From assembly GCF_014652415.1 (NCBI RefSeq), contig NZ_BMYT01000001.1:310001-374000 (forward strand): a stretch of 64,000 bases of DNA, given 5' to 3'. Position numbers and translations under genes: made by a program. Shown here in pieces: positions 1 to 64,000 of this stretch. This DNA comes from Affinundibacterium macrobrachii (GTDB lineage Bacteria > Pseudomonadota > Gammaproteobacteria > Burkholderiales > Burkholderiaceae_D). Numbering within the stretch: position 1 is the stretch's first letter; every line of letters begins with the position of its first letter. Below the pieces are notes generated by a model. The model was given only the letters and a program-made list of their open reading frames with translations, did not search any database and was not told the DNA's origin.

Positions 1-327
1 TTTTGCATCCATTACCGGCAAATAACGTGAATGTTTTTCTAGCATCATACGACGTACTTCATTCACTTCGGTCTCTGGTGTTACCGTCATTGGATGGTCA
101 TCCATATATTTGCGTACTGTACCGTCGCCGAGTGCACCACCATTTTTATGGACAGCACGTATCACTTCACGAAAGGTCAACATTCCAACCAGATCACCGA
201 ACTCCATGACGATCAAAGAGCCGATGTCTTTTTCTTCCATAAAGCTCACCGCTTCTTTCATCGGTGTATCAGGCGTAATGGTAAAGAGAATATTTCCCTT
301 CACTTGCAGAATTTCAGAAACTTTCAT
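1..327 (-). CDS. CBS-domain protein (3' end outside window)
   Basis: The reading frame is open from an ATG at 327 to the left edge of the window, giving 109 visible residues that begin MKVSEILQVKG. An AGGA Shine-Dalgarno sequence lies just upstream. The visible part covers one complete CBS repeat (about residues 8-60, including DIGSLIVMEFGDLVGMLT) and the start of a second (about 70-109, with HPMTVTPETEVNEV). Tandem CBS pairs usually bind adenosine nucleotides and act as small regulatory proteins in the cytoplasm. Stand-alone CBS-pair proteins of about 145 residues are common in Burkholderiales, so roughly 35 residues are probably missing. It is divergent from metY. Substrate and partner are not visible. 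Confidence 0.85.
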   Translation of the reverse strand, partial: MKVSEILQVKGNILFTITPDTPMKEAVSFMEEKDIGSLIVMEFGDLVGMLTFREVIRAVHKNGGALGDGTVRKYMDDHPMTVTPETEVNEVRRMMLEKHSRYLPVMDAK

Positions 328-586
328 TTTATTCCTCCGATCTGGTAATGCATTACGGCCAATATGCTGTCAAACACTCAAGACTCAGCCTACTTGTCTT
401 TGCTTTCTTTCATCTAATGTATCGCAAGCACCCAGAAAAATCTAGTGATAAAGAACAAGTATTTTTGATTTATTGCAAGATGTTACGGGATCTGTGGTTT
501 GAAGAAATTGAAAGCGAAGTCAAGTCTTTTCAAAAACTTGCCAAGTGCGTAGGATGTCGGCATCCAATTAGGGAGAATACCAGTTT

Positions 587-1897
587 ATGAGCGGTCCAAA
601 ATACCCAGGCTTTGACACCATGTCATTGCATGCCGGCGCCGTAGCCGATCCAGCTACCGGTGCACGTGCCACCCCCATTTATTTCACATCCTCATTTGAA
701 TTCAAAGATTCTGATCACGCGGCCTCTTTATTCAATATGGAGCGCGCTGGCCATGTTTACAGCCGTATCACCAATCCGACCAATGCTGTCTTAGAAGAGC
801 GCATGGCTGCACTCGAAGGCGGTGTCGCTGGAATCGCGGTTGCCAGTGGGCAAGCTGCATTGCATCTTGGACTCTCCACGATCGCCGGTGCTGGCTCGCA
901 CATCGTCGCATCACGTGCGCTATATGGTGGTACGCATAATTTGTTGGCTTACACCATGAAACGTTTTGGGATAGAGACGACTTTCGTTGATCCACGCGAT
1001 CTTGATGCTTGGCGAAATGCGATACGCCCGAATACCAAAGTTTTGTTCGGCGAGACTTTAGGCAATCCCGGTTTGGATGTTTTCAATATTCCCGCTATCG
1101 CAGAAATCGCACATGAACATTATTTGCCATTGATGTTGGATTCGACTTTTACTACACCTTACTTGTTGCGCCCGTTTGAACATGGGGCGGATTTGGTCTA
1201 TCACTCTGCTACCAAATTTTTATGTGGACATGGCACTGCAATAGGCGGTGTACTAGTCGATGGCGGCACCTTTGACTGGCAAGCAGCTTATGAAAAAACA
1301 GGTCGCTTCGCTGAGTTGTGCGAGCCTTATGAGGGTTTTCATGGCATGGTATTTAGTGAAGAATCGACCGTTGGCGCATTTTCATTACGTGCCCGCCGTG
1401 AAGGTCTGCGCGACTTTGGTGCCTGCATGAGTCCACACAATGCCTTCGCGATTTTGCAAGGTATAGAAACGCTGGGATTGCGTATGGATAGGCACGTTGC
1501 TAATGCACGCAAGGTGGTTGAATTCTTATCTTCTCATGCTGCGGTCGAGAGCATCGCATTTCCCGAACTGGAATCCCATCCCGATTATGAACTCGCCAAA
1601 ACTATGCTGCCTAAAGGTTGTGGCTCAGTCTTTAGTTTCAATATCAAAGGCGATCGTGCTGCGGGTCAACGCTTTGTCGAGTCTTTGAAAGTCTTCTCTC
1701 ATCTCGCCAACGTGGGTGATGCCAAATCTTTGGTGATTCATCCAGCTTCCACCACACACTTCCGCGTACCCGCCGAGCAATTGGCTGCATCTGGCATTAG
1801 CGAAGGCACGATCCGTCTTTCTGTCGGATTAGAAAATGTCGATGATCTGATAGAAGATCTCACGCGTGGTTTAAAAATGGCACAGAAAGGCAAATAA
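587..1897 (+). CDS. metY: O-acetylhomoserine aminocarboxypropyltransferase (sulfhydrylase)
   Basis: This is a PLP enzyme of the Cys/Met metabolism family (436 residues). It would make homocysteine from O-acetylhomoserine and sulfide in methionine synthesis. The N-terminal signature (DTMSLHAGAVADPATGARA) and the length favour MetY over the shorter MetZ (about 400 residues). The PLP-binding Lys is K210 in the HSATKFLCGHG motif, and SGQAA near residue 87 is the phosphate-binding region. The ATG at 587 follows GGGAG with an 11-nt spacer. A small hairpin (GGATG/CATCC, 552-565) sits just before it. The alpha/beta hydrolase gene starts one base after the stop, so the two are probably co-transcribed. 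O-succinylhomoserine as substrate cannot be excluded. Confidence 0.87.
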   Translation: MSGPKYPGFDTMSLHAGAVADPATGARATPIYFTSSFEFKDSDHAASLFNMERAGHVYSRITNPTNAVLEERMAALEGGVAGIAVASGQAALHLGLSTIAGAGSHIVASRALYGGTHNLLAYTMKRFGIETTFVDPRDLDAWRNAIRPNTKVLFGETLGNPGLDVFNIPAIAEIAHEHYLPLMLDSTFTTPYLLRPFEHGADLVYHSATKFLCGHGTAIGGVLVDGGTFDWQAAYEKTGRFAELCEPYEGFHGMVFSEESTVGAFSLRARREGLRDFGACMSPHNAFAILQGIETLGLRMDRHVANARKVVEFLSSHAAVESIAFPELESHPDYELAKTMLPKGCGSVFSFNIKGDRAAGQRFVESLKVFSHLANVGDAKSLVIHPASTTHFRVPAEQLAASGISEGTIRLSVGLENVDDLIEDLTRGLKMAQKGK

Positions 1898-1898
1898 G

Positions 1899-2705
1899 AT
1901 GCATCTGACGATACAGAATAAAGAAGTCTATGCGTACACAGGTGGCAAAGCCTTCAATCCGAATTTACCAACCATCATCTTGGTGCATGGCGCTCAAAAC
2001 GATCACTCAGTTTGGGCAATGCAATCGCGCTATTTAGCTCACCACGGTTTTAGTGTGCTGGCGATTGATCTACCAGGTCATGGCCGCAGTGCCGGGCCAG
2101 CATTAAGCAGTGTGGAAAAACTGGCGAGTTGGTTATTAGAATTGATCGAGCTCAGTGGCGTCCAACAAGCCTATGTGGCTGGTCACAGCATGGGCTCATT
2201 AATTGCTTTGGAAGCCGCCAGCATGGCGCCGGAACGCATACAAAAACTCGCTCTGCTTGGTACCGCGTTTCCGATGAAGGTGTCGGATGCCTTATTGTTT
2301 TCAGCGCAGCATGATGAGCAATCAGCGATTGATATGGTGAATATTTTTTCCCATAGCAGCAATACACATAAGCCGTCTTGCCCTGGTCCTGGCTTCTCGG
2401 TGATGAATAGCAGTATGCGCTTAATGCAAAGAATCTCTGCAATCAATCCTGCGCAAGTTTTTTTCAATGACTTCACTGCTTGCAATACTTATTTGAACGG
2501 TGAAGAAGCGGCGAAAAAAGTGCAATGCCCGACACTATTTTTATTAGCACGTCAGGACATGATGACACCTGTCAAAGCCAGTGCTTTGCTATCGAATGCA
2601 ATTAGCAATAAGCAAATTCACATCATTGAAAACTGTGGACATTCGATGATGAGTGAACAGGCTGATGCGGTGTTGGATGCGTTGTTTGGGTTTATGAAAA
2701 ACTGA
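1899..2705 (+). CDS. alpha/beta hydrolase
   Basis: This is a 268-residue alpha/beta-hydrolase-fold protein. The oxyanion-hole region is LVHGAQNDHSVW (about residues 29-40). The nucleophile elbow is GHSMG with Ser97. A likely acid is Asp in ARQDMMTP near residue 219, and the catalytic His is in NCGHSMM near residue 245, so the triad appears complete. It is cytosolic, with no signal peptide. The start lies one base after the metY stop (TAA G ATG), so translational coupling is likely. The sequence resembles small esterases and hydrolases of the MhpC/BioH type, but the substrate cannot be read from it. A link to methionine metabolism rests only on position. Confidence 0.85.
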   Translation: MHLTIQNKEVYAYTGGKAFNPNLPTIILVHGAQNDHSVWAMQSRYLAHHGFSVLAIDLPGHGRSAGPALSSVEKLASWLLELIELSGVQQAYVAGHSMGSLIALEAASMAPERIQKLALLGTAFPMKVSDALLFSAQHDEQSAIDMVNIFSHSSNTHKPSCPGPGFSVMNSSMRLMQRISAINPAQVFFNDFTACNTYLNGEEAAKKVQCPTLFLLARQDMMTPVKASALLSNAISNKQIHIIENCGHSMMSEQADAVLDALFGFMKN

Positions 2706-2719
2706 GCTGATTCTTAGCA

Positions 2720-3112
2720 ATGCATCCCAAAATGCTAACATTACCGCTTAATAAATTTGATGTGGAAACTGCGACCACGATTGCCAAAGCAGATTGGCCG
2801 AAGATTGAGCCAATCGCGCTTCAATTGCTCGATTGGCTACAAGACGCTAATTGGCCCGTTGCCGTAGTTTTAGCACCTGCATTGGCAAATATTGGCGCAC
2901 CAATCGCTCCCTATATTAAACAAATACTTCAATCTGACGATGCCACTTGGAAGTACAACTTAATACAACAACTTGTTGCAAGGTCAGCGGAACTGACGCA
3001 CACGCTTAAATCAGACCTTGAGCGCATCGCCCAAAATCCAACTTTTGCAGAACACTCTGAAGAAGTTGATTGTGTCGCTTTTCATGCTTTGTCTAATTTG
3101 AATATGGAATAA
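2720..3112 (+). CDS. DUF5071-like protein
   Basis: This is a 130-residue protein with no signal peptide or membrane segment. The core (LLDWLQDANWPVA ... APYIKQILQSDDATWKYNLI) matches my memory of the DUF5071 family, small alpha-helical proteins often found as orphan cytosolic or immunity-like genes. The function is unknown. It starts 14 bp after the hydrolase stop, on the same strand, so it is probably the last gene of the metY transcript. A second Met at residue 5 (2732) could be the true start, since neither has a strong Shine-Dalgarno sequence. The gene converges on the minus-strand DUF4407-like gene with only 19 bp between them. Confidence 0.65.
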   Translation: MHPKMLTLPLNKFDVETATTIAKADWPKIEPIALQLLDWLQDANWPVAVVLAPALANIGAPIAPYIKQILQSDDATWKYNLIQQLVARSAELTHTLKSDLERIAQNPTFAEHSEEVDCVAFHALSNLNME

Positions 3113-3131
3113 CAATTAGGAAGATCGATCA

Positions 3132-4673
3132 TTACAAAGCCTTAGCTACTGATCGCCGCATACCCGATAAGCTATCCAATATCTTAGCAATTGTTTCTTG
3201 CACCATATTTTCTATCCTCGGATCAACACCGCCCGCATTCAACACCATCGAGTTATTTTTCAACTGCTGAATGGCGTCTAACTGCGACAAATGCAATTTC
3301 AATGCCTCGACACTCAAACACAATCCCATATCGAGTTCACTTAACTCGCGATGTAGCTGTGTTTCCAACTCTTGCTCCAATCGCAAACGTGCTTGCGCCA
3401 TTTGCCCATCATCTTCCAACCAAACTGCTTGCTCACCTTTCGCCTGCATGCTGGCTTGTAATCGCTGAGTCGCAATTTGTTCCTGTTGGGTTTGTAACTG
3501 CGCGCTGATTTGGTCTTGCGCTGCGACTTCCATGCTATTGAGTCGCAGATCCACATCGGTGGTTGACGTAAACTTCACCAGAATCGCGACCATTTCTATC
3601 GCAAAAAACCAAGTTAGCCACCAAATCAATTGAAAGCGGCGATTAGCATCATTTCGGACTAAATCTGCCACTGCTGCAAAGTCAGCAGCGAAGCCAGATT
3701 GTGCGGCGAGTGTAATTTTTTTCTCTTGTGATTCGCTGAGCGACAATTCTTTTTGCTTAGCTTCTGCGATGTGACCTTGCACTTGTTTTTGCTCGTTAAG
3801 CAGTACTTTCTTTTCTGCGTTTTTTTGCAGTTTCCATTCCAATAGTTTACTCATCACAAGGCTATCAGCATTTTGGCATGGTGCTTTTGCAGCATTTAGT
3901 TTTTGATTTAATGCATCGATTTTTGCGTCCAATAAAGCGTCGGGCGCAGCCACACTTGCAGCCGCGTTTTTCTGCAACATTAAAGGTCGCAATTGACGTT
4001 GTATAGCAAGATCATTTTTCGCAAATGTTTGCCAACACAGTTTGGCACGTTGTCGATATGCAGCCAAATCGGGTGGCTCGCTAGCAAGTGCTACATCGAC
4101 TTGTTTAATCGCGCCTTCTACCCTTGTTGCATCTTGACGCAAAGCCGGCAACCCAACCGCAAGTTGGGCTGACTGCACATTATCAATCAAACGAGTGCGC
4201 GCCATCTCGCCGACTTTGACATCTATCTCGGCGCGATTACTTTCGACAAAAAACGGATACACCATGGTCGATGCCGATAACAAGGCTAACAAGCCGCGCC
4301 AACTTAAACCAAATAGTTTCTTCCACCACGCTGCGTCTGCGCGAATACTAATCAGCATCTGCCGTTCTAAACACCATTGGAATACCGCCCAAATCATTCC
4401 TGCCGTAACCGCACCCCAAGCAGAAATAGTACTCATGGTCGCAAGCATGTGTCCCATGCCATAACCAGAAAAGAGCGCGAAGAAGATGACTAAGGAACCA
4501 ATCCCATAATATTTATGACGCCCTCGCATAAAACGATAAACGCCTTGTTGATCGCGCTCTTCTAACACCTCTACAGGAACCGCCGCTGATAAGGCGAGAA
4601 AACTCAGGGCGGCACGTCGCCACTGCCCACTGCCGCTGTGAGATGCGGGGACAGAATTCACTGAAGCATGCAT
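3132..4673 (-). CDS. DUF4407-like membrane protein with coiled coils
   Basis: The protein has 513 residues from the ATG at 4673. This start is preferred over the GTG at 4679 because GAGG lies 5 nt upstream of it and overlaps the response-regulator stop. Three hydrophobic segments occur around residues 55-75, 83-103 and 122-142. A long charged stretch with heptad character follows (about 150-345, rich in Lys, Gln, Ala and Leu). A fourth membrane segment (FQLIWWLTWFFAIEMVAILV) and a second charged helical domain complete it. This layout resembles the DUF4407 family, whose function is unknown. The gap to the LytTR regulator gene is only 7 bp, so the three genes 6712-3132 form an operon. It may be a sensor partner or an output of that system. 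Confidence 0.7.
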   Translation of the reverse strand: MHASVNSVPASHSGSGQWRRAALSFLALSAAVPVEVLEERDQQGVYRFMRGRHKYYGIGSLVIFFALFSGYGMGHMLATMSTISAWGAVTAGMIWAVFQWCLERQMLISIRADAAWWKKLFGLSWRGLLALLSASTMVYPFFVESNRAEIDVKVGEMARTRLIDNVQSAQLAVGLPALRQDATRVEGAIKQVDVALASEPPDLAAYRQRAKLCWQTFAKNDLAIQRQLRPLMLQKNAAASVAAPDALLDAKIDALNQKLNAAKAPCQNADSLVMSKLLEWKLQKNAEKKVLLNEQKQVQGHIAEAKQKELSLSESQEKKITLAAQSGFAADFAAVADLVRNDANRRFQLIWWLTWFFAIEMVAILVKFTSTTDVDLRLNSMEVAAQDQISAQLQTQQEQIATQRLQASMQAKGEQAVWLEDDGQMAQARLRLEQELETQLHRELSELDMGLCLSVEALKLHLSQLDAIQQLKNNSMVLNAGGVDPRIENMVQETIAKILDSLSGMRRSVAKAL

Positions 4674-4680
4674 AGTCACC

Positions 4681-5466
4681 TCACATATTACGGAATAAAA
4701 CCATGAAGGGCTGACTGACGGTGAGCGTCTCTGGTCGTGCTTTTAGCTTGACGATCCCTTTGCCCGTATCATCGCGCGCAATAGAAGAAATAGCTTTTAA
4801 ATTGACGATAGTGGAACGATGAATTTGTTTAAAAATATTCGCGTCGAGTAATTCGAGTAATTCGCGTATAGGTTTGCGCAACAAAGATTCGCCTTCGGCA
4901 GTCATGACAACCGTGTATTTATTATCGGCTTTAAAATAAGCCACATCATCAACCATAATCAGTTTGGTTTCTGCGCCGGAGCTAGCGGTCAGCCATACCA
5001 AAGGTTCATTTTTTTGTGTGCTTTGAAATGCAGCTTGCAAACTCTTACTGCCGCCAAGATTTAGTTGTTGCAATAGCGTTGCTACTGCATTCAAATCTTT
5101 CATCGCACGAGTTTGTAGTCTTTGCACAGTGGCGGATAAACGATCATAAGTGACCGGCTTCAATAGATAATCAACCGCACCTTTATCAAACGCATCAATC
5201 GCATACTGGTCATACGCAGTGACAAATACAATCTGCGTATGTGGACTACTTAGCTTCATGGCCTCTGCGATTTCTATACCAGTTAATCCAGGCATTCGAA
5301 TATCTAAGAAGGCGACATCAGGTTGATTCTCAACGATAGCCTCTAGCGCGCTAGCGCCATCATCACACGCAGCGACTATTTCCAAATTAGGCCAAGCTTT
5401 ATTCAACTGTTCAAGCAAAGCCTCACGTAATAGACTTTCGTCTTCAGCAACGACACATTTAGGCAT
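4681..5466 (-). CDS. LytTR-family response regulator
   Basis: This is a 261-residue two-component regulator. The N-terminal receiver domain has acidic residues in AEDES, phospho-acceptor Asp in FLDIRMPGLTG (about residue 55), a conserved Thr in FVTAYD and Lys in LLKPVTYD. The C-terminal LytTR DNA-binding domain (about residues 150-261) includes the characteristic FKADNKYTVV and IHRSTIVNL segments. The ATG overlaps the last 8 bases of the sensor kinase gene, and a GGAG Shine-Dalgarno lies inside that gene. It is of the AlgR/LytR/YehT type. The target genes are unknown; the downstream DUF4407-like gene and the operon's own promoter region are the obvious candidates. Confidence 0.92.
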   Translation of the reverse strand: MPKCVVAEDESLLREALLEQLNKAWPNLEIVAACDDGASALEAIVENQPDVAFLDIRMPGLTGIEIAEAMKLSSPHTQIVFVTAYDQYAIDAFDKGAVDYLLKPVTYDRLSATVQRLQTRAMKDLNAVATLLQQLNLGGSKSLQAAFQSTQKNEPLVWLTASSGAETKLIMVDDVAYFKADNKYTVVMTAEGESLLRKPIRELLELLDANIFKQIHRSTIVNLKAISSIARDDTGKGIVKLKARPETLTVSQPFMVLFRNM

Positions 5467-6712
5467 TTTGTTCTCCTTGCAGAAAACTAGTCGGCACTGT
5501 AATCGTTGCCGCTACACCGCTAGGAAAATTCGCTACGATGTGAAAATTAGCATTATTGCCGTAAGCCAAACGCAGACGTTCTCGCACATTTCTTAATCCA
5601 ATACCCGTTCCCGCACCTTCTGCGCTAAAGCCACGTCCGTCATCGGCGATCGTCACCGCTACATTATTTTCATGCGCACGCGCTAAAATCCAAATCGTGC
5701 CACCACCGGTCTTTGGTTCCAAACCATGCTTAATCGCATTTTCAACCAGGGTTTGCATCATCATGGTGGGAAACAAAACTGGCTTTAAATACTCTGGCAC
5801 TTCAATTTGAAAATTAAGGCGTGATCCCATACGTATTTTCATAATATCGAGATAGGCTTTAGCTCGCTCCAATTCTGCCCCAATCGTGGATGGCGCATCT
5901 TCTGTCTTGGGCAATGAATGCCGCAAGTAAGTGATTAAATTTCCAAGCATCACATCCGCGCTGGCTGGATCAGAGCGCGTTAGTAGTTGCGCACTGGCGA
6001 GCGTGTTGTACAGAAAATGGGGTTCCACTTGCGCGTGTAGCAAATTCAGTTTGGCGACGGTTAATTCTTTCTCCGTCACAGTTTGTTGCGCACTCGCTTT
6101 TTCTTGTTTACGACTATCTGCAATGCGGCGTGAAATTGCACGACCCAAGGCCTCGGCATTTTCTAAATTGGTACCATTATCAACTAAGAACCAATCTGTC
6201 CATGCAGCACGATCAGGCTCACAGATTAAGGTGACGCTACAGGTTTCCGAACCTGGTGAAACCGTCGCCAGAATTTGATTGTTACCGCTTTCCAGCCATT
6301 GAAATAGTTTTGTTTCGCTTAAAAAATCATTATGATAAGGATGAATGCGTTTGATTTTTGCGCGCAATTGCAAACTATCTGCAGCACTTTCAACGCGCTC
6401 CGCACCAGGTAACTCTTTGATTGCCGCTTCAATTAATGCGAATGCCGCGTTCGCATCCAAAGGAATTTCTATTTGCCGACGCTGACGGTTAGACAGTGTT
6501 GCAGCATTGACGTCCATCGTGATTAAACGCACACGTCTTATATGAGAAAACGCGCCTATCATCGCAAAAAAACCTGCGCCTAGCGGCAAGATTTCAATCC
6601 CATTCACATGACCTACGCGAAAGATCACCTCAGTTAAGGTTACCAAAATGATGAGGACTGCCATTCCCCAACCAAAAGCGATACGGGCGATAAAGAAAAG
6701 ACTGGTTAACAT
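5459..6712 (-). CDS. LytS/AlgZ-type sensor histidine kinase
   Basis: This 417-residue membrane kinase pairs with the overlapping LytTR regulator. Two N-terminal transmembrane helices lie at about residues 10-30 and 40-58. A poorly conserved linker of about 140 residues contains no named sensor domain that I recognise. The His_kinase family region follows, with phospho-acceptor His in QVEPHFLYNTLA, an N box in LVENAIKHGLEP and a G box in DDGRGFSAEGAGTGIGLRN. The PHFLYNTLN-like motif is diagnostic of the LytS/YehU/AlgZ class. The gene is divergent from the metallo-beta-lactamase-fold gene at 6930; the 217-bp gap presumably holds both promoters. Confidence 0.92.
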   Translation of the reverse strand: MLTSLFFIARIAFGWGMAVLIILVTLTEVIFRVGHVNGIEILPLGAGFFAMIGAFSHIRRVRLITMDVNAATLSNRQRRQIEIPLDANAAFALIEAAIKELPGAERVESAADSLQLRAKIKRIHPYHNDFLSETKLFQWLESGNNQILATVSPGSETCSVTLICEPDRAAWTDWFLVDNGTNLENAEALGRAISRRIADSRKQEKASAQQTVTEKELTVAKLNLLHAQVEPHFLYNTLASAQLLTRSDPASADVMLGNLITYLRHSLPKTEDAPSTIGAELERAKAYLDIMKIRMGSRLNFQIEVPEYLKPVLFPTMMMQTLVENAIKHGLEPKTGGGTIWILARAHENNVAVTIADDGRGFSAEGAGTGIGLRNVRERLRLAYGNNANFHIVANFPSGVAATITVPTSFLQGEQNA

Positions 6713-6929
6713 TGTATTCTCCGTAGATTAGATGCTGGCAAGCTTAAGCAAACATCCAATAAAGATCGCGTATTATCCGATGAAAGACAAAAAATAGAGA
6801 TAAAACCCCGATTTAAAGACGTAAAAAAGTTCAACGACCACAAAGCTGCTAGATAGTTTGTCAGCGATCTAATACATAGATAAACTAAGCCCCATCTTTT
6901 ATCCAAGTCGACCAATTATCCTTTGCGCT

Positions 6930-7883
6930 ATGAACTCCTCTCGCCGTCATTTTTTGCAGCAAGCCGCTATCGCCACAAGTGCAACGCTACTCGCCTCCCC
7001 TTCATTAGCAACACAGAAAAAAGGAATGCGACTGATCTTACTCGGTACCGCGGGAGGTCCCACTCCAAAGAAAAATCGTGCAGCGCCGGCGCAAATGATA
7101 CTGATCAATAACGAGGCATACATTATTGATTGCGGCAATGGCGTTGCACAGCAAATCGTCAAAGCTGGCGTGAAATTATCAACCGTACGCCATGTCTTTT
7201 TAACTCACCACCATTCCGACCACAATGCCGATTATGGCAATCTAATGTTGTTAGCATGGGCAGCGGATTTGAATCATCGCATTGATACTTACGGACCAGC
7301 TCCGATCAAACGCATGACTCAGCAATTTTTAGCCTTGAACGATTTTGATATTCAAACTCGCATACATGATGAAGGTCGTCGTCCACTCAAGTCGATGATA
7401 GTTCCTCACGAAATTTCACATCAACTAAAGCATAATGGGCTTGTTCTACAAAATGCGCAGATCAAAGTCACCGCGACGCAAGTCGTACATCCACCAATTA
7501 AGTCTGCGTTAGCTTATCGCTTTGAGCATGCAGGAAAATCTATCGTGATTTCTGGTGATACGACTTACTCAGAAAATCTAGTCCAGCTAGCAAAAGATGC
7601 CGACGTGCTGGTACATGAAATCATGCACACACCCGCCTTGGATCCATTACTCGCAACCGAACCGAATGCGACGCGACTAAAAGAACATTTACTCGCGAGT
7701 CATAGCACGGCGGAACAAGTCGGACGAGTGGCAAGCGAGGCCAAGGTCAAAAAGCTCGTGCTATCGCATTTTGTACCTGGCGGCTATCCTTATCTAGAAG
7801 ATAGCGTTTGGCTGAACGCGGTACGTCCTTATTTTGACGGAGAAATTATCGTAGGCAGTGATTTGATGGAAATCGCGGTGTAG
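6930..7883 (+). CDS. Tat-exported MBL-fold metallohydrolase
   Basis: This is a 317-residue metallo-beta-lactamase-fold protein. The N-terminus (NSSRRHFLQQAAIATSATLL) is a twin-arginine signal with an SRRxFL core, so the protein is probably exported folded to the periplasm. The metal-binding HxHxDH-type motif is HHHSDH at residues 93-98. Further ligands are probably the Asp in SGDTTYS and the His in LSHFVPG. The overall pattern resembles RNase Z/arylsulfatase-like MBL hydrolases, several of which carry Tat signals in Proteobacteria. The substrate is unknown. It is divergent from the two-component operon and stands alone downstream. Confidence 0.87.
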   Translation: MNSSRRHFLQQAAIATSATLLASPSLATQKKGMRLILLGTAGGPTPKKNRAAPAQMILINNEAYIIDCGNGVAQQIVKAGVKLSTVRHVFLTHHHSDHNADYGNLMLLAWAADLNHRIDTYGPAPIKRMTQQFLALNDFDIQTRIHDEGRRPLKSMIVPHEISHQLKHNGLVLQNAQIKVTATQVVHPPIKSALAYRFEHAGKSIVISGDTTYSENLVQLAKDADVLVHEIMHTPALDPLLATEPNATRLKEHLLASHSTAEQVGRVASEAKVKKLVLSHFVPGGYPYLEDSVWLNAVRPYFDGEIIVGSDLMEIAV

Positions 7884-7978
7884 AGCTTGACTGAAACTTT
7901 GCTTGATTCGACTTTGACATTTTAACTGCGCTCATACAAAAATATCTACGTGAAGTGAATGCTTTGTGATTAGCAAAC

Positions 7979-8677
7979 TTACTTACGCTCTTTTGCTTTT
8001 TCCTGCATCAACTCTTGCAAAAAACTCGCGATATCGCGACGTTCCGATTCGACTGCAAAATCATAAGCAGTCCAGCCCAACATATTTTTAAGCGAAATAT
8101 CTGCGCCTTCGGCAATCAAAAACTTCACGACATTCATTTCACCACGACGCGCCGCAAGCATCAATGGTGTGGTCTTATTGGGCGTTTCTGCATCGATGTA
8201 GGCGAAACGGGCAATTAGCATTTCAACGATGTCGAGTCGCCCGACTACAGCGGCATAATGTAATGCAGTCCAACCAGTTTGATTCACTTGCGCTCCTGCT
8301 TCAATTAAGCGTTGTACAGTTTCTTTTTGCTCTAGATAGGCGGCCAACATGATGGCCGTGTCGCCATTTTTTGCTCGTTGATCGAGTTGAATTTTCGGAT
8401 GCGTTAGTAAGTAGTCAAACACTTTTTGCGATTGTTCTCGCACACTGATCATCAACAAAGTTTCGCCGCGATCACGCTCTGCCAAATTCACATCACCATC
8501 GTGCTCAGCAAATTGTTTGATCGTACGCAGGTCATCAAATCTTGCTGCGCGAATGATCTTATCTGCCCCAGAAGATGATGATTGCGCCCAGATGACAGGA
8601 GAAAAAAGAAACAAAACAAACCAAATAGTCAATCGACTACATTGACGAAACTGGCTAGTTAGTTGAAATTGACACAT
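7979..8677 (-). CDS. ankyrin-repeat protein with signal peptide
   Basis: The 232-residue protein begins with a hydrophobic signal segment (about residues 12-31, WFVLFLFSPVIWAQ) with probable cleavage after AQS or WAQ. About four to five ankyrin repeats follow, seen in GETLLMISVREQ, NGDTAIMLAAYL, GWTALHYAAVVGRLDIVEML, TTPLMLAARRGEMNVVKFL and GWTAYDFAVESERRD. The C-terminus is charged (LMQEKAKERK). Periplasmic ankyrin proteins of this size are common in Burkholderiales and are thought to mediate protein-protein contacts; no partner is evident. It lies 15 bp downstream of tatD on the same strand, so the two genes are probably one transcript. Confidence 0.87.
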   Translation of the reverse strand: MCQFQLTSQFRQCSRLTIWFVLFLFSPVIWAQSSSSGADKIIRAARFDDLRTIKQFAEHDGDVNLAERDRGETLLMISVREQSQKVFDYLLTHPKIQLDQRAKNGDTAIMLAAYLEQKETVQRLIEAGAQVNQTGWTALHYAAVVGRLDIVEMLIARFAYIDAETPNKTTPLMLAARRGEMNVVKFLIAEGADISLKNMLGWTAYDFAVESERRDIASFLQELMQEKAKERK

Positions 8678-8692
8678 GAAATTTCACGCTCC

Positions 8693-9478
8693 TCAATGGG
8701 CTCGTGCAAATTGAAACAAATCAAAAAAGTTTTGCGTGGTTTGTTCTTGCACTTGCTTCAGCGGTAGCTCTTTTAAATCCGCCAAAAACTCGCCGACATG
8801 TTTTACAAAGCCAGGTTCATTCATTTTGCCACGATGCGGTGCGGGAGCCAGATAAGGTGAATCCGTCTCTATCAAAATTCGCTCAATCGGCAAGGCTTTC
8901 GCGACGGCTTGTAAATCTTTTGCACTCTTGAAAGTTAAGATTCCCGAGAAAGAAATATAAAAACCCATCTCCACCGCTGCTTGTGCCACCTCTAAAGATT
9001 CGGTGAAGCAGTGCATCACACCCGCCACACCGCCTTGATCAGTACCTGCGCCCTCTTCGCGCATAATGCGTATAGTATCTTCCGCCGCTGCTCGGGTGTG
9101 AATAATCAAGGGTTTGCGACTTAAGCGTGAAGCCCGAATATGCTGGCGAAAACGCTCACGCTGCCATTCTAAATCGCCCTTCAATCGAAAATAATCCAAG
9201 CCAGTTTCACCAATCGCAATGATCTTAGGATGCTGCGACAACTCAACTAAACGCTCTGCACTTGGATCTTCCGTATCTTCGTAATCAGGATGCACGCCAA
9301 CCGATGCGTAGATATGCGGATACTGCTCAGCAAGCGCCAAAACTTGTGGGAAGTCGGGCAGATCAACCGAAACACACAACGCATGGGTGACGCCATTGTC
9401 TTCCATGCGTTGCAGTAGCTCAGGCATACGCGCTGCCAATTCTGGGAAGTTAATATGACAATGAGAATCGATATACAT
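8693..9478 (-). CDS. TatD-family metal-dependent deoxyribonuclease
   Basis: The 261-residue protein is a TIM-barrel amidohydrolase-type hydrolase. Metal ligands are visible as DSHCHINFP (residues 4-12), GETGLDYF, PLIIHTRAA, GVMHCFTES and ETDSPYLAP. Family members are cytosolic 3'-5' exonucleases or DNases implicated in DNA repair or turnover. The length is normal. In many Burkholderiales the copy nearest holB/tmk is also called TatD; this one lies beside lpxB and the ankyrin gene instead. The start is supported by an AGGA sequence 11 bases upstream. Confidence 0.92.
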   Translation of the reverse strand: MYIDSHCHINFPELAARMPELLQRMEDNGVTHALCVSVDLPDFPQVLALAEQYPHIYASVGVHPDYEDTEDPSAERLVELSQHPKIIAIGETGLDYFRLKGDLEWQRERFRQHIRASRLSRKPLIIHTRAAAEDTIRIMREEGAGTDQGGVAGVMHCFTESLEVAQAAVEMGFYISFSGILTFKSAKDLQAVAKALPIERILIETDSPYLAPAPHRGKMNEPGFVKHVGEFLADLKELPLKQVQEQTTQNFFDLFQFARAH

Positions 9479-9607
9479 GGTGAAAATTTCCTGCTGAATT
9501 TGAATGCGACTTTGAGCTACTGATTGTTAAGGCGTCTTGCCGTGTAATGCTCGCTGCACGGTTCGCGATTTCCTAACGCGAGCTTTGCGAATGGATGCGC
9601 GACCCGA

Positions 9608-10756
9608 CTAGCGATTATGAATAAGATTGAGCACCGCTTGTGCCGAGATACCCGCCGTATCACGCAACAAATCCTGGTGCATATTGGCAAAGCGCAGCTT
9701 TAATCGTTTTTGCAAAGCGACGTCATTGAGCTGCTGCCACAAAGCATCTGCCATATTTTGCGGTGTTGCTGCGGATTGCAAAAATTCTGGTACCAAGAAA
9801 TCTTCGGCAATGATGTTCGGCAAACCTATCCAAGGCTGGTAACCCATGTGCTTTAATACATGCCAAGATGCCGCCATCATCTTATAGGCGATCACCATCG
9901 GTTTTTTAAACAAGGCGACTTCCAATGAAGCCGTTCCTGACGCCACCAACACTACATCGGCAGCGGCAATCGCTGTGTGTGACTTGCCTTCCATGAGCAG
10001 AATCGGCACTTCATCCAATTGCGCAGCCAATACCAGCTCGGAATAATATGCTCGCTGTTTTGCACCAACCATCGGCACCAAGAATTGCAAATGCGGATCG
10101 CGTTGTAAAAGTAATTTTGCCGTCGCAATAAACGCTGTCGTATTGTATTTAATCTCCGACATACGACTACCCGGCAAAATCGTCACAACACGTGCGTCTG
10201 CTTCTAGTCCAAGTTCCTCACGCGCGGCTTCCACATCCGGCTCCATTGGTATCACTTGTGCCAAAGGATGCCCAACGTAAGTCGCGGGAATGCCTGCTTT
10301 GCGATAAATCTCTTCTTCAAACGGAAAGATCACTAACATATGCGAAACCGCTTCGGCGATCTTTTTGATTCTGCCGCCACGCCAAGCCCAAATCGATGGA
10401 CTGATGTAATGCATGGTCGGAATCCCAGCGCGCTTGAGTTGAACTTCTAAATCCAAATTAAAATCTGGCGCATCAACACCAATAAACACATCAGGCTTTT
10501 CGTCCAACAACTGCGCCATTAATTGTTTGCGTATCCCTGAAATTTCGCGATAGTGCATTAACACTTCGAACAAGCCGCGGACCGACAGCTTCTCCATAGG
10601 ATAATCGCTTTGAAATCCATATTCGGCCATGTGCTTACCACCGATCCCATGCATCAAGGAATCGGGCAATTGCGGACGCAAGCCCGACAATAAGCGGGCT
10701 GCCAACATATCGCCAGAGGTTTCTCCGGCGACCATAGAAATAATAGGACGAGTCAC
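9608..10756 (-). CDS. lpxB: lipid-A-disaccharide synthase
   Basis: LpxB joins UDP-2,3-diacylglucosamine and lipid X to form lipid A disaccharide at the inner membrane (GT19 family). The start was set at a GTG (10756), which gives 382 residues, the E. coli length, with MVAGETSGDMLAARLL near the N-terminus. The longer open frame to 10870 would overlap lpxA by 86 bp and is unlikely. Family motifs include DAPDFNLDLE, HYISPSIWAWRGGR, LPGSRMSEI and SGTASLEVAL. It follows lpxA by 28 bp and is the last gene of the rpsB-to-lpxB block. rnhB, often next in related genomes, is not adjacent here. Confidence 0.95.
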   Translation of the reverse strand: MTRPIISMVAGETSGDMLAARLLSGLRPQLPDSLMHGIGGKHMAEYGFQSDYPMEKLSVRGLFEVLMHYREISGIRKQLMAQLLDEKPDVFIGVDAPDFNLDLEVQLKRAGIPTMHYISPSIWAWRGGRIKKIAEAVSHMLVIFPFEEEIYRKAGIPATYVGHPLAQVIPMEPDVEAAREELGLEADARVVTILPGSRMSEIKYNTTAFIATAKLLLQRDPHLQFLVPMVGAKQRAYYSELVLAAQLDEVPILLMEGKSHTAIAAADVVLVASGTASLEVALFKKPMVIAYKMMAASWHVLKHMGYQPWIGLPNIIAEDFLVPEFLQSAATPQNMADALWQQLNDVALQKRLKLRFANMHQDLLRDTAGISAQAVLNLIHNR

Positions 10757-10784
10757 AATGATGAGGCTGTGTTCATGAATCGAC

Positions 10785-11573
10785 TTAACGCACGATACCG
10801 CGCGTTGAAGTATCGAGGAATTGACGGAATGTCGAAATATGTTCAGCGATTTCTGCCGATTGCGCAGCAATTTCCTTGTCCAATTCCGCTTTTGCTTCGT
10901 CTAAAGTCAGACCCGATTTGTACAAGGTTTTATAAGCCTGGCGTATCGCAGAAATTTGTTCACGACTAAAGCCACGACGCTTCAAACCTTCAATATTAAT
11001 GCCGTGGGCGGCGGCTGGATTACCATTCAAAATCACAAATGGCGGCACATCCTGCGTCAAACTCGTGCTCATCCCTACCATCGCATGCGCGCCAATTTTG
11101 CAGAATTGATGGACGTTGGAGAATCCACCCAAAATCACCCAATCACCAATATGTACATGGCCGGCCAAAGCCGCATTATTCGCGAAAATCGTGCGATTGC
11201 CGACGTGACAATCATGCGCAATGTGCACGTAGGCCATAATCCAGTTATCACTACCCACGCGTGTGACACCGCCATCTTGCACCGTACCTAGATTAAAAGT
11301 GCAAAATTCACGTACCACATTGCGGTCACCGATCTCCAGCAACGTTGGTTCACCCGCATATTTCTTATCTTGCGGTGCGGCGCCAATCGAAGAAAATTGG
11401 AAAAACTGATTGTCTTTACCTATCGTCGTATGACCTTCAATCACCACATGCGGACCAATTGTCGTACCCGCATCGATACGCACATTGGGGCCGATAATTG
11501 AATAGGCACCAACTTCAACACTAGAGTCGAGTTGTGCTTTGGGATCAACAATTGCGGTGGAATGAATTGCCAT
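10785..11573 (-). CDS. lpxA: UDP-N-acetylglucosamine acyltransferase
   Basis: LpxA adds the 3-hydroxyacyl chain to UDP-GlcNAc, the first step of lipid A synthesis. The protein has 262 residues, with left-handed beta-helix hexapeptide repeats over about residues 1-185 (for example [20 protein letters not shown]) and a helical C-terminal domain. The catalytic His lies in [13 protein letters not shown]. The ATG follows an AGGAG sequence, 2 bp after the fabZ stop. The order lpxD-fabZ-lpxA-lpxB is conserved across Proteobacteria and balances lipid A synthesis with fatty acid synthesis. Confidence 0.97.
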
Positions 11574-11575
11574 CT

Positions 11576-12085
11576 TTATGCTCCTGTAGAAGCGCTAGTA
11601 CCTGTCGCAGCTGCGGTTTTCAGTTCGTCGTTGGTGGTGCGTAATGTGCACATTAATTCTGCCTCGACTGCCAATTGGCCATCCACCGTTGCCACAGCTT
11701 TGTATTTCCAAATGCCACGCGCAACGCGTAAAATTTCCACGTCCATTTTCAATTGATCGCCAGGGCCTACTGGGCGCTTGAAACGCACATTATCGATACC
11801 AACGAAATACACAATCGTATTTTCATCTGGTTTTTGGCCCATCGTCAGGAAGGATAAAATCGCTGCCGTTTGCGCCATGGCTTCCACCATCAACACGCCG
11901 GGCATCACTGGCTTGTTTGGGAAGTGTCCATTAAAAAATTCTTCATTTGCCGTGACGTTTTTGATCGCTGTAATTGATTTGCCGCTTTCCCAAGTCAACA
12001 CGCGATCAACCAACAACATCGGATAACGATGTGGCAGGTATTGTTTAATCTGGTTGATGTCCAAGCTTTTATCGATGTTTTCCAT
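11576..12085 (-). CDS. fabZ: 3-hydroxyacyl-ACP dehydratase FabZ
   Basis: FabZ dehydrates 3-hydroxyacyl-ACP in the fatty acid elongation cycle. The hot-dog fold protein has 169 residues. The active-site segment [20 protein letters not shown] holds the catalytic His and, further on, Glu. It is slightly longer than the usual 145-155 residues because of an Ala/Thr/Ser-rich tail ([13 protein letters not shown]) that should be dispensable. It sits between lpxD (1 bp) and lpxA (2 bp) in a tightly packed operon. Confidence 0.96.
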
Positions 12086-12086
12086 A

Positions 12087-13181
12087 CTATTCTTCTGAGT
12101 TAGAGGTATTTGAATATTGAATCGCTGATGCAGAAGTCTGTGCTTTGACAGTCTTCTCTAATTGTTTGAGTTTGTCGCGCATGCTATCGAGATTGCGCAC
12201 AATCACCGCTGTTTTCTCCCAATCGGCGTTCTTTGCCAAAGGATAAAAACCAGTGTATTGGCCGGGTTCTAAAATCGAACGTGACACCATGCTGCCAGAT
12301 GAAATATGCACGTTATCGACGATAGTCAGATGTCCTAAGACCATCGCAGCACCACCAAAGGTACAGTTCTTGCCGATCTTGGCACTACCTGCCACGCCTA
12401 CACAACCTGCCATCGCGGTATTTTCGCCGATATGGCAGTTGTGTCCAATTTGGATTTGATTGTCGAGCTTGACGCCATTTTCGATAATGGTATCAGCCAA
12501 AGCACCGCGATCTATGCTGGTATTGGCACCAACCTCAACATCGTCACCTATCACCACACGTCCAGTTTGTGGAATCTTGATCCATTTACCTTTTTCATTG
12601 GCAAAGCCAAAACCATCCGCACCAATCACCGCGCCAGAATGGATGATGCAACGCTGCCCGATCACGCAATCATTGTAAATACTAACATTCGCATTGATTT
12701 GACTATGATCACCAATCGCAACGCCTCGACCTATCGACACACCGGCGGCGATCACCACATGCTCACCAATCACAGCACCAGCTTCAATCGACACATGCGC
12801 TGCAATACTCGCGCTGGCTGCTACTTCCGCTTGCGGGCTTACCCACGCTGACGGATGTACGCCTTGAGTTGCCGCGATAGAATTGATATCGAAGAAGTAC
12901 TGTGCAGCTTTCGCAAAATACACGTAAGGATTCGCAGTAATGATGCGCGCACCTTGGTAGCTATTAGCTAATTGCTGATGATCTTGTTCTGACAAAATCA
13001 AAGCGATCGCCTGCGTTTTTTCCGCTTGCGATCTGAATTTGGAATTGGAGAGGAAGGTGATATGACGATCGCTCGCATCACTTAATGGGGCAATGCCGAC
13101 GACCTGAATATCAGGATTACCAATTAACTGACCACCGAAGCGATCGACTAACTCCCCTAGTCGAATGCTTTTATTTGTCAT
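12087..13181 (-). CDS. lpxD: UDP-3-O-acylglucosamine N-acyltransferase
   Basis: LpxD N-acylates UDP-3-O-acylglucosamine, the third step of lipid A synthesis. The N-terminal uridine-binding domain (about residues 1-100) precedes a left-handed beta-helix of hexapeptide repeats (about 105-310, for example [20 protein letters not shown]). The catalytic His lies in [13 protein letters not shown]. The 364-residue length is slightly above E. coli (341) because of a Ser/Thr-rich C-terminal extension. The gene begins 2 bp after ompH and is co-transcribed with fabZ and lpxA. Confidence 0.97.
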
Positions 13182-13183
13182 TT

Positions 13184-13702
13184 TTATTTGGAAAGTGCTT
13201 TCAGTACTTTATCTGTAATATCGATGCGTGGATTAACATAAGAAGCGTCTTGTACCACGATGTCAATTTTTTCTGCCTCAGCAATTTGGCGCACGATTTT
13301 CAAAGCACGTTCGCCCAGCGCAATCGCTTCTTCTTGACGACGCTGTGCCAAATCTTCATTGTAAATACGTTGCTTACGATTAAAGTCTTGATCCAGTTCA
13401 GTTAATTCACGCTGACGACGAAGACGCTCGACTTCGGACAAAGACGGCGCATCTTTTTCATACTTGCGATAAGCACTACGAAAACGCTCATTCACTTCAT
13501 CAAGTTCTTTTTTGCGCTTAGAGAATTCTTGCTCGATACGGGATGATGCAATTTTTGCTGGAACCGACTCGTCCAAAACGCGCTGTCCATTAAAAAAAGC
13601 AACTTTAAAGTCCTGCGCCTGTACTTGCGCAAAAGCTAGCAACGAAGCCGCGCCAAAAAAGAAATTGCGCATCAATTTGGACGGATTAGATATGTGACTC
13701 AA
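13184..13702 (-). CDS. ompH: Skp/OmpH-type periplasmic chaperone
   Basis: Skp/OmpH holds unfolded outer-membrane proteins in the periplasm before BamA-mediated insertion. A signal peptide ([20 protein letters not shown] core) is followed by a charged helical region of about 100 residues ([19 protein letters not shown] onward), the tentacles of the Skp trimer. The start is ambiguous. A TTG at 13702 has GGAG six bases upstream and gives 172 residues. The ATG at 13672 has no evident Shine-Dalgarno but begins directly at the signal peptide; a GTG at 13714 is less likely. It lies between bamA and lpxD, as in E. coli. Confidence 0.9.
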
Positions 13703-13778
13703 AATATTCTCCACATTACGAACTTCAAATTACCAACAAGCGAATCTCAAACGCAAAACAACTATAACATCTAGGAAA

Positions 13779-16133
13779 TTAGAATCCAGTTCCCATTGTA
13801 AACTGGAAGCCCTGACGACGATCATCCGGTTTCGCATTTAAAGCCTTACCGAAACTCAATTTCAAAGGCCCCATAGGGGAAATCCAGCTAATCCCCATAC
13901 CTACCGAGGTTTTCATATCCTGAGCGCGAATTTTTTGTCCTTCGTCGAACACATTACCGACGTCAAAGAAGGTGAACCAACGCAAGGACTTATCTGCACC
14001 AGGGAATGGAATTTGTAATTCTACATTACCAACTATACGTGTGGCACCACCAAGTGTGTCTCCACGCGGATCTTTGGTTCCTAAAGATCCAGGTTCAAAC
14101 CCACGAACCGATCCAATACCACCAGCATAGAAGTTTTTAAACACAGGATAAGGTTTACCTGCCAAACCATGACCATAGTTGACCTCACCGTTCATCGCCA
14201 AAATGACTGAGCGATAAACCGGCTTGTAGTACTCGTGTTTATAAATTGCACGATAGTACTTAAACTCGCCATAAGCAGAAACTTCAAGATTAATTCGTTG
14301 ATAACGGCCGATTGAAGGCGTCAATACATTATCACGACTATCACGCTGCCAAGCGACCGATAAAGGAATCGAATCATTGGTCGCACTACCGACACCCCAC
14401 AAAGGATTGGTAGGATCTTTAACAATTTCTCGGCCGCCAAAATCAGCAACATACTTCAAGTAGCGATATGGACTGTCGGTATAAGTATCAATTTTTGAGC
14501 GTTCTAAACCGATACCGAAAAATACGGTATCTAACTCAGAAAATGGAATCCCGTAGCGTAAATTACCGCCAGAGGATTGAATACGGTAGTAACCATAAGC
14601 ACCAATCGGCGGCAAGGAAGTACGAATATAAGCATCGATACTACGGCTAATGCCGTCGTCAGTTACGTAAGGATCAACGTGCGTTAACGCAATCGTCCGA
14701 TTGTATTTACTGGTGTTGATATCCAAGCCTATCGTGTCACCGCTACCGAACGCATTTACTTGCTGGATAGAACCTGTGATCGTCACTTTCTCAGCACTAG
14801 AATAACCAGCACCAATCATGATGTTACCGGTTGGTTTTTCAGTGACGCTCAAGTTGACATCAACCTGATCAATGCTAGTTGGCACTTCAGGTGTGTCAAC
14901 AGTAACTTCTTTAAAAAAGCCCAAATATTCAACACGATCACGCGATACTTTAATCTTTTCGCCGTCGTACCAAGAACCCTCAAATTGCCTAAATTCACGA
15001 CGAATAACTTCATCACGGGTACGCGTATTGCCAGCTAAATTAATGCGGCGCACATACACACGCTTGCCTGGATCAACGAAAATAGTAAATGCGACTTCTT
15101 TTTTCTCTTTATCTACCAAAGGATTCGCGACGACATTCGCAAAGGCATATCCAAAATTACCCATGCGATCAGTAATTCGCTTGGTACTTGCGGTTAATAG
15201 GCCCGCATTGTAGGTCTCGTTTTTCTTCAGCAACATGAGCGAAGCTAGTTCATCTTCACGGCCAAAAGTCTCGCCTTCAATCTTGATGTCGGTAACTTTA
15301 TATTTATCACCTTCATCAATATTTAAGGTGATGTAAACTTGCTTTTTATCTGGAGTAATCGAAATCTGAGTGGAAGTGACTTGCATTTCCAAGTAACCAC
15401 GATTTTGGTAAAACGAACGTATCGTTTCGACGTCACCTGACAACTTTTGCTTTGAATATTGATCCGCTTTGGAATACCAACTAAACCATGTTGGTGTACT
15501 CAAGGCCAGCATTTCTTTTAATTCACCGTCAGAAAATGCCTTATTTCCAATGATATTAATTTGCGCGATTTTGGCAACATCGCCCTCGTCAACAGCAAAC
15601 GTCACGTTAACGCGGTTACGTTCAATAGGGGTGATGGTGGTGGTAATTTGTGCGCCGTATAAACCACGTGACAGATATTGTTTCTTTAACTCTTGCTCAG
15701 CGCGATCCACAGTTGCTTTATCAAAGATACGCGTTTCGCCAACGCCAATATCTTTCAAGGCTTTAACTAATTGATCTTTTTCAAATTCTTTGGTGCCAGT
15801 GAAATCAACGGCAGAGATGGTTGGTCGCTCATCCAAAAGAATAACCAATACGCCGTCTTCTACTTCTATCTGCACATCTTTAAAGAAACCAGTTGCAAAC
15901 AAAGCTTTAATTGCTGCAATACTTTTTGCATCATTAAAAACTTCACCAACTCGCACAGGCAGATAACTAAAGACCGTTCCCGCTTCAGTTCTTTGCAGAC
16001 CTTCAACGCGGATTTCTTTCACTGTAAATGGTTCAATTGCAAGGGCATGACCAGAACACAAAGCTAAGGCTGCTGCGGAGATGAGATGACGAGGAAATGC
16101 TGGCAAAGTTAAATTCTCTAAAGGTAATTTCAT
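13779..16133 (-). CDS. bamA: outer membrane protein assembly factor BamA
   Basis: BamA is the central Omp85 subunit of the beta-barrel assembly machine. The 784-residue precursor has a signal peptide (about 1-32, ending GHALA), five POTRA domains (about 35-430) and a C-terminal 16-strand barrel (about 440-784). The diagnostic loop-6 motif VRGF occurs in GGIGSVRGFEPGSLG, and the C-terminal residue is Phe in a typical beta-signal (GFQFTMGTGF). It is preceded by rseP and followed by ompH, the classic envelope cluster order. The ompH start is 77 bp after the bamA stop. Confidence 0.98.
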   Translation of the reverse strand: MKLPLENLTLPAFPRHLISAAALALCSGHALAIEPFTVKEIRVEGLQRTEAGTVFSYLPVRVGEVFNDAKSIAAIKALFATGFFKDVQIEVEDGVLVILLDERPTISAVDFTGTKEFEKDQLVKALKDIGVGETRIFDKATVDRAEQELKKQYLSRGLYGAQITTTITPIERNRVNVTFAVDEGDVAKIAQINIIGNKAFSDGELKEMLALSTPTWFSWYSKADQYSKQKLSGDVETIRSFYQNRGYLEMQVTSTQISITPDKKQVYITLNIDEGDKYKVTDIKIEGETFGREDELASLMLLKKNETYNAGLLTASTKRITDRMGNFGYAFANVVANPLVDKEKKEVAFTIFVDPGKRVYVRRINLAGNTRTRDEVIRREFRQFEGSWYDGEKIKVSRDRVEYLGFFKEVTVDTPEVPTSIDQVDVNLSVTEKPTGNIMIGAGYSSAEKVTITGSIQQVNAFGSGDTIGLDINTSKYNRTIALTHVDPYVTDDGISRSIDAYIRTSLPPIGAYGYYRIQSSGGNLRYGIPFSELDTVFFGIGLERSKIDTYTDSPYRYLKYVADFGGREIVKDPTNPLWGVGSATNDSIPLSVAWQRDSRDNVLTPSIGRYQRINLEVSAYGEFKYYRAIYKHEYYKPVYRSVILAMNGEVNYGHGLAGKPYPVFKNFYAGGIGSVRGFEPGSLGTKDPRGDTLGGATRIVGNVELQIPFPGADKSLRWFTFFDVGNVFDEGQKIRAQDMKTSVGMGISWISPMGPLKLSFGKALNAKPDDRRQGFQFTMGTGF

Positions 16134-16203
16134 TGGGGTTTTTCAGTCTCAATATTTCTACTTGATTGCAGCTTTTACAACGCAGCGATGAATAAGCTAC
16201 GTA

Positions 16204-17577
16204 TTATGACATCTGTCGGACGATATCATTAAAAAAAGCAACAAGCATTAAACACAACAGCACAGTTAGCCCTCCTCGCTGCGCCATCTCTACATACTTC
16301 TCGGGAATTGCTCTCCCTGTTAAAACTTCCAGCGAATAATACAACAAATGGCCGCCATCTAACACAGGTATAGGGAGCAAATTCATTACACCTAGACTGA
16401 TACTGATCAAGGCGATAAATTGAAGATAGCTAATCCACCCTATCCTTGCAGTCTGACCGGCATAATCAGCAATCGTGATTGGCCCTGTAATATTGCGCCA
16501 AGAGACTTCACCCGTGAGCATTTTGCGTATCATTTTCAGCGTAAGCACACTGGTATCCCATGTACGCACCATACCGCGATAAGCCGACTCAATGACTGGA
16601 TAAGATAACTCGGTCATCTCAAGTTGCGCTCTAGGAGCAACTTGGATTTTTCCTACGATTTTTCCATTTTCTTCAACCGCTTCGGGTGTAACCACCACCT
16701 CAAATTCTTGTCCACCACCAAGCACTAACATCGTCAACGGCTTATTCGGCGATGCGTTGACCATATCTCTAAATGCTTGACTATCTAACACAGGCTGATC
16801 ATTGATTTGCATAATTTGATCGCCTGGCTTAAGACCTGCTTTGCTGGCCGCACCACCTTGAATAACATCATTCAAAATCGCCGGTGGTCGGAAAAACTCT
16901 ATGCCCAACTTATGCAAAAAATCCGATTCGAAGTCGGCTGAATTCAATTGCGACATCGGCAATTTCATTTCCATTACATCCGTACTGCTATGGCGATCTG
17001 GATTCTGACGCGCCACTTTTACTCGTGCCTCAGCTCCATCTAAGCCTAATTGCAGAAGTTTCCAGCGCATATCAGACCACGATTGCACTGGTTCTCCATT
17101 AATACTTTGAACTAAATCGCCATGACGCAAGCCTGAGGTATAAGCCATGGAAGTTTCGGAGGCAATTCTTAGCTTTGCCACAGGATCAGGCGTGCCATGT
17201 GTGTATAAAGCAGCGAACAAAAAAATCGCCAATATAAAATTAAAAATCGGCCCCGCAGCGACGATGGCAATTCGCTGCCAAACCGATTTGCGTGAGAAAT
17301 CACCCTCCAATTCCTGCGGACTAGCGTGAGAAACATCGACTTCTCTTGAGTCATAAAACTTTACGTAGCCACCCAATGGGATAGCGGACAGAGTCCATTC
17401 AGTCTCGCTATTTCCAAACTTTTTGATCCACAAAGGCTTACCCATTCCAACTGAGAATCTCAGCACTCTCACTCCACACAAACGGGCAACCCAAAAGTGT
17501 CCTAATTCATGGAAGATAATTAGAATTCCTAGCGCAAATATAAATGCGATTACGGTTTGCAGAAATTGTAAAGTCAT
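16204..17577 (-). CDS. rseP: RseP-type site-2 intramembrane metalloprotease
   Basis: RseP cleaves anti-sigma-E and remnant signal peptides in the inner membrane. The start was set at the ATG at 17577 because GGAGG lies 5 bases upstream; the ATG at 17589 overlaps that Shine-Dalgarno. The protein has 457 residues. The zinc-binding HELGH is at residues 23-27, followed by two PDZ domains (about 115-310). The third ligand motif is NLLPIPVLDGGHLLYY, in the conserved membrane helix. The dxr stop lies one base upstream, so the genes are translationally coupled. Confidence 0.96.
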   Translation of the reverse strand: MTLQFLQTVIAFIFALGILIIFHELGHFWVARLCGVRVLRFSVGMGKPLWIKKFGNSETEWTLSAIPLGGYVKFYDSREVDVSHASPQELEGDFSRKSVWQRIAIVAAGPIFNFILAIFLFAALYTHGTPDPVAKLRIASETSMAYTSGLRHGDLVQSINGEPVQSWSDMRWKLLQLGLDGAEARVKVARQNPDRHSSTDVMEMKLPMSQLNSADFESDFLHKLGIEFFRPPAILNDVIQGGAASKAGLKPGDQIMQINDQPVLDSQAFRDMVNASPNKPLTMLVLGGGQEFEVVVTPEAVEENGKIVGKIQVAPRAQLEMTELSYPVIESAYRGMVRTWDTSVLTLKMIRKMLTGEVSWRNITGPITIADYAGQTARIGWISYLQFIALISISLGVMNLLPIPVLDGGHLLYYSLEVLTGRAIPEKYVEMAQRGGLTVLLCLMLVAFFNDIVRQMS

Positions 17578-17578
17578 A

Positions 17579-18766
17579 TCAACCTCCAATTGCCGCTACA
17601 TGTTCAGAAGCAAATCGGCGCGTTTGCCTATCCACTTCGAGTATCGATGCCAAATCTGTCACACTTTGCGCAGAAATTTTCGCTAGAGATTCAGCGACAA
17701 CAGCTTCAATCTGCATAAAACCTATTTGTCCTTGCAAAAATGCCTCCACTGCAATTTCATTGGATGCATTCAAGACAGTCGGTGCTGAGCCGCCAGCACG
17801 CAAAGCATCGTAAGCAAGTTGCAAACATGGAAAACGTGCAAAATCAGGCTTAAAGAAGTTTAATTGCAAAAACTGACTAAGATCGAGCGCCTCTACACCA
17901 GATGCGATGCGCTCAGGATAAGCCAGCCCATAAGCGATAGGCGTACGCATATCTGGATTACCAAGTTGTGCTAGCAATGACCCATCAACATAAGACACCA
18001 TAGAATGAATTAAGCTTTGAGGATGAATTAACACTTCAATCTGATCTGCCGATGCGCCAAACAACCAGTGCGCTTCAATCACCTCCAGACCTTTGTTCAT
18101 CATGGTAGCGGAATCAACCGAAATTTTACGCCCCATCACCCAGTTTGGATGGGCAACCGCTTCGGCCGCTGTCACTTGCGGAAGCGTTGCAATATCGCGT
18201 TTTAAAAATGGACCACCAGATGCGGTTAAGATGATTTTTGCGATACCACTTACCTGCAAATCACGACCATAATTTTGTGGCAAACATTGAAAGATCGCAT
18301 TGTGCTCACTATCGATAGGCAATAAGCACGCGCCGCTTTTCGCAACCGCATCAATAAATAGCTGGCCTGACATCACCAAAGCTTCTTTATTTGCCAGCAG
18401 AATTCGTTTTCCCGCTTGAGCTGCCGCCATTGAAGCTGGCAAGCCTGCAGCACCAACAATTGCTGCCATCACGACATCGCACTCTGCCGCACTCGCAACC
18501 TCACATAGCGCTTCAGCGCCGGATAACACTACTGTCGTGCTAGAAAATTGCGCCAGCAAGTCACGAAGTTGCTGCGCATATTGAGGATCAGAAACGACCG
18601 CAAACTGTGGCTGAAATTGACGACATTGTTGCGCCAGTTTTTCTACCTGTTTATGCGCGCTTAAGGCAAAAACTTGATAACGTTCGGGATGACGAGCAAG
18701 CACATCGAGAGTCGAAACACCGATAGAACCAGTTGATCCTAAAATACAGATTCTTTGTTTTTGCAT
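17579..18766 (-). CDS. dxr: 1-deoxy-D-xylulose 5-phosphate reductoisomerase
   Basis: Dxr (IspC) converts DXP to MEP with NADPH, the committed step of the non-mevalonate isoprenoid pathway. From the ATG at 18766 the protein has 395 residues, the usual length. An upstream in-frame start at 18847 would overlap cdsA and is rejected. The NADPH-binding [14 protein letters not shown] is near the N-terminus, with [10 protein letters not shown] and the metal-binding [11 protein letters not shown] further on. It supplies isoprenoid for UppS, encoded two genes upstream. Confidence 0.97.
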
Positions 18767-18812
18767 ATGATTCAACAATTCGACAAATTGATTTGGGAAA
18801 TCAACGAGATAA

Positions 18813-19637
18813 TTACAAATTCCAAAGCGCGACGAACATCGCAGCAAATGGCAACACAGGAATCAAGGCATCAATGCGGTCAAGGACGCCGCCATGTCCA
18901 GGCAATAAACCGCTACTATCTTTCATACCGATACGGCGTTTTAATAGAGATTCAAATAAATCGCCAATCACACTAGCGACGGCAATTAAGATCATTAATA
19001 CCACCATCACGATAAGACCTTGGTGATGATAAATTCTCGCAGGTAAAGTATCTGATAGTGAAGGCAAGTAAGCACAGCTAAACGCAAACAGCAAAACTAA
19101 AACAGCACCACCAATTGCCCCCTCCCAAGACTTACCTGGCGAAATAGTTGGCGCAAGCTTTTTCTTTCCAATCGCTTTACCCACAAAATAAGCACCGATA
19201 TCAGCAATCCATACTAAAGCCAACACAGATAACAGCAACACAGCGGATTTGCCGAACAAATAGCTCATCGCGACAAAACATCCGAAGATGGTCACTGCAT
19301 ACACACCACTAATCAGTCCACTCGCAAAACTATTGATATCTGGCAGGCCGAATTTCAAGCTAGGAATCAGACCAAACACCCAAAACAGTACGCAAACAGT
19401 GAACAAAGTTTGCAAGGAAAAATTTGTTGTTTGCAAAGTGAGGTAAGCAAAAGCAAATGCCCACACTGCTGAAATGAGAATCGCACCTGGCTTATTAAAC
19501 AAGCGTTGACTCTCCCACATTGCCGCTGCCAAGAAAATCGCTGCTGCCGCTGTGAACGCCAAACTTGAGCCAGAAAATACGATGGGAATCAAGATCGATA
19601 ACAACACGATGGCGGTGAGAATTCTGGTTTTTAGCAT
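18813..19637 (-). CDS. cdsA: phosphatidate cytidylyltransferase
   Basis: CdsA makes CDP-diacylglycerol from phosphatidate and CTP, the branch point of phospholipid synthesis. The 274-residue protein has about seven to eight hydrophobic segments. The family signature near the C-terminus is visible as [26 protein letters not shown]. It is preceded by uppS with a 109-bp gap, so an internal promoter is possible, and followed 46 bp later by dxr. No strong Shine-Dalgarno precedes the ATG. Confidence 0.97.
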
Positions 19638-19746
19638 AGCGTAGGTCTGAAAGAAAATGAGTCGTTGAAGTGTTAGTTGAATTTATTGTTTTAGGAATCG
19701 TAGACCGAATCGTTCAATAGCGCTATCTGGTATTAATACGTGACGC

Positions 19747-20499
19747 TTAGACTTGAACATCTGTCACTTGCGCACTTGTACGACCAAACCGCCGCTCGCG
19801 AGATTGATAAGAAGCGATCGCCTCATCTAATGACTGCGCGTTAAAGTCCGGCCAAAACGTCTCAGTGAAAAATAACTCTGTATAAGCTAATTGCCATAAT
19901 AGGAAATTCGAAATACGCGTTTCTCCACCAGTGCGAATAAACAAATCGGGCTCCGGTGCGTAAGCCATCGATAACTGCGCCTCAAGCATCTCTTCTGTGA
20001 TTTCACCAGCAAGCTGACCATTTGCCACGACTTTATTCATCGCCTGCAAAATATCCCAGCGACCACCATAATTGGCGCAAACAGTGACTGTTAAACGTGT
20101 ATTTGCTGTGGTTAATTGCTCCGCCTGATGTATGGCTTCTTGTAAGGACAGATCAAATCGAGATAGATCACCAACGATTTTCAAACGAATATTATTGTCA
20201 TGCATTTTTTTAACTTCTTTTTCTAAAGCAGTTACAAATAAACGCATTAATAATGAGACTTCATCCGCGGGTCTTCGCCAATTCTCTGAGCTAAAAGCAA
20301 ATAAAGTCAAAAACTGAATATCGCGTTTGATACAGGCTTCGACAATGCCTCGCACCGCATCAACACCCTTTACATGGCCTGCGACGCGCGGCAAAAATCG
20401 TTTAGTAGCCCAACGCCCATTGCCATCCATAATAATGGCAATGTGTTTTGGCATCAGCCCCGTACTAGGAACTGTTTTCGTTGAGCTTGAATGATTCAT
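19747..20499 (-). CDS. uppS: undecaprenyl diphosphate synthase
   Basis: This cis-prenyltransferase (IspU/UppS) makes the C55 carrier for peptidoglycan and O-antigen. The 250-residue protein has the diphosphate-binding motif [10 protein letters not shown] (about residues 21-30), FSSENWRRP, and the C-terminal motif [25 protein letters not shown] sequence precedes the ATG at 20499. It follows frr by 43 bp and belongs to the cell-envelope half of the cluster. Confidence 0.97.
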
Positions 20500-20542
20500 G
20501 AAACTCCGAATTGAATTAAAAAGATGAGAGATAAAAACAGAT

Positions 20543-21103
20543 TTAAACTGTCAATACTTCTTTTTCTTTTTCAACCAATAGTTTATCAATTTCGGCGACA
20601 AATTTATCTGTCAACTTTTGGATATCATCTTGCGCACGACGCTCATCATCTTCAGAAATATCTTTTTCTTTCAACAATTTCTTCAAAGACTCATTAGCAT
20701 CACGACGGATATTACGCACCGCAATTTTGGCATCTTCACCTTCTGTTTTAACCAATTTCACCATTTCTTTACGGCGCTCTTCGGTCAATGGCGGTGTAGG
20801 CACACGAATCATGTCGCCTTGCGAAGCTGGATTCAAACCTAAATCAGACTCACGAATCGCTTTCTCAATCACCGTCAACATTTTCTTTTCCCAAGGCTGC
20901 ACGCCGATGGTGCGCGCATCAATTAAGGTAACGTTCGCTACTTGAGAAATATTGGTAGGAGAACCGTAGTAATCAACCATTACGTGATCCAAAATACCGG
21001 TATGCGCACGACCAGTGCGCACTTTGGCTAGATCAGACTTCAAGGTTTCTATCGATTTTTGCATGCGCTGATCGGCACTACTTTTAACACTGGCAATTGT
21101 CAT
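20543..21103 (-). CDS. frr: ribosome recycling factor
   Basis: Frr releases post-termination ribosomes together with EF-G. The 186-residue protein has the family's full length. It shows the conserved segments [23 protein letters not shown] and a C-terminal helix ending [13 protein letters not shown] clear AGGAG precedes the ATG at 21103. The gene lies 106 bp after pyrH, and the gap holds a perfect 10-bp hairpin (21127-21150). Confidence 0.98.
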
Positions 21104-21126
21104 GATTTACTCCTGAACTAAATGAG

Positions 21127-21150
21127 AATGAGAGCTTACGCTCTCATTCC
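21127..21150 (-). terminator. pyrH-frr intergenic hairpin
   Basis: A perfect 10-bp inverted repeat (GAATGAGAGC/GCTCTCATTC) with a TTAC loop lies between the pyrH stop and the frr start. No U-run follows on the minus strand, so it is more likely an RNA-processing or stability hairpin, or a weak terminator, than a strong one. Confidence 0.5.
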
Positions 21151-21209
21151 ACAATAAAATTAATTTACTTTAATAAAATTAGGATCTCAACACGACCCAA
21201 AACCGCGCA

Positions 21210-21926
21210 TTATACGTGGACTAAGGTACCTTCGTCTCCACCCATAATCAGATTTTTTAGAGCGCCCGGTTTAACGATAGAAAAGACCTTAATTGGCAGC
21301 TTTTGATCACGGCACAAAGCGAATGCCGTAGCGTCCATCACCTGCAAATGACGCGCAATCGCTTCATCAAATGAAATGGTCGAATAACGTGTCGCGGTCG
21401 GATCTTTTTTCGGATCGGCAGTGTACACGCCATCCACTTTCGTCGCCTTCAACACCAACTCAGCGCCAATTTCAGAGCCGCGCAGCGCTGCCGCAGTATC
21501 AGTCGTAAAGAACGGATTGCCAGTACCTGCGGCAAATATCACTACCTTACCTTCTTCCAAATACTGCAAAGCTTTCGGGCGAACATAAGGCTCAACCACT
21601 TGCTCAATCGCGATCGCTGACATCACGCGGGCTGTAATACCTACTTGACGCATCGCATCGCCCAAGGCGAGTGAATTCATCACTGTCGCTAACATACCCA
21701 TGTAATCCGCAGTAGCGCGATCCATTCCTTGTGCGCCGGGTGCAACACCACGAAAAATATTGCCACCGCCAATAACGATAGCAAGCTCAACACCCATACG
21801 GGAAACTTCAGCGACATCCGCCACCATACGTTCGATGGTAGAGCGATTGATACCATAAGCATCATCACCCATTAAGGCCTCGCCAGAGAGTTTTAAAAGC
21901 ACACGCTTATAAGCTGGTTTAGTCAC
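21210..21926 (-). CDS. pyrH: UMP kinase
   Basis: PyrH phosphorylates UMP to UDP in pyrimidine synthesis. The start was set at the GTG at 21926, which has AAAGGAG eight bases upstream and gives 238 residues beginning (M)[19 protein letters not shown]. The ATG at 21956 lies upstream of that Shine-Dalgarno and is unlikely. Further family motifs are [21 protein letters not shown] and the UMP-binding [24 protein letters not shown] segment (here beginning [10 protein letters not shown]). The order tsf-pyrH-frr is conserved across bacteria. Confidence 0.97.
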
Positions 21927-22080
21927 GGTCTGGGCTCCTTTAAGTTTAAAAGACATTATTGCAAAAATTCTGGACGGTCAACTCTGCATCAACTCCATGC
22001 AAAGCACCTAGGTAAAACACTTGCGATAATCACTTACACATCTAGCACTTCTACAACACGAACAGTATTAAACTTCCCTT

Positions 22081-22105
22081 AAAAAAACGGGCCTTTCGGC
22101 CCGTT
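22081..22105 (-). terminator. intrinsic terminator after tsf
   Basis: An 8-bp perfect stem (AACGGGCC/GGCCCGTT) with a 4-nt loop (GAAA on the minus strand) is followed on the minus strand by seven U residues. It lies 17 bp beyond the tsf stop, so it should end the rpsB-tsf transcript. pyrH then needs its own promoter or read-through. Confidence 0.88.
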
Positions 22106-22121
22106 CTCTTTTAATGCTTGC

Positions 22122-23003
22122 TTACGCTTGTTTAGCAGCAGCAACTTGCGCCGCCACTTCTGCAGCGAAGTCATCTTGCTTCTTCTCAATACCTTCACCA
22201 ACTACAAACATCGTGAATGCTTTTACAGAAGCACCAACAGATTGCAACATTTGCTCAACTGTTTGCTTGTCATTTTTCACGAAAGGTTGGTTCAACAAAG
22301 ACACTTCTTTCAAGAACTTTTGAACTGCGCCATCAACCATCTTAGTGACGATATCCGCTGGTTTACCAGATTCAGCTGCTTTTTGAGAAGCAACAGAACG
22401 CTCTTTTTCGATCAATTCAGCTGGAACTTGTTCAGTAGACAAAGACACTGGCTTCATCGCAGCAATGTGCATCGCAACGTCTTTACCGACTTGGTGATCA
22501 GCTGCGTCAAAATCAACAACCACACCAATACGTGTGCCATGCAAATATGTCGCCACTTTTGCTGTTGTTTCGAAACGTTCGAAACGACGGATAGACATGT
22601 TTTCACCGATTTTACCGATCAAACCAGCGCGTACTGTTTCTACTGTGCCATCATCCAATGGCAATGCAGACAATGCAGCAACGTCAGCTGGATTTTTTTC
22701 AGCAACCAATTTTGCCAATTTATTTGCAAATGCGATGAAGTCATCGTTCTTAGTAACAAAGTCTGTTTCGCAATTAACTTCTACCAAAGATGCTACGCCG
22801 CCTTCAACATAAGAAGCAACAACACCTTCCGCAGTCACACGAGAAGCTGCTTTAGAAGCCTTACTACCCAATTTAACGCGCAAGATTTCTTCCGCACGTT
22901 CCATGTTACCTTCTGCTTCTGTCAATGCTTTTTTGCATTCCATCATTGGCGCATCAGTCTTTGCACGTAATTCGCCAACCATCGCTGCTGTAATTGCTGC
23001 CAT
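22122..23003 (-). CDS. tsf: elongation factor Ts
   Basis: EF-Ts is the guanine nucleotide exchange factor for EF-Tu. The 293-residue protein has the N-terminal UBA-like domain and the signature [20 protein letters not shown] (about residues 11-30). The core dimerisation segments include [16 protein letters not shown]. It follows rpsB across a 135-bp gap with a terminator-like hairpin, the arrangement seen in E. coli. A strong AGGAG precedes the ATG. Confidence 0.98.
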
Positions 23004-23061
23004 GTTTCTCTCCTAATTCATTGCATCATAACGATGCACAAGTTCAATATCAATTCGATTT

Positions 23062-23095
23062 AAAAAAAGGGGCAAACACGCGTTGGCCCCTTTTT
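23062..23095 (-). terminator. rpsB-tsf intergenic terminator-like hairpin
   Basis: The repeats AAAAAGGGGC and GCCCCTTTTT flank a 12-nt loop, giving a hairpin with U-rich tract in both orientations. It lies between rpsB and tsf on their strand. In E. coli a partial terminator in the same place lowers tsf expression relative to rpsB; the same role is inferred here. Confidence 0.75.
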
Positions 23096-23138
23096 AGCTT
23101 TTTAAACGCCGCGCTTTAAAAAAGCTTCGGCGCAAAAA

Positions 23139-23882
23139 TTAAGCCTGTTCTACTTCAACAAACTCATCGCTTGGCTTAACAGCTTCAAGCACTTCATTCA
23201 CTGCATTTGCACGACCTTCCAAAATCGCATCTGCAACGCCACGAGCGTACAAAGCAATCGCTTTAGAAGAGTCATCATTACCTGGAATGATGTAAGTAAC
23301 GCCTTCTGGGGAGTGGTTAGTATCCACAACACCAATAACCGGAATACCCAATTTAGCCGCTTCAGTAATCGCGCCTTTATGGTAACCAACGTCAACCACG
23401 AAAATCGCATCAGGAACACCTGGCATATCTTTGATACCACCAATTGACTTTTGCAACTTAATCATTTCACGTTGGAACATCAACGCTTCTTTTTTAGATA
23501 ACTTCTCAACAGAACCATCTTGCACAGATGCTTCCATATCTTTCAAACGCTTGATGGATGTTTTAACTGTTTTAAAGTTAGTCAACATACCACCCAACCA
23601 ACGTTGATCTACAAATGGCATACCAGCGCGGTTTGCTTCAGCAGCGATCAACTCGCGCGCTTGACGCTTAGTACCAACCATCAATACCGTGCCACGGTTA
23701 GAAGACAATTGGCGGATAAATTTCATTGCTTCTTGATACATCGCCAATGTTTTTTCCAAATTCATGATATGGATTTTATTGCGATGACCGAAGATGTACG
23801 GTGCCATTTTTGGATTCCAAAAACGGGTCTGGTGACCGAAGTGAACACCAGCTTCTAACATTTCACGCATTGTTACAGACAT
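23139..23882 (-). CDS. rpsB: 30S ribosomal protein S2
   Basis: S2 is a late-assembling 30S protein. The 247-residue sequence begins [20 protein letters not shown] and contains the family signatures [13 protein letters not shown] and [23 protein letters not shown] precedes the ATG. A 140-nt 5' leader with a small hairpin separates it from a good sigma-70 promoter. It is divergent from map, a conserved arrangement in beta- and gammaproteobacteria. Confidence 0.98.
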
Positions 23883-24029
23883 AATAACTCCAGGGTTAGG
23901 TCTTGAATCGAGTCAGTGATTCCTCTCATTGAGAAACACCCTTTTCGACCAGATTCGATCTTTAAAAAACAAACATAATTTAAAACGCTTACTTCTGATT
24001 AGCGTGCAATTTATTCAAGCTAACCATCT

Positions 24030-24059
24030 ATTCTAACCCGAAATGCCTAAATTGATCAA
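24030..24059 (-). promoter_or_regulatory. probable rpsB promoter
   Basis: On the minus strand TTGATC (24059-24054) and TAGAAT (24035-24030) are separated by 18 bp, a good sigma-70 match (4/6 and 5/6). Transcription would start near 24023, leaving about 140 nt of leader before the rpsB ATG at 23882. That leader contains a hairpin with arms TCTC/GAGA flanked by GTG/CAC (23917-23939). Confidence 0.6.
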
Positions 24060-24285
24060 GCATCGAACTTGTCCAATAAGCTCTCAAAGAGAAGAACTAG
24101 GTATTACTACACCGTCAATAACCGATGCATTTTGATTTACGAACAGCTCGCCAGAAATTTATCAATGCTAAATTTCGCTTACATAGGCAATGTGCTCCTC
24201 GCGAGTCGACTATAATTACAGCCTCGACGATTTTCGACAAAATTTCGTCTATTACTTACATACTCATTCTAATTACCAAAAACGC

Positions 24286-25116
24286 ATGTCAAATATTTCC
24301 ATTAAATCCGCAGAAGATATCGCTGGCATGCGCATTGCCGGTCGTTTAGGCTCTGAGGTACTTGATTACATCACTCCATTTGTGAAAGCTGGCGTAACGA
24401 CTGGCGAACTTGATCGCCTATGCCACGAATACATGACGAATGTTCAAGGGACAATTCCCGCTCCATTGAACTACTGCCCGCCTGGCTACACTCCCTACCC
24501 CAAAGCCATCTGCACATCGGTCAATGATGTTATTTGCCACGGCATTCCAGGAGACAAAGTTCTCAAAAATGGTGATGTCGTCAACCTCGATATTACTGTC
24601 ATTAAAGACGGCTACCACGGTGACAATAGCCGCATGTTTTTTATCGGCGAACCATCCATCCTTGCCAAGAGATTGAGTGACATTACTTACGAATGCATGT
24701 GGTTAGGAATACAGCAAGTTAAACCAGGAAATCACTTGGGTGATATCGGTCACGCGATTCAACAACATGCAGAAAAAGCTGGCTATAGCGTGGTACGCGA
24801 ATTTTGTGGTCACGGCATCGGCAAAGTCTTCCACGAAGAGCCGCAAATTTTGCACTATGGTCGCCCTGGCACTTTAGATGAATTGAAGCCTGGTATGATC
24901 TTCACGATTGAACCGATGATTAACGCAGGTCGTCGCGAAATTCGCGAAATGAATGATGGCTGGACAATCAAAACAAAAGATCGCAGCTTGTCGGCACAGT
25001 GGGAGCATATGATTTTGGTCACCGAAACAGGGTATGAAGTCCTCACCTTGTCGGCTGGTTCACCTCCGCCCCCAGCTTTTATTACTGCACAAACTACAGC
25101 GCAATCCAAAGCCTAA
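24286..25116 (+). CDS. map: methionine aminopeptidase type I
   Basis: Map removes the initiator Met from nascent proteins. The start was set at the ATG at 24286 (276 residues, MSNISIKSAEDIAGMRIAGRL), because the upstream in-frame extension to 24190 is not family sequence and overlaps a TATAAT at 24211. Metal ligands are seen in VVNLDITVIKDGYHGDNSRMF (two Asp), GHGIGKVFHEEP (His), FTIEPMIN (Glu) and WEHMILV (Glu). A short Pro/Ala/Gln tail is extra. The stop codon overlaps the glnD ATG by one base (TAATG). Confidence 0.96.
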   Translation: MSNISIKSAEDIAGMRIAGRLGSEVLDYITPFVKAGVTTGELDRLCHEYMTNVQGTIPAPLNYCPPGYTPYPKAICTSVNDVICHGIPGDKVLKNGDVVNLDITVIKDGYHGDNSRMFFIGEPSILAKRLSDITYECMWLGIQQVKPGNHLGDIGHAIQQHAEKAGYSVVREFCGHGIGKVFHEEPQILHYGRPGTLDELKPGMIFTIEPMINAGRREIREMNDGWTIKTKDRSLSAQWEHMILVTETGYEVLTLSAGSPPPPAFITAQTTAQSKA

Positions 25117-27677
25117 TGAAGACAGCCATCGCGAATGCCATGGCTTTCAAAGCAAAGCTTAAGGCCGAACAACAAGCAATTATTCAGTCCTTCAAAGACA
25201 AACCGAAGGCTGAAACCCTGCTCAAAGATTTATGTCGCTGTGTTGACGTCAATTTAAGTGAGATCTGGAAAAGCTTTAATTTCCCCAAAGAGCTCGCTCT
25301 GGTGGCGGTAGGTGGCTACGGTCGTGGCGAATTGTTTCCGCATTCCGATGTAGATGTCTTAATTCTTTTAGCAGACAATCCCAATCCAGCTCTCAAAGAA
25401 AAGCTCGAAAGTCTGGTCCAAGTATTTTGGGATATTGGTCTAGACATTGGGCACAGCATACGAACGATTGATGAATGCATGACAGAAGCTGCAGCAGACA
25501 TTACCGTCAAAACTGCATTACTCGAAGCGCGTTTATTGGCAGGCAGTCGAAATAGCTTTCGCGAACTTAAAAATCGCTACGATGCGGCGATGCATCCGCA
25601 ACAGTTTTTCCAAGCGAAACTACTCGAGCTACACCAACGTCACGTCAAGTACGAAGATACCCCATACAGCTTGGAACCAAATTGCAAAGAAAGTCCCGGT
25701 GGGCTACGCGATTTGCAAGTTATTCTGTGGGTGGCAAAAGCCGCAAAACTCGGCGACTCATGGGCTGAATTAGCCGCACGTGGCTTGATCACCGCAACTG
25801 AAGCACATCAGCTGAAGCGCAATGAACGCGCATTCAAAGACATCCGTGTTCGCCTACATATACAGGCCGGTCGTCGCGAAGATCGTTTAGTATTTGACTT
25901 GCAGAATGCCATTGCTGCGACCTTCGGCTTTGAGACCACTGAGTCTCGCCGTGCAAGTGAATATTTGATGCAACGCTACTATTGGGCAGCCAAAGCAGTC
26001 ACACAGCTAAACACGATACTTTTACAAAATATTGAGGCGGTGTTATTCCCACTTCCTCATCAAGCGCATGCAATCAATGCGCGATTCAATGAAGTAAATG
26101 GACTCATCGACATTGCAGAAGAAAACGTGTTTGAACAAACACCTTCCGCGATGCTAGAAGTATTTTTATTGCTATCGCAGAACGCCAACCTTAAAGGTAT
26201 GACCGCGAAAACCTTGCGCGCACTTTGGCATTCGCGCAACTTAATCGATGCAGAATTCCGTCACGATATTTTTAATCGTGGCACCTTCCTACAAATACTG
26301 CAGTCGCCGCGCGGCATCACCCACGTTTTGCGTAGTATGAATCAAACCAGTATTTTAGGACGCTATTTACCTAACTTCCGACGCATTGTCGGGCAAATGC
26401 AGCATGATTTATTCCACGCTTATACTGTCGATCAGCACATCTTAATGGTGGTACGTAATTTACGCCGCTTCACCATGACTGAGCACGCGCATGAATATCC
26501 CTTTTGCAGTCAGTTGATGGCTAATTTTAATCAGCCTTGGGTACTTTATATCGCAGCTCTGTTTCATGACATTGCCAAAGGTCGCAATGGTGATCACTCA
26601 GTTTTAGGCATGGCTGACGCACGTAAATTTTGCTTTGACCATGGTATTTCCAAAGACAATACCGAGCTAGTCATTTTCTTAGTGCAGCAACATTTAACGA
26701 TGTCGCAAGTCGCACAAAAACAAGACTTATCAGACCCAGATGTGATTCAAGCATTTGCCGATTTAGTCAAAGATGAGCGTCATTTAACAGCCTTATACTT
26801 GCTCACCGTTTGCGATATTCGCGGCACCAGCCCCAAAGTATGGAATGCTTGGAAAGGTAAATTACTAGAAGATTTATATAAGATCACCTTGCGCGTGTTG
26901 GGTGGAGAAACACCATCAACTGATCGAGAACTAAAGAACCGTCAAGAAGAAGCGCTCAAAGCACTACGTTTAGTCGGCATAGAAAATAACGCGCACAGCA
27001 AATTGTGGGATGAACTCGATATCGTCTATTTTTTACGGCATGATGCCTCAGACATCGCATGGCAAACACGGGTGCTACACGACAAAATTGATAGCACAAC
27101 TCCCATCGTCAAATGCCGCGTTGCTCCGATTGGAGAAGGCTTACAAGTCACCGTCTACGTGCATGATCAAGCGGACTTATTCGCAAGAATTTGCAACTAT
27201 TTTGATAGTAAAAATTTTGCCATCCTTGATGCCAAAATTCACACCACAAAGAGTGGCTATGCACTTGATACCTTTTTAGTCACCGAGCCTGCATTTGCCA
27301 GCAATTATCGTGACATTATCAATTTAATTGAGCATGAATTGGCAGAAGTCTTGGCAAAACAAACGCCCTTAAGCACACCAAATCAAGGAAGATTATCGCG
27401 TTTATCACGTAATTTCCCATTAGTTCCAACCGTAGAGTTGCGCCCAGATGATAAAGGACAGTATTTTCTATTATCGATATCTGCAAACGACAGAAATGGT
27501 TTGTTATATTCCGTCGCTGGAGTGTTGGCAAAGTACAAAATTAACTTACATACGGCCAAAATCATGACCTTAGGTGAACGTGTCGAAGACGTTTTTCTCG
27601 TCGATGGCGCTGCCTTACATAATCCTAAGAACCAAATCCAATTTGAATCTGAATTACTTGATGCTCTACGCATTTGA
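25116..27677 (+). CDS. glnD: [protein-PII] uridylyltransferase/uridylyl-removing enzyme
   Basis: GlnD senses glutamine and uridylylates or deuridylylates PII proteins (GlnB/GlnK), setting nitrogen control. The 853-residue protein has the nucleotidyltransferase motif AVGGYGRGELFPHSDVDVL (about residues 64-82) and a GlnD-specific helical region. The HD phosphohydrolase domain (LFHDIAKGRNGDHS, around 486) is the uridylyl-removing site. Two C-terminal ACT domains (around residues 675 and 785) bind glutamine. It overlaps map by one base, so the two are co-translated. Confidence 0.97.
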   Translation: MKTAIANAMAFKAKLKAEQQAIIQSFKDKPKAETLLKDLCRCVDVNLSEIWKSFNFPKELALVAVGGYGRGELFPHSDVDVLILLADNPNPALKEKLESLVQVFWDIGLDIGHSIRTIDECMTEAAADITVKTALLEARLLAGSRNSFRELKNRYDAAMHPQQFFQAKLLELHQRHVKYEDTPYSLEPNCKESPGGLRDLQVILWVAKAAKLGDSWAELAARGLITATEAHQLKRNERAFKDIRVRLHIQAGRREDRLVFDLQNAIAATFGFETTESRRASEYLMQRYYWAAKAVTQLNTILLQNIEAVLFPLPHQAHAINARFNEVNGLIDIAEENVFEQTPSAMLEVFLLLSQNANLKGMTAKTLRALWHSRNLIDAEFRHDIFNRGTFLQILQSPRGITHVLRSMNQTSILGRYLPNFRRIVGQMQHDLFHAYTVDQHILMVVRNLRRFTMTEHAHEYPFCSQLMANFNQPWVLYIAALFHDIAKGRNGDHSVLGMADARKFCFDHGISKDNTELVIFLVQQHLTMSQVAQKQDLSDPDVIQAFADLVKDERHLTALYLLTVCDIRGTSPKVWNAWKGKLLEDLYKITLRVLGGETPSTDRELKNRQEEALKALRLVGIENNAHSKLWDELDIVYFLRHDASDIAWQTRVLHDKIDSTTPIVKCRVAPIGEGLQVTVYVHDQADLFARICNYFDSKNFAILDAKIHTTKSGYALDTFLVTEPAFASNYRDIINLIEHELAEVLAKQTPLSTPNQGRLSRLSRNFPLVPTVELRPDDKGQYFLLSISANDRNGLLYSVAGVLAKYKINLHTAKIMTLGERVEDVFLVDGAALHNPKNQIQFESELLDALRI

Positions 27678-27734
27678 CATTGATGCATTTGAGCCGACAC
27701 ATCGAATTAACACACAGAATTAAAAAAATTCCCT

Positions 27735-28481
27735 ATGACAGAACAATTACGACTTTCTAAACGCATGTCCGAGTTAGGCCTATGCTCAAGACGCGAAGCG
27801 GATGAATGGATCGCCAAAGGCTGGGTGCGCGTAGACGGCAAAGTTATCTCGGAACTGGGCAGCAAAGTCTTTCCACATCAAAAAGTCACTGTTGAACGCC
27901 AAGCTGCTGCAGAACAATCGAAGCGTGTCACCATCCTTGTCAACAAACCAGTCGGCTATGTGAGCGGCCAAGCCGAAGATGGTTATGAGCCTGCAATTGC
28001 GCTGATCAAAGCTGAAAATCGTTGGAGTGAATGCAAAGTCGAAAATACTTTTCACCCAACTCAGTTACGCAGTCTGGTTCCTGCTGGACGTCTCGATATT
28101 GATTCAGTAGGACTGTTGGTACTAACCCAAGATGGTCGCGTCGCAAAAAAATTGATCGGCGAAAACACCGATGCCGAAAAAGAATATTTAGTACGTGTCG
28201 AATACACAAAACCAGGTAAATTACCAGACCGTGATTTGCGTCTACTCAATCACGGGCTCAGTCTAGATGGAAAAAAACTGATTCCGGCAAAAGTACGTTG
28301 GCAAAACGAGGACCAACTGAATTTCATTCTCAAAGAAGGTAAGAAACGTCAAATTCGCCGCATGTGCGAAATGGTGGGATTAAAAGTGATTGGACTAAAA
28401 CGCGTTCGAATCGGTAAAGTCAGACTAGGCAATTTACCAGAAGGTCAATGGCGATATTTGCGCGATGATGAACCGTTTTGA
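27735..28481 (+). CDS. RluF-like 23S rRNA pseudouridine synthase
   Basis: The 248-residue protein has an N-terminal S4 RNA-binding domain ([20 protein letters not shown], residues 6-25) and a RsuA/RluB/E/F-type catalytic domain. The catalytic Asp lies in [19 protein letters not shown], and [16 protein letters not shown] is the family's basic motif. The arrangement and the [15 protein letters not shown] ending most resemble RluF (E. coli U2604 of 23S rRNA, also tRNA-Tyr U35), but RluB/RluE specificity cannot be excluded. It lies 57 bp downstream of glnD. Confidence 0.87.
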
Positions 28482-28614
28482 TCGACAGATTTCGATTCTC
28501 GCCTTCAAAAATTTGCACATTTAATTTTTCAGTTGTAAAACCTCATTCAAGAGGATTTTCGAACTACGACTTTATCGAACTAATTAACTCACAGCTTTAC
28601 TTGATCAAATTATG

Positions 28615-28646
28615 AAAAAAGGTCATTCGCCAATGAATGACCTTTT
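28615..28646. terminator. bidirectional terminator between rluF-like gene and ilvC
   Basis: A perfect 12-bp inverted repeat (AAAAGGTCATTC/GAATGACCTTTT) with a 6-nt loop ends in U-rich sequence in both directions (six T on the minus strand). It lies between the convergent pseudouridine synthase gene and ilvC and should terminate both. Confidence 0.85.
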
Positions 28647-28684
28647 ATTCTTTGTAACGCAACAAGAACTAAGGAATCGTCAAA

Positions 28685-29710
<1,026 letters not shown>

Positions 29711-29771
29711 CTATAAATTTAAATAATTCGAAATTAAAATGGCTTGAGTCGAAGATCAAGCCTTAACCCAG

Positions 29772-29839
29772 ACCGCAGAGACACCGAGTGCACGGAGGAG
29801 GAGTCAAGAGACTCCCTGTATCCTCTGCGCCTACGCGGT
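29772..29839. repeat. imperfect palindrome in ilvH-ilvC gap
   Basis: A perfect inner hairpin (GGAGTC-AAGA-GACTCC, 29800-29815) is flanked by an outer imperfect repeat, with ACCGC at 29772 pairing with GCGGT at 29835. The text (cagagacaccgag ... cctctgcgcc) is unlike the surrounding coding DNA. It resembles the 'cagagacgcagagg'-type interspersed intergenic element I have seen in many proteobacterial genomes. No second copy was noticed in this window. Confidence 0.55.
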
Positions 29840-29862
29840 TTTACTTCTTCTGCTAAATCTGA

Positions 29863-30354
29863 TTACACTTTAAGAATGCGTTCCCCACGTCCAATACCTG
29901 ATCCACCGGTACGGACTGTTTCTAAGATCGCGGTACGCTCAATCGAGTCGATAAAGGCATCGAGCTTTCCTTTATTACCGGTCAATTCTATGGTGTAGCT
30001 TTTTTCAGTGACGTCGATGATGCGACCGCGGAAAATATCCGCTGTACGTTTCATCTCTTCACGTTCTTTACCGACAGCACGCACTTTAATGAGCATGAGC
30101 TCACGTTCAATGTGCGCGCCTTCGGTTAAGTCGACCACCTTGACCACTTCAATCAAGCGGTTCAAATGTTTCGTAATTTGTTCAATCACATCATCTGAAC
30201 CAGTGGTAACGATAGTCATACGTGACAGCGTTGCGTCCTCGGTCGGCGCAACCGTCAAAGTTTCGATGTTATAACCACGTGCGGAGAATAAACCGACAAC
30301 ACGCGATAAAGCGCCCGCTTCGTTTTCGAGCAATACGGAAATTATGTGTCGCAT
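29863..30354 (-). CDS. ilvH: acetolactate synthase small subunit
   Basis: IlvH is the regulatory subunit that confers valine feedback inhibition on acetolactate synthase. The 163-residue protein has an N-terminal ACT domain (MRHIISVLLENEAGALSRVVGLFSA-type start) and a C-terminal ACT-like domain. The glycine-rich loop GALSRVVGLF and NIETLTV are family features. Its ATG overlaps the ilvI stop by one base (TAATG), so subunit synthesis is coupled. Confidence 0.97.
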   Translation of the reverse strand: MRHIISVLLENEAGALSRVVGLFSARGYNIETLTVAPTEDATLSRMTIVTTGSDDVIEQITKHLNRLIEVVKVVDLTEGAHIERELMLIKVRAVGKEREEMKRTADIFRGRIIDVTEKSYTIELTGNKGKLDAFIDSIERTAILETVRTGGSGIGRGERILKV

Positions 30355-32129
30355 TACAAATCCTCCGAACCAAGCAACATTTCAGTCAGACCTTTACCGG
30401 CTTTCACCATAGGCCACACTTTTTCGTCTTGATCTGTAATGAAATTCATGAATACCAGCTTGTCTTTCATGGCGAAAGCTTCTTGCAATGCGCCGTCCAC
30501 ATCCGCTGGATTTTCAATCTTCATACCAACGTGACCATAAGCCTCAACCAGCTTAGTAAAATCAGGCAAAGAATCCATATAAGATTCAGCGTAGCGACCT
30601 GCGTAATCAATTTGCTGCCATTGACGCACCATACCGAGCGCACGGTTATTCAACAAAATAATTTTTGGCGTCAGATGATATTGCTTACATGTAGCAAGCT
30701 CTTGGATACACATTTGTATTGACGCTTCGCCAGTAATACAAGCAACTGTCGCATCTGGATTTGCCATTTGTACGCCCATCGCATACGGCAAGCCAACACC
30801 CATCGTGCCCAAGCCACCAGAGTTAATCCAGCGTTTCGGTTGATTAAACTTGTAGTATTGCGCCGCCCACATTTGATGTTGACCAACGTCGGAAGTGACA
30901 AAGGCATCGCCACGTGTCAACTCACATACCTTCTGGATTACAGATTGTGGCTTGATAATTTCTGACGAATCAGAGAATGCCAAACAATCTTGAGCACGCC
31001 ATTTATTGATCTGCTTCCACCAATCGGCTAAATATTTCGCATTTGGTTTGGCATCAGAAGCCGCCAATTGCGACAACATTTCAACCAAGACATCTTTGAC
31101 ATTACCAACGATAGGGATGTCGACTTTGACACGCTTAGATATAGATGAAGGATCGATATCAACGTGAATGATTTTGCGTGGATGCGAAGCGAAATGCTTA
31201 GGATTTCCGATCACACGATCATCGAAACGTGCACCGATCGCGATCAAAACGTCGCAATGCTGCATCGCCATATTGGCTTCATAAGTGCCATGCATACCTG
31301 GCATGCCGACGAATTTTTCATCAGTTGCACGAAAGCCACCCAGCCCCATCAGGGTATTGGTGACAGGGAAACCTAATTGATCGACTAATTTGTTTAATTC
31401 TGGTGCGGCATTTGCCAAGATCACACCACCACCGGTGTAAATCATTGGACGTTCAGCTTGCAACAGCAATTGAACCGCTTTACGAATTTGTCCTGCGTGA
31501 CCTTTATCGACGGGGCGATAGGAACGCATTTCAATTTCTTTAGGATAATGGAAAGTGGTTTTGTGATTGCTAATATCTTTAGGGATATCAATCAACACTG
31601 GACCAGGGCGTCCGGTAGTCGCAATGAAGAAGGCTTTCTTCACTGTGTCTGCCAATTCACGGACATCTTTCACCAAGAAATTATGCTTCACGCATGGACG
31701 TGTAATGCCCACAGTATCGCACTCTTGGAAAGCATCTTCGCCAATCGCATGACTAGGAACTTGCCCAGAAATAACCACCATAGGAATCGAATCCATATAG
31801 GCAGTTGCCAAACCCGTCACTGCATTCGTTACGCCGGGCCCAGAAGTTACCAAAGCGACGCCGACTTTATTTGACGAACGGGAATAAGCATCAGCAGCAT
31901 GAATTGCAGCCTGCTCGTGACGGACTAAAATATGTTGAAATTTACGCTGATTAAAAATCGCGTCATAAATGTAAAGAACAGCGCCACCCGGATAGCCGAA
32001 TACGTGCTCTACACCCTCTTCTGCAAGACACTTAACGAGAATTTCTGCGCCAGTGTACTCAGTATTGCGGTCTGAACTTTTATCAACACCGCGATCCGAT
32101 TGACGATCGGACGGTCGTTCTGAACTCAT
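30354..32129 (-). CDS. ilvI: acetolactate synthase large subunit
   Basis: This is the ThDP- and FAD-dependent catalytic subunit making acetolactate and acetohydroxybutyrate. The start was set at the ATG at 32129 (591 residues) because AAAGGAAA lies just upstream. The N-terminal domain holds the catalytic Glu in VRHEQAAIHAADAYSR, with VFGYPGGAVLYIYDA before it. The ThDP motif region is GEASIQMCIQELAT to NNRALGMVRQWQ. An unusual charged N-terminal extension of about 25 residues contains three Ser-Asp-Arg repeats. The symbol ilvB would be equally valid. Confidence 0.96.
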   Translation of the reverse strand: MSSERPSDRQSDRGVDKSSDRNTEYTGAEILVKCLAEEGVEHVFGYPGGAVLYIYDAIFNQRKFQHILVRHEQAAIHAADAYSRSSNKVGVALVTSGPGVTNAVTGLATAYMDSIPMVVISGQVPSHAIGEDAFQECDTVGITRPCVKHNFLVKDVRELADTVKKAFFIATTGRPGPVLIDIPKDISNHKTTFHYPKEIEMRSYRPVDKGHAGQIRKAVQLLLQAERPMIYTGGGVILANAAPELNKLVDQLGFPVTNTLMGLGGFRATDEKFVGMPGMHGTYEANMAMQHCDVLIAIGARFDDRVIGNPKHFASHPRKIIHVDIDPSSISKRVKVDIPIVGNVKDVLVEMLSQLAASDAKPNAKYLADWWKQINKWRAQDCLAFSDSSEIIKPQSVIQKVCELTRGDAFVTSDVGQHQMWAAQYYKFNQPKRWINSGGLGTMGVGLPYAMGVQMANPDATVACITGEASIQMCIQELATCKQYHLTPKIILLNNRALGMVRQWQQIDYAGRYAESYMDSLPDFTKLVEAYGHVGMKIENPADVDGALQEAFAMKDKLVFMNFITDQDEKVWPMVKAGKGLTEMLLGSEDL

Positions 32130-32745
32130 TTTATTTCCTTTCAAGGTCCATTGGAGATTGATCGGATGTTCTTTCCTGACGAAATTCAAATTTCAATAAC
32201 GGTCTGCTGACTTTCCTTTTTGTGCGGTCACTCTCCCCTTCTACTATCCGTTGGATAATATTCCAGGCAAAGCTTAATGGCGACTCGTGCGGTCAGGGTA
32301 AGGCTAAGAAATTACAAATTTCTCACGCTTGTGGCATGGGTTAGAACAAACTGCTACTAACAATTTACTGATAGTGACTTGTTGACAAAGGCATTGTGAG
32401 CCCGATCAAACAAGTGTTGGTGCCCCGAGATTTTGAGGCGAGGCTCTACAGTACTGCGATGCAGCAAATTGGTCAAGACTATTTAACGACTTATTTCCAA
32501 ATAAATCGGCAAATTCAGAAAAGATGAATCGTAATTCCGGCATCTAAGTAAGAAATTCAGTGAAACAGCGCGACATCGATACAGAATTTTGTTAGCATGT
32601 GCGCACTTTTAAGGTGAACAACAATTCACAATTTTTACAATCAATGTAAACCAATTTTCTTGGAAATTCGTTGATCAGTTTTAAATTGAGATTCACTTCT
32701 TTACTATTTTAGAAATTTTACGCTTTCCAAGCATCCTCCCTCTGA
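32130..32745. other. ilvI / sigma-factor divergent intergenic region
   Basis: The 616-bp gap contains no ORF that I accept. On the minus side an ilvI leader of about 310 nt follows a possible promoter. It holds a hairpin (AGAAATT/AATTTCT), a 9-bp direct repeat (GTGCGGTCA at 32222-32230 and 32287-32295), and no obvious Ile/Val/Leu-rich leader peptide or U-tailed terminator. On the plus side an inverted repeat TTTACA-5-TGTAAA (32634-32650) lies about 100 bp before the sigma-factor gene. Confidence 0.5.
32448..32476 (-). promoter_or_regulatory. candidate ilvI promoter
   Basis: On the minus strand TTGACC (32476-32471) and TACTGT (32453-32448) are 17 bp apart. The -35 is strong and the -10 weak (3/6). 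If it is used, the transcript would carry an untranslated leader of about 310 nt before ilvI. This is sequence match only. Confidence 0.35.
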
Positions 32746-33315
32746 ATGGCAACTAGCAAAGAATTATCCAATTTTCTCGAAGGCGTCGAGCGTCGGGCAT
32801 ATAAACATGCTGTGTATATGGTACGAAATGACGAGTCAGCACTCGACATCGTGCAAGATGCCATGATTAAATTATCCGAAAAATATGGCGATAAGCCCGC
32901 TGATGAATTGCCTTTGTTATTCCAAAGAATTCTTCAAAATACAATTCTTGACTTTTTTCGTCGTGAAAAAGTTCGCAATAATTGGGTAAGTCTGTTCTCA
33001 AATATCAGCACAAACAACCAAGACGATGATAATTTTGATTTACTAGAAATCCATGCGGCCGAAGAAGGTAGCGAAGCAGCAGAATCGACAGAAAAGAAGT
33101 TGGAAAGAGAACAAGTTTTAAATATTATCGACGATCAAATAAAAAAACTTCCCACGCGTCAACGAGAAGCCTTCTTGATGCGTTACTGGGAAGACATGGA
33201 TGTCGCAGAGACAGCAATTGCTATGGGCTGCTCTGAAGGAAGTGTGAAAACACACTGTTCTAGAGCGACACACGCACTAGCCGCATCACTTAAAGCAATA
33301 GGGATACATTTATGA
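32746..33315 (+). CDS. RNA polymerase sigma factor, ECF-like
   Basis: The 189-residue protein has sigma-70 region 2 at about residues 10-75 (YKHAVYMVRNDESALDIVQDAM) and region 4 at about 125-185. The region 4 helix-turn-helix is MDVAETAIAMGCSEGSVKTH. An acidic linker with many Glu residues lies between them (about 90-120). Region 3 is missing, as in ECF sigma factors. It overlaps the downstream membrane protein gene by 4 bp (ATGA), which in ECF systems is typical of an anti-sigma factor pair. The stimulus and regulon are unknown. Confidence 0.88.
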   Translation: MATSKELSNFLEGVERRAYKHAVYMVRNDESALDIVQDAMIKLSEKYGDKPADELPLLFQRILQNTILDFFRREKVRNNWVSLFSNISTNNQDDDNFDLLEIHAAEEGSEAAESTEKKLEREQVLNIIDDQIKKLPTRQREAFLMRYWEDMDVAETAIAMGCSEGSVKTHCSRATHALAASLKAIGIHL

Positions 33316-33743
33316 CTTACGCAAAAGAAAAAGAGGAAATTGACTTCGCCTACAAAGTGCGTCGTGCAATGACGGAATCAAGCGAAAACTTGCCGGAAGC
33401 CACTCTCGATCGATTGGCCGCAGCTCGTCAATTAGCGTTGTCACGTCAAAAGCAAGCTGAACCAAGCCGAGCACTCGCTTTTGGCGGTATTTTGGCAGGC
33501 AATAGCGGGCAGTCCATATCGCAAAAAAGCTGGGTAAAGAAAATGTGGATAGCATTACCTCTCTTAGCTTTGATGATAGGCTTATATGGAATTTACGAAT
33601 ACGAACAAGAACAACAAATTAACGATCTCGCGGAGATAGACGCAGCTGTTTTAGTTGACGAATTACCACCTGATGCTTATTTAGATGGCGGTTTTAATGC
33701 TTATTTAAACAAAGAAACACCACCAGTAAAAACAGAGGAATAA
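33312..33743 (+). CDS. DUF3619-like single-pass membrane protein
   Basis: This is a 143-residue protein with an N-terminal cytoplasmic helical region (about 1-75), one transmembrane segment (WIALPLLALMIGLYGIY, about 77-95) and a short acidic outside tail. It matches the DUF3619 family of Burkholderiales, which is always placed after this sigma factor as far as I recall. Size, topology and the ATGA overlap with the sigma gene resemble anti-sigma factors, but no ZAS (HxxxCxxC) zinc motif is present. An anti-sigma role is therefore inference only. Confidence 0.75.
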   Translation: MTYAKEKEEIDFAYKVRRAMTESSENLPEATLDRLAAARQLALSRQKQAEPSRALAFGGILAGNSGQSISQKSWVKKMWIALPLLALMIGLYGIYEYEQEQQINDLAEIDAAVLVDELPPDAYLDGGFNAYLNKETPPVKTEE

Positions 33744-33745
33744 GA

Positions 33746-34366
33746 GTGCAAATTACGAGTCTTTTGCTCCAAACAAGTTTCCCTAGCTTAGTATTTTTAT
33801 TGACTGTTGGTTTATCGGCCAATGCTGTTGCACGTACGCCAATGCAAGCACCTGCTAGTGCAACAAGCATTAGCTCTTCCGCGGTTCCGACCAAAACAAA
33901 CCAAAGTATAGTCACAACAAAGACCAGTTGGAAACAACTGCGGCCCGATGAGCAAAGCGCATTGGCACCGCTAGCCAATGAATGGGATCAAATGGACGCC
34001 ACGCGCCAAAAAAAATGGCTCGCGGTTGCGCACAAATATTCCAACATGAAACCCGAAGAACAACAAAGAGTTCAGGAACGGATTCGCACTTGGGTAAAAT
34101 TAACACCTGAGCAAAGGATGTCAGTTAGAGAAAACTTTGCCAATACTGCCAAGAAATCGCCAGAACAAAAATCAGCGCAATGGCAACAGTATCAACAGTT
34201 GAGTGAAGAAGAAAAAGCGAAGCTGGCGCAACAAGCAAAATCCAAGAAAACCATTACAACAATACAACCCGAATCGAAAAAAACAAGTCCTGTGCTGGCA
34301 CCAATAAAAAAGGTGCCTCCAGCAAAACCGGCTGATAGCACTGCATCGCAAGCGAATATCAAATAA
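33746..34366 (+). CDS. DUF3106-like exported protein
   Basis: The 206-residue protein starts at a GTG (33746) with GAGGA seven bases upstream. A signal peptide (about 1-28, SLVFLLTVGLSANAVA) precedes a region rich in short helical motifs. These include LAPLANEWDQMDATRQKKW, LTPEQRMSVRENF and LSEEEKAKLAQQ, the repeated 'xPEQR' style of DUF3106. The C-terminus is Lys/Pro-rich and probably disordered. It is probably periplasmic. The motifs recall CpxP/zraP-like LTxxQ proteins, which sense envelope stress, but that comparison is loose. Confidence 0.75.
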   Translation: MQITSLLLQTSFPSLVFLLTVGLSANAVARTPMQAPASATSISSSAVPTKTNQSIVTTKTSWKQLRPDEQSALAPLANEWDQMDATRQKKWLAVAHKYSNMKPEEQQRVQERIRTWVKLTPEQRMSVRENFANTAKKSPEQKSAQWQQYQQLSEEEKAKLAQQAKSKKTITTIQPESKKTSPVLAPIKKVPPAKPADSTASQANIK

Positions 34367-34409
34367 AATAACGGTCAATACAAAGAACCATCGACTAAGT
34401 TAGTTATTC

Positions 34410-34964
34410 ATGAATCATTCGCCAGCAAGTAAAAATACACCAACAGCACAAATCAACAGCACACCAAGTTTAAAGCGCCGCCTAGTATGTATGATCATAT
34501 ACGAGGCAGCGTTGGTATTTGGTGTGATTTTTTTTGCTAGTTTTATCTTTGATGTAACAACGCAAAGCAAGAGCGCCTTAAGCCTAAGACTGGCAAGAGA
34601 AGTTTTTCTGTTCGTTGTGATTGGTTCTTATTTTGTGTTTTTTTGGCGTCGTGGCGGTCAAACGCTCGCCATGCAAACTTGGCGCATTAAATTAGTCAAC
34701 GATGACTTTTCTCGCATCCCATTAACCAAAGCGATCGTGCGATATTGCTTAGCTTGGCTGTGGTTCTTACCTGGACTTATTGTCGCCTATCAACTTAACC
34801 TAAAAAATGCACAATTAGCGATTCCCGTCGTGATCGGCTTTTGCTGCTGGGCGGCGACCGCTCTATTCATTAAGGATGGACAGTTTTTGCATGACAAACT
34901 GGCAAAAACACGCTTGATTGAAATCCCAAAACCAGAAAAGAAACTTGAATCAGATCAAATTTGA
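34410..34964 (+). CDS. RDD-family membrane protein
   Basis: The 184-residue inner-membrane protein has about four hydrophobic segments. The RDD domain spans roughly residues 25-165, with the typical LKRRLVCMIIYEAALVFGV start (the Arg and aromatic positions of the RDD signature) and the GGQTLAMQTWRIKLV motif. The function of the family is not established; some members are linked to ion or sodium transport. It follows the DUF3106-like gene by 43 bp and is probably the fourth gene of the sigma-factor operon. Confidence 0.85.
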   Translation: MNHSPASKNTPTAQINSTPSLKRRLVCMIIYEAALVFGVIFFASFIFDVTTQSKSALSLRLAREVFLFVVIGSYFVFFWRRGGQTLAMQTWRIKLVNDDFSRIPLTKAIVRYCLAWLWFLPGLIVAYQLNLKNAQLAIPVVIGFCCWAATALFIKDGQFLHDKLAKTRLIEIPKPEKKLESDQI

Positions 34965-35077
34965 TTTTGCTTAATTGCATTTCTGCGCCGTTAAATTTGG
35001 GGTAATGCTTGATTCAATGATATTCTATTGCCAAATGATCGCTACTTGCGATTAGACAAGATCAATAGGCATTCGAC

Positions 35078-35752
35078 ATGCAAAACAAAACACCAAGACG
35101 AACGCGAGACCGTATTTTAGATTTATCACTAAAGCTATTTAATGACTTTGGTGAACCTAACATCACAACCACGATTATTGCCGAAGAGATGAGCATTTCT
35201 CCAGGCAATCTTTATTATCACTTCAGAAATAAAGAAGATATTGTAAATTCCTTATTCGTTCAATTTGAAGAAGAGATTAATAAGAAGCTCGCCTTCCCAG
35301 AAGGCCGAAAAGCCAATATTCAAGATATTTGGATCTATCTTCACCTTACCTTTGAATTAATTTGGCGCTATCGTTTTTTCTATCGCGACCTCAATGACTT
35401 GCTAACACGCAATAGAAAGCTTGAGCTCACCTTTAAACAAATTCTAAATCATAAAATTAAAGTCGCTACTGAACTCTGTTTGGGTTTACGCGCTGATGGT
35501 GAATTCGAGGCTGACGATATTACAGTCGATGCATTAGCGACAAATATGGTCGTCGTCGCAACTTACTGGCTCTCTTATGAATATGTCCGTAATCCACGTA
35601 AATATACGGAATTACAAACAATGTCAGAATCGTTGGCGCGTGGCTGCTATCAAGTTATCGTGCAAATTAGCCCTTATTTGCGGGGAAATACAAAAGAGGT
35701 CTTTGAAAAGCTGTCTCAAGACTATTTACTCAAAATTAAGCGTGAAGCCTAA
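35078..35752 (+). CDS. TetR/AcrR-family transcriptional regulator
   Basis: The 224-residue regulator has the TetR N-terminal helix-turn-helix at about residues 8-55 (TRDRILDLSLKLFNDFGEPN, then MSISPGNLYYHFRNKEDIV). The C-terminal ligand domain (about 80-220, WIYLHLTFELIWRYRFFYRD) resembles the PF13972 type common in Gram-negative regulators near fatty-acid or membrane genes. It is followed 9 bp later by the LOG-family gene, so the two are likely co-transcribed. The ligand and targets cannot be read from the sequence. Confidence 0.9.
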   Translation: MQNKTPRRTRDRILDLSLKLFNDFGEPNITTTIIAEEMSISPGNLYYHFRNKEDIVNSLFVQFEEEINKKLAFPEGRKANIQDIWIYLHLTFELIWRYRFFYRDLNDLLTRNRKLELTFKQILNHKIKVATELCLGLRADGEFEADDITVDALATNMVVVATYWLSYEYVRNPRKYTELQTMSESLARGCYQVIVQISPYLRGNTKEVFEKLSQDYLLKIKREA

Positions 35753-35761
35753 TTCATTTAT

Positions 35762-36334
35762 ATGAAATCAGTTTGTGTCTACTGCGGCTCAGCGAGTGGA
35801 AATTCGCCTGCCTTTCAACAAGCAGCCCTGTCTCTCGCTAAGCAACTTGTTGCGAAAAATTTAGAGTTAGTCTATGGCGGTGGAGATGTGGGACTAATGA
35901 AAGTCATCGCTGACGAAGTAATGCGGCTTGGCGGTCATGTTACCGGCGTTATTCCACAAGCTTTATTGGACCGAGAAGTTGGTCATACTCAGCTGAATAA
36001 ACTCCATGTTGTTGCCAACATGCACGAACGCAAAGCCATGATGGCTCAGCTTTCGGATGGTTTTATCGCACTTCCAGGTGGAATAGGTACGCTTGAAGAA
36101 CTTTTTGAGATGTTCACTTGGTTGCAACTTGGCTTTCATCACAAGCCTTTAGGTTTGCTAAATGCTGATGGATTTTATGACCACCTTCTACAATTTTTGG
36201 AACATGCGGTTTTTTCGGGCTTCTTGAAACCTGAACACAACGCATTGCTTATTAAAGAAACAGATCCTTCGCTACTACTCAACCGTATGCAGCATTTTAA
36301 AGACGCAATCAATGCAAAATCTACGCTTGGTTAA
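35762..36334 (+). CDS. LOG-family (TIGR00730) Rossmann-fold protein
   Basis: The 190-residue protein matches the LOG family, annotated as cytokinin riboside 5'-monophosphate phosphoribohydrolases; bacterial members are better regarded as nucleotide monophosphate nucleosidases. The signature PGGIGTLEELFEMFTW and the upstream catalytic Arg/Lys of HERKAMM are intact, as is the Rossmann start CVYCGSASG. The length is normal. It follows the TetR gene by 9 bp. Confidence 0.9.
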   Translation: MKSVCVYCGSASGNSPAFQQAALSLAKQLVAKNLELVYGGGDVGLMKVIADEVMRLGGHVTGVIPQALLDREVGHTQLNKLHVVANMHERKAMMAQLSDGFIALPGGIGTLEELFEMFTWLQLGFHHKPLGLLNADGFYDHLLQFLEHAVFSGFLKPEHNALLIKETDPSLLLNRMQHFKDAINAKSTLG

Positions 36335-36509
36335 CCTGCTGGGCAGCAAATTCGTCAAACTCAATTACGATTCCAACATTTCCAATGAATATGTACTCTA
36401 ATCAAGGGTAAATTTGTGATTACAAGGTAAAATACGAAAATTGCGCTGAATATGCCAAAACAAAGCAATTTTAAGCGCGTCACTTCCATTTTCTTTCGAT
36501 TGAAACTCC

Positions 36510-36719
36510 ATGAAATTCTCTAAACAATTTTCTCTTTATCAATCCGAAGCCACACAGTTCATCAATGGCTTAAAAGAAGCAAATCCACACTTAGAGCAAG
36601 GGCAGCGCGATGGTCGCGCCTTATTGTGGGACAAAGCACCAGTTGATTTAGATAATCAACGACGCATCGCGGAAGCTCGCGTCAAACAGCAAGCTTATGT
36701 TTATCAAAACAAAAACTAA
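36510..36719 (+). CDS. DUF3460-like small protein
   Basis: This 69-residue protein has no signal peptide or membrane segment. The sequence (YQSEATQFINGLKEANPHLE, then DGRALLWDKAPVDLD) matches my recollection of DUF3460, a small family of unknown function in Burkholderiales commonly found just upstream of scpA. It ends 56 bp before scpA, and the same order in related genomes supports it being a real gene. Confidence 0.8.
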   Translation: MKFSKQFSLYQSEATQFINGLKEANPHLEQGQRDGRALLWDKAPVDLDNQRRIAEARVKQQAYVYQNKN

Positions 36720-36775
36720 GCAAAATTGAAGCTGATAAATCACTTTTAATCGCTCAGCTTCAATTCCTCAGACGC

Positions 36776-37630
36776 ATGTCTACACAAAGTCTACCGGCCA
36801 CAGAACTCCCAATTATTGGCGCAAGCGACAGCACTCCTGATGTTGTTGATGGCTTGGCATTTGCTAAATTGTATGGCGAACCGCTGTTTAAATTGCCAAA
36901 TGATTTATATATACCACCGGATGCTTTAGAAATATTTTTAGAAGCATTTGAAGGTCCATTAGATTTGCTGCTGTATTTGATCCGCAAACAGAATTTCAAC
37001 ATTCTGGACATTCCGATGGCGCAGGTAACACAGCAATACTTGCAATACGTCGATCAAATCCGCAAACACAATCTCGAACTGGCTGCAGAATATTTGTTGA
37101 TGGCAGCTATGCTGATAGAGATTAAGTCTCGCATGTTGGTGCCGAGCAATAAAACGCAAGACGGCGAAGAAGCTGACGATCCCCGTGCTGCATTAGTACG
37201 CCGATTGCTCGAATATGAGCAAATGAAGTTAGCAGCTTATGATCTGAATGCACTCCCACAGCTTGGTCGAGATTTCCTGCACGCGCAGGTCTACATTGAA
37301 CAAAACACCGTCTTACACTGGCCCGAAGTGCGCGTTGCAGATCTTCAGCAAGCTTGGGCGGAAGTTCTCGGTCGAGCAAAACTAGTCGCGCATCACAAGA
37401 TCAGCCGCGAAGAATTATCGGTTCGCGAGCACATGAGCAGCATTTTAAGGCGCTTACAATCAAGTAAGTTTGTTGAATTTGCTGATTTATTTGATCCCAG
37501 CCGTGGTGCACCCGTGGTGGTGGTTAATTTCGTTGCCTTACTCGAACTCGCTAAAGAAACCCTAATTGAAATTACGCAAGCCGAGGCTTATGCCCCAATC
37601 TATGTAAGGCTTGCATACGCACCTGCGTAA
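36776..37630 (+). CDS. scpA: segregation and condensation protein A
   Basis: ScpA is the kleisin subunit of the bacterial condensin SMC-ScpAB. The 284-residue protein shows the family core FEGPLDLLLYLIRKQNFNILDIPMAQ (residues 60 onward; first 20 only as guide) with the acidic and Leu-rich N-terminal helical domain. DLFDPSRGAPVVVVNFVALLEL forms part of the C-terminal winged helix. An N-terminal extension of about 50 residues is longer than in Bacillus but usual in Burkholderiales. scpB is not adjacent. Confidence 0.93.
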   Translation: MSTQSLPATELPIIGASDSTPDVVDGLAFAKLYGEPLFKLPNDLYIPPDALEIFLEAFEGPLDLLLYLIRKQNFNILDIPMAQVTQQYLQYVDQIRKHNLELAAEYLLMAAMLIEIKSRMLVPSNKTQDGEEADDPRAALVRRLLEYEQMKLAAYDLNALPQLGRDFLHAQVYIEQNTVLHWPEVRVADLQQAWAEVLGRAKLVAHHKISREELSVREHMSSILRRLQSSKFVEFADLFDPSRGAPVVVVNFVALLELAKETLIEITQAEAYAPIYVRLAYAPA

Positions 37631-37644
37631 GCCACCCCCCATGA

Positions 37645-38511
<867 letters not shown>

Positions 38512-38531
38512 CTCCGCCCTACTTGTACGCT

Positions 38532-39443
38532 ATGCATCAACTTCGCTCCCTATTTCGGCATTTGCTCAGCTCGATTTTCTTATCTAGCCTTGGTTACTTG
38601 ACTTGCTTGCCAGCGCAAGCGCAAATTACAGTAAAAGATGACGCGCAAAGAAAAGTCAGCATAGAAAAACCTGCAGCACGTATTATTAGTCTTGCTCCAC
38701 ATGTGACGGAACTTGTATTTGCTGCGGGCGCTGGTCAGTATTTAGTCGGCGTTAGTGAATATAGTGACTATCCTGAACAAGCTAAACATATTCAATCCAT
38801 AGGAAATATTTTCGCACTTGATTTAGAGAGATTGCTCGCACTCAAACCAGATTTGGTGATTATTTGGGGAACCGGCAATGCAAAACAACTAGCAAATAAA
38901 CTGCGAGACAATAAAGTTACAGTGTATGAGAGTGAGCCACGTAATTACGAAGACATAGCCAACTCAATCGAAAAAATCGCACAATTAAGCAAGACGGAGA
39001 AAATTGGATTTGAGAACGCGAAACAGTTTCGTGTTCGTCTAGAGCGTTTGCGCAACACCTATCAGCTAAAGAACAATGAGAAACCAATCACGGTTTTTCA
39101 TCAAATGGTGAAGAGTCCGCTGATGACGACGAATCGAGAACACTTCATCTCAAAGATGATTGAATTATGCGGCGGCAAGAATGTTTTTGCAGATTTAAAG
39201 GAAATCAGTGCAAGCATTAGTTTAGAAGCCCTGCTTGCTGCCAATCCTGAGTTCATTTTTAGTAGCGGTCAAGACAACTCAAAACTACTTCAAGACTGGA
39301 AAAGTTTTCCCAATCTAACGGCTGTCAAAAAACAGAATTTATTCAGCATTCCTGGAGATTGGCTGCATCGCTCAGGTCCGCGCGTCCTTGATGCGACCGA
39401 ACTGCTTTGCAAAAACATCAGTGAGGCAAAAAAGAAAATCTGA
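38532..39443 (+). CDS. BtuF-like periplasmic binding protein (cobalamin/helical-backbone type)
   Basis: The precursor has 303 residues from the ATG at 38532; an in-frame TTG at 38523 is an alternative. A signal peptide (about 1-31, ending AQAQ) precedes a class III substrate-binding domain. Family features include RIISLAPHVTELVFAAGAGQYLVGVSEYSDYPEQA, with the E/D-type docking residues, and LLAANPEFIFSS. This matches the BtuF/FhuD class for cobalamin or siderophore uptake; BtuF is the closest type. No BtuC or BtuD gene is nearby. The stop lies inside a hairpin (39438-39461). Confidence 0.82.
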   Translation: MHQLRSLFRHLLSSIFLSSLGYLTCLPAQAQITVKDDAQRKVSIEKPAARIISLAPHVTELVFAAGAGQYLVGVSEYSDYPEQAKHIQSIGNIFALDLERLLALKPDLVIIWGTGNAKQLANKLRDNKVTVYESEPRNYEDIANSIEKIAQLSKTEKIGFENAKQFRVRLERLRNTYQLKNNEKPITVFHQMVKSPLMTTNREHFISKMIELCGGKNVFADLKEISASISLEALLAANPEFIFSSGQDNSKLLQDWKSFPNLTAVKKQNLFSIPGDWLHRSGPRVLDATELLCKNISEAKKKI

Positions 39444-39461
39444 GATTTTTCAATCTCAGAT
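39438..39461. terminator. hairpin at the end of the BtuF-like gene
   Basis: A perfect 10-bp inverted repeat (ATCTGAGATT-TTTC-AATCTCAGAT) includes the stop codon. It lies between convergent genes and could terminate or stabilise the transcript. It has no strong U-run, so the terminator call is tentative. Confidence 0.5.
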
Positions 39462-39557
39462 CATACATACTTAAAGTATCAGCCTAGGTATAAGCCTCAT
39501 TATTCGACGATTATCCTAATCAGACTAAAGTCGCCCTAAACCAGTCGACTTCTATAT

Positions 39558-40088
39558 TTAGTGCAATGGATAAGTGCGATACTCGCCATCTTCGTCTTCG
39601 TCATCATGATGATGACCATGCGCACCGTGGACATGGCCATGCGCTATTTCTTCAGTCGTCGCTTCGCGCACCTCAGTTACGTGCAAAGTAAATCGCAGCG
39701 CAATTCCAGCTAATGGATGATTGCCATCTAAAACAACTTTATCTTCAGCAATTTCAGTCACTGTAAAAATCAGACTTTCTCCGTCTTCGTCATCATCTGG
39801 CGTGCCTTCAAATTGCATACCCACTTCAATTGGCGATGGTAAGCGACCACGGTCTTCGATCTTCACCAAGTCAGCGTCATATTCACCAAATGCGTCTTCT
39901 GGCTCAACTTGAATCGTGTCATTAAAGCCAACTGACTGACCGTCCAAGGCTTCTTCAATCTTTGGCAAAGTGTTTTCGTAGCCACCGTGAAGGTATACCA
40001 TTGGTTCTTGCCCCTGCTCGATCAGATTTCCAAGCGTATCAGACAAGCTGTACTCGACAGTTACCACAGTATTTTTGGCAATTTTCAT
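39558..40088 (-). CDS. slyD: SlyD-like FKBP-type peptidyl-prolyl isomerase
   Basis: The 176-residue protein is a prolyl isomerase and chaperone. It has an FKBP domain split by an IF insert (start MKIAKNTVVTVEYSLSDTLG, YLHGGYENTLPKIEEALDG). The C-terminal tail (about 150-176) is rich in His and Asp/Glu (HGHVHGAHGHHHDDEDEDGE), the nickel-binding tail that supplies Ni to hydrogenase maturation in E. coli SlyD. AAGGA precedes the ATG at 40088. It is divergent from the roxA-like gene. Confidence 0.93.
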   Translation of the reverse strand: MKIAKNTVVTVEYSLSDTLGNLIEQGQEPMVYLHGGYENTLPKIEEALDGQSVGFNDTIQVEPEDAFGEYDADLVKIEDRGRLPSPIEVGMQFEGTPDDDEDGESLIFTVTEIAEDKVVLDGNHPLAGIALRFTLHVTEVREATTEEIAHGHVHGAHGHHHDDEDEDGEYRTYPLH

Positions 40089-40202
40089 ACTATTTCCTTA
40101 AAATTTTCAGGTCTTTTGTAATACATCACGCATTATACCTTCCTCAAGTGACGTCGATGATTTATCCTGCCTGAACTTTTCACACCCGATTGACTTTGCA
40201 AA

Positions 40203-41342
40203 ATGAAAAAAAACACGACCGCGCTCACTTTACTAGGTGGAATTACACCTGAAGAATTCTTCGCTACCTACTGGCAAAAAAAACCACTGCTAATCCGTCA
40301 AGCAATTCCTAACTTTAAAGCCCTTTTTAGCCCTGAAGAACTGTTTGAAATGGCGGGTCGCGACGACGTCGAATCGCGCCTGATTTGCTTTTTCAATCAA
40401 CACTGGGAAATGAAAAATGGCCCAATCGAGAAGATCCCCGTTAAAGAGAAAAAAGATTGGACGCTCTTGATTCAAGGCGTCAATCTTCACCAAGCCAAAG
40501 CAGATGAATTACTCCGCCAGTTTAGATTTGCACCTGATGCAAGGCTGGATGATTTAATGATCAGCTACGCGCGTGAAGGTGGTGGTGTTGGTCCACATTT
40601 TGATTCTTATGATGTGTTCTTACTACAAGCGCATGGTCAACGCCGCTGGCAGATCAGTGCGCAAAAAGATCTAAGCTTGATCGAAGGAATGCCACTGAAA
40701 ATACTGCGCAATTTCAAACCAGAGCAGGAATACATATTAGAACCTGGTGACATGCTGTACTTACCACCACACTACGCCCATGATGGTGTAGCTCTTGGTG
40801 AATGCATGACGTATTCAATTGGTTTCAAATCACCTTCGTTTCAAGAACTAGGTGAAGGCTTTTTGCAATTCATGGCGGACACGATTGATCTACCTGGCAG
40901 ATATGCCGACCCAGAACTCGAAGCGAGCAAAAATCCAGCAGAACTGGGCACAGCGATGATAGAAAAAATATGCGCTGAGCTTGAGAAAATAAAGCTAGGC
41001 AGAGAAGACATGACTATCTTCTTGGGCGAATATTTGACTGAACCTAAAGCCAGTGTTTTTTTCGACTCACCTGAAAAGCCATTATCGCCACAAAAATTTA
41101 CTGCCGCGGCGTTCAAATATGGTGTCAAGCTTGCGCTAAAAACGCAAATGCTATATCAAGCAAAACATGTGTTTATCAATGGTGAATCTTTTAGCGTCGG
41201 AAAGAGTGACAAACAAATCCTCAGCTTGTTAGCAAATCAGCGTTTTCTCAGTTCTGAAGAGATCGCCAAAGCGTCAGACGATGTACTCGAAGCCTTTTGT
41301 ATTTGGTACGAAGATGGCTGGTTACAGCTTTCCAAAAAGTAG
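40203..41342 (+). CDS. RoxA/YcfD-like JmjC ribosomal protein hydroxylase
   Basis: The 379-residue protein is a 2-oxoglutarate/Fe(II) oxygenase of the cupin/JmjC type. The iron-binding HxD is in GVGPHFDSYDVFLLQ (about residues 130-144) and the distal His is in YLPPHYAHDGVALG. A C-terminal winged-helix-like region completes it. E. coli YcfD (RoxA) hydroxylates Arg81 of ribosomal protein L16; the motif set and length suit the same role here, though the exact substrate is not proven. Confidence 0.9.
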   Translation: MKKNTTALTLLGGITPEEFFATYWQKKPLLIRQAIPNFKALFSPEELFEMAGRDDVESRLICFFNQHWEMKNGPIEKIPVKEKKDWTLLIQGVNLHQAKADELLRQFRFAPDARLDDLMISYAREGGGVGPHFDSYDVFLLQAHGQRRWQISAQKDLSLIEGMPLKILRNFKPEQEYILEPGDMLYLPPHYAHDGVALGECMTYSIGFKSPSFQELGEGFLQFMADTIDLPGRYADPELEASKNPAELGTAMIEKICAELEKIKLGREDMTIFLGEYLTEPKASVFFDSPEKPLSPQKFTAAAFKYGVKLALKTQMLYQAKHVFINGESFSVGKSDKQILSLLANQRFLSSEEIAKASDDVLEAFCIWYEDGWLQLSKK

Positions 41343-41482
41343 AAAATTTGTGAAAAACAAGGTGTGGATTTGCTCGCTTTTGCACCTTTTTGATCGACTT
41401 ACAACATGGAATGTCAGTATTCAAGTAAAAATACATAAATAAGCTGATTTTTTTAGAAAAAAGCCCAATCAAGTATATTCGA

Positions 41483-41504
41483 TTGACAGAAAATTCATTA
41501 TAAT
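41483..41504 (+). promoter_or_regulatory. consensus -35 and -10 hexamers with short spacing
   Basis: A perfect TTGACA (41483-41488) and a perfect TATAAT (41499-41504) lie 140-163 bp before the lipoprotein gene, but only 10 bp apart instead of 16-18. The TATAAT may work with another upstream element or an activator. A functional promoter here is plausible but not proven. Confidence 0.35.
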
Positions 41505-41645
41505 TCGCGGTTAGGAAAGTTTCGAAGGACATGTAAAATCTACTTGATTTTTATGCCGACGACTTAACCTATTGAGCGATAATTACCGGTAATTATTCAT
41601 CGCAAGTTTGTTGTTTTTTTAGATCTATTTTTTGAAAGTAAAAAC

Positions 41646-41885
41646 ATGAAAAAATCACTTTTGCTCGTTTCTATGTTGGCAGTAGCTTTGGTAGCATGCA
41701 ACAAACCAGCTGAAACTCCAGCTTCTACTCCAGCTGTTGAAGCGGCTCCAGCTTCTGCACCAGCATCCGCACCAGCAGCTGAAGCAGCTCCAGCATCTGC
41801 ACCAGCAGCTGACGCAGCAGCATCTGCAGCGTCTCCAGCAGCTGAAGCAGCTCCAGCAGCAGCTTCTGCAGCAGCATCTAAGTAA
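41646..41885 (+). CDS. small Ala/Pro-rich lipoprotein
   Basis: The 79-residue precursor has a lipoprotein signal peptide (MKKSLLLVSMLAVALVAC) with lipobox LVAC at Cys18. The mature part is almost wholly Ala, Pro, Ser and Glu, with repeats of the type APAAEAAPASAPA, and is probably a disordered, extended chain anchored in the membrane. Asn at +2 favours sorting to the outer membrane. No function is known to me. It is a single-gene unit with a strong terminator (41901-41928) and a long 5' region. The nucleotide repeats make the frame prone to slippage. Confidence 0.82.
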   Translation: MKKSLLLVSMLAVALVACNKPAETPASTPAVEAAPASAPASAPAAEAAPASAPAADAAASAASPAAEAAPAAASAAASK

Positions 41886-41900
41886 TTTATTACTTTTAGA

Positions 41901-41928
41901 AAAAAGCCGGTCATTGACCGGCTTTTTT
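41901..41928 (+). terminator. terminator after lipoprotein gene
   Basis: The inverted repeat GCCGGTC-ATT-GACCGGC, extended by AAAAA/TTTTT, ends in seven T residues on the plus strand. It lies 16 bp after the lipoprotein stop and is a strong intrinsic terminator, usable in both directions. Confidence 0.9.
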
Positions 41929-42008
41929 TACGTCTATCGATTTGTAAATAATTGGTTTTAGCAATAACTCGTCAAATAGCTCGCAAGTACGAAATAATCG
42001 ACACAAAA

Positions 42009-42036
42009 AAAAAGCGGATTTGAAAATCCGCTTTTT
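42009..42036 (-). terminator. terminator after bamC
   Basis: AAAAAGCGGATT and AATCCGCTTTTT flank a TGAA loop, followed on the minus strand by U-rich sequence. It lies about 20 bp beyond the bamC stop. A further AAATCCGCTTT copy next to it (42036-42047) is a partial direct repeat of the 3' arm. Confidence 0.85.
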
Positions 42037-42054
42037 AAATCCGCTTTCTATTAC

Positions 42055-43257
42055 TTATTTCAACTGCTCATTAAGAACTTTTAAAATCTTATTCGCCACT
42101 GGTGTCGCTGAAACTTTGCCATCTTCGCCGTGAACCGTGACACGACTAACTTCACCAGCATCGCGTACTAAGATACGATATTTTTCACCGTCTTTGGCTG
42201 CATCGCTAGAGCCCCAAGAGAATAATTTCGCAAAGAAGCCTTCACTCGCACCCTTGGTTTTCGCATCAATATCTTGATCGATATAGCGCACAAAATAGAT
42301 TCCTTTAGAACGATCACGATCTTCGATCGTAAAGCCGATTCGATCAAGTGCTAAGCCAACTCGACGCCATGAGCGATCAAATCCTTCGTCGGTCTCTAAG
42401 TAGCTTAAATCATTGAGACTGAGCAATTTAGAGCGTGGCGCATCTGTACTAGCTGGCGCTTTATCCGCCGGCGTTGCGGCTGCTGCAACCACTGCTTTCG
42501 CCTTCACTTCATCCGCACCTAAACGAAGCATTAAACGTGATAAGAACTCTGCTTCTAATCCAGCATCATTAGCACGAGAAGTCCAAGCAGTATTACTCTT
42601 ATCGCTACCAGTCAAGACCTCTTGGGCGCCGCGATGACTGACGTAAATTTCGACTTCTCCATTTGGACTACGTTCAACACGGGTACGGAACTTGTCACGT
42701 TCACCAGTCGAATATAAACCATCGAATACCTTACCAATAGTTGAGCGAATTAAATCTTGTGGAATTTTTCCACGATTTTCAGCCCAATCAGTTTCCATCA
42801 CACCAGTGGCTTCATTCTCGACATTAATCAAGAAACCTTGCTCTTGCCAAAAATCTTTCAACTGCGGCCATAACAATTCCGGCGTTTGCTTCACAACCAA
42901 ATAACGTTGTGTCCCATTGCGTTCAATGCGCATATCTTTCAACTGATTCAGAGCGACTACACCATTAGCTGTTGCAACCGCGCCGCCGGCACGTTTGGCT
43001 GCATAAGCGGATGCAGTTGCACTACCCTGATCAGCATCTGGAATCGAAAAACGGCTATCGCGACGAATTTGCGTCAAATCTGGTGGAACTTCCAAAGAAG
43101 TCGTCTTTGCCTTACTCGCGCTCTTATAATCAATACGATTTGATTCAGCAATACTTCCGACAAAACTACAACCAGTAGAAATACTTGCAACTCCAATTAC
43201 ACCGGCCAATGCTAAAGCACGAACCATTTTTTTATTAGCAACAACGCTTTTTGCCAT
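42055..43257 (-). CDS. bamC: BamC-like outer membrane assembly lipoprotein
   Basis: BamC (NlpB) is a lipoprotein of the BamABCDE complex. The 400-residue precursor has a signal peptide with a lipobox at VASISTGCSF, so Cys30 should be acylated. The unstructured N-terminal segment SLEVPPDLTQIRRDSRF is typical of BamC, where it binds BamD. Two helix-grip domains follow (about residues 100-225 and 285-400). It is encoded just downstream of dapA, as in E. coli. Confidence 0.9.
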   Translation of the reverse strand: MAKSVVANKKMVRALALAGVIGVASISTGCSFVGSIAESNRIDYKSASKAKTTSLEVPPDLTQIRRDSRFSIPDADQGSATASAYAAKRAGGAVATANGVVALNQLKDMRIERNGTQRYLVVKQTPELLWPQLKDFWQEQGFLINVENEATGVMETDWAENRGKIPQDLIRSTIGKVFDGLYSTGERDKFRTRVERSPNGEVEIYVSHRGAQEVLTGSDKSNTAWTSRANDAGLEAEFLSRLMLRLGADEVKAKAVVAAAATPADKAPASTDAPRSKLLSLNDLSYLETDEGFDRSWRRVGLALDRIGFTIEDRDRSKGIYFVRYIDQDIDAKTKGASEGFFAKLFSWGSSDAAKDGEKYRILVRDAGEVSRVTVHGEDGKVSATPVANKILKVLNEQLK

Positions 43258-43368
43258 GTGAAAATCCCTACGAATTGTAATCAGTTAAATATGCATGAAA
43301 ACACGATTGCTGGCGTAAAACTGGGCATTCCAGAACACAATAAACCATGCATTCGTCCGATGTTCTAA

Positions 43369-44250
43369 TTAAAGCACACCAGCTTCACGTAAAGCGGAAC
43401 GAACAATATCATGATATTGCGTAGAAAGGCTAACCAATGGCAAACGAATTCCCTTAGGAATCAATCCCATTTCAGCCAAAGCCCATTTGACAGGGACTGG
43501 ATTTGGCTCCACAAATAATTTCGCATGTAGCGGAATTAAGCGATTATTTATCTCAACGGCCTTTGTGATCTCGCCATTCATTGCTGCCGCACATAATTCA
43601 TGCATTGCACGTGGTGCGACGTTTGCAGTGACTGAGATATTCCCTTTACCGCCGCAAAACATCAAGGTCATCGCGGTAGGATCATCTCCTGAATACACTG
43701 CAAATGATTTTGGCAGCAAGCGCAACAACTCTAAATCACGTGCAATATTGCCGCTCGCCTCTTTGATACCAACGATGCCTGGCAATTGCGCTAAACGCAC
43801 AATCGTTTCGTTGGACATATCAGCAACTGTGCGACCTGGAACGTTATACAAAATAATCGGAATATCAACGGCTTCAGAGATTTTTTTGAAGTGTTGATAC
43901 ATACCCTCTTGCGTCGGACGATTATAGTAAGGCACGACTTGCAAAGAAGCATCAGCACCAGCTTCTTTAGCAAATCTTGTTAAAGCAATTGCTTCCACTG
44001 TTGAATTTCCACCAGAGCCGGCAATAATCGGCACGCGCTTATTGGTGTGTTCAACCGCGATACGAATCAATTCACAATGCTCTTCCACACTTACTGTCGG
44101 AGACTCGCCTGTTGTTCCTACTATAACAATGCCATCTGTCCCTTCAGCAATATGCCAATCAATCAGCTTACGCAAGCTTGGAATATCGAGGCTACCATCG
44201 TCATGCATTGGGGTCACAATCGCGACCAAACTTCCTTGTATCGTTGTCAT
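43369..44250 (-). CDS. dapA: 4-hydroxy-tetrahydrodipicolinate synthase
   Basis: DapA condenses pyruvate and aspartate semialdehyde, the first step of lysine and diaminopimelate synthesis. From the ATG at 44250 it has 293 residues ([20 protein letters not shown]); the upstream ATG at 44277 gives a 9-residue extension without support. The Schiff-base Lys is in [12 protein letters not shown], the Tyr in [14 protein letters not shown], and GTTGESPT is the carboxylate-binding loop. It precedes bamC by 111 bp. Confidence 0.96.
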
Positions 44251-44439
44251 CTTAGCACGTGGAAAAAGTAAAGCCATTATTGTAGCGGATCGTTACCTGC
44301 TATGGGAGAGAATCGAAGATAGATTCAAGCACAATCGATGAGCAACATCGAATCGCAAATAAAGACTTGTTCAATTAGATGGCTATGTATTAAAAATCAG
44401 AAAAAAAACGCCCTGCTAAATTCTTGTAAAAATGTTGCG

Positions 44440-44994
44440 TCACTCTTGGCTGCGTAATTTACGCACACAAATTCTTTGAACGATGGCTGGTGATGGCTGG
44501 TTGACAAAGCCATGTTCAAAACCTAGACATTGCTGGCGTCCACTTTGCTGCTGAGTGAAGACAAAATGATTTAACAACTCGTTTTCCGCAAGCAGAAAAT
44601 CTGGATTACGTGGTCGACCAAATTGCTCGTTGCCAGCGGCAAAGGTTTCGTAAATTAGTACGCCCTGATGCATAATCGACTCAAGTATCTTAGGCATTAA
44701 AGGACGATGCAAATAATTCGTCACCACGATAGCCGCAAATTGATAGTCTGCAAAAGGCCAAACAAAATCTGCGGTCTCCAAATCAAGTTCAAAGCAGCGA
44801 ATACCCAAAGGCCTTAACATATCTAATAAATCGGCGCGTTGATCAACTGCCCAAACCTCGTAACCAGCTTCCTTCAAAAGACGTGAATGACGCCCACTAC
44901 CACAAGCAAGATCCAGAACAGGTCCGGCTGCGCGCGGAATTTCCGTCATATATCGCAACACCCAATTAGATGGCTGGCTAGCAGGCGAGATCAC
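44440..44994 (-). CDS. SAM-dependent methyltransferase, class I
   Basis: The start was set at a GTG (44994) that overlaps the stop of the M50 protease gene by 3 bases (GTGA), giving 184 residues. The ATG at 45069 would overlap the protease by 79 bp. SAM-binding motif I is VLDLACGSGRHSRLL (about residues 25-39), and AVDQRADLLDML holds the acidic residue of motif II. It resembles TehB-like small-molecule methyltransferases. The substrate is unknown. Confidence 0.85.
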   Translation of the reverse strand: MISPASQPSNWVLRYMTEIPRAAGPVLDLACGSGRHSRLLKEAGYEVWAVDQRADLLDMLRPLGIRCFELDLETADFVWPFADYQFAAIVVTNYLHRPLMPKILESIMHQGVLIYETFAAGNEQFGRPRNPDFLLAENELLNHFVFTQQQSGRQQCLGFEHGFVNQPSPAIVQRICVRKLRSQE

Positions 44995-45650
44995 GACAAT
45001 AACAAAACGAAAGGCGTTAAGAACAATTGCAACAACCATTGTGCGGCCGACATGAGCGGATACATCCAAACATGCAGCACCTTCAAAAAGACTAGCGCCA
45101 ACACAATAAAAAATCCGTATTGTTCAATTTTTGCGAATTGATATGCCTGACGATTGGGCAAAAGACTCACCACAATTCGACCACCATCCAAGGGAGGAAT
45201 GGGGAACAAGTTAAACGCAAACATCACTAAATTTGTCATTAATCCTGCTTGGGCCATGCGATAAAAAAACTCCTGCTCAACTTGCAAACTGGCAAGGAGT
45301 AAGGCTAAAACCATCCAGAGAAATGCCATCACAAAATTAGCTGCGGGTCCCGCTAGAGCCACCCATGCCATATCACGCTTCGGCTTACGCAAGGCACCGA
45401 AGTTTACTGGAACAGGTTTGGCATAGCCGAAGATAAATTCACCGTTGGTGCTAAAGTAAAGTAATAAAGGAATAATGATCGTTCCGAGTACATCAATATG
45501 CACCACAGGATTGAGACTCATCCGTCCTTGACTGTAAGCGGTCAAATCACCGAAAAATTTTGCGGCAAACGCATGTGCAGCTTCGTGCAAAGTAATAGCC
45601 AAAATGACGGGTATTGCATAAACAGCGACGGTCTGAATTAAGGCATCCAT
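44991..45650 (-). CDS. site-2 protease family (M50) membrane protein
   Basis: The 219-residue inner-membrane protein has about five hydrophobic segments. The zinc-binding HEAAH is at about residues 22-26 (ITLHEAAHAFAAKFFG) and the second ligand motif is FNLFPIPPLDGGRIV. It lacks PDZ domains and belongs to the YwhC/SpoIVFB-like short branch, distinct from RseP in this window. It is coupled by overlap to the methyltransferase gene. Substrate unknown. Confidence 0.9.
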   Translation of the reverse strand: MDALIQTVAVYAIPVILAITLHEAAHAFAAKFFGDLTAYSQGRMSLNPVVHIDVLGTIIIPLLLYFSTNGEFIFGYAKPVPVNFGALRKPKRDMAWVALAGPAANFVMAFLWMVLALLLASLQVEQEFFYRMAQAGLMTNLVMFAFNLFPIPPLDGGRIVVSLLPNRQAYQFAKIEQYGFFIVLALVFLKVLHVWMYPLMSAAQWLLQLFLTPFVLLLS

Positions 45651-45799
45651 AAATTCCTTTGTTATAGGCTTAGGCTATGAGCTTAAGCTTTCTACTTGAG
45701 ATATTGACTTGAGACATCTGCTTAAACTACGAGTTAAGAACTTTTAAGAATCAAGACTGAATAGCAGCGCGGTTTCTAAGTCTTATCCCAACCTCAACA

Positions 45800-46423
45800 C
45801 TACAATCCAAACAGCGCAACATCACCACGGCCTAAACGAATTAATTCAGGCGCTTCGTGTGTCATATCGATCACGGTCGTTGGCGACAAACTACAAGCAC
45901 CGCCGTCGATAACTAAATCAATTTGTTTTTCCAAACGTTCACGCACCAATTCCGCATCGGTTAAAGGCTCTTCATCGTTTGGAAGTATTAAAGTCGTGCC
46001 AAGCAATGGCTGCTGCAGCTCATCCAATAAAGCATGCGTAATTGCGTTCTCTGGAACGCGCAGGCCTATGGTCTTGCGAGATGGATGACTCAGACGTCGA
46101 GGCACTTCTTTTGTCGCTTCTAAAATAAAAGTAAACGGCCCAGGGGTTGCCGCTTTTAACATACGGAACTGACGATTATCGACCTTGGCGTATTGCGCGA
46201 TTTCCGATAAATCGCGACACAAAAGTGTCAAATGATGTTTATCATCAACTCCACGAATTCGACGTAAGCGCATGACTGCGTCTTTATCGTCAAGATGACA
46301 AACCAAGGCATAGCAAGAATCGGTTGGTAAAGCGACGATGCCACCTTGATGAATAATTTGCGCTGCTTGTTTAATCAGCCTAAGCTGCGGATTATCTGGA
46401 TGTATTTGAAAAAATTGACTCAT
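45800..46423 (-). CDS. Sua5/YciO/YrdC-domain protein
   Basis: From the ATG at 46423 the protein has 207 residues (MSQFFQIHPDNPQLRLIKQA). The YrdC domain has the nucleotide-binding GIVALPTDSCYAL (about residues 24-36) and the Lys/Arg-rich phosphate loop. The FFQIHPDNPQ start and length are typical of the YciO branch. Those proteins resemble threonylcarbamoyl-AMP synthases for tRNA t6A but their activity is less clear. In many betaproteobacteria it is listed as L-threonylcarbamoyladenylate synthase. It lies downstream of htpX. Confidence 0.88.
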   Translation of the reverse strand: MSQFFQIHPDNPQLRLIKQAAQIIHQGGIVALPTDSCYALVCHLDDKDAVMRLRRIRGVDDKHHLTLLCRDLSEIAQYAKVDNRQFRMLKAATPGPFTFILEATKEVPRRLSHPSRKTIGLRVPENAITHALLDELQQPLLGTTLILPNDEEPLTDAELVRERLEKQIDLVIDGGACSLSPTTVIDMTHEAPELIRLGRGDVALFGL

Positions 46424-46444
46424 AAAACGACTTATAGAAATAGA

Positions 46445-46467
46445 CAACGGAGGCTTAGCCTCCGTTG
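46445..46467 (-). terminator. hairpin after htpX
   Basis: A perfect 10-bp repeat (CAACGGAGGC/GCCTCCGTTG) with a 3-nt loop lies 13 bp past the htpX stop and just before the YciO-like gene. The downstream minus-strand sequence is only weakly U-rich (TCTATTT). Confidence 0.65.
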
Positions 46468-46479
46468 ATCATCATTTGA

Positions 46480-47355
46480 TTATTTTAGTTGTTGTAGCGC
46501 CGCTATACGCTGTGCCATCGGTGGATGTGTAGAAAATAACTCACCCCAACCTGGTTTATCACTAATACCCGAAGCCGCCATCGATTGCGGTAACTCGCCA
46601 GGAGCCATACCGCCCAATCTCGCTAAGGCATTAATCATTGGTTGACGATCGCCCAGCAGTCTCGCAGCACCAGCATCTGCACGGAATTCGCGTTGACGTG
46701 AGAACCACGCAACAATCAAGGAAGCACCAATTCCGAATAGAATTTGGAATACAAATGAGGCGATATGAAAACCAATGCCGGGCGTATGATTTTCATCATT
46801 TTTAGACAAGAAACTATCCACCGCGTAGGCAGCGATTCTCGACAAGAACACCACAAAAGTATTCACCACACCTTGAATCAAGGTCATAGTAACCATATCA
46901 CCATTAGCGATGTGCGCAACTTCATGACCCAATACCGCTTCAACCTCTTCCTTGGTCATGCTTTCCAACAAACCTGTTGAAACCGCTACCAAAGCAGAAT
47001 TTTTGAATGCGCCAGTAGCAAATGCGTTTGGTTCGCCGTTGTACACAGCCACCTCAGGCATGCCAATGCCTGCACGTTCAGACAAGGTCTTCACGGTATT
47101 GACCAACCAAAATTCAGTCGATGATGATGGATTATCGATTACTCGTGCGCCTGTTGACCATTTTGCCATCGGCTTACTGATCAATAGCGAAAAAATTGCA
47201 CCAGTAAAGCCAACCACCAATGAGAACACAGCAAGACTGCCAAGATTTAAACCCTTTGCGGTCAAATAATTATTCACACCAAGCAAAGACAAAATCACCG
47301 TCATTACCAACATGACTGCAATATTGGTTGCTAAAAACAACACGATACGTTTCAT
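46480..47355 (-). CDS. htpX: membrane zinc metalloprotease HtpX
   Basis: HtpX degrades misfolded inner-membrane proteins. The 291-residue protein has two N-terminal membrane helices (about 4-24 and 34-55), the zinc motif [11 protein letters not shown] (about residue 143-153), two further hydrophobic segments, and the third ligand Glu in [15 protein letters not shown]. The [14 protein letters not shown] ending is standard. GGAG precedes the ATG at 47355. Confidence 0.97.
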
Positions 47356-47456
47356 AATATTTCTCCAAATTCGAGACCAGCAATCATTTACTCGCCACCT
47401 GATATTGTTCTCTTGTCGCCATTTTCAAGAGGTATTTTACCTAGATTAAGAAATAA

Positions 47457-48329
47457 TCACTTTGCCCAAGTACGCCAAACGGGAATTAACTCTTTCGATA
47501 AATTTGGCAGTTGGCCAAGATCAGGTGAATGTTCGTCGGGCGCGTGAAAATCCGATCCACGCGATGCCATAAATCCATAACGCGAAGCAATTTTAGTGTA
47601 CTCGTCATATTGATCAACGGTATGACTTCCGGTCACAACTTCAATCGCCCCACCTCCGAGCGCCTTAAACTCATTAAAAAAAGCATCAAATGCCAAAGGA
47701 CTTAAATCATAACGCCCTGGATGAGCGACGACTGCGACGCCGCCCGCCCCCTTTATCCAATTTACGGCTTCGGTCAGATTTGCCCAACGATGCGGCACAT
47801 AGCCAGGTTTTCCCTCGATCAAATAAGACTTAAAGACCGCAGATACGTCTTCACACACACCAATTTCGACCAAATAACGCGCAAAATGTGAACGTGAAAT
47901 CAAGTCGGGATTACCGACATACTTTAACGCTCCCGCATAACTGTTTGGGATACCTACTTTTGCCAAATCTGCGGACATATCTTCAGCTCGACGCTGACGT
48001 CCAGATCGGGTTTTAATTAATCCTGCCAATAAATCAGGATTATTCTCATCAATATTTAAACCAACAATATGAATGGTCTTATTTGCCCAAGTAACTGAAA
48101 TCTCCAAGCCAGTCACAAACTGCATTCCCAAGTCGGTCGCCGCCTCTCGGGCGGCAATAATTCCACCTACTTCATCATGATCGGTTAATGCCCAAACATC
48201 AACACCCTGCGCATGCGCACGCTGCGCCACCTCGGCAGGCGACAAAACCCCGTCGGAAACGGTTGAATGGCAATGCAAGTCAACATTCAAATTGGCAAAT
48301 GGATCGGTGTTTATTACTTGGATGCTCAT
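47457..48329 (-). CDS. PHP-domain phosphoesterase (YciV/RNase AM type)
   Basis: The 290-residue protein has the PHP metal motifs DLHCHSTVSDG (about residues 17-27), WALTDHDEVGG, TGLEIS, VVAHPGRY and GSDFHAPDE. It belongs to the YciV/TrpH family, whose E. coli member is RNase AM, a 5'-3' exonuclease that also acts on pAp. In several betaproteobacteria it lies beside yciO, as it does here, separated only by htpX. Confidence 0.9.
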   Translation of the reverse strand: MSIQVINTDPFANLNVDLHCHSTVSDGVLSPAEVAQRAHAQGVDVWALTDHDEVGGIIAAREAATDLGMQFVTGLEISVTWANKTIHIVGLNIDENNPDLLAGLIKTRSGRQRRAEDMSADLAKVGIPNSYAGALKYVGNPDLISRSHFARYLVEIGVCEDVSAVFKSYLIEGKPGYVPHRWANLTEAVNWIKGAGGVAVVAHPGRYDLSPLAFDAFFNEFKALGGGAIEVVTGSHTVDQYDEYTKIASRYGFMASRGSDFHAPDEHSPDLGQLPNLSKELIPVWRTWAK

Positions 48330-48399
48330 GACAAACCAGAATCTAAATTGGGGAAACTACATTGTACTCCTGCAGCGCAAGCTTTGCCGCCTTAGCAAA

Positions 48400-49326
48400 T
48401 CAAGTCGAAGATGGCGAACTAGAAATTTGTTTCAATGCATCTGCAACTGTCGGAAATAACAAACGCGCGCCCAATTCCAACTTAATCCGCTGATTTTTTA
48501 AGCGACGTGACTCGGACATGAATGAAAGTAGCATAGGAGACACTTGCTGCTCTAATTCCTTTCTAGCAAGCCGGGGGGCGCGTGTTAATTGAAAATGGTC
48601 TGCCACAAGATCGAAATAATCACCCATTTTTAAATCGCTATCATCAACTGCGTGATAGACACGATTAGGACGTGCACGAAAAATCGCTAACTTAATCAAT
48701 ATAGCGAGATCTTCTGCATGAATGTGATTTGTGTAAACATCATCGGCCTCAATTAATGCCGGTGTCGCTTTACGCAAGCGCTCAATTGGCAAACGATCTG
48801 CCGCATAAATCCCCGGAACTCGCAAAATAGACAAGCTTGCTCCGCGCCTTTTTGCCCACGCACGCAGCATGGTCTCTGCCGATACGCGACGCTTTGCTCT
48901 TGCATTATTCGGATTTAATATACGCGTCTCATCGAATTCTGCACCAGCGCAATCACCATAGACTCCAGTCGTACTAATATAAACAAGGCGTGCCTTCTCA
49001 GGTAAAATAGTCAGCAAATTTTGTGTTCTGCCATCAATCGTCCCTTCGCCACGAGGCGGTGCGAGATGCACAATCACATCAGCAAGTCCGGCTAATCGTT
49101 TCAATGTTTGAGCTTGATCTAAATCGGCAAAAACAGGGATTGCTCCTGCTGCACGCAACTGCGTAAAACGCAAGGAACCGACAGCTTGGCTAGTCACCGC
49201 AAATATCCGAAAGTGCTCACGCAGATGTGGTAGTAGACGCATACCAACATCACCGCAGCCAATAATTAGGCATCGTTGTTTTGCAAATTTATTGCTTCGG
49301 CGTTCAGTAGAAATACTTGGCTGCAT
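48400..49326 (-). CDS. NAD-dependent epimerase/dehydratase-like protein
   Basis: The 308-residue protein has an N-terminal Rossmann motif CLIIGCGDVGMRLLPHL (about residues 19-35) and a later VYISTTGVYGDCAG with Ser/Thr and Tyr. The typical catalytic YxxxK is not clear, and a Lys appears in NNARAKRRVSAE. This places it in the YeeZ-like atypical short-chain dehydrogenase/epimerase group of unknown substrate. It is divergent from the ferredoxin-type reductase gene; the 37-bp gap must hold both starts. Confidence 0.83.
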   Translation of the reverse strand: MQPSISTERRSNKFAKQRCLIIGCGDVGMRLLPHLREHFRIFAVTSQAVGSLRFTQLRAAGAIPVFADLDQAQTLKRLAGLADVIVHLAPPRGEGTIDGRTQNLLTILPEKARLVYISTTGVYGDCAGAEFDETRILNPNNARAKRRVSAETMLRAWAKRRGASLSILRVPGIYAADRLPIERLRKATPALIEADDVYTNHIHAEDLAILIKLAIFRARPNRVYHAVDDSDLKMGDYFDLVADHFQLTRAPRLARKELEQQVSPMLLSFMSESRRLKNQRIKLELGARLLFPTVADALKQISSSPSST

Positions 49327-49363
49327 GAGATTTAAATTATTCGTTTTTAATTTCAGGAATCGT

Positions 49364-50392
49364 ATGACGTTTCAAATAACTATTTCACCAAGTGGTCGTC
49401 AATTTCAATGCGACGACGATGAAACCGTATTAACTGCTGCCTTACGAGCGGGGCTCATTTTGCCATACGGCTGCAAAAACGGGGCTTGTGGATCATGCAA
49501 AGGCAAAGTCAGCGCTGGTCAAGTTGTGCATGGCAATCATCAACAAAAAGCCTTGAGTGATGAAGAGGAAGCGCAAGGTGGCGCCCTATTCTGCTGCGCC
49601 AAACCGCAATCTGATCTCACTATCGAAGCGCGTGAAATGTTGGCAGATGATGACTATCCAATCAAAAAACTGCCTAGCCGCATCGCCAAATTACAAAAAT
49701 TATCAGAAGACGTAATGCTGATTGAATTGCAATTACCGGCAGCTGAAAAATTCAACTTTCGTGCTGGGCAGTATATTGAATTTCTCTTAAAAGATGGCAA
49801 ACGTCGGAGTTATAGCATCGCCAATGCGCCACATGTAGAAGGCCCACTGAGTCTGCACCTACGTCACATGCCTGGTGGCTACTTCACCGATCAAGTTTTT
49901 TCCACACTCAAAGAACGCGACATCATGCGCTTTGAAGGCCCACAAGGTAGTTTCTATCTGCGGGAAGATTCTGGTAAGCCAATGATTTTGCTGGCATCGG
50001 GTACTGGTTTTGCACCAATTAAAGCCATCGTTGAACATTTAATCCATATCGACTCGAAGCGCCCTGTTCATTTGTATTGGGGAGGTCGCCGACCACAAGA
50101 TTTGTATATGCACGCGCTGTGTGAAGAATGGGCAAACACATTGGAAGGCTTCCAATACACGCCTGTCGTTTCTGATGCGAATGCCGAAGATAAATGGCAA
50201 GGTCGCACAGGATTCGTACATCAAGCGGTGTTGAATGACTATGCTAATTTATCTGACTATCAAGTCTATGCCTGCGGTGCTCCTATCGTGATCGAATCCG
50301 CTAAACGCGATTTTGTTGCGAAATCGCATTTGCCTGCAGACGAGTTTTATGCCGACTCATTCACCTCGGAAGCGGATTTAGCAAAAAACTAA
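49364..50392 (+). CDS. 2Fe-2S/FAD reductase (CDP-6-deoxy-delta-3,4-glucoseen reductase type)
   Basis: From the ATG at 49364, with AGGA six bases upstream, the protein has 342 residues. It has an N-terminal plant-type 2Fe-2S ferredoxin domain with GCKNGACGSCKGKV and a fourth Cys in ALFCCAKP. The FAD domain has RAGQYIEFLL and RRSYSIANAP, and the NAD domain has LASGTGFAPIKAI. It is annotated as CDP-6-deoxy-glucoseen reductase in many Burkholderiales, but no deoxysugar genes are near, so it is best read as a general oxygenase or radical-protein reductase. Confidence 0.88.
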   Translation: MTFQITISPSGRQFQCDDDETVLTAALRAGLILPYGCKNGACGSCKGKVSAGQVVHGNHQQKALSDEEEAQGGALFCCAKPQSDLTIEAREMLADDDYPIKKLPSRIAKLQKLSEDVMLIELQLPAAEKFNFRAGQYIEFLLKDGKRRSYSIANAPHVEGPLSLHLRHMPGGYFTDQVFSTLKERDIMRFEGPQGSFYLREDSGKPMILLASGTGFAPIKAIVEHLIHIDSKRPVHLYWGGRRPQDLYMHALCEEWANTLEGFQYTPVVSDANAEDKWQGRTGFVHQAVLNDYANLSDYQVYACGAPIVIESAKRDFVAKSHLPADEFYADSFTSEADLAKN

Positions 50393-50485
50393 TTTATTTA
50401 AAACGATGAAATTATTTTTCATTTTTTTTGATTTATTTCAGGTTTGCATCGCACATAACCGCAAAAAAACCGTTACACTACGCGA

Positions 50486-50569
50486 ATGAAAAATTTTACC
50501 GACATGTCTTCTCCAAATATCGCTCGACGTCGCTGTTCGCACACCGAGCCTGGGAAGTCTTGCGCGTAA
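50486..50569 (+). CDS. putative arginine leader peptide (attenuator of argD-argF-argG)
   Basis: This is a 27-codon ORF (a second ATG at 50504 gives 21 codons) ending 20 bp before a U-tailed terminator and 202 bp before argD. Residues 14-16 are three consecutive Arg, encoded CGA CGT CGC (50525-50533). The rest is not hydrophobic and not a known family. No clear Shine-Dalgarno is present; a TACACT at 50474-50479 would start transcription about at the ATG, so it could be leaderless or read from 50504. Codon content, position and the pairing potential described with the terminator make a regulatory leader peptide the best reading. A small protein without such a role, or chance, remains possible. 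Confidence 0.6.
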   Translation: MKNFTDMSSPNIARRRCSHTEPGKSCA

Positions 50570-50621
50570 GAAAAGCAAGGTCACGATAAAACCACAGGCT
50601 CAAACCCTGTGGTTTTTTTTT
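50546..50621 (+). promoter_or_regulatory. putative arg attenuator: antiterminator/terminator switch
   Basis: The terminator is AAACCACAGG (50589-50598) paired with CCTGTGGTTT (50606-50615), followed by nine T in total (50613-50621). GAGCCTG (50546-50552), inside the Arg leader ORF, is the exact complement of CAGGCTC (50595-50601), which spans the terminator's 5' arm and loop, so the two structures exclude each other. A ribosome stalled at the Arg codons would leave GAGCCTG free and cover an upstream strand (TCTTCTCCA, 50507-50515) that can pair with TGGGAAG (50551-50557). A ribosome at the stop codon would cover part of GAGCCTG. These positions fit classical attenuation. Confidence 0.6.
50589..50621 (+). 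terminator. intrinsic terminator in the argD leader
   Basis: A perfect 10-bp stem with a 7-nt loop (CTCAAAC) is followed by an uninterrupted run of nine T. It lies 150 bp upstream of argD on the same strand, where a constitutive terminator would silence the operon. This implies a regulated attenuator or a separate short transcript. Confidence 0.85.
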
Positions 50622-50771
50622 GCGCGCTGGTGGATTTGCTTGTGGATGAGATGGCAGATCTGCTGACGTATGCTGAGAGTGGTCGTTCTGCGGTAACATC
50701 TTTCGCTTATTCTGTTTTTGTATTTAATTTTGGATTTTTAGTCTTTGTTTTCTTCTTTGAGGAGTTTTGAA

Positions 50772-51989
50772 ATGGAATTTAGTCAGTACAACGTCAATGC
50801 CCTGATGTACATCACACCGCGTCCTGAGTTGGTGTTTACGGAAGGCCGAGGCATGTGGCTGACTGACCATAATGGCAAACGTTACCTTGATTACTTGCAA
50901 GGTTGGGCGGTTAACTGCCTAGGACATTCTCCACAATGCATCACCGATGCGGTGGTCGCTCAAGCCGGAAAATTGCTCAATCCTTCGCCTGCTTTTTACA
51001 ACGAAAACATGGTCTTGTTGGCCGATCAACTAACCAAGCATTCTTGTTTTGATCGCGTCTTCTTTGCCAATAGCGGTGCCGAAGCGAATGAAGGTGCAAT
51101 TAAATTAGCGCGTAAATGGGGACAAAAAAATAAGAACGGCGCGTTTGAAATTATCACTTTCGATCACGGCTTCCATGGCCGTACTCTCGCCACTATGTCT
51201 GCTTCTGGCAAACCGGGTTGGGATACTATCTTTGCACCGCAAGTGACAGGTTTTCCGAAAGCTGATTTAAACGATATCGCCTCGGTTGAAAAACTCATCA
51301 ACGACAAAACCGTGGCAGTCATGTTAGAGCCTGTGCAAGGCGAAGGCGGCGTGATTCCAGCGAGTCGCGAATTCATGCAAGCACTGCGTGCGCTGACTAA
51401 GAAGCATAATATTCTATTGATCGTCGACGAAGTGCAAACAGGCATGGGACGTACGGGCGAATTATTTGGCTACCAACTCTCAGGCATAGAGCCGGACATC
51501 ATGACCTTGGGCAAAGGCATAGGCGGTGGCGTGCCACTAGCAGCCTTGTTAGCAAAAGAAGAGGTTTCCTGCTTCGTACCTGGTGATCAAGGTGGCACTT
51601 ATAACGGCGCACCATTGATGACTGCGGTTGGCTTGGCTGTCATCAAAGCACTGACCGTACCGGGTTTCTTAGATGAAGTGAAAGCAAAATCTGTGTATTT
51701 GAGCAAAGCACTGAATACACTTTCCGACCAATTCGGCATGGAAGGTGAGCGCGGTGAAGGTTTATTACGCGCACTCAAACTCGGCAGCGATATCGGCCCG
51801 CGTTTGGTCGAAGTCGCGCGTGATCTGGAGCCGATTGGTTTACTCATCAATTCCCCACGTCCTAACTTACTCCGCTTCATGCCCGCGCTGAATGTCAGCT
51901 ACGAAGAAATCGACACCATGATTTCTATGTTGAGCAAAGTCATCCAACAGGTGATAGACGAAAAAGCCGCAGCATCGACAGCATCCTAA
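50772..51989 (+). CDS. argD: acetylornithine transaminase
   Basis: ArgD is a PLP enzyme for the fourth step of arginine synthesis and may also serve as succinyldiaminopimelate transaminase. The start was set at the ATG at 50772 because GAGGAG lies 7 nt upstream (50759-50764), giving 405 residues. Key features are [15 protein letters not shown], the Asp of [16 protein letters not shown], and the PLP Lys in [10 protein letters not shown]. It leads argD-argF-argG, 25 and 62 bp apart, and is preceded by the putative Arg attenuator. Confidence 0.96.
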
Positions 51990-52014
51990 AGTTTACATAT
52001 CCGAACAAATTAAC

Positions 52015-52932
52015 ATGGCTATCAAACACTATTTACAGGTCGCCGACCTGACGCTTGATGAATACGACTATCTGATGCAAAGAGCTCGGATCATCAAAGA
52101 TCGCTTTAAAAAATACGAACCCTATCACCCGCTTTTGGATAGAACACTGGTGATGGTATTTGAAAAAAATTCCACTCGGACGCGCTTGAGTTTTGAAGCA
52201 GGTATGCATCAATTAGGCGGTGCGGCAATTTATTTGAATACGCGCGATAGCCAACTTGGTCGTGGCGAGCCAGTAGAAGATGCAGGTCAAGTCATGTCAC
52301 GCATGTGCGACATCATCATGATCCGTACCTTCGAACAAGAGATGATAGAAAAATTTGCCGCGAATTCACGCGTGCCTGTCATTAATGGTTTGACCAATCA
52401 GCATCATCCTTGCCAAGTGTTCGCCGATGTATTTACCTTCATCGAACATCGCGGTTCCATCGCTGGCAAAAAAGTCGCGTGGATAGGTGATGCGAACAAT
52501 ATGCTGTACTCATGGATGCAAGCGGCGAAAGTATTTGGATTCCATTTACATATTTCGACGCCAAAAGGCTATGACATTGATCCGGCTTGTGTGACAGTCG
52601 AAGCGGAACACTACACCGTTTTTGATAATCCATCAGATGCCTGCGTCGGTGTCGATGCCGTCAATACTGACGTGTGGACCAGCATGGGTTACGAAGCGGA
52701 AAATCAAGCTCGCCTGAAAGCGTTTGACGGTTGGATTGTGGACGAAGCAAAGATGGCGCGTGCAAATCCTGATGCGATTTTTATGCACTGCTTGCCAGCA
52801 CATCGCGGTGAAGAAGTATCCGCAGGCGTTATCGATGGCCCGCAATCTGTAGTTTGGGACGAAGCTGAAAACCGCTTGCACGTACAAAAAGCCTTACTCG
52901 AATATTTAGTCATCGGCAAAGTCGATAACTAA
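52015..52932 (+). CDS. argF: ornithine carbamoyltransferase
   Basis: ArgF makes citrulline from ornithine and carbamoyl phosphate. The 305-residue protein has the carbamoyl phosphate motif [11 protein letters not shown] (about residues 46-56), the ornithine loop [15 protein letters not shown], and the HPCQ motif in [12 protein letters not shown]. The length is standard. It lies between argD and argG and shares the leader-controlled transcript. Confidence 0.97.
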
Positions 52933-52994
52933 GCAGAATTCCAAGTTCATCTCAACATTATTTCAGCAATATCTTCAACATTAGAAAGCACATC

Positions 52995-54224
52995 ATGAGC
53001 GACGTCAAAAAAGTAGTGTTAGCGTATTCCGGTGGTTTGGATACTTCCGTTATTTTGAAATGGTTGCAAGACAACTACAAATGCGAAATCGTCACGTTCA
53101 CCGCCGATTTAGGTCAAGGCGAAGAACTCGAACCCGCACGTGCCAAGGCCTTGAAATTCGGCATCAAACCAGAAAATATTTTCATCGATGACGTACGTGA
53201 AGAATTCGTTCGTGACTTCGTCTTCCCTATGTTCCGCGCCAACACCGTGTATGAAGGCGAATACTTATTGGGTACTTCGATTGCACGTCCACTCATCGCC
53301 AAACGCCTGATCGAAATCGCCAAACAAACGGGTGCCGATACGATCTCTCACGGTGCAACTGGCAAAGGTAACGACCAAGTACGCTTTGAACTCGGCGCTT
53401 ATGCATTGATGCCAAACGTCAAAGTCATCGCACCATGGCGTGAGTGGGACTTATTGTCACGCGAAAAATTGATGAAATATGCCGAAGATGCAGGTATAGA
53501 AATCGATCAAAAACACAAAAACGGCGGCGCGCCCTACTCCATGGATGCCAATTTATTACACATCAGTTTTGAAGGTCGCCATTTAGAAAACCCAAGTGCC
53601 GAAGCTGAAGAATCAATGTGGCGTTGGACGGTCAGCCCAGAAGCAGCACCAGATCAAGCAGAATACCTCGACATCGAATACGAAAAAGGCGATATCGTCG
53701 CATTGAATGGCGTACGCATGTCACCAGCAACAGTACTCACTGAACTCAATCGCTTAGGCGGAAAACACGGCATTGGTCGTTTAGATTTAGTTGAAAATCG
53801 TTTCGTTGGCATGAAGTCACGCGGTTGCTACGAAACCCCTGGCGGCACCATCATGTTACGTGCTCATCGTGCGATCGAATCCATCACTTTAGATCGCGAA
53901 GTTGCGCACTTGAAAGACGATTTAATGCCACGTTACGCCAGCTTGATTTATAACGGCTACTGGTGGTCTCCTGAGCGTTTGGCATTGCAGACCCTGATCG
54001 ATCACACACAACAAAATGTGAACGGCTGGGTACGCGTCAAACTGTACAAAGGCAATGTGATTACGGTGTCTCGTGACTCCAAAACAGACTCCTTATTCGA
54101 CATGAACATCGCAACCTTCGACGAAGACGGTGGTGCTTACAATCAAGCCGATGCAGGCGGTTTCATTAAATTGAATGCCTTGCGTATGCGGATTGCAGCG
54201 AATGCAAAATTGAAACGCGGTTAA
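52995..54224 (+). CDS. argG: argininosuccinate synthase
   Basis: ArgG condenses citrulline and aspartate with ATP. The 409-residue protein has the PP-loop [15 protein letters not shown] (residues 10-24), [11 protein letters not shown], and the substrate region [16 protein letters not shown]. It is the type of about 400 residues, not the 445-residue E. coli type. It completes argD-argF-argG; argH is not in the window. A GC-rich hairpin follows the stop. Confidence 0.97.
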
Positions 54225-54244
54225 TATAGATTTATTTGGCAGTC

Positions 54245-54268
54245 CCCTCTCCCGCAAGCGGGAGAGGG
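54245..54268. repeat. 11-bp perfect inverted repeat after argG
   Basis: CCCTCTCCCGC and GCGGGAGAGGG are separated by only AA. It lies 21 bp after the argG stop. Sequences of the form ccctctccc...gggagaggg are common intergenic elements in beta- and gammaproteobacteria; here it may end the arg transcript or stabilise its 3' end. No U-run follows. Confidence 0.6.
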
Positions 54269-54292
54269 AATTAACATCAAAATTCAAACACC

Positions 54293-54613
54293 ATGACCAC
54301 ACAATTCGACCAAGTTAGCGTCATCAAAAAAGCCAATCTCTATTTCGACGGCAAATGTGTTTCGCATACTGTGCTTTTCCCTGATGGCAGTAAAAAAACT
54401 ATAGGCGTCATCTTTCCATCCAGCCTCACCTTCAACACAGGCGCAGCAGAGATTATGGAAATCAACGCAGGTGTTTGCCGCATCACACTAACTGGCGACA
54501 ATACGTTCAAGGAATATCGCGCAGGGCAATCTTTTTCTGTACCTGCAAATTCTAGTTTTCAAATCGAGACCTTAGAAACCTTAGATTATGTCTGCCACTT
54601 TATCGATGCATAA
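54293..54613 (+). CDS. ppnP: pyrimidine/purine nucleoside phosphorylase
   Basis: The 106-residue protein matches PpnP (YaiE, DUF1255), a cupin-like nucleoside phosphorylase with broad substrate range. Typical segments are [42 protein letters not shown] and the [12 protein letters not shown] loop. The length is that of the family. It lies downstream of argG and may be read from its own promoter. Confidence 0.92.
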
Positions 54614-54929
54614 TGTTTCGCTGACCACAAAGAAGAATGATGACTGACGGAAGCCATGACTAATTAAACGGTGCTAGGACTTTCGAAAAATAAAGTAGCC
54701 GCTAAACCATTTACTCGATTTAAGAAAATAGCTGGCATAGATGATTCAGTTCTGCCATCAGAATTTCCGCTTATTTAAATCAGCTATTTCTACTTAACTA
54801 GCATCTACTTTCAGGGCTTGCTTGAATTGTTGTTTCAAGCAAGTTCTCGCCAATCAAGATTGAGCAATCAGATTTCACTTATTGTCCTATTTCGACAATA
54901 GATGCATCGGTGCAGGTTTGATTGAAGAC
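54614..54929. other. intergenic region between ppnP and murB
   Basis: The 316-bp gap lies between convergent genes and holds no ORF that I accept. Two hairpins stand out: CTTGCTTGAA/TTCAAGCAAG (54817-54843, 7-nt loop) and TATTGTC/GACAATA (54880-54900). Neither has a strong U-run. They may be transcript ends or remnants of a small RNA; nothing else is seen. Confidence 0.5.
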
Positions 54930-55970
54930 TTACACAAACACCGGCTCAACTTCGAGCGCAACTGCAAATTTCTTTCTGACATCAGCTTGAATCTCTTCTG
55001 CTAAAGCTCTGATATCGGCACCTGTGGCGCCACCTAAATTCACCAGTACCAAGGCTTGTTTCTCGTAAACTCCAACTGTCTTTAATCGACGCCCTTTCCA
55101 GCCACATTGTTCAATTAACCAACCCGCTGCTAATTTAAAATCTCCATTCGATTGTGGGTAGCTAACGCAGCTAGGATATCTTTGCAAAATTTGATTCCTA
55201 AGTTCCGCCGATACAATTGGATTCTTAAAGAAGCTTCCAGCATTACCTATCACAGCAGGATCGGGTAATTTGCTCTGGCGTATTGCAATGATCGCTTGAC
55301 TAACATCATGCGGTGTCGGCTCAGCAATTTCACGCTCCTGTAAGAACTTTGCCACATCACCGTAGGCTAAACGTGGCTGCCATGCCTTTGCTAAGGCAAA
55401 ACTAACATCAACAATCACAAAACGATTTTGCTCACCACTCTTAAAAATACTATCGCGATAAGCAAAGGCACAATCTTGTTTTTGGAAAGTTCTTAAGGAA
55501 CCAGTAATAAAATCAAAAGCAGTCAAGCTATGAAAGCAATCCTGCATTTCAACGCCGTATGCACCGATATTTTGAATAGGTGAAGCACCGACGGTTCCGG
55601 GAATGAGCGAAAGGTTCTCTAAACCACCATAAGCTTGCCCCAAGGTCCATTGTACGAATTCATGCCAATTTTCTCCCGCCCCTGCACGCACTATGAAGTG
55701 CTCAGCCGTCTCCATTAGCAAGGCACGCCCCTTGATTGCCATCTGTAACACGAGGTGAGGAAGCTGGTCGGATAAAATAATATTGCTACCGCCGCCAAGC
55801 AATAGCCGTCGCAGACCTGCAAGTGCGACATCAGATTGCATGCGTTCCCATAGGATGCGTAATTGATCTATGTCGTCAATTCTTAAAAAATGACTTGCTC
55901 GTGCGTCGATACCAAAGCTGTTTAAGCCTAGCAAGGAGACATCATGTTGTATTGTGATTTCAGGTTTCAT
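54930..55970 (-). CDS. murB: UDP-N-acetylenolpyruvoylglucosamine reductase
   Basis: MurB reduces UDP-GlcNAc-enolpyruvate with FAD and NADPH in peptidoglycan synthesis. The start was set at the ATG at 55970 (346 residues), since the extension to 56033 is not family sequence. The FAD motifs include LLLGGGSNIILSD and IPGTVGASPIQNIGAYGVE. The active Ser is in GNAGSFFKNPIV. The closing region KKFAVALEVEPVFV is also standard. This is the type I (E. coli-like) enzyme. Confidence 0.95.
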   Translation of the reverse strand: MKPEITIQHDVSLLGLNSFGIDARASHFLRIDDIDQLRILWERMQSDVALAGLRRLLLGGGSNIILSDQLPHLVLQMAIKGRALLMETAEHFIVRAGAGENWHEFVQWTLGQAYGGLENLSLIPGTVGASPIQNIGAYGVEMQDCFHSLTAFDFITGSLRTFQKQDCAFAYRDSIFKSGEQNRFVIVDVSFALAKAWQPRLAYGDVAKFLQEREIAEPTPHDVSQAIIAIRQSKLPDPAVIGNAGSFFKNPIVSAELRNQILQRYPSCVSYPQSNGDFKLAAGWLIEQCGWKGRRLKTVGVYEKQALVLVNLGGATGADIRALAEEIQADVRKKFAVALEVEPVFV

Positions 55971-56143
55971 AAGGACAAGATTATAGTCGTGAATACAGAT
56001 TTTCCCGACAGCCTCTTTGTAAATTGCCTGCAAAGTTGGGCTTAGTTTTTGTTAAAATGTCGACACCGCAAAAAATCTTATTCATTTCAGATTTTTAATT
56101 GCGTTTGCATTACGAACTTATATCTCTCTACTAGGAAAACAAC

Positions 56144-56635
56144 ATGCCATCATTTGATACCGTTTCTGAAGCCAACATGGAAGAAGTTAAAAATGCGATT
56201 ACACAAGTTAATAAAGTTGTGACGAATCGCTTTGACTTAAAAGGTACTAGTGCAAAAGTTGAACTCAAGGACAAAGAACGCGAAATCATCATCTTTGGCG
56301 ACACCGAATTTCACCTCGATCAAATCATGGTCGAGATGACACAAACCATGGGAAAACGTAATGTTGACGTACGTTTTTTAGATATTGGCAAAGTTGACAA
56401 AATCGGCGGCGATAAAGTAAAACAAGTCATCAAGGTAAAAAACGGTATCCAAACTGACGATGCTAAAAAGATCGTCAAAGTCATTAAAGACAGCAAATTG
56501 AAAGTGCAAGCTAGCATCCAAGGCGATGCGGTGCGTGTGACTGGGGCAAAGCGCGACGACTTGCAAGCAACGATGGCGATGCTGCGCAAAGAAATCAAAG
56601 ATCTTCCTTTGGAATTTAATAACTTCCGCGACTAA
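56144..56635 (+). CDS. YajQ-family nucleotide-binding protein
   Basis: The 163-residue protein is full length and highly typical of YajQ (DUF520), which has two ferredoxin-like domains. Conserved segments are [31 protein letters not shown] and [17 protein letters not shown]. Some family members bind cyclic di-GMP (in Xanthomonas) or nucleic acids. An AGGA precedes the ATG. It is a single gene with a hairpin (56640-56672) after it. Confidence 0.95.
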
Positions 56636-56639
56636 TTAT

Positions 56640-56672
56640 CCGGTCTGGCGAAATTTCACTAAATTTCGCCGG
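56640..56672 (+). terminator. hairpin after the YajQ gene
   Basis: GGCGAAATTT-CACT-AAATTTCGCC is a perfect 10-bp stem, extended by CCGG on each side with a 3-nt bulge. It lies 4 bp past the stop codon. It lacks a U-run, so termination strength is uncertain. Confidence 0.6.
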
Positions 56673-56868
56673 AACAGTTAGCACGATCTATTTCGCTCAA
56701 CAACACCATAACGCATTAATTGCATTTAGCGACCATCGTTCAATCTTATTCATGAATTTGATGAATCTGCAAAACACGCAATAAAGTCAGTTCAAAATAA
56801 AAAACGACGCCATACGACCAGTTTGAGAAATAGCGAACCAAATTAGCGCACCAATCGAGGCTTAAAAA

Positions 56869-57582
56869 ATGTATCGACAACTTCTCAAGCTATTCACATC
56901 AAAACCAGTTACTACTGAAGGTCAAAACATTTTGTTCAAGCGCGCTTTAGTCCATTGCACCTTATTGATCTCATCGACCATACTGTTTAGCAATTTAGCA
57001 CTGGCAAACGAAATTAGCTTGGTTGCTTTAAGTAACGGTAAGGCGATGTTAGTCATTGATGATAAACCGCCCAAAATGTTTGCCGTCGGTAGCAACATCG
57101 TTTCAGGAATAAAGTTAATTTCTGTGAATGCGAATAGTGCCACCATTGAGTCAGAAGGAAAGCGTCAGACTTTATATCTCGGACATGCGGTACTTAAAAA
57201 CGAATCCACAAAAAGTCCGAGTATCACTTTGCAAGCAGCCGAAAATGGCCACTTCTTTATCGAAGGAAAAATTAACGGTGGTAGTAAATTAAGAATGATG
57301 GTCGATACAGGTGCTAGCTTTATTTCGATGTCGGCTAGTGACGCTAGAAAATTAGGTATCGATTACAAAAAAGGAATTCCTTCTCGTAGCAGTACGGCGA
57401 ATGGCGTCGTTCAAACCTATATCGTACGCCTTGACTCTGTGAAAGTCGGTGAAATTGAATTATTTCAAGTTGATGCGTCGGTACAAGAAAACGAGATCGG
57501 AATTGGTCTACTCGGCATGTCGTTTCTAAAACGACTGAGTATGGTACGAGAAGGCCAACAAATGATTTTAACGAAGAAATAA
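56869..57582 (+). CDS. retropepsin-like aspartic protease, membrane-anchored
   Basis: The 237-residue protein has one hydrophobic N-terminal segment (about residues 26-46, HCTLLISSTILFSNLALA) that is a signal or anchor. The C-terminal half is a clan AA aspartic protease domain with the single catalytic motif MMVDTGASFISMS (Asp at about residue 145). It matches the TIGR02281/RVP-like family that works as a dimer. Members are thought to act in the periplasm, but substrates are unknown. Confidence 0.85.
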   Translation: MYRQLLKLFTSKPVTTEGQNILFKRALVHCTLLISSTILFSNLALANEISLVALSNGKAMLVIDDKPPKMFAVGSNIVSGIKLISVNANSATIESEGKRQTLYLGHAVLKNESTKSPSITLQAAENGHFFIEGKINGGSKLRMMVDTGASFISMSASDARKLGIDYKKGIPSRSSTANGVVQTYIVRLDSVKVGEIELFQVDASVQENEIGIGLLGMSFLKRLSMVREGQQMILTKK

Positions 57583-57610
57583 AGTTGGCTTCTGATCTCA
57601 CTGGTAGACG

Positions 57611-57650
57611 TTCCTGCTTTGTCGTTTTTCATTAGCAGACAAAGCAGGAA
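57611..57650. terminator. long hairpin between convergent genes
   Basis: TTCCTGCTTTGTC and GACAAAGCAGGAA form a perfect 13-bp stem with a 14-nt loop. It lies between the retropepsin-like gene and aroG and could end both transcripts. U-runs are weak. Confidence 0.6.
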
Positions 57651-57692
57651 TTAAAAGCTACATACTCAAAGTCGAATGCAAAAACAAATTAA

Positions 57693-58751
57693 TTAAGCCT
57701 TCTTTAAACGACGTTGTTTCACTGCATCGGCAAGCACCTGCAAGCTCTGCTCACTATCTTTCCAATCGATACAACCATCTGTGATCGATTGCCCGTAGAC
57801 TAAGTCTTTACCAGCGACTAAATCTTGGCGACCTGCCACCAAATTGGATTCGATCATCACGCCAATAATGCGCTCATCGCCGGCTGCAATTTGGCTTGCA
57901 ATATCCGCGCAAACTGGAATTTGATTCAGTGGATTTTTTGAGCTATTGGCATGCGAGGCATCGATCATGATGCGCGGCACTAAACCATTCGCTGCAATGT
58001 CCTTAGCTGCGGCATCAACGCTTGCAGCATCATAATTTGGCGTTTTACCACCACGCAAAATAATGTGGCAATCTTCATTGCCATTGGTTGAAACAATCGC
58101 AGAGTGACCACCCTTCGTTACCGATAAAAAGTGATGTGGCTGTGACGATGCTTTGATCGCATCGACTGCGATTTTGACATTTCCATCGGTTCCATTCTTA
58201 AAACCTACAGGGCATGACAAACCAGACGCCAACTCACGATGTACTTGTGACTCGGTGGTGCGTGCACCAATTGCGCCCCAGCTAATCAAGTCAGCGATGT
58301 ATTGCGGGCTAATCATGTCCAAGTACTCTGTCCCAGCAGGCAAACCAAGTTCATTGATATTCAAAAGCAATTCACGTGCAATGCGTAAGCCATCATTGAT
58401 ACGGAAACTGTTATCCATATACGGATCATTAATCAACCCTTTCCAACCAACTGTGGTACGTGGCTTTTCAAAGTAGACGCGCATCACAATTTCCAATTCA
58501 CCGGCAAATTTCACTCTTGCCTCAGCCAGTTTTTTTGCATACTCCATCGCCGCTTTAGTATCGTGAATCGAGCATGGGCCAATCACCACCATCACGCGAT
58601 CATCTTTGGCTTGCAAGATATTATGTAAGGCTGTACGCGCATTAGCTGTCACTTCAGAAGCTTTATCCGAACAAGCAAATTCGCGAATCAAATGCGAAGG
58701 TGGAAGCAGCTCTTTCATTTCCCGAATACGTAAATCGTCTGTACGTTGCAT
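57693..58751 (-). CDS. aroG: 3-deoxy-7-phosphoheptulonate synthase, class I (AroG type)
   Basis: This is DAHP synthase, the entry enzyme of the shikimate pathway; it condenses PEP and erythrose 4-phosphate. The 352-residue protein matches the E. coli AroG/F/H class. It has VIGPCSIHD (about residues 55-63), MRVYFEKPRTTVGWKGLIND, SFRINDGL, AGTEYLDMISPQYI and DASHANSSKNP with the metal ligands. AGGA precedes the ATG. Feedback sensitivity (Phe or Tyr) cannot be read with confidence. Upstream lies a Phe/Tyr-rich leader ORF with terminator, which suggests control by attenuation. Confidence 0.96.
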   Translation of the reverse strand: MQRTDDLRIREMKELLPPSHLIREFACSDKASEVTANARTALHNILQAKDDRVMVVIGPCSIHDTKAAMEYAKKLAEARVKFAGELEIVMRVYFEKPRTTVGWKGLINDPYMDNSFRINDGLRIARELLLNINELGLPAGTEYLDMISPQYIADLISWGAIGARTTESQVHRELASGLSCPVGFKNGTDGNVKIAVDAIKASSQPHHFLSVTKGGHSAIVSTNGNEDCHIILRGGKTPNYDAASVDAAAKDIAANGLVPRIMIDASHANSSKNPLNQIPVCADIASQIAAGDERIIGVMIESNLVAGRQDLVAGKDLVYGQSITDGCIDWKDSEQSLQVLADAVKQRRLKKA

Positions 58752-58878
58752 GATGTTTTCCTGAGTTTCGATAAGATAAAAATGTGTTTAAAAATTGTTT
58801 GATCTACTTTACCGCTCCGCTCTTGCACCAACAGTTGAGTCAATTGTAAAGCTAACTACAATAACTACTTATTTGGGC

Positions 58879-58906
58879 AAAAAAAAACCGCCATGACTGG
58901 CGGTTT
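58879..58906 (-). terminator. intrinsic terminator in the aroG leader
   Basis: On the minus strand AAACCGCCA (58906-58898) pairs with TGGCGGTTT (58893-58885) around a GTCA loop, and nine T follow. It lies 128 bp upstream of the aroG start on its own strand and 50 bp after the leader ORF stop. Confidence 0.88.
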
Positions 58907-58985
58907 CTTTGGATCGGTTGGGTTCTATGTACGTCGATTTTGCTTCTACGTGAACTTACCGCTTCTCCACCGCCTTAGGGTTGGA
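58899..58985 (-). promoter_or_regulatory. putative aroG attenuator: antiterminator/terminator switch
   Basis: GGCGGT (58974-58969), at the AAG GCG GTG codons of the leader ORF, is the exact complement of ACCGCC (58904-58899) in the 5' arm of the terminator. An upstream strand TCCAACC (58985-58979) can pair with GGTGGA (58970-58965) with one bulged A, which would sequester GGCGGT. A ribosome stalled at the Phe/Tyr codons would cover TCCAACC and free GGCGGT, giving antitermination. A ribosome at the stop codon (58958-58956) would cover GGCGGT and let the terminator form. The geometry matches E. coli pheA/trp attenuation. Confidence 0.65.
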
Positions 58986-59027
58986 ATAGCTAAAGTAAAA
59001 GTGAAAGTAAAATCGTGCAAAATTCAT
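58956..59027 (-). CDS. putative Phe/Tyr leader peptide of aroG
   Basis: This is a 23-codon ORF with ATG at 59027 and TAA at 58956. GAGG lies 5 nt upstream of the ATG. Positions 3, 6, 8, 10 and 12 are Phe (all TTT) and 7, 11 and 14 are Tyr, so 8 of the first 14 residues are Phe or Tyr. The motif is FYFHFYFSY. The tail (SNPKAVEKR) is hydrophilic. It lies 50 bp upstream of the terminator and 205 bp upstream of aroG. Comparison with the Phe-rich pheA and pheS leaders of enteric bacteria makes this a strong candidate regulatory leader peptide. A plus-strand ORF over the same DNA is rejected. Confidence 0.75.
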   Translation of the reverse strand: MNFARFYFHFYFSYSNPKAVEKR

Positions 59028-59052
59028 GAAAACCTCGTGATCGAATGGATCG

Positions 59053-59082
59053 ACTATAACAACATCAGCGCCCAATTGGCAA
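59053..59082 (-). promoter_or_regulatory. probable aroG leader promoter
   Basis: On the minus strand TTGCCA (59082-59077) and TATAGT (59058-59053) are 18 bp apart; each matches 5 of 6 consensus bases. Transcription would start near 59046, about 19 nt before the leader ORF ATG, leaving room for its GAGG Shine-Dalgarno. Confidence 0.65.
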
Positions 59083-59186
59083 GCAATTTATCAGAATATG
59101 CGCGTAAATTTATAAAAGCCTTGAGCTAACACATGAGTTAGCACATAAGCTTATATCGATAAGCCTATGTAGGCGCTTATGTAGGC

Positions 59187-59876
59187 TTATAAAAAGCTCG
59201 CAATTTCACTCAATGGCTTCTTACGAATATTCGGCACCATACAATCATCTGCAGGGTGACCAACCACCAACAGAATATAAGGTTTCTCATTGTCTGGACG
59301 GCCGAGTAATTCATTGAGAAATCCCATCGGGCTCGGCGTATGCGTCAGCGTTGCTAATCCAGCGTGATGAAGTGCGGCGATCAAAAAGCCGGTCGCAATC
59401 GAAACCGATTCTGGCACGTAATAATTTTTGACAGCACTACCATCATCCATCAATGTACTTTTTTGCCCGAATATCGCGATCAGATAAGGTGCATCTTCGA
59501 GAAATGGTTTATTTGAGTCTGTGCCTAAAGGTGCGAGTGCATCTTTCCATTCTTGTGGCGCACGACGCTCGTAGAATTCACGTTCCTCAATCTCAGCTTC
59601 AATACGAATACGATGTTTGAGTTCTTTATCACTAACTACTGCAAAATGCCAAGGTTGATGATTCGCACCGGATGGCGCTGTGCCCGCAGCCAATAAACAT
59701 TGCTCGATCACTTTGCGAGATACGGGCTTTGAAGAAAATTCGCGTATGGTTTTACGACGTGCGAGTTCCTCATAAAACTCGGCAGCACGCGTTTCCATTT
59801 CTGCCTCCGGATAAGCACGATAAGTACTCAATGGAATAAATTGAGGCGATCCTTGGTTAAAAGAAAGTTTAGACAT
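59187..59876 (-). CDS. nitroreductase-family oxidoreductase
   Basis: The 229-residue FMN-dependent protein has the family start [13 protein letters not shown] (FMN phosphate-binding Arg), [17 protein letters not shown] and a C-terminal [14 protein letters not shown]. It resembles the BluB/iodotyrosine deiodinase-like branch in the GANHQPWHF segment, but the substrate is not clear. AAAGGA precedes the ATG at 59876. The stop overlaps a 9-bp hairpin (ATAAGCCTA/TAGGCTTAT, 59159-59190). It is upstream of the aroG leader, which has its own promoter. Confidence 0.9.
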
Positions 59877-59890
59877 GCTGTTCCTTTCAT

Positions 59891-59921
59891 AAAAAAAGAC
59901 ACTGTAATCACAATGTCTTTT
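59891..59921 (-). terminator. terminator between tldD and the nitroreductase gene
   Basis: On the minus strand AAAAGACATTGT and ACAGTGTCTTTT (one G-U pair) form a 12-bp stem with a GATT loop, followed by TTT. It lies downstream of tldD and just 15 bp before the nitroreductase ATG, so that gene would need a promoter in the gap or some read-through. Confidence 0.75.
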
Positions 59922-60091
59922 CTACTCAAGAAGCAAAATCACATTCAATACAAGTCTCAAAAAGTAAGGCTTTTTAACAATGATTCAACGGCAAAAAGAT
60001 GTATAGACAATATGAACTTTTGCCGCGAATTTACCAAGAGAAACAATGCCTTAGACTTTAGAGAGGCCAGAATCTATTACTAAGCAAAAAA

Positions 60092-61552
60092 TCAGGCCGT
60101 ACCACCAACCACCAAGCCATCTATTCGCAAAGTTGGCTGTCCTACGCCTACTGGAACGCTCTGTCCCTCTTTGCCACAGACCCCAACACCAGAATCTAAA
60201 CGCATGTCATTACCAATCATTGATACTCGATTCAGAACTTCTGGCCCATTACCAATTAGGGTTGCACCTTTGACTGGATAAGTGACTTTCCCGTTTTCGA
60301 TCATGTAGGCTTCACTGGCGGAGAAAACAAATTTGCCATTCGTAATATCCACTTGGCCGCCACCAAAATTTACTGCGTATAAACCATTCTTAACCGATGC
60401 CAAAATCTCGGCTGGGTCTTTTTCGCCAGCCAACATATAAGTATTTGTCATCCTTGGCATTGGCAAATGAGCGAAAGATTCACGGCGCGCATTACCAGTC
60501 ACAGACATCTTCATCAAACGCGCATTCATCGTGTCTTGGATATAGCCTTTAAGAATACCGTCTTCAATCAGTGTTGTACATTGGGTTGGATTCCCTTCGT
60601 CATCGATATTGAGAGAGCCACGGCGATTTTGCAATGTTCCATCGTCGACAACCGTTACGCCTCTTGCAGCGACGCGATCGCCAATGCGACCAGCAAATGT
60701 ACTTGATCCTTTGCGATTAAAGTCCCCCTCTAAGCCATGACCAATTGCTTCATGCAACAACACACCAGGCCAACCAGAGCCAAGCACGACCGTCATTGGA
60801 CCTGCCGGCGCAGGACGTGCATCAAGATTCACCAAAGCCGACTTCACCGCATCGTCTGCATATTGTTCCAACATCGCATCAGTAAAATAGCCAAAGCTAT
60901 AGCGACCGCCACCGCCACTAGAGCCAGTTTCACGACGCCCATTTTGCTCCGCGATTACAGTCACGGACATACGAACTAGTGGGCGTACATCGGCCGCAAT
61001 CACACCATCGCTACGCGCCACCAAAATCACATCATATTCACCTGCCAAACTCGCCATCACTTGCACAATACGTGGATCTTTTGCGCGCGCAATTTTCTCT
61101 ATACGTTCAAGCAATGCGACTTTCTGTGTTGCATCTAACGACGCTAAGGGATCGTCTTGTAAAAATAAATTATGACCTTGCACGCCTTGCATAGACGAAG
61201 CTACTTGTATCTTACCGGAACCAACGCGTGCAATCGTTCGGGTTGCTGCAGCGGCTTCTAACAGAGCATGTTCGGAGATTTCATCTGAATACGAAAATGC
61301 GGTCTTGTCACCAGAAACAGCACGAACGCCGACACCTTGGTCAATTGAAAAACTACCTGTTTTAACGATGCCTTCTTCAAGACTCCAACCTTCATTTTTA
61401 GTGAATTGAAAATATAAATCAGCATAATCAATTTTATGCGTGAACATACTTTTCAATGCAGACGATAACTTCGCCTCATCAAGACCAAACGGTGTCAGCA
61501 GAATATCGCGCGCGATCGCGAGGTGTTTTAAATTTGAATCAAATGGTGTCAT
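60092..61552 (-). CDS. tldD: metalloprotease TldD
   Basis: TldD with TldE (PmbA) forms a zinc protease that processes microcin B17 and other modified peptides and antitoxin CcdA in E. coli. From the ATG at 61552 it has 486 residues; an in-frame TTG at 61561 is less likely. The zinc motif HExxxH is in [20 protein letters not shown], and the third ligand region is [11 protein letters not shown]. It follows the nitrilase-family and YhdP genes, a conserved order. tldE is not in the window. Confidence 0.96.
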
Positions 61553-61701
61553 GTTTTTCAATCTTTATTGGCTGCCATCATGGCAATGAACTTAGCTATT
61601 GTAGAGCATTTCGTGCTGACACTTGTGTTAAGCGATGAGAACACAAAACGGCAATGAATCAGGCGACAATTAAACAAAATGTTTAAGCATCAAAAAATCC
61701 A

Positions 61702-62502
61702 CTAGCACCCGAAGCGTCTATGTTTTAAGGCAGGCAAGTTGCTACGTATTTTTAACATCGCATCCAGATCTAAGTCAGCGATCACAAGACCCTCCCCTTC
61801 GTCCAGACAAGTTATGACTTTGCCCCAAGGATCGATCAACATACTATGCCCCCAGGTTCGTCGTCCGCTCTCGTGAATCCCCCCTTGGGCCGACGCCAAT
61901 ACATAACATTGATTTTCAATTGCGCGCGCGCGTAACAGGATTTCCCAATGTGCTTGCCCCGTTGTGTAGGTAAATGCTGCTGGCAACACAAGTAAGCTAC
62001 ACGGTCCCATATTGCGAAATAACTCTGGAAACCGTAAGTCGTAGCAAATGCCTAAACCGACCTTACCGATAGCGCTTTCAAAACTAACGATATCATCGCC
62101 CTCTTTAATCGTATTCGATTCTTGATAGCTTTCTTCGCCATTCTGAAAACCAAATAAATGAATTTTGTCGTAACGTGCAATTTGCATTCCATTTGCATCA
62201 TACACAAGACATGCATTGTAAATTTTCTGGCTATCTTCTGACTGCAGTGGAATCGTGCCACCGATGATAGTCATTTGTAATTCTTTCGCCATTTGCCCTA
62301 GGAAGCTTTGCAAAACTCCACCACTTGGCGGCTCTGCAAAATTTACTTTATCGGTATCACGCAAGCCCATAATTGACCAATACTCAGGTAGCACAGCAAG
62401 CTCTGCTCCTTGCGATTTAGCTTGTCGCAACAAGCGCTCTGCGGTTTGAATATTTGTATCGGGTTTTGATACCGACACCATTTGAATTGCAGCGACTTTC
62501 AT
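61702..62502 (-). CDS. carbon-nitrogen hydrolase (Nit1/deaminated glutathione amidase type)
   Basis: The 266-residue nitrilase-superfamily protein has the catalytic triad Glu in VLPEYWSIMG (about residue 41), Lys in RYDKIHLFGFQ (about 111) and Cys in LGICYDLRFPELF (about 153). The pattern matches the Nit1-like amidases that hydrolyse deaminated glutathione, a metabolite repair step. AAGGA precedes the ATG. It starts 9 bp after the YhdP-like gene and is probably co-transcribed with it and tldD. Confidence 0.9.
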   Translation of the reverse strand: MKVAAIQMVSVSKPDTNIQTAERLLRQAKSQGAELAVLPEYWSIMGLRDTDKVNFAEPPSGGVLQSFLGQMAKELQMTIIGGTIPLQSEDSQKIYNACLVYDANGMQIARYDKIHLFGFQNGEESYQESNTIKEGDDIVSFESAIGKVGLGICYDLRFPELFRNMGPCSLLVLPAAFTYTTGQAHWEILLRARAIENQCYVLASAQGGIHESGRRTWGHSMLIDPWGKVITCLDEGEGLVIADLDLDAMLKIRSNLPALKHRRFGC

Positions 62503-62511
62503 GGTCTATCC

Positions 62512-64000
62512 TTATTTCAATTCTGCTTTAGCTGCACCTGCTTTAGCTTGCTCTGACTTTATCTGATCTGCTTTTTGCTTATCTAAAATTTGTTGACGCT
62601 CTTTATTCTCGATTTTTGTAATGACAGGATTCGCCCAAGGCCCAGTAATTTGATATTCGTAAGTGAATGCACGTTTTAAAGGATCTCTAAAAAATAATTG
62701 TGCTAAAAAAGTTCCCAAACCGATTACTGGATTGACCGCTAAACCATACACCACGGAAGCTGCACCTGCATTCAAATCAGGAATAACCGCCACATGCAAA
62801 TCTTGCGATTCTTTTGCGATATCAGTACTTCCCTCCATCAACACCGCTGCATTCACACTGGTCATTTTTAAGTTATCTGTTTTCGCAATTCCTTGCTGAA
62901 TTTGCGCAGTGCCGACAATACTGTCGAAGGCAAATCCCTCTGAAAAAACATCCCGAAAATCAAGCGTAAATCGACGTGGCAAAGACTGCATACTTAACAC
63001 GCCTAATAGTTTTGCAGCGCCCGGATCGACTTTTAAAAATTGCCCAGCCGCTAACGCTAATTGCAATTGCCCACTTAAACTAGGAATATCTATATCAAAT
63101 GGTAAGCCTATCCATTGCGCATTACCTTCCAATTTTCCTTTTCCACCTCGCAGAACGCCGGCGAAATCAAATCGATCTAATAAACGCCCTGAGTTAACAA
63201 TATCTAAGACATATTCCAACTGCGTCAAACTATCGGTTTGACGAGCTAACCACTTACCCTTGGCATTTAACTTAGCATCATCGTTACTCAGAACTAGTTT
63301 ATCAATATTCCATTCACGCCCATTTGCAGCGATCGCATTATTCGCGATTAACTCTAAGTGGCCTAACTTCTTATCGAACAATTCAAAATTCTCTACTTGA
63401 ATATCGAGGCTGGGAAGCTGCTTGGTCGTATTTTTGGCTTCCAGCAAATCTCCGACGTCATTGGCTGCGGAACGTGGAATCATCAATCGACTCAAACGCG
63501 CAGCTAATTGACCTGTCGATTGCTGATTGCCAAAGCCATTCCACGTAATAAAACCTGAAGCCTGTTTCGAATCAAGATTGGCCTGCCATACACCGGCTTG
63601 ACGCGATGCACCCAACACAATTTGATCGAGTTTTTTTCCAAATAAGAAAATTTCGTCCGTCAACAGAGAAAAACTTGCCGGCTCAACATATTGTGCAAAT
63701 CCACTACTCGCATTTGTAGCTGCCAATGCATGCGTATTCGCGTTATTAGTGCTGGTCGTATGTGCTGGTTGCTCTGTTGCCTCATGTTCGCTCAGAAAAC
63801 GTCGCCAATCATCGACATTAAATGACTGCGTTTGAATGTGAAAATTGACACCGGAATCAGGTAGTTGCGCAGGCGCGTTAATAGCGACGCTTCCTCGCAA
63901 CACCTGCCAAGCGGCGTTTCGATCCGCATTTTTCTTACGTTGATATTGCGCATTTAATCGATTTCCGACATTGAGCTTAATTTGTTCACGTATTTCATTA
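62512..64000 (-). CDS. YhdP-like AsmA-family protein (5' end outside window)
   Basis: The frame stays open from the stop at 62512 to the right edge, giving 495 residues. The visible part is the C-terminal third of a YhdP-family protein (about 1300 residues when complete). These are large inner-membrane-anchored, periplasm-spanning proteins that carry phospholipids to the outer membrane. The repeated AsmA-like beta-rich units and the closing segment DLHVAVIPDLNAGAASVVYGLAV are typical. The Lys/Gln-rich C-terminus (ENKERQQILDKQKAD) is probably cytoplasmic or disordered. The ORF start at 63903 is only an internal codon. Confidence 0.85.
   Translation of the reverse strand, partial: NEIREQIKLNVGNRLNAQYQRKKNADRNAAWQVLRGSVAINAPAQLPDSGVNFHIQTQSFNVDDWRRFLSEHEATEQPAHTTSTNNANTHALAATNASSGFAQYVEPASFSLLTDEIFLFGKKLDQIVLGASRQAGVWQANLDSKQASGFITWNGFGNQQSTGQLAARLSRLMIPRSAANDVGDLLEAKNTTKQLPSLDIQVENFELFDKKLGHLELIANNAIAANGREWNIDKLVLSNDDAKLNAKGKWLARQTDSLTQLEYVLDIVNSGRLLDRFDFAGVLRGGKGKLEGNAQWIGLPFDIDIPSLSGQLQLALAAGQFLKVDPGAAKLLGVLSMQSLPRRFTLDFRDVFSEGFAFDSIVGTAQIQQGIAKTDNLKMTSVNAAVLMEGSTDIAKESQDLHVAVIPDLNAGAASVVYGLAVNPVIGLGTFLAQLFFRDPLKRAFTYEYQITGPWANPVITKIENKERQQILDKQKADQIKSEQAKAGAAKAELK

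What the first reader, a model, noticed from the sequence alone, without database searches (positions are those of the whole stretch)
50486..50621. Arg leader-peptide attenuator upstream of argD-argF-argG
A short ORF with three consecutive Arg codons (CGA CGT CGC) is followed by a perfect 10-bp terminator with nine U, 150 bp before argD. GAGCCTG in the ORF is perfectly complementary to CAGGCTC in the terminator arm and loop, so a 2:3 antiterminator is possible, and TCTTCTCCA/TGGGAAG gives a plausible 1:2 hairpin masked by a ribosome at the Arg codons. Arginine genes in E. coli are controlled by ArgR repression, not by attenuation. A leader-peptide arg attenuator would be new to me. The weak point is the lack of a clear Shine-Dalgarno.
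Basis: partly seen in the sequence, partly recalled or inferred. Interest (0 to 1): 0.85.

Follow-up and report, generated by a model that had tools for sequence, protein, structure and literature searches.

The report
Arginine-sensing attenuator ahead of argDFG
Just before three arginine-making genes of an Undibacterium-like bacterium lies a conserved short reading frame with three arginine codons followed by a terminator-like hairpin, predicted to let the genes be read only when arginine runs short, in a bacterial order where a search of 349 genomes found no match to the usual arginine repressor.

Summary
At 50486-50621 there is a 27-codon ORF (MKNFTDMSSPNIARRRCSHTEPGKSCA) and a terminator-like hairpin, 150 nt before argD-argF-argG. 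From relatives and the window 86 distinct copies were compiled, 85 with argD within 700 nt downstream. A separate detector finds such an element before argD in 34 of 80 relatives, but before 1 of 306 other ORFs. In the Collimonas/Herminiimonas type the peptide drifts near-neutrally except at the Arg codons, which change mostly synonymously. With a ribosome modelled at the Arg codons, the terminator's 5' arm is mostly paired upstream in 82 of 86 copies; with a ribosome at the stop codon, in 4 of 86. The missing Shine-Dalgarno has an explanation: in 78 of 86 copies a promoter-like sequence ends 6-8 nt before the ATG, so the leader is likely a leaderless mRNA. The window's own -35 is weak. An ArgR domain was found in 0 of 349 genomes of the order. 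No Rfam family matches, and ten paper searches found no arginine-biosynthesis attenuator of this type. Termination, translation and the arginine response are untested.

The parts
50474..50479 (+). -10-like hexamer TACACT, 6 nt before the ATG; the best -35 (CGCACA, 50450-50455) is weak
   Evidence: Sequence: 7 of 12 matches here; 78 of 86 copies have at least 8 of 12 with the -10 ending 6-8 nt before the ATG.
50486..50569 (+). leader ORF, 27 codons, MKNFTDMSSPNIARRRCSHTEPGKSCA
   Evidence: coding constraint at the Arg codons. Translation not shown.
50507..50515 (+). segment 1 (TCTTCTCCA), predicted to pair with segment 2 when no ribosome is present
   Evidence: Fold of the whole leader.
50525..50533 (+). 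control codons CGA CGT CGC
   Evidence: Sequence; first codon CGA in 86 of 86 copies, run of three or more Arg in 71 of 86.
50546..50554 (+). segment 2 (GAGCCTGGG), 5' side of the predicted antiterminator
   Evidence: GAGCCTGGG or GGGCCTGGG in the 21 Undibacterium-type copies.
50588..50598 (+). segment 3, 5' arm of the terminator (AAAACCACAGG); antiterminator pairing reaches 50601
50606..50616 (+). segment 4, 3' arm of the terminator (CCTGTGGTTTT)
   Evidence: CCTGTGG is kept in the alignments.
50613..50621 (+). T tract of the terminator
50772..51989 (+). argD, acetylornithine transaminase
   Evidence: NF002985, 741 bits, cut-off 568.
52015..52932 (+). argF, ornithine carbamoyltransferase
   Evidence: TIGR00658, 345.9 bits, cut-off 280.85.
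52995..54224 (+). argG, argininosuccinate synthase
   Evidence: NF001770, 624.6 bits, cut-off 334.

Best explanation
The stretch 50486-50621 is a conserved leader (a 27-codon ORF with CGA CGT CGC, then a terminator-like hairpin) that likely works as a ribosome-mediated transcription attenuator, predicted to let RNA polymerase into argD-argF-argG only when charged tRNA-Arg is short. Seen in the sequence and by computation: the ORF, its Arg run, the hairpin, the order before argD, their conservation, and the complementarities. Inferred: transcription would start at or next to the ATG, so that ribosomes would begin on a leaderless mRNA. With enough arginine the ribosome would run to the stop codon, cover segment 2 and leave segment 3 free to form the terminator with segment 4. 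With too little it would stall at the Arg codons, leaving segment 2 free to pair with segment 3 before segment 4 is made, and so prevent termination. Without a ribosome a long 1:2 hairpin over the ORF would mostly favour termination again.
For: Conservation: 33 of 80 argD loci by terminator plus in-frame Arg pair, 34 of 80 by an independent rule against 1 of 306 control ORFs; 71 places with E below 1e-6 in 70 of 145 genomes of the family, 70 of them before argD. Selection on arginine decoding: single-base codon differences are synonymous in 0.85 (Collimonas/Herminiimonas type) and 0.98 (Undibacterium type) at the Arg codons, against 0.31-0.33 in the codons after them. Switching: 5' arm of the terminator mostly paired upstream in 82 of 86 copies with a ribosome at Arg, 4 of 86 at the stop, 18 of 86 without ribosome. 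The 1:2 helix is better paired and covaries more than in 500 of 500 shuffles and than all six slid versions. Promoter placed for a leaderless start in 78 of 86 copies against 154 of 14185 ATGs. No ArgR domain in 349 genomes of the order. The genes are those of arginine synthesis.
Against: No RNA or protein was measured. Shuffled leaders also pair with the arm (mean 0.49 against 0.74) and only 22 of 86 copies lie in the best 5% one by one; the fold energy is on average only 0.93 sd better than shuffles. The terminator form is the more stable in 79 of 86 copies (median 9.1 kcal/mol; window 2.2), so antitermination must win by forming first. The 2:3 helix shows no covariation beyond shuffles, and for the 1:2 helix two of five measures do not exceed shuffles: pairs with changes on both sides, 10 against 10.7, and further pair types, 25 against 30.9. 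The window and seven near copies have a weak -35. 41 of 80 argD loci lack the element. One copy, L158, has a single Arg codon in the ORF; one, L097, precedes a GNAT gene.
Confidence: 0.87

Rival explanations
1. The hairpin is just the terminator of an independent small RNA or of the upstream reductase gene, and the Arg codons are incidental.
For: The terminator is the most conserved part and the one-window scan is not above chance.
Against: The Arg run is in frame with the promoter-proximal ATG in 86 of 86 scored copies (partly so by construction of the set) and changes synonymously; an ORF of this kind with terminator lies before 1 of 306 other ORFs; L158 shows that the Arg run can decay, but it is one of 71 places.
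Confidence: 0.05
2. The peptide itself, inside the ribosome, senses arginine, ornithine or a related metabolite and arrests translation (as SpeFL or the fungal arginine attenuator peptide do), rather than slow decoding at Arg codons.
For: In Undibacterium the stretch MSSPNIA before the Arg run is kept with a synonymous fraction of 0.92. Arginine-linked control through a leader ORF exists in Salmonella speF (PMC6386406, passages).
Against: In the Collimonas/Herminiimonas type the residues before and after the Arg run are near-neutral (0.32-0.33 synonymous, 0.24-0.26 expected), while the Arg run is kept.
Confidence: 0.05
3. The leader acts on translation or decay of the argD mRNA, or through Rho, and not on intrinsic termination.
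For: Salmonella speF works through Rho, translation and decay (PMC6386406, passages).
Against: The distance from the T tract to argD varies from 16 to 252 nt among 85 copies, so no fixed pairing with the argD ribosome-binding site is kept, whereas the terminator arms and the T tract are.
Confidence: 0.03

Closest known systems
Ribosome-mediated attenuators of amino-acid operons (trp, his, leu, ilv, thr, phe; named from memory and from PMC1262725, passages)
   Same: Short ORF with a run of codons for the pathway's own amino acid, alternative 1:2, 2:3 and 3:4 pairings, intrinsic terminator before the first gene.
   Different: The amino acid is arginine; the leader ORF is predicted to be leaderless; the first control codon is always CGA.
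Sinorhizobium meliloti trpL leader (PMC7298713, passages)
   Same: The attenuator RNA starts with the ATG of the leader ORF.
   Different: Tryptophan codons, trpE(G) gene, Alphaproteobacteria; there the start is mapped, here only predicted.
Salmonella speF orf34 leader (PMC6386406, passages)
   Same: Consecutive Arg codons in a leader ORF sense arginine.
   Different: Has a Shine-Dalgarno, controls ornithine decarboxylase through Rho, translation and decay; no intrinsic terminator; Gammaproteobacteria.
Pseudomonas carA leader (PMC4997734, passages)
   Same: A leader peptide and suspected attenuation before a gene that also serves arginine synthesis.
   Different: Attenuation there is linked to pyrimidines; arginine acts at the transcriptional level.
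uORFC-8-2 motif before cysS (PMC8632094, passages)
   Same: uORF with tandem control codons and ribosome-mediated attenuation, predicted by comparative genomics.
   Different: Cysteine codons, a tRNA synthetase gene, Alphaproteobacteria.

Membership tests
Ribosome-mediated transcription attenuator of an amino-acid operon | short leader ORF with a run of codons for the amino acid made by the operon | tested here: met
Ribosome-mediated transcription attenuator of an amino-acid operon | intrinsic terminator between the leader ORF and the first gene | tested here: met
   Stem and T tract conserved; termination itself not shown.
Ribosome-mediated transcription attenuator of an amino-acid operon | antiterminator that is free when the ribosome is at the control codons and covered when it is at the stop | tested here: met
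   By folding: 82 of 86 against 4 of 86; no covariation for 2:3.
Ribosome-mediated transcription attenuator of an amino-acid operon | 1:2 pairing that frees the terminator when nothing is translated | tested here: met
   39 copies of one type, three of five measures above shuffles and best of the slides on paired cells and covariation score; arm paired without ribosome in 18 of 86.
Ribosome-mediated transcription attenuator of an amino-acid operon | leader is translated and read-through follows the charging of the cognate tRNA | not testable with these tools
   Needs bench work; coding constraint at the Arg codons only.
Leaderless leader-peptide mRNA | transcript begins at the ATG | tested here: inconclusive
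   Promoter position fits in 78 of 86 copies; no 5' end mapped; weak -35 in the window.
ArgR/ARG-box repression | ArgR encoded in the genome | tested here: not met
   PF01316: 0 in the own genome; PF02863: 0 of 349 genomes of the order, 8 of 14 control genomes positive.
T-box or other Rfam leader | match to an Rfam covariance model | tested here: not met
   No match at gathering score in the window, none up to E = 1 at 50400-50800.
Nascent-peptide arrest leader (SpeFL type) | conserved peptide sequence beyond the control codons | tested here: not met
   Synonymous fraction 0.32-0.33 outside the Arg codons in the Collimonas/Herminiimonas type; but 0.92 for codons 7-13 in Undibacterium, so not excluded there.

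The most novel reading that the evidence does not exclude
A leaderless arginine leader-peptide attenuator is the ancestral device for arginine control in Betaproteobacteria, standing in for the missing ArgR. In Undibacterium the terminated leader RNA and its selected peptide MSSPNIARRR also act in trans on other genes, as described for the S. meliloti trpL leader.
Probability: 0.25. Interest if true: 0.85.

Novelty: new variant of a known kind. Interest (0 to 1): 0.68.

Why it matters
How bacteria without ArgR control arginine synthesis looks open for the Betaproteobacteria: a regulon study says that ArgR is highly conserved in many gammaproteobacterial groups but absent in other classes (PMC5343134, passages), and I find no ArgR domain in 349 genomes of the order. 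This element offers a specific mechanism for part of them, with control codons, antiterminator and terminator placed to the base. It would add arginine to the amino acids sensed by leader-peptide attenuation. The predicted leaderless start and the fixed first codon CGA (86 of 86 copies, but 13 of 142 Arg codons in seven window genes) make direct predictions about initiation and decoding.

Tried and rejected
Searching annotated plasmids with the leader found nothing. The plain promoter and terminator scans gave no excess over shuffles and are not used as evidence. RNAalifold on alignment A4 gave only a weak consensus (-2.87 kcal/mol), so the helices were tested one by one. A whole-order pattern search for promoter plus ATG plus CGACGNCG was first written with the wrong spacing and repeated: 41 of 300 genomes matched, and the tool's backward control pattern matched in some genomes too. 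By eye I recognised in-frame Arg leaders in 10 genomes, all at argD; I judged most other matches to be chance. A candidate in L200 showed no argD, argF or argG match and no terminator that I could see, and was dropped. The energy column 'no terminator' is invalid, because the constraint removed the antiterminator too; one search replaces it. Locus L185 was read at the wrong offset; read again, it has an Arg-rich ORF but no run of four T before argD, and counts as lacking the element. L027 was dropped from alignment A4 (39 of 40 equal-length copies used) because its Arg run lies at another codon; L146 was left out of alignment A5 but is in A6.

Considered and rejected as main reading: independent sRNA, nascent-peptide arrest, translational or Rho control, ArgR, T-box (see rivals and membership test).

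Full report
What is there. At 50486-50569 an ATG ORF encodes MKNFTDMSSPNIARRRCSHTEPGKSCA, with the Arg codons CGA CGT CGC at 50525-50533. A hairpin follows at 50588-50616, with nine T ending at 50621. The next gene, 150 nt on, is argD, followed by argF and argG, all confirmed by NCBIfam models above cut-off. No Rfam family matches. The closest named relative of the ArgD protein listed is from Undibacterium fentianense, 98% identical.

Is it more than chance? I took 80 argD loci from named genomes and looked upstream. A first search, for the conserved terminator plus an in-frame Arg pair, found the element in 33 of 80 loci and the window. An independent rule (10-45 codons, three Arg in four residues, a terminator within 90 nt of the stop) found 34 of 80, of which 32 have a promoter-like sequence next to the ATG. 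The same rule gave 1 of 306 control ORFs from the same loci, 0 with a promoter. The first set holds four loci that the second lacks, and the second holds five that the first lacks; joined they make 38 of 80, and L074, seen by eye, makes 39. The other 41, among them Achromobacter, Bordetella, Alcaligenes, Zoogloea and three of four Glaciimonas loci, showed none.

How far it reaches. A covariance model from 22 copies finds one strong place in the own genome, this one; three further hits have E about 0.25. In the family it finds 71 places with E below 1e-6, in 70 of 145 genomes (counted from the list; the tally of 96 there uses E up to 0.1 and includes terminator-only hits). I examined all 71: 70 precede argD, and one, L097, precedes a GNAT acetyltransferase gene. 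One of the 70, L158, has the terminator and a short ORF but only one Arg codon in it. From 104 inputs (window, 33 named loci, 70 unnamed loci) came 86 distinct elements; L158 was not scored and 17 were duplicates. In other families of the order the model is weak (26 of 349 genomes at E up to 0.001, several of them looking like chance terminators). Reading argD upstream regions directly shows the same layout there: of 15 other ArgD loci (16 of 120 genomes had a match at its strict limit), 7 have an Arg leader with terminator (L178, L180, L184, L186, L187, L190, L192; L186 judged by eye, as the detector missed it) and 8 do not.

What is conserved. Two main sequence types exist: Undibacterium (MSSPNIARRRxSxxEPG) and Collimonas/Herminiimonas (often LRRRxPLPQPGKPCA). 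In both, five codons usually separate the Arg run from the PG codons. In the second type the codons before and after the Arg run show a synonymous fraction of 0.32-0.33, near the 0.24-0.26 expected for random single changes, but 0.85 at the Arg codons. In the Undibacterium type it is 0.98 at the Arg codons, 0.92 for MSSPNIA and 0.31 after the Arg run (the pairs are not independent). So the general constraint is on decoding of arginine. The first codon is CGA in 86 of 86 copies, against 13 of 142 Arg codons in seven window genes. The longest Arg run is three in 65 copies, two in 15 and four in 6.

Why there is no Shine-Dalgarno. TTGAC lies 35-37 nt before the ATG in 77 of 86 copies, and a promoter with at least 8 of 12 matches has its -10 ending 6-8 nt before the ATG in 78 of 86, against 154 of 14185 ATGs in the loci held. 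By the usual spacing (recalled) transcription would start on the A of the ATG or one to two bases before it. The eight exceptions are the window and seven near copies: their -10, TACACT, is still 6 nt before the ATG, but the -35 is weak. Several other-family leaders show the same spacing, for example TTGACA-17-CACAAT-6-ATG in L184. A leaderless attenuator leader is known for trpL of S. meliloti (PMC7298713, passages).

How it would work. I folded the RNA left free downstream of a ribosome, assuming that it covers 15 nt from the first base of its A site. At the second Arg codon the 5' arm of the terminator is mostly paired with upstream RNA in 82 of 86 copies; at the stop codon in 4 of 86; without ribosome in 18 of 86. 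In Undibacterium the antiterminator is GAGCCUGGG x CCACAGGC(UC), extended in five of the ten shown by a long inner stem to -30 kcal/mol or below. In the other type it is mostly GCCGUG...CGUGA x UCACG...CACAGGC, over the last codons and the stop. Both segments lie where a ribosome at the stop codon would cover them. The 1:2 helix that masks segment 2 when nothing translates was counted on 39 copies: 71.6% of cells paired against 68.1% shuffled (0 of 500 as high) and at most 50.1% when slid; covariation score 0.186 against 0.157 (0 of 500) and at most 0.109 slid; cells changed on both sides 36 against 27.8 (14 of 500). Two measures do not exceed shuffles: pairs changed on both sides and further pair types. 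The 2:3 helix pairs in 87.8% of cells against at most 44.0% slid, but is too invariant to show covariation beyond shuffles.

Weak points. Shuffled leaders also pair with the arm (mean 0.49 against 0.74), copy by copy only 22 of 86 are in the best 5%, and the mean fold z is -0.93. The terminator is the more stable form in 79 of 86 copies (median 9.1 kcal/mol, window 2.2), so antitermination must win by forming first, as in the classical cases (recalled). Nothing here measures RNA or protein.

Regulator background. ArgR: PF01316 gives no hit in the own genome (99% complete), and PF02863 none in 349 genomes of the order, while 8 of 14 control genomes ring. PMC5343134 (passages) says that ArgR is highly conserved in many gammaproteobacterial groups but absent in other classes.

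Literature. Ten searches of the open PubMed Central library listed no leader-peptide attenuator for arginine biosynthesis that I could recognise. Passages of PMC1262725 name arginine under T-boxes, not attenuators; PMC6245113 (passages) says that attenuation controls no arginine gene or operon in E. coli; PMC2965389 (passages), a broad terminator survey, does not hold the word arginine in its main text. Subscription papers are mostly missing from this library, and supplements were not read; the 2004 survey of proteobacterial attenuators (Vitreschak et al.) was seen only as a reference in PMC1262725. I call the element new within that limit.

Verdict. By anatomy and comparative evidence a real, conserved arginine leader-peptide attenuator of the classical kind, with a new amino acid and a likely leaderless start.

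Noticed in passing
Possibly an arginine attenuator on a transporter.
   Followed up: partly
window 50504-50524 and the Undibacterium copies: The stretch MSSPNIA before the Arg run is under strong synonymous constraint (0.92), unlike in other genera; the peptide may have a function of its own there.
   Followed up: partly
L158 (G038:C4): Element before argD in which the Arg run is reduced to NRGS, one Arg codon: a natural decayed or altered copy.
   Followed up: partly
L097 (G037:C11): A full arginine leader and terminator stand before a GNAT acetyltransferase gene, not argD.
   Followed up: partly
window 54293-54613: A 106-aa ORF after argG resembles pyrimidine/purine nucleoside phosphorylase, below the model's cut-off (51.9 of 143 bits).
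   Followed up: no
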